Origin: an uncultured Nitrospira sp. | Lineage (GTDB): Bacteria > Nitrospirota > Nitrospiria > Nitrospirales > Nitrospiraceae | Length of the DNA: 39,488 nt | NCBI GenBank assembly: GCA_902500825.1 | Contig: CABVRX010000031.1 | Location: 1 to 39,488 of the forward strand | Reading direction: 5' to 3' | Shown here: positions 1 to 39,488 of the stretch, piece after piece | How the letters are laid out: each line of letters opens with the position of its first letter | Numbering within the stretch: position 1 is the stretch's first letter | Position numbers and translations under genes: made by a program | The notes under the pieces: generated by a model | The model's database searches: none | The model's input: the letters and a program-made list of their open reading frames with translations, nothing else | Told to the model about the DNA's origin: nothing

Positions 1-236
1 CCGAAGAAGAGGGCGGATTATTGCCTAGGGCGTAAACGATGTCAATCGGATTTTATGAGTGAGACGGCCTTCTGACCTGCTTTACGCATGGCTTTGCGCG
101 TATGAAATACGCAATAAAAATAGTGACTTCCAGTGGACTTGCGATTTTGAATCAACGCAAACATATAACTTTTAACTTTGGCAAACTAAATTCCAGTGCA
201 AACATCGACCTTACCCATCCTACTAAGGCCGGTGCC
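1..236. other. Leading intergenic stretch without a recognisable gene
   Basis: No convincing coding region is seen before the rrf2 gene. A perfect small inverted repeat (GCGTAT, three bases, ATACGC) lies at 98-112. The stretch 160-190 is AT-rich. A possible weak second promoter (TTGCGA at 139, TATAAC at 164, 19-base spacer) can be drawn but is poor. The first 75 bases are open in frame 1 up to a TGA at 73 and could be the tail of a gene that begins outside the window. Confidence 0.4.
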
Positions 237-266
237 TTGACAGGCTAAGACCAAAGGATGTATATG
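237..266 (+). promoter_or_regulatory. Sigma-70 type promoter of the rrf2-cys operon
   Basis: A perfect TTGACA at 237-242 is followed after 18 bases by TATATG at 261-266, a fair -10 element. This predicts transcription starting near 273, directly at the inverted repeat before rrf2. No other good promoter is seen before the sulfite reductase gene 44 bases downstream of rrf2, so the regulator probably heads the operon. Confidence 0.5.
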
Positions 267-273
267 TATCTTA

Positions 274-287
274 ATTCCTACAGGAAT
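274..287. promoter_or_regulatory. Inverted repeat at the rrf2 start, candidate operator
   Basis: ATTCCT-AC-AGGAAT is a perfect 6-bp inverted repeat. It covers the predicted transcription start, and its right arm contains the AGGA that serves as ribosome binding site for the ATG at 296. A dimeric winged-helix repressor bound here would block transcription. Rrf2 proteins typically bind such dyads and often repress their own gene, so autoregulation is the natural inference. Confidence 0.45.
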
Positions 288-295
288 AATAAAGA

Positions 296-745
296 ATGAG
301 GGTGTCCAAACGTGCCACATACGGAATCATGGTAGCCGTTGATCTTGCCATCCATGCAAATGAAGCTCCGATTCAAGCGCGGGCTATTGCGAGGCGCCAT
401 GGGATTCCCGTCCGTTTCCTCGAACAGGTTCTCCATGCGATGAAAAAGGCTGGTTTAGTAGAAAGTCAAAGAGGTGCCCAAGGAGGGTATCTTCTCATAC
501 TTGAACCGACGGCGATGTCGATCGCCGATATATTTGAGGCATTGGAAGGACCGGTCTTTCATCGGGCATTTGCCGGTCAACAGGAACGTAATCGTCATGC
601 GACCAAGCCGGAACTGCTGTTAGATGATGTCTGGGAGCAGGTTCAGCAGGCGGAACGGAAAGTCCTCGAAAACATTACTGTCGAACAGCTGGCCATGCGC
701 CTACGGACGATCGACGCGCAGCGTAATCCAATGTACCACATCTGA
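296..745 (+). CDS. Rrf2 family transcriptional regulator, cysteine-free (CymR/IscR relative)
   Basis: A 149-residue Rrf2 protein. The winged helix occupies about residues 1-65: the typical start with MRVSKRATYG, the recognition helix around IPVRFLEQVLHAMKKAGLV, and the wing SQRGAQGGYLL. A dimerisation helix follows. The protein has no cysteine at all, so it cannot hold the [2Fe-2S] cluster of IscR or NsrR. That leaves the CymR type, which in Firmicutes senses cysteine status through a partner protein, as the closest known model. Its position 44 bases before the sulfate reduction genes makes it the likely regulator of the operon. The effector cannot be read from the sequence. The ATG at 296 is chosen because the protein begins exactly at the family consensus. 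Confidence 0.88.
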   Translation: MRVSKRATYGIMVAVDLAIHANEAPIQARAIARRHGIPVRFLEQVLHAMKKAGLVESQRGAQGGYLLILEPTAMSIADIFEALEGPVFHRAFAGQQERNRHATKPELLLDDVWEQVQQAERKVLENITVEQLAMRLRTIDAQRNPMYHI

Positions 746-789
746 TTTCGAGAAAGCTCCTCTCCTGAGGAGACCAAGGAGATCCGTAA

Positions 790-3273
790 ATGAATCCGGT
801 TGAATCCCTCGCTATTCCTCAAATTGTCACGCATCCGATTCCGCCGGCCATTCTAGAAGAAATAGAAACCTTTGAGGGCGAAGCCCTGCGAACGTTGTCA
901 GGGGAAATCTCTACCGATCTCTTCAAGCCGTTCCGCTTGCAATACGGTATTTACGGCCAGCGTCAGCCCGGGGTGCAGATGGTCCGTATCAAGATTCCCT
1001 TCGGCGGTATCACCGCCAATCAGCTGCGACGTGTGGCGGAGCTGGCCGATCGTTATGCGACCGGAGTCGGCCATGTCACGACGAGACAAGACATTCAGAT
1101 GCATTTCGTGGAACTAAAGGATGTGCCGAGCATCATGCGAGGACTAGCCGAAGTCGGGCTGACCACCAGAGAGGCCTGTGCCAACACCGTGCGGAATGTG
1201 ACGGCGTGTCATTTAGCCGGCGTGTGCCAAGGCGAAGTATTCGATGTGACACCCTATGCGAAGACTATTGCGTATCATTTGTTACGGAACCCCCTGAATC
1301 AAAGTTTGCCGAGAAAGTTCAAAATCGCGTTTTCCGGCTGCAAACATGACTGTGCTCTGACGCCCATCCATGATATCGGGCTGTTGGCGGTCAAACGAGC
1401 GGATGGAGTGATCGGATTTCGGATGGTGGTGGGTGGGGGCTTGGGCTCAGCCCCAAGGGTCGCCCAGCTTCTCCGAGAATTTACCCCGATGGAGGAACTG
1501 ATTCCCAGTATCGAAGCCGTTATTAAAGTTTTCGACACCCTAGGCAATCGAAAAAATCGAAACAAGGCCCGGATGAAGTTCGTGATCGACAAGCTGGGGT
1601 TTGACGAATTCAAACGGCGCTGGGAAGCAGCCTACGTCGCCATGGGACACACACTTCCCAAGACCAGACCGTTGACTCTCCTGCAGCATCAGGATGAACC
1701 CCCGCTCCTCATCATGCCGACAAGAAACGGTGTGGCAAATGGAAATGGGAACGGTAACGGGGTCCGCACGATCAGTTACGAGACGCCGTTCGAGATGTGG
1801 AAACGGACCAACGTCGTGACACAGAAGCAGGATGGGTATGCCACAGCCGCCATCAAGCTGTTCATGGGGGATATTACGGCTGAACAGATGCTGTTCGTTG
1901 CCGGCCTGGCTGAGCGCTATTCAAATGGGAATCTTCGCACCACAATCAACCAAAATCTGGTCATCCGATGGGTTCCTGCTGATCAGCTCCCGCACTTTTA
2001 TGAGGATCTGGCATCCCACGGGTTGGCAGATCCCGGTGCCGAACTGGTCGAAGACATTATTGCCTGTCCCGGTACAGATACATGCGGTCTTGGGATCACG
2101 TCATCCAAAGGTCTTGCACGGGCTCTGGCTGAGGTGTTTCCAGCCGGTCGTGTGCCGGAAGATCTGGCGGGAGTCGATGTCAAAATCAGCGGATGCCACA
2201 ATTCCTGCGCACAGCATCACATTTCGACGATCGGGCTGCATGGAGTCGGAAAACGCCTGGGTGACCATGTCGCCCCGCACTATGAATTGCATCTCGGTGG
2301 TTCGGTGAACGGCACCGCCAAGATCGGCCAGATGACCGTGAAGTTGCCGGCAAAGGCCGTGCCGGCGGCGATCTCTCATTTGATCGATGTGTATCGACGT
2401 GATCGCCAAGCAAGCGAGAATTTGCCGAAATTCATCGCACGTGTCGGAAAGAGCAAGTTGAAAGACGAGTTGATCCCGTACACCATCGTGCCGTCTTATG
2501 AGGAAGATTCGACGTTCTATTATGATTGGGAGGGGGAAAAAGAATTTATCCTTGAGGATCTCGGCCCCGGCGAATGTGCCGGCGGTGCGCTGGAGATGAT
2601 CGAAAACGGCATCCTAGAGGCCGATCAAGAGCTCTATCAAGCGAAGCTCCTCGTTGAGAAACATCAATATTCCGTATCGGTGAACAAATCCTATCGAGCC
2701 GTACTGGCTGCCGCCAAGGCTCTGTTGGTGACCGAAGGGCTGGAACCATCGACAGACGCCGAAACGTTCAGTGAGTTCGACAGCAGGATTGCTCAGAAGG
2801 GCATCGTACCGCCCATCTATCGAGACCTCAGCAAGAAGGTCGGCGATTTGGGCCCGAAAGAGACGTCGACTGAATCGGCCCGGGAGAAAATGAGATTTGC
2901 CAAGGGGTTTGTCGATGCCTGCCGCGTGGCGACGGATCAGATGGGGAAGGATCTCAAGCTATCGGCGATGAAAGAAGAAATACCTCCAGTCGTGCCTGCA
3001 GCGGTTGAAGCCAAACCGGTTATTCCAATTGCAACTGGTGCGCCTGTTTACGATTTGCGCGGCGTGGCATGTCCGATGAACTATGTGAAGACGAAGTTGA
3101 AACTGGAAATGATGGACGCCGGTGAACAATTGGAAGTGTGGCTCGACGCGGGTGAACCGATCAAGAACGTGCCGATGAGCCTTAAGAACGATGGACACAA
3201 ACTGCTGATCCAAGAGGCTTTGGAGCCGGAAGCGTCGCATTATCGGATTCTGGTCGAAAAGGTCGAAGGATAA
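790..3273 (+). CDS. Siroheme nitrite/sulfite reductase with C-terminal TusA domain
   Basis: An 827-residue fusion that most likely reduces sulfite to sulfide with six electrons. Residues about 40-290 and 330-550 are two copies of the siroheme reductase half-module (ferredoxin-like plus NIR_SIR). The second carries the standard cluster motif C426-x5-C432 and C469-x3-C473 (CPGTDTC, GCHNSC). The first also has C140-x5-C146 and C184-x3-C188. A low-complexity Gly/Asn linker (313-324) joins the halves. A helical region (590-720) of uncertain function follows, then a TusA-like sulfur carrier domain (753-827) with C761 in CPMN rather than the usual CPxP. The ribosome binding site AAGGAG lies 8 bases before ATG 790. 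Its place before cysH argues for sulfite rather than nitrite as the physiological substrate. The electron donor is unknown. Confidence 0.88.
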   Translation: MNPVESLAIPQIVTHPIPPAILEEIETFEGEALRTLSGEISTDLFKPFRLQYGIYGQRQPGVQMVRIKIPFGGITANQLRRVAELADRYATGVGHVTTRQDIQMHFVELKDVPSIMRGLAEVGLTTREACANTVRNVTACHLAGVCQGEVFDVTPYAKTIAYHLLRNPLNQSLPRKFKIAFSGCKHDCALTPIHDIGLLAVKRADGVIGFRMVVGGGLGSAPRVAQLLREFTPMEELIPSIEAVIKVFDTLGNRKNRNKARMKFVIDKLGFDEFKRRWEAAYVAMGHTLPKTRPLTLLQHQDEPPLLIMPTRNGVANGNGNGNGVRTISYETPFEMWKRTNVVTQKQDGYATAAIKLFMGDITAEQMLFVAGLAERYSNGNLRTTINQNLVIRWVPADQLPHFYEDLASHGLADPGAELVEDIIACPGTDTCGLGITSSKGLARALAEVFPAGRVPEDLAGVDVKISGCHNSCAQHHISTIGLHGVGKRLGDHVAPHYELHLGGSVNGTAKIGQMTVKLPAKAVPAAISHLIDVYRRDRQASENLPKFIARVGKSKLKDELIPYTIVPSYEEDSTFYYDWEGEKEFILEDLGPGECAGGALEMIENGILEADQELYQAKLLVEKHQYSVSVNKSYRAVLAAAKALLVTEGLEPSTDAETFSEFDSRIAQKGIVPPIYRDLSKKVGDLGPKETSTESAREKMRFAKGFVDACRVATDQMGKDLKLSAMKEEIPPVVPAAVEAKPVIPIATGAPVYDLRGVACPMNYVKTKLKLEMMDAGEQLEVWLDAGEPIKNVPMSLKNDGHKLLIQEALEPEASHYRILVEKVEG

Positions 3274-3289
3274 AAGGATCTGATTTGCC

Positions 3290-4006
3290 ATGATCATGAA
3301 TGGCCGTTCCGAACTGGTTGCAGAACTCAAAGTCTGGAGTGCTTCGTTCGAGACGAAGCAACCCCAAGATGTCTTGGCGGCTGCTTTCGGAAGATATGGC
3401 CAAAAGATTGTGCTGGCGTGCAGCTTCGGAGCGGAGGACGTGGTGCTGGTCGATATGGTGCATCGGCTCAATCCCTCGGTGCCGTTGTTCTATCTCGACA
3501 CCGACTTTTTGTTTCCTGAAACCTACACCACTCGAGATCGACTGATTGAACGATACGGTCTTCAGCCGACGCAGATCATCCAAGTGAAGTCATTGCTCAC
3601 ACCGGAGATACAAGCAGAATCGTACGGCGAGGCGCTGTGGACGCGAGATCCGGACCAGTGCTGCCAGCTTCGGAAGATCGAGCCGCTGACCCGCGTTCTG
3701 CGAGGATACGACGCATGGATTACCGGAATCAGGCGGGATCAAGCCCCATCCCGTGCGAATGCTGGGTTGATCGAGTGGGACCAGAAATTTGAATTGATCA
3801 AGGTTAATCCCCTGGCCCGATGGACGTCGACCGACGTGTGGACCTACATCAAGGTCTACGAAGTTCCATATAACCCCCTGCATGATCAGAATTATCCCAG
3901 TATCGGCTGCACCTACTGCACCGCTCCCGTGGCGCCAGGTGATGATCCGCGGGCCGGTCGTTGGAAGGATTTTTCCAAAACCGAGTGCGGCCTACATAAG
4001 TCCTAG
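3290..4006 (+). CDS. cysH: Assimilatory adenylyl-sulfate (APS) reductase, [4Fe-4S] type
   Basis: A 238-residue CysH-family protein reducing activated sulfate to sulfite with thioredoxin. The nucleotide-binding fold contains SFGAEDVVL near residue 45. The cysteine pair C124-C125 and the C207-x2-C210 motif are the ligands of the [4Fe-4S] cluster that marks enzymes using APS. PAPS-specific enzymes lack them. The catalytic cysteine is C233 in the C-terminal ECGLH motif. AAGGA at 3274-3278 serves the ATG at 3290, with a second ATG at 3296 as alternative. It begins 17 bases after the sulfite reductase and forms the middle step of the operon. Confidence 0.93.
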   Translation: MIMNGRSELVAELKVWSASFETKQPQDVLAAAFGRYGQKIVLACSFGAEDVVLVDMVHRLNPSVPLFYLDTDFLFPETYTTRDRLIERYGLQPTQIIQVKSLLTPEIQAESYGEALWTRDPDQCCQLRKIEPLTRVLRGYDAWITGIRRDQAPSRANAGLIEWDQKFELIKVNPLARWTSTDVWTYIKVYEVPYNPLHDQNYPSIGCTYCTAPVAPGDDPRAGRWKDFSKTECGLHKS

Positions 4007-4007
4007 C

Positions 4008-5048
4008 ATGCCGATTCAAGACCTCCTCTCCAAAATTGCCAAAGGTCCCAAGGCTTCCAAAGATCTCACATGGGATGAGTGCAAGCAGGCGATGAAAGCA
4101 TTGGTTGAAGGTGAGGCGACGCCCGCGCAAGTCGGGGCCTTTCTCATCGCCATGCGGTTCAAGATGGAGTCAGTCACGGAGTTGGCTGCCTTGACGGCTG
4201 CGGCTCGCCAGTACGTGCCCCCGCTTGCTGTTTCGCGGGACATGCCCTTGGTGGATGTCCCGACCTATGCCGGGAAGCAGGACACGTTTCATGCGATCGT
4301 TGCCGCATCGATCGTTGCGGCTTCAGCTGGAGCCGCCGTGTTGATGCACGGCTATGACGGCATTCCCGGACGACCGGGCAGTGCCGGAGTCCTGAAAGCC
4401 TTGGGCATTCCGATTGATGCAGAACCCAAGCGCGTTACTGAACAATTAAACAGGAACGGTTTCGCCTATCTCGATATCGGACTCTATCATCCACCCCTGT
4501 ATCGGTTTTTAGAGATGCGCCAAGAACTGGGTGTCAGGAACGTGTTTCATCCGATTGCCAGACTGCTCAACCCGGCTCGGGCGGCCGTGCAAGTCGTGGG
4601 GTTGACGCATCCACCGCATTTTGAAAAAACAGCCGAAGCCTTGCGAATCCTCGGATGTCGGCGAGCATTGGTGATCCGTGGCGTCGAGGGCGATCCGGAG
4701 TTGTCGGCGTCGATGGCGACAAGAGTACTGGAATTGCGTGATGAGCGCCTCACTCCATTGGGAGTGGCGCCGAAAGATTTTGGCTTGGCGTTTGCTCCAT
4801 CAAGGGATATGGCAGGATTTCCGCCCCATCAGCGTGAAAAAGAAGCCGATCTGCTCCGGCGCATTCTTCAGAATCAGGTGCAGGGTGGGCCTCGAGATTG
4901 GGTGTTGATGAATGCAGCCATGTTGCTCTATGCGGCGGGCAAAGGGGTATCTCTGTCGGCATGTTTCCCGACCGTACGCGCGGCGCTTGATGGAGGGGCC
5001 GCTGGGCGCAAGCTCGATGAATTGGCACGACAGCCTGTTACAGCATAG
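4008..5048 (+). CDS. TrpD2/YbiB-like glycosyltransferase family 3 protein
   Basis: A 346-residue protein of the anthranilate phosphoribosyltransferase superfamily, with the N-terminal helical domain (about 1-65) and the C-terminal alpha/beta domain of the glycosyltransferase 3 fold. Motifs such as MHGYDGIPGRPGSAGVLKALGI around residue 120-140 and RALVIRGVEGDPE resemble the TrpD2 (YbiB) branch rather than true TrpD, and no trp genes are nearby. YbiB of E. coli binds nucleic acids and its role is unsettled, so no enzymatic function is assigned. The start at 4008 is two bases after the cysH stop without a clear Shine-Dalgarno, which suggests translational coupling. An upstream in-frame ATG at 3882 lies inside cysH and is unlikely. 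Confidence 0.75.
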   Translation: MPIQDLLSKIAKGPKASKDLTWDECKQAMKALVEGEATPAQVGAFLIAMRFKMESVTELAALTAAARQYVPPLAVSRDMPLVDVPTYAGKQDTFHAIVAASIVAASAGAAVLMHGYDGIPGRPGSAGVLKALGIPIDAEPKRVTEQLNRNGFAYLDIGLYHPPLYRFLEMRQELGVRNVFHPIARLLNPARAAVQVVGLTHPPHFEKTAEALRILGCRRALVIRGVEGDPELSASMATRVLELRDERLTPLGVAPKDFGLAFAPSRDMAGFPPHQREKEADLLRRILQNQVQGGPRDWVLMNAAMLLYAAGKGVSLSACFPTVRAALDGGAAGRKLDELARQPVTA

Positions 5049-5066
5049 GACCTAGGGTGCAAAATT

Positions 5067-5864
5067 ATGAAACACCTTCGGCAACTTGAAGATCAAAGCG
5101 TCTACGTCCTTCGTGAAGCCTATAAACACTTCAACAATCTCGCCATGCTCTGGTCCATGGGCAAGGATTCAACGGTATTGCTGTGGCTGGCGCGCAAAGC
5201 CTTCTTCGGGCACGTCCCGTTTCCACTGCTCCATGTCGATACCAGTTACAAAATTCCGGCGATGATCGAGTACCGAGACCGTCTCGCACGGGAATGGGGA
5301 TTGAATTTGGTTGTGGGTCAGAACAAAGAGGCCTTAGCGGCAGGGATGAATCACACGTTGGGTCGGGTGGTCTGTTGCACGGCGCTGAAAACGAACGGAC
5401 TCAAACAACTGTTGGAGAACAAAGGCTACACCGGCGTTATTCTCGGCGTTCGTGCGGATGAAGAGGGAACGAGAGCCAAGGAACGGTATTTCTCTCCACG
5501 GGATAAACATGGAGATTGGGATTTCAGAGATCAACCGCCGGAACTCTGGGACCAATACAAGACAACCTTTCCACCCGGTACCCACATCCGCATTCATCCG
5601 CTGCTGGATTGGACCGAGATCAATATTTGGGAGTACATCAAGCTTGAGCATATTCCCTTCATCGATTTGTATCTCGACAAGGGGGACGGCATGCGCTATC
5701 GCAGCCTGGGCTGCGCGCCCTGTACCTCACCGATCAAATCCACCGCCAAAAGCGTCGATGACATTATCGAGGAATTGCGGCATACGACGGTGGCCGAACG
5801 CTCTGGACGGGCACAGGACGAAGGACGAGGGATGGAGTTATTGCGGAAGGATGGGTACATGTGA
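5067..5864 (+). CDS. cysD: Sulfate adenylyltransferase subunit 2
   Basis: A 265-residue ATP-sulfurylase small subunit that adenylates sulfate to APS, driven by GTP hydrolysis in CysN. The PP-loop motif S30-MGKDST is present, as are the [20 protein letters not shown] segment, the [12 protein letters not shown] segment and the conserved end ([19 protein letters not shown]). It is somewhat shorter than the E. coli protein (302 residues), mainly by a trimmed N-terminus and loops. The ribosome binding site is weak (TAGGG about ten bases upstream). A 185-base gap separates it from cysN/C, unusual for two subunits of one enzyme. Confidence 0.93.
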
Positions 5865-5935
5865 GCAGAACGCTGGAACGTTCATCCAGCTTCGTTCTCG
5901 GATCGAAACAATCCTCAACGTACTCACGTGGAGAA

Positions 5936-5955
5936 CAAGCTGTCTTGACAGCTTG
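5936..5955. promoter_or_regulatory. 20-bp palindrome between cysD and cysN/C
   Basis: CAAGCTGTC-TT-GACAGCTTG, a perfect 9-bp inverted repeat with a two-base centre, lies in the 185-base gap between cysD and cysN/C. With only two central bases it is better suited to binding a dimeric protein than to an RNA hairpin, although RNA pairing with a larger loop is possible. A smaller repeat (GCTGGA/TCCAGC, 5872-5890) lies upstream. It shows no obvious likeness to the dyad before rrf2. TTGACA within it could also act as a -35 element, but no good -10 follows. Confidence 0.4.
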
Positions 5956-6049
5956 GGGTGGGCGGGTGGAATGAAGTACGCCTCCGGTTGTTTCTCACCT
6001 GCAGCCTCGCTGGTCTGCCCGTTTGAACATTCTGCGGGATGAAAGAAAT

Positions 6050-7894
6050 ATGACAACGATCGATGCTAAGCCTTCTGAAAACCTGAATATCGTCATCGTC
6101 GGCCATGTCGATCATGGGAAGTCTACCTTGTTGGGTCGGCTCTATGCCGACACCGGCTCGCTGCCCGACGGTAAGCTGGAAAAAGTGCAGGCCATTTGCA
6201 AGCAGCAGGGGAAGGAATTCGAATATGCGTTCCTTTTCGACGCCTTTCTCGAAGAACAGGAGCAGGGGATTACGATCGATACGGCGCGCACGTTTTTCAT
6301 GTGGAAGGGCCGACAATACATCATCATCGATGCGCCGGGGCATAAGGAATTCCTGAAAAACATGATATCAGGCGCCGCCCGCGCCGAGGCGGCATTACTA
6401 TTGATCGATGCCTTAGAAGGAGTCAAGGAACAGTCGAAGAAGCACGGGTACCTCTTGTCGCTGCTGGGTGTCCGCCAGTTTGCGGTGGTGGTCAACAAGA
6501 TGGATCTGGTCGGTTACCGGCAGGATGTGTTCGACGGGATCGAAAAAGAGTACCGCGAATTTCTGGGGCAGTTCAAAGCCGTGCCGTCGCAGTTTATTCC
6601 AGTGAGTGCGAAGCTCGGCGACAACATCGCCAACCGCAGCGAGCAGATGCCGTGGTACAGCGGCCCAACCGTCTTGGAAACTCTCAGTGCTTTCCAGAAG
6701 GAAGCGGCACGGTCGGAGCAGCCCCTTCGATTGCCCGTGCAGGACGTCTATAAGTTCGATGCACGCCGAATCATCACCGGCCGCATCACCGCCGGGCGTC
6801 TCAAGGTCGGCGATCACCTCGTCTTTTCGCCCTCCAACAAGCGAGTCAACATCAGAACGGTGGAGGCCTTCAATATTGAGCCGCCACCGACTGAAGGCCA
6901 GGCGGGGCAATCGATCGGCGTCACGCTCGATGAGCAAATCTTTGTCGAGCGTGGCGAAATCGCCTCGCATCAGGACAATCTTCCATCCGTGTCCACGGCC
7001 TTTCGGGCCAATCTGTTCTGGCTAGGAAAGCGACCGCTGGAAAAAGGGCGCAAGTATCTGCTCCGCGTCGCGACCAAAGAAGTGGACTGTGAGGTCGCAA
7101 CCATTCATCGGATCATCGACACGATGGACCTCGCCCAGCAACAGGGCAGCCATACCATCAGCAAGAACCAAGTGGCCGAACTAACCTTGCGTACGAAAGC
7201 TCCGGTTGCATTCGACCTATCGGCGTCGTTCGAGGCAACGGGCCGCTTCGTCTTGGTAGATGAATACGACATCGCGGGCGGGGGCATCATCACCGAACTG
7301 GTCCATGACGATCAGGAGTTTCTCCGCGAAGAAGCCAGACGGCGTGATTTTGCGTGGGTCAAGGGCGAAGTCACGGTTGAAGACCGCGCTCAACAGTACG
7401 GCCATCGGGCGGCGGTCGTTCTGATTACCGGAGGACGCCACACAGGCAAGTCGTTTTTGGCCAGAAAACTCGAAGGGCGTCTCGTGGCGGATGGGCGTCA
7501 TGCCTACCTCTTGGATGGTGAGAATCTGCGTCGTGGACTGGATGCTGATCTCAGTGAAGAAGAACGGGGGCAGACGACGGAAATGGCTCGACGCTACGGC
7601 GAAGTGGCACGACTCCTGACCGACACCGGGCTCATCATCGTCTCGACCACAAATCCATTCGGCCTGGCCTATCGCGAGGCCTCACAGGCGATCAGGACGC
7701 TTGTGCATCCTGCGCCGGTTATCGCCGTCCACATGAGCAAGACCGAAGAAGAGCCACCGCCGAACACTGATGTGGTCCTCTCAGGTCCTACTGATTTCGA
7801 CGCCGCAACCACTCGCATCCTCGACGAATTGAAACGACGGGGTGTCCTAGCCCAGGCCATCGGGGCCAAGCCTGTCTTTCAGTACTCGATCTAA
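6050..7894 (+). CDS. cysN: Sulfate adenylyltransferase subunit 1 fused to APS-kinase-like domain
   Basis: A 614-residue CysN/C-type fusion. The GTPase part has G1 GHVDHGKS (18-25), G3 DAPGH (94-98) and G4 NKMD (149-152), followed by two beta-barrels to about residue 430. The C-terminal 160 residues resemble APS kinase (GGRHTGKS at 461-468, then [11 protein letters not shown]). The serine motif ISP is replaced by TTNPF (about 533-537) and the FTGIDxxYE lid is missing, so kinase activity is doubtful. With a [4Fe-4S] APS reductase in the operon, PAPS would not be needed. The ATG at 6050, with GGATGAAAG upstream, is preferred over an in-frame TTG at 6023. The protein works with CysD. Confidence 0.88.
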
Positions 7895-7910
7895 GGGCAA
7901 CCATCCCACA

Positions 7911-7932
7911 GGACTGCCTGGCCAGGCAGTCC
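7911..7932 (+). terminator. Palindromic terminator after the cys operon
   Basis: GGACTGCCTGG followed directly by CCAGGCAGTCC forms a 22-bp perfect palindrome 16 bases after the cysN/C stop. Folded in RNA it gives a stable GC-rich stem of about nine pairs with a tight loop. No U-run follows (CGCTTGT), so the terminator call rests on the stem and the position at the operon end. Confidence 0.5.
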
Positions 7933-8070
7933 CGCTTGTACAGTGGAGTTGGGAGACTGGTTCCTCACCTTGTAGGCGATGGTTCGAGACCGGCCTCTTG
8001 ACGGCTTTCCCTATACAGCCATATTCTGCTTTGGCGTGCTACGGTGCTCTCCTTAGCGAAGGTGACTGTC

Positions 8071-8649
8071 ATGCAGGGTAAAGACCCGTTCTTGGCACTC
8101 CTCGGGTTATTCATCCTTGGTACCGTGTTCTTCTTCTGTGGCGAAAGTTCGGTCACGTCACCTCCACCGGTTGCATTGGAAAAACCGGTGGAAATTCCTC
8201 CGCCGACTCCGAAAATCGTCGAGCCACGGCCATCACCAGCACCGCCACCAGTGCCACCGGTATCAGCACCAGCCGTGCTGAAAAAAAAGATTGATGAGCT
8301 GCTGATGGGGACAACGATTATGTTCCGAATCAACAGCGCCACGCTGCTGCCGGAGGGGAGAGCTGTCCTGAATAGCGTGGCCGCGATTTTACACGAAGAT
8401 CCTACGGCTGCCTTTGAAGTTGGCGGCCATACGGACAACGTCGGATCAGAGCACGCGAATCGGGTGCTCTCGGAACAGCGCGCCAAGGCCGTCGTCGAGT
8501 ATCTGATCTCAAAAGGGATCGTTGCTGATCGTTTGACCCCCAAAGGGTATGGAGCGTCGCGACCGATCACTGAGAATTCTACTGATGAGGGGCGCCAGCA
8601 AAACCGGCGGATCGAATTCTCCATCGGAACCACGGGAGAGCAGTCATGA
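8071..8649 (+). CDS. OmpA-family peptidoglycan-associated protein
   Basis: A 192-residue protein. A hydrophobic N-terminal segment (about residues 6-25) serves as signal anchor, then comes a Pro-rich linker (about 40-80) and a C-terminal OmpA domain (about 85-185) with the peptidoglycan-binding signature HTDNVGSEHANRVLSEQRA and the closing NRRIEF. It most likely sits in the envelope and contacts peptidoglycan. The ATG at 8071 with GAAGG upstream is chosen, and an upstream in-frame GTG at 8044 is possible. It overlaps the next gene by four bases (ATGA), so the two are translated as a pair and probably cooperate. Confidence 0.83.
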   Translation: MQGKDPFLALLGLFILGTVFFFCGESSVTSPPPVALEKPVEIPPPTPKIVEPRPSPAPPPVPPVSAPAVLKKKIDELLMGTTIMFRINSATLLPEGRAVLNSVAAILHEDPTAAFEVGGHTDNVGSEHANRVLSEQRAKAVVEYLISKGIVADRLTPKGYGASRPITENSTDEGRQQNRRIEFSIGTTGEQS

Positions 8650-10019
8650 TGTCTGAAAACTGGACTTGCTGGCTTTGGACGGTGGTGGGAGCTGGTTTCT
8701 TGGGGTGGGGGATCAAGGGGATGGTGCTGGGACCGGTGATGGATGACAAGCGCCGTGAGGTGGAACGCCTTATCGGCAAGGTCACCATGCTCACCAATCA
8801 ACCGCCAGAGGTTCGAACGGTTGAGAAACGGGTCGAGGTGCCGGTGGAACGGGTGGTGCTGAAACGTATTGAAGTGCCGGTGGAGAAGGTCGTAGATCGG
8901 CCGGTCGACCATCCGGAGCAGCTGGCTCGGATCAAGGCGCTGGAGGGCGAGGTAGCCGTGATCGCTGGGCTGTTTACGCAGATCGCTCAGCTCAAAACCT
9001 TTTCTTTACAGGCTGGGGAGAGGCGTGTCGAAGAACGGGTGGTGGTGCCGGTCGACAATCCGGAGCAGCTGGCCAGGATCAAGGCGTTGGAAGGCGAGGT
9101 GGCCGTGATCGCCGATCTTCGTGCGCAGATTGCTGAGCTCCAGGCCGTGTCTTTGCAGACTGGTGAGAAGGTCGTCGAGAAGCGGGGCGAGACTTCCGCT
9201 AAAACAATTGTCGTGAAGAATGGGGAAGTACCGGTTGAAACGATCAGTGAACAAGCCGGTGAGCTGGACCCTGCCGGTGCCGTTGAGCCGTCGGATGAGG
9301 GACAAGCGGTCGGAGAGTCGCCCGATGATCTGAAACACATCCGCGGGGTCGGGCCGGCGTTAGAACGATTCCTTCACAAGCGGGGCGTCTTCTGGTTCAG
9401 CCAGGTGGCGACCTGGAGCCAGGCGGACATCGACAAATTCGAATTCCTCTTACCCAACTTTGGGGGGCGCATTCAACGAGAAAACTGGGTGCGCAGCGCC
9501 AGAGTCGAGCACTACAAGAAGTATAACCAGTGGCTGGGCGGCGGCGAACCCTCAAGTGAAGGCCCCGATCTTCATGCGCAGATTGCTGATCTCCAAGCCG
9601 TGTCTTCACAGGCCGGAGAAAAGAATGTGGAGAAGCGGATCGAGACTTTCACTGAACCGAATGGGGAGGTGCCCATCGAGAAGATGAGTGAGCAGGTGGG
9701 GGACCTCAACCCTGCCGGTGCCGTTGAGCCGTCGGATGAGGGACAAGCGGTCGGAGAGTCGCCCGATGATCTGAAACACATCCGCGGGGTCGGGCCGGCG
9801 TTAGAACGATTCCTTCACAAGCGGGGCGTCTTCTGGTTCAGCCAGGTGGCGACCTGGAGCCAGGCGGACATCGACAAATTCGAATTCCTCTTACCCAACT
9901 TTGGGGGGCGCATTCAACGAGAAAACTGGGTGCGCAGCGCCAGAGTCGAGCACTACAAGAAGTATAACCAGTGGCTGGGCGACGATGAGCCCACAAGTAC
10001 GACGCCGGATATACCCTAG
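8646..10019 (+). CDS. Membrane-anchored protein with repeated helix-hairpin-helix domains
   Basis: A 457-residue protein. Residues about 8-30 form one membrane segment. Then come coiled repeats rich in Val/Glu (EVPVERVV, EVPVEKVV) and two copies of a unit starting PEQLARIKALEGEVAVIA. Two helix-hairpin-helix domains of the COG3743 kind (DDLKHIRGVGPALERFLHKRG, then GRIQRENWV) occupy about 224-298 and 371-445. The second is encoded by an exact 272-base copy of the first. Such C-terminal domains occur in otherwise unrelated proteins and their ligand is not known. Coupling to the upstream OmpA-domain gene suggests an envelope role rather than DNA repair. The two copies make this part of the assembly sensitive to collapse. 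Confidence 0.75.
   Translation: MMSENWTCWLWTVVGAGFLGWGIKGMVLGPVMDDKRREVERLIGKVTMLTNQPPEVRTVEKRVEVPVERVVLKRIEVPVEKVVDRPVDHPEQLARIKALEGEVAVIAGLFTQIAQLKTFSLQAGERRVEERVVVPVDNPEQLARIKALEGEVAVIADLRAQIAELQAVSLQTGEKVVEKRGETSAKTIVVKNGEVPVETISEQAGELDPAGAVEPSDEGQAVGESPDDLKHIRGVGPALERFLHKRGVFWFSQVATWSQADIDKFEFLLPNFGGRIQRENWVRSARVEHYKKYNQWLGGGEPSSEGPDLHAQIADLQAVSSQAGEKNVEKRIETFTEPNGEVPIEKMSEQVGDLNPAGAVEPSDEGQAVGESPDDLKHIRGVGPALERFLHKRGVFWFSQVATWSQADIDKFEFLLPNFGGRIQRENWVRSARVEHYKKYNQWLGDDEPTSTTPDIP
9269..9540 (+). repeat. 272-bp perfect direct repeat, copy 1
   Basis: This stretch is identical, base for base by eye, to 9710-9981 (offset 441). It encodes the helix-hairpin-helix domain. The first differing base on the right is 9541 (G versus A at 9982). 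Shorter, diverged repeats upstream (from 8913 and 9060) have an offset of 147 bases, one third of 441, so the gene seems to have grown by successive in-frame duplications. Confidence 0.9.
9710..9981 (+). repeat. 272-bp perfect direct repeat, copy 2
   Basis: Second copy of the 272-bp repeat at 9269-9540. The absence of even synonymous changes, next to clearly diverged neighbouring repeats, points to a very recent duplication or to gene conversion between the copies. Confidence 0.9.
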
Positions 10020-10160
10020 GTTTGCTCTTCATTGCGAAAGCCATTAGAGGAGGTTGAGCCCCCAGCCGCAGGTGCTGCTTCAGTCATCGACGAATTAAAG
10101 CGCCGAGGCGTCCTGGCTCAGGCCATCGGGGCGAAACCGGTCTTTCAGCATTCGATCTAG
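10020..10160 (+). pseudogene. Remnant of a second cysN/C 3' end
   Basis: In the frame of the preceding gene, directly after its TAG, an open stretch of 46 codons ends with [23 protein letters not shown] and a stop. This matches the last residues of CysN/C (same with YSI). The last 78 bases (10083-10160) agree with 7817-7894 at 63 positions, and nearly all differences are synonymous. The upstream part (KPLEEVEPPAAGAAS) may be a shortened version of the EEEPPPNTD region. No start codon or ribosome binding site suggests it is translated alone. Confidence 0.75.
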
Positions 10161-10344
10161 AGTCGACTATCCGTTCGAACAGATGGACACTGCAACAGTC
10201 TCGTAATATTTTAAATTTATCCCTTCCGAGTTTTAGAGCTACGTACCTAACTCCCTCCCCCTCCAGCCGTTTGACTCACCGAAAATCCTTATGATAGCGT
10301 AGCATTGAAGAAATTTTTCGAGGATCTCTGCAACAGGAGTCTTT
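10161..10344. other. Intergenic stretch before the PCP_red/zinc-ribbon gene
   Basis: No gene is seen. An AT-rich segment (about 10203-10222) and TTGACT near 10270 could belong to a promoter, but no -10 element at a proper distance is convincing. A good ribosome binding site (AGGAG near 10335-10339) serves the gene at 10345. Confidence 0.4.
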
Positions 10345-11079
10345 ATGAAATTTGTCTGTCTGAATTGCGAAACATACATGAGTCTCGAAAAGGTGGAGAA
10401 ACCGGAGGAGGGATCGCTCGGCGTCTTTTTCGCCTGTCCTTCGTGTAGCGCGAAGTTCTCAATGGTGACCAATTCCGGAGAAACCAGCATGATGAATGCC
10501 TTGGGGCTGAAGCTGAGCCCGAAGTCCGCGGCGGAAACGTCCATGGAAGGGTTGCGTGCTTTAGGGGGAAACGGTCAAACCGCTCCTGCTGTGACTAAAC
10601 AAGCGACATCTGCGCCGGTTGTTTCCACAGGTGCTGCGTCACCGGCTAAGGCGCCTGAAAAAACGAGCGGTTGTCCTTTCTCCGCGATGGTCGCTGAGAT
10701 GGGGCTGACGGCCGGCGGCAAGCCTGGGAACGACATGAGCCCAGGTTCCTCCGAGTTTACCTGGACTGCCGATGCCAAGGAGAAGCTCGACCGGCTCCCG
10801 GCATTTGTGAAACCGATGGTTCAGGGCAGTGTAGAAACCTATGCCCGCAAACAGGGATTCAAGACCATCACGCTGCAAGTGATGGACGATTCGAAGAATG
10901 ATTCACCCGACGGCATGACGTGGTCACGCGAGGCGGAACAACGGTTGGAAAATATTCCGGACTTTATCCGTCCCATGGCTCGAAAAGAGGTTGAACGTCT
11001 GGCCAAGGAGCGTGGGGTGTCGACGATCACCGCGCAGGTGATGGACGAGGCGAAGGACAAGTTCATGAAGTTCATGTAG
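10345..11079 (+). CDS. Zinc-ribbon protein with two PCP_red domains
   Basis: A 244-residue soluble protein. The N-terminus has a zinc-ribbon-like C5-x2-C8 and C31-x2-C34. A low-complexity Ala/Thr/Pro linker (about 75-108) contains the motif GCPF (109-112). Residues 139-183 and 192-238 are two copies of the PCP_red domain, known as the C-terminal domain of the B subunit of light-independent protochlorophyllide reductase. Each begins with W-T/S and has the core LPxFVKPM or IPDFIRPM and a TITxQVMDxAK end. No chlorophyll genes are near, so a role in pigment synthesis is not implied. The function is unknown, and another protein of this domain type lies at 25002. Confidence 0.78.
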   Translation: MKFVCLNCETYMSLEKVEKPEEGSLGVFFACPSCSAKFSMVTNSGETSMMNALGLKLSPKSAAETSMEGLRALGGNGQTAPAVTKQATSAPVVSTGAASPAKAPEKTSGCPFSAMVAEMGLTAGGKPGNDMSPGSSEFTWTADAKEKLDRLPAFVKPMVQGSVETYARKQGFKTITLQVMDDSKNDSPDGMTWSREAEQRLENIPDFIRPMARKEVERLAKERGVSTITAQVMDEAKDKFMKFM

Positions 11080-11104
11080 TTGGAGCTGCATGGAGTAGAG
11101 TTGT

Positions 11105-11136
11105 GAAGGCTCATCCGGCCTCCCGGATGGGCCTTC
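11105..11136 (+). terminator. Hairpin terminator after the PCP_red/zinc-ribbon gene
   Basis: GAAGGCTCATCCGG, a CCTC loop and CCGGATGGGCCTTC form a 14-bp stem with one T-G pair, 25 bases after the stop at 11079. It is followed by TGAGTCTTTG, a weak T-rich tail. The hairpin also argues against starting the next gene at the in-frame GTG at 11103, which would lie inside it. Confidence 0.7.
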
Positions 11137-11171
11137 TGAGTCTTTGTACACATTCGTGTGACAGTTCTCGC

Positions 11172-11927
11172 ATGAAGCGGTGGGCTTTTCTACTGTCCGT
11201 TCTGGTACTGATGGTCGCGCAGTCTCTCTGGTGGGCAGAGGTGCGCGCCCAACCATCCTCAGAGCATCATCACATCGTCATCGCCCCTAATAGAACGAAC
11301 ACTCCACACGGCGAACGTGCTGATGGAGGATGGGAAGGGTCCGCCCAAGGAGTCGCCTATTCTGAGTTCAATCATCGCTTTGCCGGGCTATTCGTGCTGC
11401 TGTTTGGCTTGGCTGAGTTAGGACTTGCGTTGCGGTGCCAGCTGCCTTTCTGGACTCGCCTTATTCTCCCGAGTGCGCTCGCGGTTATCGGGGCGTATCT
11501 GCTGATTTGGAGTGATCATGAAGCATGGCCTATCGGGCCGCTCACCTTTGCCCAGACCTTCTTTGGACAAGACCAAGAGATCATCCAGCATAAATTTTAT
11601 GGCGTGTTCGGCGCCACTGCCGCGGTGAGTGAGACGTTTCGCAGAATCGGTTGGGCTCAGCACCCAGCATGGGCGGCTCCCCTGGTTTTCCTCCACTTGG
11701 TCGGTGCATTGCTGCTGTTTGTTCACTCGCATGGGAATCACCCGGCGAATTACACCATCGAGCTGCACCATGCGCTTCTTGGAAGCCTTGGGATAGGGGC
11801 TGCCATCTCCAACGCCATGGTCTCATGGACATCCGACGCTTCGAATCAGTCTGTGAAGCGATGGGAAGTGGCTTGGGCGGGATTCGTGATCGTCATGGGC
11901 ATTCAGCTTCTCTTGTATTTCGAATAG
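11172..11927 (+). CDS. Histidine-rich polytopic membrane protein of unknown function
   Basis: A 251-residue protein with a signal-like first segment (MKRWAFLLSVLVL to VRAQ, about 1-27), a His-rich stretch (SSEHHH) and about five membrane helices. They are centred on FAGLFVLLFGLAELGLAL, LILPSALAVIGAYLLIW, APLVFLHLVGALLLFV, LGSLGIGAAISNAMV and VAWAGFVIVMGIQLLLYF. Several histidines lie in or beside the helices (NHRF, SDHEAWP, FLHLVG, VHSHGNH, ELHHALL), which would suit heme or copper binding. A distant likeness to CopD-type copper proteins is possible, but I do not recognise the family. The ATG at 11172 is preferred because the upstream GTG lies in the terminator stem. Confidence 0.65.
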   Translation: MKRWAFLLSVLVLMVAQSLWWAEVRAQPSSEHHHIVIAPNRTNTPHGERADGGWEGSAQGVAYSEFNHRFAGLFVLLFGLAELGLALRCQLPFWTRLILPSALAVIGAYLLIWSDHEAWPIGPLTFAQTFFGQDQEIIQHKFYGVFGATAAVSETFRRIGWAQHPAWAAPLVFLHLVGALLLFVHSHGNHPANYTIELHHALLGSLGIGAAISNAMVSWTSDASNQSVKRWEVAWAGFVIVMGIQLLLYFE

Positions 11928-12065
11928 AACTCTTCGACCAACGCCTCCAGCGCAATTGACACCCTTCTGAAGCCTATGCTACCTCTACAACCTTGCGGTC
12001 ATTGCGGCTGTACCAAACATCTCTAACCAGCTCACGGAATTCGGGCGGGGATAGAGGAGGAACAT

Positions 12066-12824
12066 ATGGGTGGACATAGTCACTGGGCGACCATCAAACG
12101 GCACAAAGGAGCCCAGGACGCGAAGCGCGGCAAGATCTTCACGCGAATCATCCGAGAGCTTACCATTGCGGCTCGGTCCGGTGGTGACCCCGACGGGAAT
12201 CCCCGGCTGCGTCTGGCGATTGCCAAAGCCAAGGAAGCCAATATGCCCGGCGATACGATGAAGAAAGCCGTCCAGCGGGGTACTGGTGAACTACCTGGTG
12301 TGACGTATGAGGAATTTTCTTTAGAAGGATATGGGCCTGGCGGGACGGCACTCCTGCTGGAAATCACCAGCGACAACCGAAACCGGACAGTTGCGGAGAT
12401 TCGCAGTCTCCTGACGAAAAATCACGGCAATATGGCGGAAGCCGGTGCCGTCGCTTGGCAGTTTCATAAGAAGGGGCTTGTCGCGATCGAGAAGGGGAAG
12501 GTTGATGAGGACACGCTCCTTTCATTGGCCTTGGACGCCGGAGCCGAGGATGTCAAAACCGGTGAGAAATCCATCGAGATCATCACCGGACCTCATGAGT
12601 TTGAAGCCGTGAAAAAGACACTGGCTGACGCCAAGATCGAGACGACGCTTGCGGAAATTACGTACCTGCCTCAGAATACCATCAGGCTGGAGGAGAAGTC
12701 TGCCGAGCAAATGTTGAAATTGATGGAAGTCTTGGACGAGCATGATGACGTCCAGAAGGTTCATGCAAACTTCGATATTCCGGATGAGGTGATGGAAAAA
12801 GTCGCCGCGACCGCGGCGGGATAA
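12066..12824 (+). CDS. yebC: YebC/TACO1 family translation or transcription regulator
   Basis: A 252-residue YebC-family protein with the hallmark start MGGHSHWATIKRHKGAQDAKRGKIFTRI kept over the whole N-terminal domain, the segment NMPGDTMKKAVQRGTG and the GAVAWQF region. Members were described as DNA-binding regulators. More recent work on YebC and its mitochondrial relative TACO1 links the family to translation of proline-rich stretches. A strong ribosome binding site (GAGGAGG) precedes the ATG. It often stands before ruvC-ruvA-ruvB. Here ruvA follows directly after 46 bases. Confidence 0.95.
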   Translation: MGGHSHWATIKRHKGAQDAKRGKIFTRIIRELTIAARSGGDPDGNPRLRLAIAKAKEANMPGDTMKKAVQRGTGELPGVTYEEFSLEGYGPGGTALLLEITSDNRNRTVAEIRSLLTKNHGNMAEAGAVAWQFHKKGLVAIEKGKVDEDTLLSLALDAGAEDVKTGEKSIEIITGPHEFEAVKKTLADAKIETTLAEITYLPQNTIRLEEKSAEQMLKLMEVLDEHDDVQKVHANFDIPDEVMEKVAATAAG

Positions 12825-12870
12825 TCATCGGCTTACTGCTATGGTTCTACCTCTCGGATGACGAAACGAT

Positions 12871-13479
12871 ATGATCGCCTTTCTCACGGGGCGGTTGGCA
12901 TTTAAGGCACCCACCCATCTCACGCTTGATGTGCAGGGGGTCGGGTACGAAGTTCATATCCCACTCAGCACCTATTACGCTCTGCCGAATCTCGACGAAG
13001 TTACTGCGCTGAATATTCATACGCATCTCCGTGAAGATGCCATTCAGCTCTTCGGCTTTCTCTCGCAAAGTGAGAAGGAATCGTTTTTGCTGTTGACCAG
13101 TGTGTCAGGCATCGGCCCGAAGCTCGCCCTCAGTGTACTTTCGAACCTGTCGGTCATGGATCTTGTTCATGCGATCCGGTCTGAGGATGTCGAAAAGCTT
13201 GCTACCGTTCCCGGGATCGGGAAGAAATCGGCTGGGCGTATTGCGCTTGAACTGAAAGACAAGGTGGACAAGATTCAAGGTGTTCGTACCCCGGTTGCTG
13301 CCGCTGACGTACCTGAGTTGGATGGACCTTACGAGGATGCGCTCTCCGCTCTGATAAACTTGGGTTATCGTGCTCAGGATGCCAAGGAAGCCTTGAAGCG
13401 GGTGATCAAGGCTGCGCCAGGATCGTTGGCGCTGAAAGAGCTCATCCGCAACGGGCTCAAGGAACTTGCAAGGGGGTAA
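12871..13479 (+). CDS. ruvA: Holliday junction branch migration protein RuvA
   Basis: A 202-residue RuvA. The N-terminal OB fold spans residues 1-62, and two helix-hairpin-helix motifs follow (SVSGIGPKLALSVL at about 77-90 and TVPGIGKKSAGRIALELK at about 112-129). A flexible linker leads to the C-terminal three-helix domain (ALSALINLGYRAQDAKEAL, about 150-200) that contacts RuvB. The length is typical. RuvA tetramers bind four-way junctions and load RuvB helicase rings. ruvC, usually between yebC and ruvA, is not here. Confidence 0.96.
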   Translation: MIAFLTGRLAFKAPTHLTLDVQGVGYEVHIPLSTYYALPNLDEVTALNIHTHLREDAIQLFGFLSQSEKESFLLLTSVSGIGPKLALSVLSNLSVMDLVHAIRSEDVEKLATVPGIGKKSAGRIALELKDKVDKIQGVRTPVAAADVPELDGPYEDALSALINLGYRAQDAKEALKRVIKAAPGSLALKELIRNGLKELARG

Positions 13480-13483
13480 ACCT

Positions 13484-13972
13484 ATGCCGCTCGACGTCAG
13501 GAACATCAGTAAGCTGCTCATGTACGGCATTTCGATCGGGGCCGTTCTCATGGTTGCGTTCCCATCTCGGAGTATCGCGCAAGAGTCCACGGAGCCGAAA
13601 AGTATCAGAATGACTTGTGGAGCGTGCCCGGATGGATATGCGATGACCGGTGTCACCCAATCCTCGGAAATCTGCAAAGACGGCGACCCGACTCTCGTGC
13701 AATGTGTGCCGCTGGGAGCCAACATGCTGGGCGTGTGCGGATCCTGTCCAGACGGCTATGCCGAAATCGGAAGTTCCTCAGTTCCTGCTCGCTGTGGGAA
13801 CAGAGACGGCGGTCGACTGGCACAATGTCAGTTGAAGAAAATGGAAACCAATTTCCCTGACTCGACCCAGGGATATAAGAAATGTCCTCCTGAGTGCGGC
13901 GGTACAGCCCAGCCTGGCCAAGGGACTCTGCCGTCTCCCCCGAAATATCAACGGATGCCGGAGAGCAAGTAG
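13484..13972 (+). CDS. Secreted protein with two four-cysteine repeats
   Basis: A 162-residue exported protein, not recognised. Residues 8-32 form a signal peptide (hydrophobic stretch [16 protein letters not shown], then SRSIAQ). The mature part has two repeats about 40 residues apart, each starting CG-x-CPDGYA. The cysteines are C45, C48, C64 and C74 in the first and C85, C88, C104 and C115 in the second. C134 and C138 follow, with a Pro-rich tail. The even number and regular spacing suggest disulfides or metal binding outside the cytoplasm. AAGGGGG before ATG 13484 is strong and overlaps the ruvA stop region, so it is translated with ruvA and ruvB although its function appears unrelated. 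Confidence 0.75.
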
Positions 13973-13988
13973 ACATGGGTGCCGCGCC

Positions 13989-14993
13989 ATGATGGAACGG
14001 TTCATGACCAATCGTGCCACGGACGACGAGCGAGGTCAGGAGAATGTGCTTCGACCTCAGACGCTCAATGAGTACGTCGGCCAAGGCAAAATGAAGGAAT
14101 CGCTTCGAATTTGTATAGAAGCGGCCAAGCAGCGGGAAGAAGCACTGGATCATGCCATTTTCTATGGACCGCCCGGTCTTGGGAAAACGACTATCGCCCA
14201 CATTATCGCGAGGGAGATGGGCGCATCATTGCGGTCGACATCAGGGCTGGTCTTAGCCCATGCCGGAGACTTGGCGGCGATTCTGACCAATCTTCAGGAA
14301 CATGATGTGCTCTTTATCGACGAGATTCACCGTCTGCCCGCTTCCGTTGAGGAGGCGCTGTATCCGGCCATGGAAGATTTTCAGCTGGACCTGGTGATTG
14401 GACAGGGGCCTGCCACGAAAACTGTCAAGCTTGATTTGCCTCCTTTCACGCTTGTGGGAGCGACGACTAGGGCCGGTTCTCTGACATCTCCGCTGCGGGA
14501 CCGATTCGGTTTAGTCTATCGGCTGGAGTTCTATGGATCGTCTGAATTGGAGGCAATCGTGACGCGCTCTGCAGGAGTCTTAGGTGTCGGGATTGACCGG
14601 GCAGGTGCTGCGGAAATTTCACGCCGCGCGCGCGGAACCCCGCGGATAGCCAACCGTCTGATTAAGCGGATCAGGGACTATGCTCAAATCAAGGCCAGTG
14701 GGCATATCACTGAACAGGTGGCTCAAGAAGGATTAGCTTGGATAGGGATCGATGAAGCAGGTTTCGACGATATGGATCGCAAAATCCTGATAGCCATTAT
14801 CGAGAAGTTCAATGGGGGACCGGTCGGAGTGGAGTCCTTAGCCGCCGCAGTCCAGGAAGACAAGGGCACCATCGAGGACGTGTATGAGCCCTACCTGATC
14901 CAAGCCGGTTTTCTGGATCGAACCGGTCGTGGCCGACAAGCGACTCGTTTGGCGTACGATCACTTTAAGCGACCTTCTCCGTTGCTGATGTGA
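13989..14993 (+). CDS. ruvB: Holliday junction branch migration helicase RuvB
   Basis: A 334-residue AAA+ motor. Walker A is GPPGLGKTT (60-68), Walker B is FIDEIHRL (109-116), sensor 1 is GATTRAG, and the arginine finger region is PLRDRFG. The C-terminal winged helix ends in TGRGRQAT. It drives branch migration with RuvA at Holliday junctions. Three possible starts (13989, 13992, 14004) lie close together, and the true N-terminus is uncertain by up to five residues. It begins 16 bases after the cysteine-repeat gene. Confidence 0.96.
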
Positions 14994-15016
14994 CTCTTGC
15001 TATCGAACTGCTATCC

Positions 15017-15046
15017 TTGCAATAGATTCAATCGTTCCTGTAAAAT
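15017..15046 (+). promoter_or_regulatory. Promoter of the aromatic amino acid operon
   Basis: TTGCAA at 15017-15022, an 18-base spacer and TAAAAT at 15041-15046, directly preceded by TG, form a good housekeeping promoter 84 bases before the pheA start. Downstream genes up to plsC are packed with overlaps or gaps under 50 bases, so this probably drives the whole run. Confidence 0.5.
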
Positions 15047-15129
15047 CCACCACTTGTCTCTATGATCCCCTTTGTCCTACGGGGATGAGGAAGTCCCTCC
15101 CGCAATGGATGCCAGAGGCGAGACTCAGC

Positions 15130-16206
15130 ATGTCCAAAGGTATGCCGGAATATCGTAAGGAAATCGATAGGATTGATGACGAAATTATCCGACTGCTCAA
15201 TGAGCGCTCGAAAAGCGTCGTCGAAATCGGAAAACTCAAAAAAGAAAAGGATGCCGATGCCAACCTTCATACCGCAGGTCGGGAGGCTGAGATCATCGAA
15301 CGGCTCACCAAACTCAACACAGGCCCTTTCCCCGGCGAGGCCGTCCGATCGGTCTATCGAGAAATCATGTCGGCTTCCTTATCGCTTGAGTCTCCTCAGA
15401 AGGTCGCGTATCTGGGGCCGAGGGCGACCTTTACCCATATGGCCTGCATGCAGAAATTCGGTTCGTCCGTCCAGTATGTATCCGTTCACAGTATCAAAGA
15501 GGTATTCAGCGAAGTTGAGCGAAGTCGAGCTAATTTCGGGGTAGTACCGATTGAAAATACGACGGAGGGTGTTGTGAATTACACCCTCGACATGTTCATC
15601 GATTCCAATTTACTGATCTATGGAGAGATTCTTCAAGAGGTCTCACACCACCTTCTGTCGAAATCGGGACTTATCGAGGGCGTGAAAAAAATTTACTCCC
15701 ACCCTCATGCCCTTGCGCAATGCCGGAACTGGCTGGAGACCAATATTCCGCATGTTCCCGCAGTTGAGGTTGCCAGCACGGCTCGGGCTGCCGAGTTGTG
15801 CATCGATGAACCAGCTTCGGCTGCCATTGCGTCGGAGTTGGCCAGCCAACTGTACGGGCTGAAGGTCATCAAGGCCCGCATCGAAGATAATCTCAACAAT
15901 TTTACCCGATTCCTGGTTCTGTCGCAGAAGCCGTCGGAGCGAACAGGCAAAGATAAAACGTCGTTAATGTTGTCGGTCAAGGATAAAGTCGGTGCGCTGT
16001 ATGACCTCCTCCGTCCCTTTGCCTCTCACGGGATCAACATGACCAAGATTGAATCTCGTCCTTCCCAACGAAAGGCTTGGGAGTATATTTTCTTTGTTGA
16101 TGTCGAGGGCCATATCAATGAGGAGCGAGTCAATCGAGCGGTGGAAGAAGTAAAGGGACGCTGCCTCTTCATGAAGATTTTGGGCTCCTACCCAATTCAT
16201 AGCTGA
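15130..16206 (+). CDS. pheA: Chorismate mutase/prephenate dehydratase (P-protein)
   Basis: A 358-residue bifunctional enzyme converting chorismate to prephenate and on to phenylpyruvate for phenylalanine. An AroQ-type chorismate mutase domain (about 1-90, with YRKEIDRIDDEIIRLLNERS) precedes the prephenate dehydratase domain (about 92-270, with YLGPRATFTHMA, PIENTTEGVV and TRFLVL). A C-terminal ACT domain (about 275-352, with SHGINMTKIESRPS) normally gives feedback inhibition by phenylalanine. ATG 15130 with AGGCG upstream fits the family length. ATGs at 15085 and 15109 would add extra residues without homology. It opens the aromatic operon. Confidence 0.94.
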   Translation: MSKGMPEYRKEIDRIDDEIIRLLNERSKSVVEIGKLKKEKDADANLHTAGREAEIIERLTKLNTGPFPGEAVRSVYREIMSASLSLESPQKVAYLGPRATFTHMACMQKFGSSVQYVSVHSIKEVFSEVERSRANFGVVPIENTTEGVVNYTLDMFIDSNLLIYGEILQEVSHHLLSKSGLIEGVKKIYSHPHALAQCRNWLETNIPHVPAVEVASTARAAELCIDEPASAAIASELASQLYGLKVIKARIEDNLNNFTRFLVLSQKPSERTGKDKTSLMLSVKDKVGALYDLLRPFASHGINMTKIESRPSQRKAWEYIFFVDVEGHINEERVNRAVEEVKGRCLFMKILGSYPIHS

Positions 16207-16208
16207 CC

Positions 16209-17315
16209 ATGGCACTACAGGTTCACCCAGATATCCTCTCACTCAGTCCATACGTTCCCGGTAAACCGATCGACGAGCTGCAGCGAGAGCTTGGTCTCAC
16301 CCGCGTCATAAAGCTTGCCTCCAACGAGAATCCGCTTGGGCCTTCACCGAAAGCGGTGGCAGCGCTGAGCGGCGTCCAAGATCTGCTGCACCGATACCCG
16401 GACGGAAGCGCCTATCGGCTCAGGCAGGCGATTGCTGATCGTTTGAAAGTGACGGAGGGACAGGTCATTCTGGGAAATGGATCGGATGAGCTCCTTGGCC
16501 TGTTGGCCAGGACGTTCTTGACTCCTGGTGATGAAGCGATCATGGCCGATCACACGTTCGTCATCTATAAGATGGAGGTGACCGCCGTCCACGGCAAGCC
16601 GGTGGTCATACCGCTCGTCAACTGGACACACGACCTCGAGTCAATGGTACGTGCCGTGACACCTCGAACCCGATTGCTCTTTCTCTGCAACCCAAATAAT
16701 CCGACAGGGACTATTGTATCGGCGGAAGCGGTCGATCGACTCATGGCCAAAGTACCCGAGGATGTCATTGTCGTGTTTGACGAAGCGTATTTCGAGTATG
16801 TCCGCAATTCTCGATTCCCCGACGCAATGGCCTACGTGAAACAAGGGCGGAATGTGATCGTCTTGAGGACATTCTCCAAAATCTATGGGCTCGCGGGATT
16901 GCGGGTCGGGTACGGCATCAGCACGGTGGAGATCATCGACTACTTAAATAGAGTTCGGCCTCCGTTCAATGCCAACAGCCTTGCACAGAAAGCCGCATTG
17001 GCTGCCTTGGGAGATGACGAACATGTGGCCCGGAGTCGGATGGTGAATACAGCTGGGATGGAACAGATCGAACGAGGGCTGCGCGCGCTGGGCGTGATTC
17101 CCATCCCCAGCGAGACTAATTTTCTCTATTTTGATGTGAAACGGAATGGGCGACTGGTGTTCGAAGCATTGCTGCGAGAGGGGATTATTGTGCGGCATAT
17201 CGATGGCACCATGATTCGCGTCACCATTGGTCAGCCCGATGAAAATACGGTCTTTCTCCAGGCGCTCGAAAAAGTCTTGCATGGAGAAAGGACAGAAATA
17301 GCGAGGGAATTATGA
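16209..17315 (+). CDS. hisC: Histidinol-phosphate/aromatic aminotransferase
   Basis: A 368-residue class I/II PLP aminotransferase of the HisC group. It shows ASNENPLGPSP (37-47), NPNNPTG (161-167), D191-x-AY and the PLP lysine K224 in TFSKIYGLAGLRVGYG. HisC makes histidinol phosphate, but relatives also transaminate phenylpyruvate and hydroxyphenylpyruvate. Its place between pheA and aroF, with no his genes around, suggests it supplies the last step of phenylalanine and tyrosine synthesis, perhaps besides histidine. It starts two bases after pheA and overlaps the next gene by four bases. Confidence 0.92.
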   Translation: MALQVHPDILSLSPYVPGKPIDELQRELGLTRVIKLASNENPLGPSPKAVAALSGVQDLLHRYPDGSAYRLRQAIADRLKVTEGQVILGNGSDELLGLLARTFLTPGDEAIMADHTFVIYKMEVTAVHGKPVVIPLVNWTHDLESMVRAVTPRTRLLFLCNPNNPTGTIVSAEAVDRLMAKVPEDVIVVFDEAYFEYVRNSRFPDAMAYVKQGRNVIVLRTFSKIYGLAGLRVGYGISTVEIIDYLNRVRPPFNANSLAQKAALAALGDDEHVARSRMVNTAGMEQIERGLRALGVIPIPSETNFLYFDVKRNGRLVFEALLREGIIVRHIDGTMIRVTIGQPDENTVFLQALEKVLHGERTEIAREL

Positions 17316-18325
17316 TCATCGTGTTGAAACCGGAAGCGTCGGAAAGTGAAGTGGACCATATCATCGACCGACTGAGGGATCTGGGCTTGAAATCTCAAAT
17401 CTCCACCGGCCAAGAACGCACGATTATCGGCGTCATCGGAGACGACCGGATCCTGCACAATCAGCCCTTGACGGCGCTTCCTGGTGTGGAAAGTGTCTTG
17501 CCGATCCTTGCGCCCTGGAAGCTGGTCAGTCGTGAGTTTAAGAAGGAAGCCACCATCATCGACGTCGGCGGCGCGAAAATCGGCGCCAAAAAATTGGCCA
17601 TCATGGCAGGGCCTTGTGCAGTCGAACGACTTGAACTCACGGTGGGGATCGCGCATGAGGTAAAGGCCGCCGGAGCCTCGGTTCTTCGTGGCGGAGCCTA
17701 TAAACCAAGAACGTCGCCTTATTCGTTTCAAGGGTTGGGTCGTGAAGGGCTTGATTACTTGCTTGAAGCCAAAAAACAAACCGGGCTTCCGGTCGTCAGT
17801 GAGATCTTGGATACCAGAGACATCGAACTCTTTCTTGAGAAGGCGGACATCATCCAGATCGGCGCTCGAAACATGCAGAACTTCGAGCTCCTCAAGGAGG
17901 TTGGCGCGTACGATAAGCCGGTACTCCTGAAGCGAGGTCTGTCGGCGACGATCAAAGAGTTTCTCCTGTCGGCTGAGTACATCATGTCACGCGGCAACCA
18001 GAACGTGATGCTGTGCGAGCGGGGCATTCGCACGTTTGAAACACAGTATCGCAATACACTGGATCTCGCGGCCATTCCCACATTGAAAGATCTCTCACAT
18101 CTCCCGGTCATTGTCGATCCCAGCCATGCCACTGGGAAGTGGGATCTTGTCGCGCCGATGTCCAAAGCGGCTGTGGCAGCCGGTGCCGACGGTCTGCTCA
18201 TCGAGGTCCACTCGAATCCTGAATGTGCACTGTGTGATGGAGAAGAGTCCATTAAACCCTCCAAGTTCAAAGCCCTGATGAGTGACCTCAGGAATATTGC
18301 GAAGGCCGTTGGGCGAGAGCTGTAA
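17312..18325 (+). CDS. aroF: DAHP synthase, type I beta (3-deoxy-7-phosphoheptulonate synthase)
   Basis: A 337-residue enzyme joining phosphoenolpyruvate and erythrose 4-phosphate, the entry to the shikimate pathway. Residues 1-70 form the ferredoxin-like regulatory domain seen in Thermotoga-type enzymes, where it binds aromatic amino acids. The TIM barrel follows with MAGPCAVE (about 107-114), RGGAYKPRTSPYSFQG, IGARNMQN, LLKRG and PVIVDPSHATG. The ATGA overlap with hisC implies coupled translation. Confidence 0.95.
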   Translation: MIIVLKPEASESEVDHIIDRLRDLGLKSQISTGQERTIIGVIGDDRILHNQPLTALPGVESVLPILAPWKLVSREFKKEATIIDVGGAKIGAKKLAIMAGPCAVERLELTVGIAHEVKAAGASVLRGGAYKPRTSPYSFQGLGREGLDYLLEAKKQTGLPVVSEILDTRDIELFLEKADIIQIGARNMQNFELLKEVGAYDKPVLLKRGLSATIKEFLLSAEYIMSRGNQNVMLCERGIRTFETQYRNTLDLAAIPTLKDLSHLPVIVDPSHATGKWDLVAPMSKAAVAAGADGLLIEVHSNPECALCDGEESIKPSKFKALMSDLRNIAKAVGREL

Positions 18326-18332
18326 AGTCGTT

Positions 18333-19226
18333 ATGGCGATCCATTTCAAGCACGTGGCGATTATCGGAGTGGGGCTGATCGGCGGATCGTTCGGCATGAT
18401 CCTCCGGCGAAAGGCGTTGGCCGATCAGGTGGTCGGCGTCGGCCGTCGTGTCGAGAACCTCAAGACCGCTGTTGCTTTAGGTGCGATCGATCGATACGTG
18501 GCCGATCCTCAAGAAGGGGTGCGTGGAGCGGATTTGGTAGTCCTTGCGACGCCTGTCGATACCTATGAACGGCACCTCCGTGAATGGGCCCATTATCTCG
18601 CTCCCGGCGCGATCGTCAGTGATGTGGGCAGTGTGAAAGGAACTTTGGTCGAACGATCGCAAGCGGCTATGCCCCCTGGCGTACACTTTGTCGGGGCCCA
18701 TCCCATCGCGGGAAAGGAAAAGACGGGAGTTGCAGCCGGATCCGATCAATTATTCAAGGGAGCACGCTGTATTCTGACGCCGACAAACCGAACGGATCCA
18801 ACGGCGATTGACCGGATTAGGCAGTTGTGGGAGGAGGCCGGCTCTATTGTCTTAACGATGGATCCGCATCTGCACGACCAGATCCTGGGCGCAGTCAGTC
18901 ATCTGCCCCATGTGGCCGCTTTTGCGCTTATGAATACCTTAGCGGAGCTTCGGGATCAGCAGGTACCTTCCTTAGATTTGGCCGGCCATTCCGGGGGAGG
19001 ATTGCGGGACACGACGAGGATTGCCGCGAGTTCTCCGGAAATGTGGCGCGACATTTTCTTGTGGAATCGGGATAATGTGGTGTCCTATATCGACAGATAT
19101 ACACGGGCCCTGGAAGAATTGAAGCAGCTGATTAAGGCTGGGGATGCAGCCGGAATCGAGAAGGTGATCGAGCGGGCCAACGGCGAGCGTGAAAAGCTGA
19201 ATAGTTCCTCTTCGAGCAAATCATGA
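18333..19226 (+). CDS. tyrA: Prephenate dehydrogenase
   Basis: A 297-residue TyrA. The N-terminal Rossmann domain has GVGLIGGS (12-19), followed by VVLATPVDTY and DVGSVKG. The helical C-terminal half includes FVGAHPIAGKEKTG and the late GHSGGGLRDTTRIAAS motif. It oxidises prephenate (or arogenate) to the tyrosine precursor. No ACT domain is attached. ATG 18333 is chosen over the in-frame GTG at 18282, which lies within aroF and has no homologous N-terminus. It overlaps aroA by four bases. Confidence 0.93.
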   Translation: MAIHFKHVAIIGVGLIGGSFGMILRRKALADQVVGVGRRVENLKTAVALGAIDRYVADPQEGVRGADLVVLATPVDTYERHLREWAHYLAPGAIVSDVGSVKGTLVERSQAAMPPGVHFVGAHPIAGKEKTGVAAGSDQLFKGARCILTPTNRTDPTAIDRIRQLWEEAGSIVLTMDPHLHDQILGAVSHLPHVAAFALMNTLAELRDQQVPSLDLAGHSGGGLRDTTRIAASSPEMWRDIFLWNRDNVVSYIDRYTRALEELKQLIKAGDAAGIEKVIERANGEREKLNSSSSSKS

Positions 19227-20545
19227 CGTCATTGACCATTACCCCGGGCCGACCACTCAGGGGAACGACCACAGTTCCCGGCGACAAGTCTCTCACCCAT
19301 CGGGCGATCATCCTCACTGCACTGGCAGAAGGAACGAGCACGATCGCGGGCTACTGCCAGGGAGAGGATTGCCTGAACACGATGAGAGCCTTTCAAGGGC
19401 TGGGAGTTGCCATTAGGCAGACTCCAACCGAATTAACCGTCTGCGGGAAGGGGTTTTGGGGGTTATCCGAGCCAAGTGCTCCGATCGATTGCGGCAATTC
19501 CGGAACCGGTATCCGCCTGCTTACGGGACTCCTGGCCGGGCAAGATTTTTTTTCGGTTCTTACGGGCGATGAATCGATCAGAAGGCGCCCGATGGGACGA
19601 GTCGTCAAGCCGCTGCGCGAAATGGGCGCGGTCATTGGAGGCCGCAGGGGTGGAGAACTGGCTCCATTAGCGATTACCGGGTCCGGTCTTCGCGGTATTG
19701 AATACACCTCAGCGGTAGCCAGTGCGCAGGTGAAGTCGTCATTGCTTCTTGCCGGTCTCTTTGCGCAAGGCAAGACTCGTTACAAGGAGCCTAGTCAGTC
19801 GCGAGATCATACGGAGCGGATGTTTCAGTTCTTTGGAGTCCCCCTTACGAAGGAAGACGGGGCTTTGGTGCTACAAGGGCGCCCCTCAGTCGGATGGCGA
19901 GGCGTCGATGTCACCATTCCCGGTGATTTCTCGGCCGCGGCATTTTTCATCGTCGGCGCAACGATTGTACAAGGATCCGATATCACCGTTTACAATGTCG
20001 GCATGAATCCGACCAGAACCGGTCTCATCGAGGTCATGAGAAAGATGGGCGCCGACATCCAGGTTCTGGGCCTGCGAGAAGCCGCCGGTGAACCGGTCGG
20101 AGATCTTCGCGTGAAGTCTGCCGCACTGAAGGGCGTGATGATCGGCCACGACCTCATTCCGAAAACAATCGATGAATTTCCCGCGCTGTGCGTGGCTGCC
20201 GCTGTGGCAGATGGGGACACCGTGATTTCCGGAGCGGACGAACTTCGGATCAAAGAGAGCGATCGGATTACCACCATGAGCCGCGAGTTGAAGTCGATGG
20301 GCGCTCTTATCGAGGAACGGCCGGACGGAATGATCATCCATGGATTAGGCCGAGGGGGAGAGAACGGCCGACTCAAAGCCGTCGGCAAGGCCGAGAGCCA
20401 TGGAGATCATCGTGTGGCCATGTCTCTCGCCATCGGTGGTCTTACGGCGGAAAAGAGCACGACGATTGCCGACACGGGTTGCGTGGATACGTCATTTCCA
20501 AATTTTGAAAAGACGCTCGGCGATCTGTTGGCGCAGCCTGTGTGA
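19223..20545 (+). CDS. aroA: 3-phosphoshikimate 1-carboxyvinyltransferase (EPSP synthase)
   Basis: A 440-residue EPSP synthase transferring the enolpyruvyl group to shikimate 3-phosphate. Conserved elements are the N-terminal PGDKSLTHRA, the glycine motif DCGNSGTGIRLL, the RPMGRVVKPLREMGA segment, QVKSSLLLAGL, RDHTERM, DEFPALCVAAA, the RIKESDRI segment and the late DHRVAMSLAI. Both inside-out alpha/beta domains are complete. The ATGA overlap with tyrA places it firmly in the operon. Confidence 0.96.
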   Translation: MTSLTITPGRPLRGTTTVPGDKSLTHRAIILTALAEGTSTIAGYCQGEDCLNTMRAFQGLGVAIRQTPTELTVCGKGFWGLSEPSAPIDCGNSGTGIRLLTGLLAGQDFFSVLTGDESIRRRPMGRVVKPLREMGAVIGGRRGGELAPLAITGSGLRGIEYTSAVASAQVKSSLLLAGLFAQGKTRYKEPSQSRDHTERMFQFFGVPLTKEDGALVLQGRPSVGWRGVDVTIPGDFSAAAFFIVGATIVQGSDITVYNVGMNPTRTGLIEVMRKMGADIQVLGLREAAGEPVGDLRVKSAALKGVMIGHDLIPKTIDEFPALCVAAAVADGDTVISGADELRIKESDRITTMSRELKSMGALIEERPDGMIIHGLGRGGENGRLKAVGKAESHGDHRVAMSLAIGGLTAEKSTTIADTGCVDTSFPNFEKTLGDLLAQPV

Positions 20546-20589
20546 AAGTGGTGTGTCAGATCAGACGGTTCAACATTGAGAGGCGCTGA

Positions 20590-21249
20590 GTGATTATCGC
20601 GATTGACGGACCGGCCGGAGTGGGCAAGAGTACAGTGGCCAAGTTATTAGCGGCTCGTCTCGGGTACCTGTATTTGGATACAGGGGCGCTGTACCGAGCC
20701 ATCGCATGGAAAGCCTTGCAGTCGAGGACACGTCCGACGGATCATGAGCAGGTGACGACATTATTGCCGACTACATCGATTCATATGCAGTTTCACCATG
20801 GTGCGATGCAGGTCTTGGTCGATGGCATCGACGTGACCGGGGAACTTCGTGCGCCCGAAGTTACCGCAGCGGCTTCCGTCGTGTCTGCTATTCCGGCCGT
20901 TCGCGAATGGCTGCTGCCGATTCAACGTCAGATCGGCCGGAAAGGTTCGGTCGTCGCAGAGGGACGAGACATCGGCACCAAGGTTTTTCCCGAGGCGCCG
21001 TTCAAATTCTTTTTGGAGGCGGACGCAGACGTACGAGTTGCACGACGGCACCGAGAACTGGTCGTCGCGGGTCGTGGTGGGACGGTTGAAACAACGTTCC
21101 GTGATCTATCGGACCGAGATCAACGGGATCGAACTCGTTCGGTCGCCCCATTGGTTCCTGCGGGTGATGCACGACTCATCGATACCTCTGCTCTCAGCCC
21201 TGATCAAGTAGTGGAGCAGATGATGGCGGTCGTGTCGATCGAGTCGTGA
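20590..21249 (+). CDS. cmk: Cytidylate kinase
   Basis: A 219-residue CMP/dCMP kinase. The P-loop is DGPAGVGKST near the N-terminus, followed by YLDTGALYRAIAW. The CMP-binding insert covers about 60-90, the signature AEGRDIGTKVFP comes next, and the lid is RDLSDRDQRDRTRS. The start is GTG at 20590 with GAGAGG upstream. It stands between aroA and rpsA, the common aroA-cmk-rpsA order of many bacteria. It overlaps the next gene by four bases (GTGA). Confidence 0.95.
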   Translation: MIIAIDGPAGVGKSTVAKLLAARLGYLYLDTGALYRAIAWKALQSRTRPTDHEQVTTLLPTTSIHMQFHHGAMQVLVDGIDVTGELRAPEVTAAASVVSAIPAVREWLLPIQRQIGRKGSVVAEGRDIGTKVFPEAPFKFFLEADADVRVARRHRELVVAGRGGTVETTFRDLSDRDQRDRTRSVAPLVPAGDARLIDTSALSPDQVVEQMMAVVSIES

Positions 21250-21938
21250 GCGGAATTTTCTACGGATTCTTGTGGGTTCTCGCGCGGATCGTCGCCCGTA
21301 TTTGTTTTGGCTATCGTGTTGAAGGGGCGGTTCCTCGCACCGGCGGCCTGCTGATCGCCGCCAATCATGCCAGCTATCTTGACATTCCGCTACTCGGTTG
21401 CGGGATGCGTCGAAGGGCCTGGTACTTGGGGCGGAATGACTTGTTTCCGATCCCAGTGGTAAATGGTATTTTGCAGGCGTTGGGTTGGATACCGGTGAGA
21501 TTGGGACGCCTCGACCGAGAGGCGTTTGGAAAGGCAATCCGACTGATTCGAGCAGGTCAGGTGGTGGTCATTTTCCCAGAAGGCGGGCGCAGCCGGGATG
21601 GCCATCTTCGACATCCGAAAGCCGGTATTGGAGTGATTGTGTCGCAGACGGGATGTCCGGTCGTTCCAGCGTACCTGAAGGGGACCTTCAACGTGCTTCC
21701 CATGGACGCTCGTTGGCCTCGATTGCATCAGGTGACCGTACGATTCGGGGCTTCCATTCAGTTCGAAGCGGGAAAACAAAAAGAGAGAGCGGAAACGAAA
21801 CAGTTCTATCAACAGGTCAGCCGTACGGTGATTGAGCACATTGCAGCTTTGGGACAGGTCCCCGTTCCGAAAGGGAAAGATGACCTGGCCGCCGAAACAC
21901 CAAACAGGCCGACCGCCGACGTTCACAATGCTGAGTGA
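21246..21938 (+). CDS. plsC: 1-acyl-sn-glycerol-3-phosphate acyltransferase
   Basis: A 230-residue PlsC-family enzyme that acylates lysophosphatidate in the inner membrane to make phosphatidate. The catalytic H41-x4-D46 lies in NHASYLD, the second motif around 58-70 is YLGRNDLFPIP, and the substrate motif is FPEGGRS (110-116). A short hydrophobic N-terminus anchors it. The start is GTG. The C-terminal 25 residues are polar and variable. Insertion between cmk and rpsA is a recurrent arrangement. Confidence 0.88.
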   Translation: MSGIFYGFLWVLARIVARICFGYRVEGAVPRTGGLLIAANHASYLDIPLLGCGMRRRAWYLGRNDLFPIPVVNGILQALGWIPVRLGRLDREAFGKAIRLIRAGQVVVIFPEGGRSRDGHLRHPKAGIGVIVSQTGCPVVPAYLKGTFNVLPMDARWPRLHQVTVRFGASIQFEAGKQKERAETKQFYQQVSRTVIEHIAALGQVPVPKGKDDLAAETPNRPTADVHNAE

Positions 21939-21993
21939 GCCCGGCGACTTCACCATCAGCACCCGACGAGAGTCGGAAGAGTAGGACGTTTAT

Positions 21994-23709
21994 ATGGGTA
22001 CGGTATCCAACAGCAGTGACGCTCAGTTAGACCGCAACGCATTAGCGGCGTTGTACGAAGAAACCTTCCGTAACCTGGAAGAGGGCACGATTACAGAAGG
22101 CCGTGTGGTGGCCCTGACCAAAGACAAGGTCATCGTCGATATCGGGTACAAATCAGAGGGTATGATTCCAGGCGATCAGTTCTCTTCCGAGGAACTTTCC
22201 AACCTCAAGATCGGCGACCGGCTCCAAGTGTATATCGAAGAATGTGAAGATGCAGACGGCAACCTCGTCCTTTCCAAAGAAAAAGCGGACAAGATGAAGA
22301 TTTGGGAAGAACTCGAAAAGCTCTACAAAGACGAGAAGAGTATCGAAGGGAAGATCGTCTCACGTATCAAGGGCGGCATGATGGTCGATATCGGCGTCAA
22401 AGCGTTCTTGCCCGGCTCACAGATTGACCTTCATCCGGTTCGTGATCTGGATGGGCTTGTTGGAAAGACCTTCCCCCTCAAGATCATCAAGATCAACCAC
22501 AGGCGAGGCAATGTCGTCGTGTCGCGCCGCGTGTTATTGGAGGAAACCAGGGATAAGAAACGGCAGACAACGCTGGCCAATCTCAAAGAAGGTCAGCTCA
22601 TTCAGGGCACGGTCAAGAACATCACCGATTACGGATCATTCATCGACCTCGGTGGTATCGACGGATTGCTGCACATCACCGACATGTCCTGGGGCCGAGT
22701 CGGACATCCATCTGAACTGTTTACGGTGGGAGACAAGGTTGAAGTCACGGTGTTGAAATATGATCGTGAAACGGGTCGTATTTCTCTAGGACTCAAGCAG
22801 AAGAGCGCCGATCCCTGGACCAATGTCGCCGGCAAGTATCCTATCGGGACCAGGGTCCGTGGTCGCGTGGTCAGTCTGACCGATTACGGAGCGTTCGTGG
22901 AACTTGAGCCGGGAGTCGAGGGATTGGTGCATGTGTCGGAGATGTCGTGGACCCACGAAGTCCGACATCCATCGAGAGTCGTAGCGGTTGGGGATCAAGT
23001 AGAAGCCGCGGTGCTCAACGTCGACCCCGCGAGCCGCAAGATCTCATTGGGTATGAAACAGACGGCGCCTAATCCCTGGGACATGATCGAGGGCAAATAT
23101 CCCATCGGGACCCGTATTGAAGGAAAGGTGAAGAGCCTGACCGATTTCGGTGCCTTTGTCGGACTTGAAGAGGGGATCGATGGGCTCATCCATATTTCAG
23201 ACATGTCGTGGACGAAGCATATCAAGCACCCCTCTGAGCTGTTCAAAAAAGGGCAAAAAGTGGAAGCTGTCGTCCTGCGCATCGACAAAGAGAAAGAGCG
23301 GCTTTCGTTGGGGTATAAACAGTTGGCCCGTGATCCTTGGGATGAGGCGATTCCCGCGCGGTACCACGTCGGTGATTCGGTGACCGGCAAGGTATCGAAA
23401 GTTGCTGATTTTGGAATCTTCATTGAATTGGACGGTGGCGTAGAAGGCTTGATCCATGTCAGCGAATCCGGCCTTGAACCTTCCATGAAGTTAGAAGAAA
23501 AGTTTAAGTTGCAGGACGATGTCACAGCGAAGATAATCAAAGTCGATCGAGAAGAACGCAAGATCGCCCTCAGTCTTCGCGACCATCAATTGGACTGGGA
23601 GCGCAAACAAGTTGACGACTATCACTCAACACAAGGTGTGCTGGACCAGAGTCTGGGGCGGGCGGCCAAACAGAGTCGGAAGCGGTCGCAATCGGAAGAT
23701 CAAAACTAG
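21994..23709 (+). CDS. rpsA: 30S ribosomal protein S1
   Basis: A 571-residue S1 protein with six S1 RNA-binding domains beginning near residues 32, 117, 202, 288, 375 and 462. Domains 3-6 show the repeated pattern G-x-V-x-x-x-x-DYGAFVELEPGVEGLVHVSEMSW. The N-terminal two domains bind the ribosome in relatives, and the rest bind mRNA for initiation. ATG 21994 has AGGA seven bases upstream. Autogenous control of rpsA translation is known in E. coli, but nothing specific to it is visible in the 55-base leader. Confidence 0.95.
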   Translation: MGTVSNSSDAQLDRNALAALYEETFRNLEEGTITEGRVVALTKDKVIVDIGYKSEGMIPGDQFSSEELSNLKIGDRLQVYIEECEDADGNLVLSKEKADKMKIWEELEKLYKDEKSIEGKIVSRIKGGMMVDIGVKAFLPGSQIDLHPVRDLDGLVGKTFPLKIIKINHRRGNVVVSRRVLLEETRDKKRQTTLANLKEGQLIQGTVKNITDYGSFIDLGGIDGLLHITDMSWGRVGHPSELFTVGDKVEVTVLKYDRETGRISLGLKQKSADPWTNVAGKYPIGTRVRGRVVSLTDYGAFVELEPGVEGLVHVSEMSWTHEVRHPSRVVAVGDQVEAAVLNVDPASRKISLGMKQTAPNPWDMIEGKYPIGTRIEGKVKSLTDFGAFVGLEEGIDGLIHISDMSWTKHIKHPSELFKKGQKVEAVVLRIDKEKERLSLGYKQLARDPWDEAIPARYHVGDSVTGKVSKVADFGIFIELDGGVEGLIHVSESGLEPSMKLEEKFKLQDDVTAKIIKVDREERKIALSLRDHQLDWERKQVDDYHSTQGVLDQSLGRAAKQSRKRSQSEDQN

Positions 23710-23735
23710 GTCGGCCTGTTGGGTATCGGTGCGGG

Positions 23736-24647
23736 GTGTGGGCAGTGGCGGATGACGTGACACAGACGGAGCGCCCTCGAAAGCGCCATCTGTTGCGGAA
23801 GGCCTTTTGGCTTTTCACGGTGGGGCTGGGGATCTTGCTCCTGATCAATCTGTTTGTCCCCGAATTCGATTTGTCTTCCGACGACCGAATCGCTTTGATC
23901 AGGGTCGAGGGAGTTATTTTGGATTCTCAGACGACCATTGGGGAACTGAAGCGATTCAGCGAGAATCCTTCTGTCAAAGCCATTGTGATAAGAATTGATA
24001 GTCCCGGGGGCGGCGTTGTGCCGTCGCAAGAGATTTACGATGCAGTCAAGCGGGTCAGAAGCAAAAATAATAAGGCGGTTATCGCCTCGATGGGGAGCGT
24101 CGCCGCATCGGGAGGGTATTACATTGCTGCTGCAACGGATCGGATTGTGGCGAACCCCGGGACTCTGACCGGTAGCATCGGCGTCATCATGGAAACAGCC
24201 AACGTGGAGGGACTGCTCCAGAAGATCGGGGTGGAAGGGGTCGTCATTAAGAGCGGAAAATATAAGGATGTGGGGTCTCCTCTCCGGAAGATGAGCGCGG
24301 ATGAAAGGGGTTTGTTGCAAGCCGTGATGGATGACGTCCACAAGCAATTTATCGAAGCGGTGGCGGAAGGCCGTTCGCTCGAACTTCGGGCCGCCCAAGC
24401 GTTGGCCGACGGTCGAATTTTTACCGGCCGCCAGGCCAAAGAAGCGAAACTGGTCGACGAACTAGGTGACTTGGAAGATGCCATTCAATTGGCTGCGGAG
24501 GTGGTAGGGATCGAGGGGGAACCTAAAGTCGTCGAACCACGCCGCCGCTTTTCCCTTCGTGAAATTCTTGACTCGAAACTCAGCATGATGTTTCCGAAGT
24601 TGGATATGCAACCGGGCGTACGCTTGAAATACCTTATGGCCTTCTAG
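23736..24647 (+). CDS. sppA: Signal peptide peptidase SppA, short form
   Basis: A 303-residue membrane serine peptidase of the single-domain SppA type (as in Bacillus), which degrades leftover signal peptides. A basic N-terminus leads into one membrane segment (about 23-41, FWLFTVGLGILLLINLFV). The catalytic serine is S125 in VAASGGYYIA, and the lysine is K175 or K177 in SGKYKDVGSP. The start is a GTG (23736 or 23745), and the choice is uncertain because no clear ribosome binding site is present. It lies between rpsA and an HU/IHF gene. Confidence 0.9.
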   Translation: MWAVADDVTQTERPRKRHLLRKAFWLFTVGLGILLLINLFVPEFDLSSDDRIALIRVEGVILDSQTTIGELKRFSENPSVKAIVIRIDSPGGGVVPSQEIYDAVKRVRSKNNKAVIASMGSVAASGGYYIAAATDRIVANPGTLTGSIGVIMETANVEGLLQKIGVEGVVIKSGKYKDVGSPLRKMSADERGLLQAVMDDVHKQFIEAVAEGRSLELRAAQALADGRIFTGRQAKEAKLVDELGDLEDAIQLAAEVVGIEGEPKVVEPRRRFSLREILDSKLSMMFPKLDMQPGVRLKYLMAF

Positions 24648-24696
24648 CTGTGTCACTGAAGGTGTGGCAGGTTCTTGCGACGAAGGGAGAGTGGGC

Positions 24697-24975
24697 ATGA
24701 CCAAGGCACAGATCATCGAAAAAGTTTCCGAGCAAGTCACCACATTGACGAAGCGGCAGGCAGAAGTGGTGGTCAACACCATTTTTGATTGTGTCAGGGA
24801 TTCGCTAAAAAACGGCGATAAAACCGAGATTCGAGGCTTCGGGAGCTTTCGGCTGCGGGCTCGTCGAATGAAGGAAGGGCGGAATCCCAAGACCGGCGAG
24901 ACCGTAGCGGTACCGGCCAAGCGAGTCCCGTTTTTCAAAGCCGGCAAAGAGCTGAAGGAATTGCTCAATCAATAA
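24697..24975 (+). CDS. HU/IHF family DNA-binding protein
   Basis: A 92-residue nucleoid protein. It has the family body fold, the DNA-grasping arm with RNPKTGE (about 66-72) and the C-terminal PFFKAGKELKELLN. The N-terminus MTKAQIIEKVSEQ and the GFGSF turn fit the IHF-alpha side of the family, but which subunit it is cannot be settled from sequence alone. ATG 24697 with AAGGGAGA upstream is chosen over an extension beginning at 24664. Confidence 0.93.
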   Translation: MTKAQIIEKVSEQVTTLTKRQAEVVVNTIFDCVRDSLKNGDKTEIRGFGSFRLRARRMKEGRNPKTGETVAVPAKRVPFFKAGKELKELLNQ

Positions 24976-25001
24976 CGAGTGTTCGATTTTAAAGGGAACC
25001 A

Positions 25002-26003
25002 ATGTCGGCATCAGAATCTTCACAGATGAATACAACGGAAATCCATTGGACCGATGGTGCACTCAAACGGATGGAGCGCGCACCGATATTTCTGCGCGGT
25101 ATGGTCCGTCGGTTGGCTGAAAAGAAGGCACGCGAATTAGGCTACGAGGAAATCACCGAAGAGATTCTGGAGCAGTTTAAGGGACAGATGATGGGACGCA
25201 TGGGCGGTGAAGCCGGTATGGCATCTGCTGTCGAAGAAATGGCCAACGGCCAACTTCCATGGACTGCTGCTGCTAAAGAACGATTGAATACGGTCCCCGA
25301 ATTTATGCGAGCGATGATCAAACAAATTGCGGCGGAAATCGCAAAGGAACGGGGGCATCTCGAAGTGAACGTCGAGTTGTTTGAAAAGGTGGAAGCGCTT
25401 GGTGACCTTCACGAGGAGGGCGGACCTCCGATGGAATGGACCGAGGACGCGTTGATGCTGCTTCAAGACAAGTTAAAGCAATCGCCGCCTATCGCACTGG
25501 AATTCGTGACCGATATGTTGAAGCGAGATACGGAAGATCTCGCCAGAGCCAACAAGTTGACCTGCATCGATGCATCAGTTTTGCAAGACCTGTGGGAAGC
25601 CCCCAAGGAACGGATTGCCTGGACCGACGAAGCGTGGAAAAGGCTTCAGACCTCTCCGGATTTCGTGCGCAGTGGAATCAGAAAAGCAGCCGAACGACGA
25701 GCCCGCAAGCTGGGATTGAAGGAAATCGATTCCGACCATTTAACGACATTTCGGAACCAGGCGATGATGAAAGCCGTCAAGCGCATCCGCTCATTCGGCT
25801 ATCATGAATTGACATTCGATGCCTTTGATACCGCTCTCCAGAAAACCAAGCGTTTGCAGGGTAATGATCAGGCGGAGAAGCGCCTCCGGGAAATCCGTGG
25901 ACACTTTGCCGACCCATCTACAAAGAAGCCTGAAGGTGGGACCCTGGGAGCCGAGCTCATGGATCGTTTCCGCAGGTATCTCAAAGGCGAAGGAACACTC
26001 TGA
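25002..26003 (+). CDS. Protein of four tandem PCP_red-like domains
   Basis: A 333-residue soluble protein made almost wholly of PCP_red-type domains (the C-terminal domain of protochlorophyllide reductase subunit B). They lie at about 15-60, 86-130, 145-196 (more divergent) and 206-255. Each opens with W-T followed by a helix and the core (R)APIFLRGM, VPEFMRAM or SPDFVRSG. The typical pattern then continues with helix RRxAExxARELG and a short strand. A helical C-terminus follows. AAAGGGA lies five bases before ATG 25002, and the gene starts 26 bases after the HU/IHF gene. The function is unknown. With the gene at 10345 it shows that this domain is used repeatedly in this genome outside pigment synthesis. 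Confidence 0.78.
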   Translation: MSASESSQMNTTEIHWTDGALKRMERAPIFLRGMVRRLAEKKARELGYEEITEEILEQFKGQMMGRMGGEAGMASAVEEMANGQLPWTAAAKERLNTVPEFMRAMIKQIAAEIAKERGHLEVNVELFEKVEALGDLHEEGGPPMEWTEDALMLLQDKLKQSPPIALEFVTDMLKRDTEDLARANKLTCIDASVLQDLWEAPKERIAWTDEAWKRLQTSPDFVRSGIRKAAERRARKLGLKEIDSDHLTTFRNQAMMKAVKRIRSFGYHELTFDAFDTALQKTKRLQGNDQAEKRLREIRGHFADPSTKKPEGGTLGAELMDRFRRYLKGEGTL

Positions 26004-26082
26004 CAGTCTGAAGCTACTCATCCGTCAGTTTCACGTGTTCCCCACAAATACTCAACCGACCGGATCAAAGCGTCGCTTCTAT

Positions 26083-26403
26083 CTAATGGGCTCCCACCTG
26101 CTGGGGCCAAAACTTGTGCCGGATCTGGGGGAGCGGTTCGTTGTCAAAATTGGGGATATCGTATAGACAACGATCGATCGTCGCGACTTCCTCTTCGGTC
26201 AAGGGCAACGTCACTTTTTTCTTCCAGAACTGATCAAGCGTGAAATAGTCCGCCGACTGGGGTTTCTGCGCCAACAACTCCTGCATCTTTTTGAAGCCCA
26301 GCGTATCGACTCCTGGGACACGTCCTTTGTTCCGATCAAGACACCACATCAGAACTTCGGCAATCCCGTACATCGTAATATCAACATTCACTATTTTGCT
26401 CAT
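26083..26403 (-). CDS. Conserved-looking small protein of unknown function
   Basis: A 106-residue soluble protein, not recognised. It has a predicted mixed helix/strand pattern, two cysteines in the first two thirds (MWCLDRN, IDRCLYD) and no signal or membrane segment. A strong ribosome binding site (AGGAGG, read on the minus strand) and a well-formed promoter upstream support it as a real gene. It is divergent from the VCBS-repeat gene and convergent with the PCP_red gene. Confidence 0.7.
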   Translation of the reverse strand: MSKIVNVDITMYGIAEVLMWCLDRNKGRVPGVDTLGFKKMQELLAQKPQSADYFTLDQFWKKKVTLPLTEEEVATIDRCLYDIPNFDNEPLPQIRHKFWPQQVGAH

Positions 26404-26429
26404 AACTTTCCTCCTACATGCAACGCAGC

Positions 26430-26459
26430 ATCTTACCGTAAGCGGAAGGAGAAATTCAA
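26430..26459 (-). promoter_or_regulatory. Minus-strand promoter of the 106-residue protein gene
   Basis: On the minus strand TTGAAT (26459-26454), an 18-base spacer and TAAGAT (26435-26430) form a good sigma-70 promoter 27 bases before the ATG at 26403. Confidence 0.55.
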
Positions 26460-26484
26460 AGGCTGATGCAGGTCAGGTCCAAGA

Positions 26485-26514
26485 TTGCGAGGGGGAAGAC
26501 CGCCTCTGTATACT
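26485..26514 (+). promoter_or_regulatory. Promoter of the VCBS-repeat gene
   Basis: TTGCGA (26485-26490), an 18-base spacer and TATACT (26509-26514) precede the VCBS gene by about 48 bases. It is back to back with the minus-strand promoter at 26430-26459, separated by 25 bases. Confidence 0.55.
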
Positions 26515-26561
26515 GGGCCTTCTGATTCCACCTCATAGGCTTATTGGTCCAGTAGGATTGG

Positions 26562-27770
26562 GTGTCTGGAGACGGTGTGAACATTCTTCTCGAGCGGAAA
26601 TCACACGTGGCCAGACTGGTTTTCTCTCTACTGTGGCTGCCACTTTTCGGTCATGCTCTGTGGGCCTGTTCCAAGAGCGAGCCCTATAACCCGCCTGACC
26701 CGTTTTATTATTTTGCCAGTTATAAGGTTGGCAAGAATCCTACCACTATTATTACCGAGGATCTTAATCATGACTCATTCACCGATCTTGTCGCCACCAA
26801 TATTGCGAGTAATACCCTTTCGATTCTGTTGGGGAATGGTGACGGTACATTCAGAGATCAGATTCAGCTGCATGTTTGTCAGGAGCCGCGTTCCCTCGTG
26901 CTGGGCCACTTCAATCAAGACAGACACGCTGATGTCGCTCTGGCGTGCTCCGGTGGAGACGAGGTGATGATCTTGCTCGGACATGGGGATGGAAGGTTTG
27001 AAGAGGGACCACGTTATCCGGTCCACCGCGCACCGATTGCATTGGCCGCCGACGACATTAATGGCGATCACCATGCGGATCTTGTCGTCGCTCTACGGAA
27101 CGACAAGGTCAAGGTCTTTCTAGGGAATGGGACCGGCGAATTTCGACACGGTGTTCAGTACGAACATGGCGACACTCCTACATCCGTTGCCCTATCTGAT
27201 CTCAACGCTGATGGAAAGTTGGATTTGGTGGTGACGAATGGAGGGCCTATGTCGAATGCCGTCTCCATTTGGCTCGGGAACGGTGACGGTTCCTTTCGTG
27301 ATCCCAAAGATTATTCGACAGGCCGCCGACCTCTTGGCGTAAGTTTCGCCGACTTCAATAACGATCATCACAGGGATTTACTGGTCATCAACGGAGAGAA
27401 GGATAGCTTCACAACGTTTCTCGGCAACGGCAACGCGACCTTCCAACCCGGTAAGGATTCCGGGGCCGATGCTGGTCCCAATTTTGGGTTGGCACGGGAT
27501 TTCAATGGTGATCGGTTAGAAGATGTCGCGATCGTAAACATTCAGTCAAATGATCTGTCAATTTTGTTCGGGAAAGGCGACGGCACCTTTCATTACCCTC
27601 CAAGAAATTACCGGACGAAGTCCGGCCCATTTGCCCTTTCCTCTTTTCATGTCACGACCTCAGGACTGGAAGAGCCGGGACTGGTCATTACAGACAACGG
27701 AAGTGGCAGTGTCTCGATCTTCCTTCACCGTGGTCTGAAACCGGTTGCGAAGTCAGAGCCAAGAGAGTAG
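26562..27770 (+). CDS. FG-GAP/VCBS repeat lipoprotein
   Basis: A 402-residue exported protein. The N-terminal hydrophobic stretch (about 18-36, ending LWAC-SKSE) resembles a lipoprotein signal with the cysteine as lipidation site. The rest is a beta-propeller of VCBS/FG-GAP repeats. At least six calcium-binding loops of the form D-x-N-x-D-x-x-x-D are visible (EDLNHDSFTD, HFNQDRHAD, DDINGDHHAD, SDLNADGKLD, ADFNNDHHRD, RDFNGDRLED), most followed by the SILLGNGDGTF type of strand. Such propellers usually mediate adhesion or protein contact at the cell surface. The start is GTG 26562 or GTG 26577. Both keep the signal. Confidence 0.83.
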   Translation: MSGDGVNILLERKSHVARLVFSLLWLPLFGHALWACSKSEPYNPPDPFYYFASYKVGKNPTTIITEDLNHDSFTDLVATNIASNTLSILLGNGDGTFRDQIQLHVCQEPRSLVLGHFNQDRHADVALACSGGDEVMILLGHGDGRFEEGPRYPVHRAPIALAADDINGDHHADLVVALRNDKVKVFLGNGTGEFRHGVQYEHGDTPTSVALSDLNADGKLDLVVTNGGPMSNAVSIWLGNGDGSFRDPKDYSTGRRPLGVSFADFNNDHHRDLLVINGEKDSFTTFLGNGNATFQPGKDSGADAGPNFGLARDFNGDRLEDVAIVNIQSNDLSILFGKGDGTFHYPPRNYRTKSGPFALSSFHVTTSGLEEPGLVITDNGSGSVSIFLHRGLKPVAKSEPRE

Positions 27771-27794
27771 GAAACGAACGATCACCGTCTATTC

Positions 27795-27823
27795 TTGACA
27801 GCCTGGAGGGCCTTCGCTAGAGT
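27795..27823 (+). promoter_or_regulatory. Strong sigma-70 promoter before a mini-membrane protein
   Basis: A consensus TTGACA (27795-27800), a 17-base spacer and TAGAGT (27818-27823) predict a start near 27830, some 34 bases before ATG 27864. It is among the better promoters in the window and supports the reality of the small genes that follow. Confidence 0.6.
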
Positions 27824-27863
27824 GGCCGTTGGGTAAAGCAGCCTTGGATTTTCGAGCACTACA

Positions 27864-28070
27864 ATGGCGCTTCGATCCTTTGCATGGTGGTTCATGATTG
27901 GGGCTTTGCTGACCCTTTCCGTTCTCATGGTGCAGGGTGGAGTTCACGATTTGTGGGAAGGAACTCAACCTGCTGGGGGCACAAACGTGTTTGTGTATTT
28001 TGGCACGACGCTTATAGGCGGGGGATTGCTGGCCGGGTGTGTTGCGTTAATTATGAATCGCCTTCGATAG
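27864..28070 (+). CDS. Small two-helix membrane protein
   Basis: A 68-residue protein with two hydrophobic helices (about 8-24, WFMIGALLTLSVLMVQG, and 43-63, VYFGTTLIGGGLLAGCVALIM) joined by a polar loop. No family is recognised. A good promoter precedes it. The ribosome binding site is poor, so the start is not certain. Confidence 0.5.
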   Translation: MALRSFAWWFMIGALLTLSVLMVQGGVHDLWEGTQPAGGTNVFVYFGTTLIGGGLLAGCVALIMNRLR

Positions 28071-28089
28071 CAGAGAGAGTAGGACATGT

Positions 28090-28278
28090 ATGCAGTGTCT
28101 CAAGTGCAGAGGGTTCATGATGGTGGAGCGCCACTATACCCTCATGAACAGGAGGATATATGCCCGCTGCCTCAATTGCGGGTTCTGGATTGATTTGGCC
28201 GACCTCCTCAGGTTTTTTCATAAAGTTCTTGATAGTGGACGGAAAGGTGATAAAGTGCGGGAGTCGTTTATTTTCTGA
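28090..28278 (+). CDS. Small zinc-ribbon protein
   Basis: A 62-residue protein with C3-x2-C6 and a second C-x2-C at about 27-30 (MQCLKCRG, ARCLNCGFWID), the layout of a rubredoxin-like zinc ribbon. It is basic and has no signal. TAGGAC upstream of ATG 28090 is an acceptable ribosome binding site. It stands 19 bases after the small membrane protein and 15 before the carboxypeptidase, so the three may form one transcript. The function is unknown. Confidence 0.6.
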   Translation: MQCLKCRGFMMVERHYTLMNRRIYARCLNCGFWIDLADLLRFFHKVLDSGRKGDKVRESFIF

Positions 28279-28293
28279 AAAAGGCGATCATTT

Positions 28294-29226
28294 TTGGCAC
28301 AGAAGGATCACATCCGCCTTAATTCTCGTTTGCAGAGTTGGGGCCGAACCCTCTGTCGCCTTGTTCTCATTGGGGCGGTACCTCTCCCGTTGATCGGTTT
28401 GTCGATTCTTCCCGCCTCTGCCAAGGAGGCGCACTTCAAGAACCAGGTTATCCATATAGCCAGTTATGCTCCGCAACCCCTACCATGGAAGCGGATTCCC
28501 GCACACAGTATCCTTCTGAAGGAATTGCGATCAGGCCGTATTCTATTTGAGCACGAGGTTGAGAAACGTCTGTCGCCGGCCAGTTTGACCAAGATTATGT
28601 CGGCGCTCATCATTCTTGAGAATGGCCGCCTTGATGATCTGGCAACAGTGAGCAGGAATGCGGCGAGAGCCCCCAAGACTCATCTACGACTAAAGGTCGG
28701 GGAAGTGTTTCGCCTTGGAGATCTGCTCAAGGCGATGATGATGGTATCAGCCAATGACGCCTGCCTGGCGGCTGTTGAGCATGTCGGAGGCGATGAAGAG
28801 CAGTTTGTGAGGTTGATGAACGCCAAGGCGAGAGCCCTTGGATTATCGGACACCCACTTCAGTAACGGGTGTGGTTTTGACGGTCCCGACCACTATTCAA
28901 CGGCTGAAGACCTGGCGAAACTTAGTGAAGTGGCGATGCGAAATGCGGTGTTTCGAGAGCTCGTCAAAGAGGAACGCGAGATTATCACACCTGTCAGTGG
29001 CTATCGCGCCTACGTCCTGCATAATACGAACCGGTTACTGGGTCGCATCCCCGGCGTGGAAGGGGTGAAGACGGGATTTACCTCCAAAGCAGGCAGATGT
29101 CTGATTGCTAAAGTTTCTCAAAATGGTAGTGATCTGCTTCTCGTGATCCTGAATTCTAACCGCCGGTGGAATACGGCGAAAAGTCTGATCGATTACGGGT
29201 TCCGTCTCACAAGTACCGTTCAATAG
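28294..29226 (+). CDS. dacA: D-alanyl-D-alanine carboxypeptidase (PBP5/DacA family)
   Basis: A 310-residue S11-family penicillin-binding protein trimming the terminal D-Ala of peptidoglycan stem peptides. It has a signal sequence (about 18-44, ending ASAKE), the catalytic S97-x2-K100 (SLTK), S152-x-N154 (SAN) and K259-T-G261 (KTG). The penicillin-binding C-terminal domain and amphipathic anchor of classical PBP5 are absent, so it is a short, secreted form. The start is probably TTG 28294 with AAAAGG ten bases upstream, because no ATG or GTG allows a full signal peptide. It acts in the periplasm. Confidence 0.9.
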   Translation: MAQKDHIRLNSRLQSWGRTLCRLVLIGAVPLPLIGLSILPASAKEAHFKNQVIHIASYAPQPLPWKRIPAHSILLKELRSGRILFEHEVEKRLSPASLTKIMSALIILENGRLDDLATVSRNAARAPKTHLRLKVGEVFRLGDLLKAMMMVSANDACLAAVEHVGGDEEQFVRLMNAKARALGLSDTHFSNGCGFDGPDHYSTAEDLAKLSEVAMRNAVFRELVKEEREIITPVSGYRAYVLHNTNRLLGRIPGVEGVKTGFTSKAGRCLIAKVSQNGSDLLLVILNSNRRWNTAKSLIDYGFRLTSTVQ

Positions 29227-29314
29227 CGCCCCACATCTCATTCTTGGCATGTTTGCCGGGAATCCCTTCCTGAGTGCAAATTTTTCTTGATGGAACCCGT
29301 TTGTCTTTGATGGA

Positions 29315-29845
29315 CTACCGTGGAGCAGCAAACTCGATGTTGATGTCCTTGCCAAGGTAATTCACCTGGAAACCTTGCTTGTCGTAGGCCATGACGGCTC
29401 CCATGACGTTTTCGTCACCATACTCCTCCTGGCCTAACAACTTTCGGATGTCCTCTGGACTCTCGCTATTGAGCACATTACGAAAGATGCCTCTGGTCTT
29501 ATAGGCGAACCGGTTATTGATGAAAAGGAGGTCGACTTTACCGTCCTGAATCCGCACCCCGGCCATCGGACCTGTCGGCTTTCGTTGATCGAGCAAAAAG
29601 ATGAAAGCCGCTTCCTGCTCTACCTTGACTCCGGAGATCATTTCGTTCGCGAGCGTTCCGACGGCTTTGGATTCCGAGTCACCCAATTTGACCCCGAACA
29701 GCGAAACCTCAGCGCTTGAAACGGCCTTTGGTTCCATGACATCGTTCTTACTTAATTCATAGGGCTCAGCATGGGCCGAGCCAATCGTTGCGAGGATGCT
29801 CGCCAGTAGGATGATTGCCGTCCGTACCGCAGGCGATTTCGTCAT
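29315..29845 (-). CDS. Exported protein of unknown function
   Basis: A 176-residue protein with a clear signal peptide (MTKSPAVRTAIILLASILATIGSAHA, cleavage after AHA). The mature part contains LFGVKLGDSESKAVGTLANE, a pattern common in small periplasmic proteins of unknown role, and a later ESPEDIRKLLGQEEYGDENVMG segment. It is predicted to be a mostly beta periplasmic protein. No family name can be given. It is convergent with the carboxypeptidase gene and the last gene on the minus strand after the 97-residue protein. Confidence 0.72.
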   Translation of the reverse strand: MTKSPAVRTAIILLASILATIGSAHAEPYELSKNDVMEPKAVSSAEVSLFGVKLGDSESKAVGTLANEMISGVKVEQEAAFIFLLDQRKPTGPMAGVRIQDGKVDLLFINNRFAYKTRGIFRNVLNSESPEDIRKLLGQEEYGDENVMGAVMAYDKQGFQVNYLGKDINIEFAAPR

Positions 29846-30011
29846 GATTTTCAGCAGTTCTTTCGTAAGGGTTTACGGTTTGATCGGGATGGGTAAGTCG
29901 ATGAAATCGAACTGTAACATATTGTGGCCAAGAGCTGCTAGACGCGCAGGGAATGGGATGCGCGAGCGGCTGTTGCATAAGTGATTTGTCGGATGGACAC
30001 GGTATCCTCCA

Positions 30012-30305
30012 TCATGACTCTGGCTCATCGCCCAACAACATCGCACCGAGTTCACGAAGTCGATAAAAGTAGGCTTGAGGCTCGGTATCCAATGCTTCCG
30101 TCAGTTCATCGAGATCTCCCAAACAGTCTTTCACGATAGCAACACGTTGGGCATCCAGGCCTTCGGAACTATCGAGATAGAAGACCACACAGCCGCTAAT
30201 GACCGTGTCGATCGTCATCAATTGCCCTTGATGTGGACTCGAAAACTGAGGCCATCCGTTGGCGCAATGTTGCTCCCACGTTGTTGCAATCATGTTTCGG
30301 TCCAT
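30012..30305 (-). CDS. Small soluble protein of unknown function
   Basis: A 97-residue acidic protein with no recognised domain. It contains three cysteines and a helical C-terminal half (GDLDELTEALDTEPQAYFYRLRELGAMLL). The purine-rich GGGGAAGGGA before ATG 30305 is a good ribosome binding site and partly lies within the large hairpin at 30318-30369. It follows gdhA on the same strand. Confidence 0.6.
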   Translation of the reverse strand: MDRNMIATTWEQHCANGWPQFSSPHQGQLMTIDTVISGCVVFYLDSSEGLDAQRVAIVKDCLGDLDELTEALDTEPQAYFYRLRELGAMLLGDEPES

Positions 30306-30317
30306 GAGGTGTCCCTT

Positions 30318-30369
30318 CCCCTCCGCCGCGCGACAGGTAGCCCTCTCACGCGCGCCGTAAGCGGAGGGG
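30318..30369 (-). terminator. Large GC-rich hairpin between gdhA and the 97-residue protein gene
   Basis: Outer arms CCCCTCCGC (30318-30326) and GCGGAGGGG (30361-30369) pair perfectly, and inner CGCGCG blocks (30327-30332 and 30349-30354) extend the stem with a bulge. Read on the minus strand it follows gdhA by about 50 bases, and its distal arm GGAGGGG overlaps the ribosome binding region of the downstream gene. It could terminate gdhA transcripts or restrict translation of the small protein. Confidence 0.5.
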
Positions 30370-30419
30370 CCAGTATCCAGCCACGAAGTCCTGATGAACT
30401 GCCGAGAGATATCGCAGGA

Positions 30420-31670
30420 TCAGGGGTACAGTCCACGCTGGAGGTGTGCTTGAGCAACTTGATCAATTCCGTTCATGAGCGCGGCCATGCGCATCGATAC
30501 CCGGCGTTCAGTCGAAAAATGAAGTGTCCGCTGAAAGGCGGACGTGATGATGTTTTGCAGACGATTCTGGATGTCTGTTGCACTCCAGAAAAATCGCTGA
30601 AGGTCCTGCACCCATTCAAAGTACGAGACGATGACGCCGCCGGAGTTGGCGAGAATATCTGGGATGACAAAAATTCCTTTGTCTGTAAGGATGCGGTCGG
30701 CCTCAAGCGTCGTCGGACCGTTGGCTCCCTCCGACAGAATCCGGCACCCCAAAGAATGCGCGTTTTTGCTTGTGATCTGTTCCGAGAGGGCGGCGGGTAC
30801 GAGAACGGTGCACTCTAGGCTCAGAAGTTCTTCATTTGTGATCGCATCCCCCAGCTTAGTGTCATGCAGCGGTTGGTTGGGATCACGATGAAGCAACTTC
30901 ATGACATCCAACCCATTGGGGTTGTAAATTCCACCATGCACATCGCTGACGGCAATGACGCGTGCCCCTTGTTGTCGCATGATGCGAGCAGTGTGTGAAC
31001 CGACATTTCCAAATCCTTGAATCGCGATGGTGGCATTCTCAATCGATATCTTGAGATGACGGAGCATCTCTTGCGTGACATAGACGACTCCGCGTCCCGT
31101 CGCTTCTTCACGACCCAAGCTTCCTCCGATCGAAAGTGGTTTGCCGGTTACCACTCCAGGAACGGCGTAACCGACTTGTTGGCTATACGTGTCCATCATC
31201 CATGCCATGATCTGAGCATCGGTCCCTACGTCTGGGGCCGGTACATCTTTGTCGGGACCAATCAAGGGGAAAATCTCCGCAGCATATCGTCGTGTCAACC
31301 GCTGTAACTCGCCGGACGACAGTTGTTTCGGTGCGACGGTGACTCCGCCTTTCGCTCCTCCGTACGGCAAGCCGGCCAAGGCGCACTTCCACGTCATCCA
31401 CATCGCAAGCGCGGCCACCTCACCAAGATTCACATCGGGATGGTAACGCACGCCTCCCTTGGAGGGGCCCCGCGATGAATCATGCTGAACGCGGTAGCCC
31501 GTAAAAACCTCCACGTGCCCGTCGTCCATCCGAACTGGAAGGCTGACAACGAGGGATCGCTGCGGAAGTTTCAGACGTTCACGGAGATTTGGATCAAGTC
31601 CCATTGCCTCTGCGGCCTCATCGAACTGCGCGACGGCCAGGCGAAAGGTCGGGGTATCAAGTTCCTGCAT
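30420..31670 (-). CDS. gdhA: Glutamate dehydrogenase (Glu/Leu/Phe/Val dehydrogenase family)
   Basis: A 416-residue enzyme interconverting glutamate and 2-oxoglutarate plus ammonia. The substrate domain has KGGVRYHP (71-78) and the catalytic lysine K107 in LPYGGAKGGV. The nucleotide domain has GFGNVG (219-224). The sequence fits the hexameric NAD-type group, but the cofactor cannot be fixed from the sequence alone. GAGGAG six bases before ATG 31670 is strong. It lies 45 bases after lipB, with a small ACCGAC/GTCGGT hairpin (31684-31699) in between. Confidence 0.95.
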   Translation of the reverse strand: MQELDTPTFRLAVAQFDEAAEAMGLDPNLRERLKLPQRSLVVSLPVRMDDGHVEVFTGYRVQHDSSRGPSKGGVRYHPDVNLGEVAALAMWMTWKCALAGLPYGGAKGGVTVAPKQLSSGELQRLTRRYAAEIFPLIGPDKDVPAPDVGTDAQIMAWMMDTYSQQVGYAVPGVVTGKPLSIGGSLGREEATGRGVVYVTQEMLRHLKISIENATIAIQGFGNVGSHTARIMRQQGARVIAVSDVHGGIYNPNGLDVMKLLHRDPNQPLHDTKLGDAITNEELLSLECTVLVPAALSEQITSKNAHSLGCRILSEGANGPTTLEADRILTDKGIFVIPDILANSGGVIVSYFEWVQDLQRFFWSATDIQNRLQNIITSAFQRTLHFSTERRVSMRMAALMNGIDQVAQAHLQRGLYP

Positions 31671-31715
31671 AGATCTCCTCTACACCGACACCCGTCGGTT
31701 TCGTACGCCGGTGTG

Positions 31716-32432
31716 TCATGCAATAGTCGACCAGTTAAGGGCAAACACCGTGGCGAAGGTCCGAGCAAGCTCCTGCTTGACGACACCAATCGGGACGGCT
31801 GTTTGGCGTACTGTCTTCATGGATGTCACACGGCAGTCAGGAAATCCGCAGGGATGGATCCGCTGGAACGGCGTCAGGTCCAAATCAACATTCAAGGCGA
31901 ACCCGTGCAATGTCACGCCGTGATCAATTCGTATGCCCAAGAATGCGATTTTTTGCGGTTCAGGAGTCATGATCCACACACCTGGTTTTCCGACAATACG
32001 GGAGCCGGTAATGTTCCAGAGATCAAGTACCTGAATGACCACTTCTTCCAGTAACCAGACCAATTGCCTGGGTCCTGCTGCAAGTCGTTCAAGCTTGAGC
32101 ACGGGGTAGACCACAATCTGTCCGGGGCCGTGAAAGGTCACAGAACCTCCACGATTGACGTGATGCAATTCCGCTCCGTCTGCGCATAACGCAGATTCAC
32201 TGCCCCCCCAATCCGACAGCCTGGTCCTACGTCCGAGCGTATAGACGGGTGGATGTTCAAGGATCAGAACAGTATCCGGTTGGAGATCGAGGAGACGTTC
32301 CCTATGCAAGCGAGACTGTATTCCCCACGCAATGAGATAGGGGACTGGATCTGAAAAGATGCGAGCCGCACCCTCATGAATAATATGGGGAGAGCTCAAA
32401 TGCGGAGTCATCACGCTATTGGCATCGATCAT
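31716..32432 (-). CDS. lipB: Octanoyltransferase LipB
   Basis: About 238 residues. Transfers octanoyl from acyl carrier protein to lipoyl domains, the first step of lipoate synthesis. Conserved are RGGSVTFHGPGQ (94-105 in this numbering), the catalytic lysine K161 in KIAFLGIRI, LHGFALNV and the catalytic cysteine C195 in HPCGF. The N-terminus is uncertain: in-frame starts exist at 32486 (GTG), 32462, 32432 and 32411, and none has a convincing ribosome binding site. 32432 is a compromise with the family length of 210-240 residues. Confidence 0.9.
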   Translation of the reverse strand: MIDANSVMTPHLSSPHIIHEGAARIFSDPVPYLIAWGIQSRLHRERLLDLQPDTVLILEHPPVYTLGRRTRLSDWGGSESALCADGAELHHVNRGGSVTFHGPGQIVVYPVLKLERLAAGPRQLVWLLEEVVIQVLDLWNITGSRIVGKPGVWIMTPEPQKIAFLGIRIDHGVTLHGFALNVDLDLTPFQRIHPCGFPDCRVTSMKTVRQTAVPIGVVKQELARTFATVFALNWSTIA

Positions 32433-32531
32433 GGAAACACACGACCAAAGGGATGGGGCCATCCATGAAGATGGTGAACCGCCCACCCGTGGTCAGTTCC
32501 AAAAGACACAGTGCTGGAGAGAACGCACAGA

Positions 32532-32574
32532 CTCTGCATGGTGAGAATATTGTTGCATAACTCACCATGCAGAG
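32532..32574. terminator. Perfect 14-bp hairpin between sigma factor gene and lipB
   Basis: CTCTGCATGGTGAG (32532-32545) and CTCACCATGCAGAG (32561-32574) pair perfectly around a 15-base AT-rich loop. No T-run follows on the minus strand. With the neighbouring hairpin it forms a tandem structure after the sigma factor gene. It may instead be an mRNA processing or regulatory element in the leader of lipB. Confidence 0.5.
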
Positions 32575-32580
32575 GAAAGT

Positions 32581-32617
32581 CGCGTTGCGAGGGTGACGGG
32601 GCTACCCTCGCAACGCG
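32581..32617 (-). terminator. Perfect 14-bp hairpin directly after the sigma factor gene
   Basis: CGCGTTGCGAGGGT (32581-32594) and ACCCTCGCAACGCG (32604-32617) form a very stable stem with a nine-base loop, 13 bases after the stop of the sigma factor gene on the minus strand, followed by ACTTTCC. The position and strength fit a terminator despite the short U-tract. Confidence 0.65.
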
Positions 32618-32630
32618 CTGACCCAAAAAG

Positions 32631-33884
32631 TTACTTGATAGCTGCGAAGAGCTCTTTCATCCCAGGGGTCTTCAACTTCTTGAGTGCTTTGGCTTCGATT
32701 TGGCGGATACGCTCGCGTGTCACAGACAAGCTTTGGCCGACTTGCTCCAAGGTGCTGGCTTCATCGTAGCCTATTCCGAAACGGAGTCTGATGACGGTTT
32801 GCTCGCGAGGCGTGAGGATGCTCAAGATCCTGTCCAGTTGTTCGGTCAGCTCACTTCGATGGACATGAGCGTCGGGTGGAACTGCCTGCTGGTCCTGAAT
32901 CATATCCCCAAACTGTGTATCTCCATCACCGATTGGGGTTTCCAAGGCCACTGGTTCCTGAAAAGCCAGTACAGTCTCGCGGAGTCGCTCCGGTCTCATG
33001 CGCAGCACATGGGCAATCTCTTCCAGGCGAGCGGGCCGTCCAAGCTGTTGCGCAAGTCTCCGCATCACACGGAGAATTCGATGCGAAGCTTCGGTTTGGT
33101 GTACCGGAATGCGAATCGTTCGTGATTGATCCGCAAGTGCCCGTGTGATGCCTTGTCGAATCCACCACGTTGCATAGGTGCTGAATTTAAATCCCTTTCG
33201 ATACTGATAGCGTTCGGCCGCTTTCATCAGGCCGATGTTGCCTTCCTGTACGAGATCCAGCAAGCTCAATCCTCGCCCAGTGTAATGCTTAGCGACGTCC
33301 ACCACCAAACGAAGGTTGCATCGTACGAGCTCATCTTTGCCTTGCTCCAAGATAACTCTCGCGATGTGGATTTCATCGAGCAACGTTTTCAGTGTCTTTG
33401 CTGTGGCTACCGACGGTTTGAGGTCCGAGTCTGACGGATTCATGGCGGTGCGTAAGGCCTTCTCGGCATTGTCCAATGCTGTTGCCGAAAACCCACTCAA
33501 TCGTCTGACCATTTGGAGCACTTTAATGCCGTCTGTAAGAGCGGAGGTCCGTTTGGATTTGAACAAGGCTTTAACGGCCTGACGCAGAGCAGCTCGAATA
33601 CGCCGTGTTCCCTGGTCCACCCGCTTGGCAATCGCGGTCTCTTCTTCCCGAGTCAAAAGCCCCCGATCGCCAAATGATCGAAAGTAGATGCCTTCCAAGA
33701 GAAACGGGCTGGCGCCGCGGCTTGTCCGCATGACCGGCTGAGTCTTCTCAGCCGGTCCGGATTCCTCAGCCTCCCGGCTGATCAGTCCCAGCATGCCGCT
33801 GGCTTTGGCATCATCGGCATCGACATCCGGAACGAATGTTTTCTGTATGTCCATCTCGTCAGAGACTCGCAGTCCTTCTTTCAT
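32631..33884 (-). CDS. RpoD-like sigma-70 family RNA polymerase sigma factor
   Basis: A 417-residue group 1 or 2 sigma factor. Regions 2.1-2.4 cover about 180-262, with NLRLVVDVAKHYTGRGL and the nearly invariant GFKFSTYATWWIRQGITRAL and RTIRIPVH. Region 3 follows, and region 4 with LTPREQTVIRLRFGIG (357-372) and the VTRERIRQIEAKALKKL helix-turn-helix (388-404). The N-terminal 60 residues are variable. Region 1.2 is poorly kept and the large RpoD non-conserved region is missing. It is shorter than a usual primary sigma, so an alternative (RpoS-like group 2) factor is more likely. GAAAGGTGAG precedes ATG 33884. Confidence 0.88.
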   Translation of the reverse strand: MKEGLRVSDEMDIQKTFVPDVDADDAKASGMLGLISREAEESGPAEKTQPVMRTSRGASPFLLEGIYFRSFGDRGLLTREEETAIAKRVDQGTRRIRAALRQAVKALFKSKRTSALTDGIKVLQMVRRLSGFSATALDNAEKALRTAMNPSDSDLKPSVATAKTLKTLLDEIHIARVILEQGKDELVRCNLRLVVDVAKHYTGRGLSLLDLVQEGNIGLMKAAERYQYRKGFKFSTYATWWIRQGITRALADQSRTIRIPVHQTEASHRILRVMRRLAQQLGRPARLEEIAHVLRMRPERLRETVLAFQEPVALETPIGDGDTQFGDMIQDQQAVPPDAHVHRSELTEQLDRILSILTPREQTVIRLRFGIGYDEASTLEQVGQSLSVTRERIRQIEAKALKKLKTPGMKELFAAIK

Positions 33885-34143
33885 CGTCTCACCTTTCGCT
33901 CTGGTTGAACGCCATCTACTTTTATTGGAGCCGTATTCAACGAAAAAGATTCAACCAAGTTGTTGCTTTGTACTGCTTCTACGAAGCAAAAGGGATGCTG
34001 GATTTACGATGAGAAACGGCGGCTGTGATCCGCTCGAAAAATCAGAAAGATTAGACTGGATTAATGAGGAAGCAAAGGAGGAACTGTCACACTTATGCGG
34101 CATCTATGTAGGATCGGCATCAGGATCAGGCTGAAATGCCACA
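33885..34143. other. Upstream region of the sigma factor gene
   Basis: 259 bases without a convincing gene. TGGTTGAA (33902-33909) and TTCAACCA (33950-33957) form a perfect 8-bp inverted repeat flanking a likely promoter zone of the sigma gene (minus-strand TTGAAT, 16 bases, TAGATG). A second repeat (TTGCTTTGT and ACGAAGCAA, 33963-33989, one mismatch) lies next to it. A plus-strand frame at 34009-34134 could encode 41 residues but has no recognisable features. Confidence 0.4.
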
Positions 34144-34890
34144 CTATTTCGACAACAGTCCTTTCATGAATGGGGCAAGAGTGTCGATCGGAATCGGAAA
34201 GATGGTCGTTGAGTTCTTCTCAGCCGCAATTTCGACGAGCGTTTGGAGATAGCGCAGTTGAAGCGCCGCCGGGTTCCGACTGATGACATCGGCGGCTTCA
34301 GCGAGTTTCTGTGCCGCTTGAAATTCGCCTTCAGCATGAATGATTTTTGCCCGCCGTTCCCGCTCAGCTTCAGCTTGTCTGGCGATCGCGCGTTGCATGT
34401 CTTGAGGGATATCCACGTTCTTCACTTCGACGGCAGCCACCTTGACTCCCCATGGCTCGGTCTGCTGATCGATAATCCGCTGCAGTTCGGCATTGATGTC
34501 GTCACGCTTCGATAACAGGTCATCGAGTTGACTCTGACCAAGCACGCTGCGCAGGGTGGTTTGGGCAACTTGCGACGTGGAATACAGGTAATCTTGGACG
34601 GCAAGCACGGCTCGTTGAGGGTCCACCACTCTGAGGAAAATGACGGCGTTCACTTTTACGGAAATATTGTCCCGCGTGATGACATCTTGGGAAGGGACCT
34701 CCATGGTCACAGTTTGGAGATTGACGCGTACCATCTGTTGAAGGACTGGAACGACTAACCGAATACCGGGTCCTTTCACGGTCTGAAACTTACCCAATAC
34801 AAACACCACGAGCCGTTCATATTCCATGACGCGCTTAAAACTGGCATAGAGCACCAGGCCTAGGAGGACTAACGGCATGAGCAATGACAT
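34144..34890 (-). CDS. Slipin (stomatin/SPFH-domain membrane protein)
   Basis: A 248-residue protein. One N-terminal membrane hairpin (about 2-18) is followed by an SPFH domain (about 20-180) with [40 protein letters not shown] and the [20 protein letters not shown] segment. Then come a helical [19 protein letters not shown] region and a short tail. Slipins oligomerise on membranes and act with NfeD-type proteases. The partner gene nfeD ends 24 bases upstream on the same strand, the typical pairing. The ribosome binding site (AAGGAG, minus strand) is good. Confidence 0.93.
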
Positions 34891-34914
34891 AGCGGCTCCT
34901 TGTCTTGAGTCAGT

Positions 34915-36213
34915 TTAGCTGTGAGTAGGGACCACCTTCACGGTCAGCCCCTCGACCGACGTTATCTCCGCGGTCTCCCCCTGCCGAATCGGGATTTGGC
35001 TGACTGCCTCCCAGATCTCCCCCTGAACCGCAATCTGACCGTGTGGGTTGAGATCCGTCTTGGCGATTCCGATTGAACCTATCATCCCTTCCACTCCAGT
35101 GACTGGTCTTCCACGAGTGCCCTTGACGGCCGTCCACGCAATGATTCCGATCAAGCCGCCGATCGTCATGACAGTCGGTAAGAGAAAGAATAAGGATACT
35201 TGCAGAAAAGGTGCGTCGCTCTTGATGAGCAACAGACCCCCCAACGTCATCGCAGCCAAGCCACCGAGTGCCAGTATCCCGTAGCTGGTGACCGAGATTT
35301 CGAGCAAGAGGAAGACCACGCCGAGTATGACTAGGAGTGCGCCTGCATAGTTTACGGGAAGCGACTGAAGCGAATAGAAAGCCAAGATCAAACTGATAGC
35401 GCCGATGATACCGGGTAGGATGGCGCCGGGGCTGTAGAGCTCGGCCATAATTCCAATAGTTCCGATGGACATCAGAAGATAGGCGATGTTGGGATCGCTC
35501 AAGATTTTGAGTAATTCCAGACGAGTTCCCATCGGGAACTCATGAAGAGTTGCGGTCTCGCCTGAGAACGTGATTGATCCACTAGGAACGGTAACCTTTC
35601 TTCCTTGCAGGTGTTTCAACAGTGTGGGAATGTCTTCGGCGATCATGTCGATGACGTTGAGCTTCAAAGCTTCTTGTTCAGTCACGGAGACGCTTTTTCG
35701 AACCGCATCTTCAGCCCATGACATGTTGCGCCCATGTTGTTCGGCGATGCTTTTGATGTATGCGACCGCGTCGTTTTCCACCTTTTCTTTCATCGTGCTA
35801 TCCATCTCACCGCCACCCATTGCGACGGGGTGTGCTGCTCCTATATTGGTGCCTGGCGCCATGGCGGCAACGTGGGCCGCCATCGTGATGAAGACTCCTG
35901 CAGAGGCGGCTCGGCCTCCCGAAGGGGCGACAAACACGATCACCGGGATGGGTGAACCGGTAATATCTTTGATCATCAGGCGCATGGAGGTGTCCAATCC
36001 TCCGGGAGTATCCAGCTTGAGGATAAGGGCCTGCGCGTTCGATGTCTGGGTATACTCAAGGGCGTCGTGAAGATATTCAGCTGCAACAGGGTTGATGACC
36101 CCCTCATAGGTTGCGACGATGATGTCTTCGGCGAGAGCGGGATGGGTTGGGAGAATTAAGCAGAGGGCTAACCCCGGTCCTACAATCGTCGTTGTCAGAA
36201 CACGGCCACGCAT
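34915..36213 (-). CDS. NfeD-family membrane serine protease (ClpP-class)
   Basis: 432 residues from ATG 36213, which has AGGAGA seven bases upstream. An in-frame ATG at 36258 lies within the promoter region. The protein has a signal peptide (MRGRVL to ALAED) and a ClpP/crotonase-fold protease domain (about 28-220) with LKLDTPGGLD, the nucleophile S104 in GGRAASAGV and a lysine at about 142-144. A block of four to six membrane helices (about 240-380) and a C-terminal OB-fold NfeD domain (about 385-432) follow. Archaeal relatives cleave stomatin partners. Here the slipin gene follows directly, so the two likely form one membrane quality-control unit. Confidence 0.92.
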   Translation of the reverse strand: MRGRVLTTTIVGPGLALCLILPTHPALAEDIIVATYEGVINPVAAEYLHDALEYTQTSNAQALILKLDTPGGLDTSMRLMIKDITGSPIPVIVFVAPSGGRAASAGVFITMAAHVAAMAPGTNIGAAHPVAMGGGEMDSTMKEKVENDAVAYIKSIAEQHGRNMSWAEDAVRKSVSVTEQEALKLNVIDMIAEDIPTLLKHLQGRKVTVPSGSITFSGETATLHEFPMGTRLELLKILSDPNIAYLLMSIGTIGIMAELYSPGAILPGIIGAISLILAFYSLQSLPVNYAGALLVILGVVFLLLEISVTSYGILALGGLAAMTLGGLLLIKSDAPFLQVSLFFLLPTVMTIGGLIGIIAWTAVKGTRGRPVTGVEGMIGSIGIAKTDLNPHGQIAVQGEIWEAVSQIPIRQGETAEITSVEGLTVKVVPTHS

Positions 36214-36239
36214 CGTTTTCGTCTCCTGACCATCACAAG

Positions 36240-36264
36240 TCATCATCGAAATTATCAATGATGA
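36240..36264. promoter_or_regulatory. Inverted repeat at the nfeD-slipin transcription start
   Basis: TCATCAT (36240-36246) and ATGATGA (36258-36264) form a perfect 7-bp inverted repeat with an 11-base AT-rich spacer. It begins right at the transcription start predicted from the promoter 36269-36297, which is a common operator position. It could equally be a 5' leader hairpin. Confidence 0.35.
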
Positions 36265-36268
36265 TAAG

Positions 36269-36297
36269 ATCTTACGGCCCCCCTACTACCCTGTCAA
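36269..36297 (-). promoter_or_regulatory. Promoter of the nfeD-slipin operon
   Basis: On the minus strand a consensus TTGACA (36297-36292), a 17-base spacer and TAAGAT (36274-36269) make a strong housekeeping promoter, 56 bases before the nfeD start at 36213. Confidence 0.62.
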
Positions 36298-36324
36298 GGA
36301 AGGACGCTCGGTTGCAAACGATGA

Positions 36325-37218
36325 ATGGAACCTCCTAGAATGCGTCGCATGTCTCACTTTTCCACAGGCGAACGCATCCATCTTGTCGATCAAAAACGAC
36401 GACAGTACGCACTCACGTTGAAAGCCGGGGAAACGTACCAATTCAGTGGGCAGAAAATCGCACATGATGCGCTGATCGGCCGTCCCGATGGGTCCATCGT
36501 CACACTGTCCGGCGGTAAGAAGATGATGGCGCTCCGACCCACTTTCGGTGAGTACGTGCTCAAGATGCCACGCGGGGCACAGGTCCTGTATCCAAAGGAT
36601 CTCGCGATTATACCTATGTGGGCTGATATCTATCCGGGTGCTCGAGTGTTTGAGGCCGGGACGGGTTCAGGAGCCCTGACCATGGCCCTGTTGCGCGCAG
36701 TGGGACCAGATGGCTTAGTGGTGACGTATGAGATCCGAGAAGATTTTGCACAAACGGCAAAGACGAACATTGCCCGTTCTCTGAATCCGATTAATTTGAT
36801 CTGTTTTAGAAAAAATGCCTATGAAAGCATCGATTTACTGGATGATCAAGTGCCGTTCGATCGCGTCGTGCTTGACCTCCCTGAACCTTGGCAGGTCGTA
36901 CCGCATGCCATGAAAGCTCTTCGATCCGGCGGGATTTATCTGAGCTTTGTTCCCACAGTACCTCAAGTCATGCAAACGGTGGAGGCGCTTGAACGCACCG
37001 CCGTGTTTGGAATGATTGAAACGTTTGAGACGTTGCTGAGAACCTGGTCCGTGCAGGGCAGGAGTGTGCGGCCTGATCATCGCATGGTGGCCCACTCTGG
37101 GTTCATCACGGTGGCTCGCAAGGTCGAACCAGGACTTCTTGGCCCAAAGTTTGAGAGAGGAGTTTCTGCCAATAGCGAGCAAGAAGGCACATCTGATGAA
37201 GAAGAGGAACCAAGCTGA
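36325..37218 (+). CDS. trmI: tRNA (adenine-58-N1)-methyltransferase
   Basis: A 297-residue TrmI-type enzyme methylating A58 in the T-loop of tRNAs. The small N-terminal beta domain (about 10-85) includes HDALIGRPDGSIV and ALRPTFGEYVL. The class I methyltransferase domain has FEAGTGSGALT (109-119), EIREDF, and the DLPEPW motif that places the adenine. The C-terminal 25 residues are acidic and variable. The start is uncertain (ATG 36325, 36340 or 36349), as no ribosome binding site is clear. Its stop overlaps the next start (TGATG). Confidence 0.92.
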   Translation: MEPPRMRRMSHFSTGERIHLVDQKRRQYALTLKAGETYQFSGQKIAHDALIGRPDGSIVTLSGGKKMMALRPTFGEYVLKMPRGAQVLYPKDLAIIPMWADIYPGARVFEAGTGSGALTMALLRAVGPDGLVVTYEIREDFAQTAKTNIARSLNPINLICFRKNAYESIDLLDDQVPFDRVVLDLPEPWQVVPHAMKALRSGGIYLSFVPTVPQVMQTVEALERTAVFGMIETFETLLRTWSVQGRSVRPDHRMVAHSGFITVARKVEPGLLGPKFERGVSANSEQEGTSDEEEEPS

Positions 37219-37979
37219 TGAATAGGTTAGAGGGCAAGGTCGCCGTGGTGACGGGAGGCAATGCGGGGATCGGTGAAGCGATCGCGAAACGTTTTGTCGA
37301 GGAGGGAGCATCGGTTGTCATCACGGGACGTCGGCAACAGGAATTGGATCGTGTGGCCAGCGTAATCCGACTCAACAAAGGAAAGGTACTCGGAATTGCC
37401 GGTTCAGTGACGGATGAAACCCACGTGCAGGATGTCGTCCGTCGAGCTCTCGATAGTTTTGGACGGATCGATGTTCTGGTCAACAATGCGGGAATCGGGG
37501 AATTTGGAAAGCGGCTCCACGAAACCGATGATACTATCTGGGCGCATGTGTTCGACATCAATGTGAACGGGGTATTCCGCATCACACGAGCCATCATCCC
37601 CCACATGCTGAAGCAAGGATGGGGCTCGATCATCAATATTTCATCGATTGCCAGTTTAGTAGGGCTCTCCGGCTTAGCCGCCTATACGGCATCCAAAGGT
37701 GCGCTCGATGCCCTGACGCGTGCGCTGGCGGTCGAATATGCGAAGGAAGGAATTCGCTGTAATGTGGTGAATCCGGGTCTGATTGATACGCCGATGGCGG
37801 CCCCCCTGATGGCCAATCCTGAGTTGCTCCAGCCGATTCTTGCCCAATATGCGATTCGTCGCCCTGGGGCACCGCAAGAAGTGGCGAATATGGTTTTGTA
37901 TCTGGCCTCGGATGAAGCAGCCTGGGTTACTGGGGGAACCTTCCCCATTGATGGGGGCATGACCGTTTATAAGGGGTAG
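37218..37979 (+). CDS. Short-chain dehydrogenase/reductase (FabG-like)
   Basis: A 253-residue SDR. The cofactor motif is GGNAGIGEA (12-20), followed by the NNAG motif, the catalytic serine in NISSIAS and Y-x3-K in YTASKGALDAL. The late segment has PGLIDTPMA and a C-terminal TGGTFPIDGGM. R39-R40 after the second strand (TGRRQQE) suggest NADPH preference. The substrate is not predictable: it may be a 3-oxoacyl reductase or one of the many uncharacterised SDRs. Its ATG overlaps the trmI stop, so they are co-translated. Confidence 0.88.
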   Translation: MNRLEGKVAVVTGGNAGIGEAIAKRFVEEGASVVITGRRQQELDRVASVIRLNKGKVLGIAGSVTDETHVQDVVRRALDSFGRIDVLVNNAGIGEFGKRLHETDDTIWAHVFDINVNGVFRITRAIIPHMLKQGWGSIINISSIASLVGLSGLAAYTASKGALDALTRALAVEYAKEGIRCNVVNPGLIDTPMAAPLMANPELLQPILAQYAIRRPGAPQEVANMVLYLASDEAAWVTGGTFPIDGGMTVYKG

Positions 37980-38021
37980 TTGGTGCCAGTGGGCAGAAAC
38001 CACCCTCCTTCGAGGTGAAGA

Positions 38022-38876
38022 GTGGACATTGATGCGCGGACACAGTTTTGTGGGGTGATCGGCAATCCTGTTAGTCATTCACTGTCGCCTGCAATCCACA
38101 ATGCGGCCTTCCGCAAATTAGGGCTCAGCTTTGTCTATCTCGCTTGGCAAGTAGAAACGATCGGTGATGCCATTAAAGGGCTCCGAGCGCTGGGAAACTT
38201 TCGCGGAGCGAGTGTAACGATTCCTCACAAGGTGGCGGCCATACCGTTTCTCGATCATGTGGAGATGACCGCTCAACGGATCGGTGCCATCAACACGATC
38301 GTTGCTGAACAGGGCAAGCTCACGGGGTACAATACGGATGCAACCGGCGCTCTGAGGGCGTTGAAAGAGGGTGGAGTCGAGCTCAAAGACCGGCGCATCG
38401 TCGTCCTCGGCTCTGGAGGTGCCGCTCGAGCGATCGCCTTCGCACTAGCGGTTGAATCCGATGCGGAAAGATTGACGTTACTGGGAATTGAGAACCATGA
38501 ACGGACTCGTTTAGCTCAGGATATTCGTTCCCAGGCAGCGTTGACGGTTGAGGATTTTCATCTTGATGAAACCACGCTTCGTCGGGTTCTCCCTGACGCG
38601 CATGTGTTAATTCACTGTACCCCGGTCGGCATGTCACCGAAGGCCGATACCACCTGCATTCCTGCCTTGCTTCTTCACGCCGGTCTCTCTGTGATGGATA
38701 TCGTCTACAATCCACTCGAAACCAGATTGCTCCAGGATGCGAAGCATGCAGGGTGTAAGATTATTTCAGGATTGGAGATGTTTCTCAATCAGGCCGCCAC
38801 TCAATTTGAGCTCTGGACGAATCAACCTGCTCCAGTGGATGTGATGCGTTCGGTCTTGGAATCCCACTTCCGATGA
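38022..38876 (+). CDS. aroE: Shikimate dehydrogenase
   Basis: A 284-residue AroE reducing 3-dehydroshikimate with NADPH. The shikimate site shows NPVSHSLSPAIHN (15-27), the catalytic lysine K70 in VTIPHK and the NTDATG segment. The cofactor domain has GSGGAARA. The start is GTG with GAGGTGAAG close upstream. It overlaps aroK by four bases. Together with the genes at 15130-20545 the window holds aroF, aroE, aroK and aroA, but not aroB, aroD/Q or aroC. Confidence 0.95.
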   Translation: MDIDARTQFCGVIGNPVSHSLSPAIHNAAFRKLGLSFVYLAWQVETIGDAIKGLRALGNFRGASVTIPHKVAAIPFLDHVEMTAQRIGAINTIVAEQGKLTGYNTDATGALRALKEGGVELKDRRIVVLGSGGAARAIAFALAVESDAERLTLLGIENHERTRLAQDIRSQAALTVEDFHLDETTLRRVLPDAHVLIHCTPVGMSPKADTTCIPALLLHAGLSVMDIVYNPLETRLLQDAKHAGCKIISGLEMFLNQAATQFELWTNQPAPVDVMRSVLESHFR

Positions 38877-39373
38877 ATGTGGTGCTGATCGGCTATCGTG
38901 GTACCGGAAAGAGTACCACCGGCAAGATAGTGGCGGCTCGACTTGGGCGTATTCTTGTGTCGACTGACGCGGAGATCGTGAAATTGGATGGTCAAAGCAT
39001 TCCGGAGATCGTTGAACAAAATGGATGGGAGTACTTCCGTGATCTCGAAGCCAAAGTCTGCCAAGAACTGGCCGGTCAGACCGGGTTAGTTGTCGATACG
39101 GGCGGGGGAGCCATCCTTCGATCACGAAATGTCGAGGTATTAAAAGAAACCGGAAGGTTGTTCTGGCTGACCGCCTCAGTGAGTACTATTACCGAGCGTA
39201 TCGGTCAGGACTCACAACGTCCTTCCCTTACGGGAGTCAAGTCTTTCCTCGATGAGATTCAAGATGTCCTTCGTGAGCGCACACCGAAGTATCAAGCCGC
39301 TGCTGATTATGTCATTGAGACGGATGGAAGATCTGTCACGCAAGTTGCTGATGAAATTCTGGCGCGATTGTAG
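38873..39373 (+). CDS. aroK: Shikimate kinase
   Basis: A 166-residue kinase making shikimate 3-phosphate from shikimate and ATP. The P-loop is GYRGTGKST (7-15). The shikimate-binding aspartate and arginine are in STDAEI and FRDLEAKV, and DTGGGAI follows. The lid is around SQRPSLTG. The length is usual. The ATGA overlap with aroE indicates coupled expression of consecutive steps. Confidence 0.94.
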   Translation: MNVVLIGYRGTGKSTTGKIVAARLGRILVSTDAEIVKLDGQSIPEIVEQNGWEYFRDLEAKVCQELAGQTGLVVDTGGGAILRSRNVEVLKETGRLFWLTASVSTITERIGQDSQRPSLTGVKSFLDEIQDVLRERTPKYQAAADYVIETDGRSVTQVADEILARL

Positions 39374-39434
39374 CTGTTCGATGCCTCTCTCAATCTTGAC
39401 AAGCCTCGCCTGAACATGGTTCATGTATCCCGCT

Positions 39435-39488
<54 letters not shown>

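Follow-up and report, generated by a model that had tools for sequence, protein, structure and literature searches.

Two cysN/C 3' ends around an ompA-hhh gene pair in Nitrospira: a probable scar of lateral exchange anchored in a sulfate-assimilation gene

Introduction

The nitrifier genus Nitrospira is known mostly from uncultivated genomes. In one of these, the stretch of 39,488 nucleotides analysed here in full (the window) carries the end of the sulfate-assimilation gene cysN/C twice, once in the intact gene and once as a short piece downstream of two further genes, coding for an OmpA-domain and a helix-hairpin-helix (HhH) protein. This raises the question of how a gene can leave a second 3' end behind its own neighbours. 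A sequence-only reading of the same DNA had suggested that a second cysN/C allele may have brought the two genes along or received them by recombination. The comparison made here, against 68 other Nitrospira loci, supports this proposal, in that the locus looks like two joined haplotypes, and finds the overall interpretation right in substance.

Results

The intact cysN/C (6050 to 7894, on the forward strand like all features described here) codes for the large subunit of sulfate adenylyltransferase fused to APS kinase, as indicated by the Pfam domains GTP_EFTU, GTP-eEF1A_C and APS_kinase. Its resident 3' end (copy A, 7817 to 7894), delimited by repeat search and tail comparison, is followed by a spacer (7895 to 8070), the OmpA-domain envelope gene ompA (8071 to 8649; Pfam OmpA, 2e-23) and hhh (8646 to 10019), a coiled-coil/helix-hairpin-helix gene with two HhH units and a partial match to HHH_5 below the Pfam cut-off. 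The aligned 3' flank of hhh (10020 to 10063) leads into the displaced cysN/C end (copy B, 10064 to 10160, with a start uncertain by about 20 bases), which comprises about 32 codons with the stop. A second spacer (10161 to 10344) separates it from pcp (10345 to 11079; Pfam PCP_red, 7.5e-34), which marks the conserved right-hand limit of the variable interval and is recognised by its synteny with yebC-ruvA-ruvB in the relatives. The two 300-nt units of hhh (9218 to 9517 and 9659 to 9958) are 95% alike, and their 72-residue HhH domains (9324 to 9539 and 9765 to 9980) are identical as protein; the hhh genes of relatives contain one to about four units, so the unit number varies, and homogenisation appears to act on the copies.

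The last 78 bases of cysN/C (7817 to 7894) match 10083 to 10160 at 63 of 78 positions, as counted by hand, and a direct-repeat search pairs 7818 to 7906 with 10084 to 10172 (89 nt, 80% identity), one of five direct-repeat families of at least 60 nt in the whole 39.5 kb window. Thirteen codons differ between the copies, 11 of them synonymously (stop included), leaving two amino-acid changes (L to I and Y to H), and the 20-residue protein end is the same in both. The recurrence of the tail, the nearly exclusively synonymous differences and the unchanged protein end had all been noted before and are reproduced here. Synonymous differences are to be expected, because copy B has spent most of its history inside real cysN/C genes. 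A search of the whole genome recovers copy B at E = 7.5e-16 and yields no third copy of the tail. Of the two, it is copy B and not the intact gene that is displaced, and this remnant most likely has no function.

As had also been observed, copy B lies in the reading frame of hhh after its stop, but this coincidence has a chance of 1 in 3. The frame remains open for 46 codons, which had been taken together as a remnant of cysN/C. This assignment stands for about 10064 to 10160, whereas the bases from 10020 to about 10063 belong to the natural 3' flank of the HhH gene: the window follows the loci L040, L041 and L098 up to about 10063 and then switches to cysN/C, and the open frame is therefore composed of about 15 codons of hhh flank and about 32 codons of cysN/C.

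The two sides of the interval resemble different arrangements in other species. Over their whole length, copy B and the 184-nt spacer behind it align with the one cysN/C-pcp junction present in L083 (genome G052; 84% over 189 nt for the spacer), where OmpA/HhH is absent from the locus and a close HhH copy from elsewhere, and more weakly with that of L048/L089. The cysN/C-ompA junction and its spacer align with L053, L066 and the sequence between a displaced cysN/C fragment and ompA in L033. Both this junction and the 3' flank of hhh match relatives in which the pair is present. Similarity to L040, L041 and L098 ends at about 10063, and no obvious homology exists at about 10064 between the clade-A continuation (clade A is described below) and cysN/C, although the age of the join has erased its exact position. 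The locus is a mosaic, and these alignments are best explained as a join of two haplotypes, cysN/C-ompA-hhh and cysN/C-pcp.

The expectation that the distal tail should resemble other species more than the local copy holds (69 of 77 matches to L041 vs 63 of 77), yet does not discriminate, since the resident tail likewise matches other species better (68 of 77). The tails printed for other species show 59 to 69 matches of 77 to either copy, and naming a donor from tails this short and saturated was dropped. A scan of the hhh-pcp spacers of other pair-bearing genomes gave no convincing tail remnant and one borderline score, in L093; it excluded L066, whose pcp start is unusable and which does carry a remnant. 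L066 belongs to G025, a member of the other major clade, and has the same hhh-to-tail junction sequence as the window, its tail breaking off after about 20 bases, at about +2440 (3' of cysN/C), where a REP/MITE-like palindrome (GGGGACAG...CTGTCCCC; GGGGACAGCAAAGACAGTTGCTGTCCCC) interrupts it. The junction shared with G025 indicates an old event, and the hhh-tail join either predates the split of the clades or was passed on again.

The gene cysN/C is present and conserved in all 69 loci (the window included, with a few cut by contig ends), and the relatives keep the order cysN/C, variable interval, pcp, orf, yebC, ruvA, ruvB. Distances from cysN/C to pcp range from 161 to 7680 bases (s.d. 2024, n = 56), those from yebC to ruvA from 43 to 80 (s.d. 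7, n = 45), so that variation is concentrated beside cysN/C. A single cysN/C end had been predicted for genomes without the pair, and is found in 30 of the 33 closed cysN/C-pcp intervals without HhH; the other three contain cysN/C fragments of their own. The ompA-hhh pair is not exotic in Nitrospira, as it sits 3' of cysN/C in many members of the genus and is widespread outside the pair-less groups. In L033, L053, L066 and L094, ompA is reduced to about its first 51 residues with hhh directly after it, a shared deletion which spans both clades and again suggests exchange at the locus. The pcp gene falls into two deeply separated forms, of which one often follows an Mrp/NUBPL-type ATPase gene and the other does not; their disagreement with the species tree indicates that the right border has been exchanged too.

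In a species tree built from rpoB and recA, the window species falls into clade Y (with G067, G031, G052, G053, G054, G055, G056, G057, G064 and G021), while clade X consists of clade A (G006, G013, G015, G017, G018, G060 and G078) plus G004, G025 and G074. The pair-less locus L048, with its similar cysN/C-pcp junction, lies outside both clades. The 5' part of cysN/C, yebC, ruvA and ruvB of the window are 87.1, 86.2, 88.2 and 87.8% identical to those of pair-less Y species and 83.8, 81.1, 84.0 and 84.9% identical to those of clade A; the first 1.2 kb of cysN/C are closest to the ompA-less sister species. These flanks are native. The ompA-hhh pair behaves differently: compared with the clade-A representative L040, DNA identity is 89.5% for ompA and 91.5% for the N-terminal part of hhh vs 84.0% for the 5' part of cysN/C (ruvA is 84.5% identical to that of clade-A L050), and the sister species of clade A reach only 75-79% identity to it in ompA/hhh (a difference of 20-25%). 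With the pair closer to L040 than the conserved flanks are, vertical descent fails and lateral exchange fits. Judging from these values, ompA-hhh would have been exchanged between the lineages of the window and of clade A, in a direction that identity alone leaves unfixed. The closest copies of the window hhh are at the same locus in other Nitrospira. Between -1545 and -700 of cysN/C most diagnostic sites are of the Y type, but over the final 650 bases or so they favour neither side, and the left crossover probably lies in this last part. The window pcp is itself a mosaic, and the pcp tree does not group it with L083. Searches of plasmid and phage collections found no cysN/C 3' sequence and hence gave no sign of a vector.

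Displaced ends recur in other species. Additional fragments of the cysN/C 3' end occupy this interval in L033, in L034-L037, in L045 and L088, in L067, and in the group of L056, L057, L074, L075, L087, L093 and L097, as well as weakly in L072 and L084. The placement of the fragment-bearing loci on the trees gives at least five separate origins, counting the window. The breakpoints are at -372 in L033, about -77 to -87 in L034-L037, about -132 in L045/L088 and about -174 in the L056 group; copy B and the L034-L037 fragments both start near -77 to -97. The fragment of L033 is 90-97% identical to the resident cysN/C over the last 250 nt or so and 68-77% upstream, with an abrupt drop at about -252, a pattern which looks like the footprint of recombination between two copies, as gene conversion would leave. 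The cargo in other species includes genes for a BBP2-type porin, PIN, DUF433/DUF5615 and ParE-type toxin-antitoxin systems. Full searches of ten genomes detected no cysN/C fragments outside this interval, the compared loci contained no similar short pieces of yebC, ruvA or ruvB, and a GTDB scan added no further cases of displaced ends.

Discussion

The second cysN/C end is probably a displaced gene end left behind by lateral exchange anchored in cysN/C. Incoming DNA from another Nitrospira, carrying ompA and hhh behind a cysN/C 3' end, would have paired with the resident cysN/C and recombined homologously within this gene on the left side, the crossover presumably falling into its last 650 bases or so. 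On the right side, a non-homologous (illegitimate) join or a single crossover just inside the end of the resident gene may have closed the event, a Campbell-type single crossover of a circular molecule being the alternative for this end. The outcome would be one intact, probably chimaeric cysN/C, a new ompA-hhh pair, and then the former cysN/C end, of which about 97 bases are still attached to the old neighbour pcp; as to polarity, the pair was presumably imported into a pair-less ancestor of clade Y. The old end of the anchor indeed lies beside its old neighbour, as the spacer between copy B and pcp corresponds to that between cysN/C and pcp in L083, and the junction of the cysN/C fragment with ompA in L033 to that of cysN/C with ompA in L053/L066. 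A single simple import does not cover the hhh-tail junction shared by L066 (G025), however, and neither tail is long or unsaturated enough to identify a donor. The mosaic pcp, whose tree separates the window from L083, and a left crossover that is not pinned to one point also weigh against the explanation.

Among the alternatives, the most durable one takes the double-ended arrangement as ancestral to both clades, with the pair-less Y species arising by direct-repeat recombination which deleted ompA-hhh and left a single cysN/C end tipped by copy B. The hhh-tail junction of G025 in the other clade, the copy-B type spacer retained in pair-less L083, and the wide occurrence of ompA-hhh 3' of cysN/C outside the pair-less groups all agree with it. 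We nevertheless regard it as unlikely: the window ompA and hhh resemble clade A far more strongly than the genomes do, so that lateral exchange is needed even in this case; the pair-less tails are no nearer to copy B than to copy A; L044, L071, L034 and L036 have another spacer after cysN/C; and pair-less L048 has a similar junction although it lies outside both clades.

Integrative elements inserted into the 3' ends of genes, using tRNA or protein genes as att sites, typically leave an intact gene at one flank and a displaced 3' end at the other. An integrase using the cysN/C 3' end as attachment site, with the two tails as attL and attR, would produce this usual geometry, and the similar starts of copy B and the L034-L037 fragments might be seen in the same light. 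Unlike such elements, the Nitrospira locus has no fixed core: the breakpoints differ from event to event (-372 to about -77), the tails are diverged rather than identical, and nothing that looks like an integrase is encoded by the ORFs listed for the window interval and for L033-L037 or occurs among the cargo proteins scanned. The variable breakpoints and the lack of an integrase among the examined ORFs do not support an att-site model, which seems highly improbable. The recurring -85 and -77 breakpoints of L034-L037 were considered as an att core and rejected, as the left-half pieces join a cassette-end repeat which is found elsewhere without cysN/C, and as all four genomes belong to one clade.

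Equally little is to be expected from a simple tandem duplication, in this lineage, of the 3' region of cysN/C, followed by decay and divergence. It needs no donor, and the L033 fragment is most similar to its resident gene over the last 250 nt, but this similarity ends as abruptly as after gene conversion, the spacer after copy B differs from that after copy A and matches another haplotype, and the ompA-hhh genes between the tails were laterally exchanged. That the distal tail belongs to a functional small gene or forms a C-terminal, exon-like extension of HhH is hardly credible, since, despite the open frame of 46 codons and the mostly synonymous differences, a stop separates it from hhh, no start is supported, other hhh-pcp spacers lack such a sequence and a palindrome cuts the tail in L066.

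Lateral exchange anchored in cysN/C has known counterparts. In the type VI secretion (T6SS) clusters of Vibrio cholerae, displacement of effector-immunity modules leaves immunity genes orphaned and the 3' ends of effector genes displaced, and these arrays as well as Rhs loci have been attributed to homology-facilitated illegitimate recombination (PMC5361080). As in Nitrospira, the module is anchored by upstream homology, the old 3' end is pushed downstream, no specific integration site is used and repeated events produce strings of old ends (PMC5361080). The Nitrospira case differs in its anchor, a housekeeping sulfate-assimilation gene whose displaced end is most likely non-functional, and in its cargo, which is the OmpA/HhH pair here and a porin-like gene or toxin-antitoxin pairs elsewhere in the genus. 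Bacterial homology-facilitated illegitimate recombination combines one homologous with one illegitimate end (PMC3240628), which would give the geometry of the Nitrospira locus, although that process is described as a laboratory integration and the Nitrospira case is deduced from old, diverged sequence.

The locus is a well-documented recombination scar and a fresh instance of a known process rather than a new system. It forms a readable record of lateral gene exchange between Nitrospira species, in which the gene ends left behind show the places and the frequency of integrase-free entry of foreign segments into the chromosome; by the same token, short cysN/C matches in Nitrospira should be taken as scars rather than second genes. 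More tentatively, and with the balance slightly against it, the cysN/C 3' end may serve as an integrase-free exchange anchor throughout the lineage, at which segments stack repeatedly and displaced ends recombine with the intact gene. Segments with envelope genes or toxin-antitoxin pairs would then bring a cysN/C end of their own, each leaving a displaced one behind.

A further observation concerns L035-L037, where segments between a cysN/C tail and a cysN/C piece ending at -85 are located at +3330 to +4500 (L035), +3100 to +5330 (L036) and +3050 to +4180 (L037) downstream of cysN/C. Those of L036 and L037 contain toxin-antitoxin genes. The segments are bordered by GGGTCAGA..TTGATA and TATCAAG.TCTGACCC and may represent a mobile toxin-antitoxin cassette. 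The right-hand border repeat of about 75 nt recurs elsewhere in Nitrospira genomes, including two sites in G000 (C4:160009 and C15:40118).
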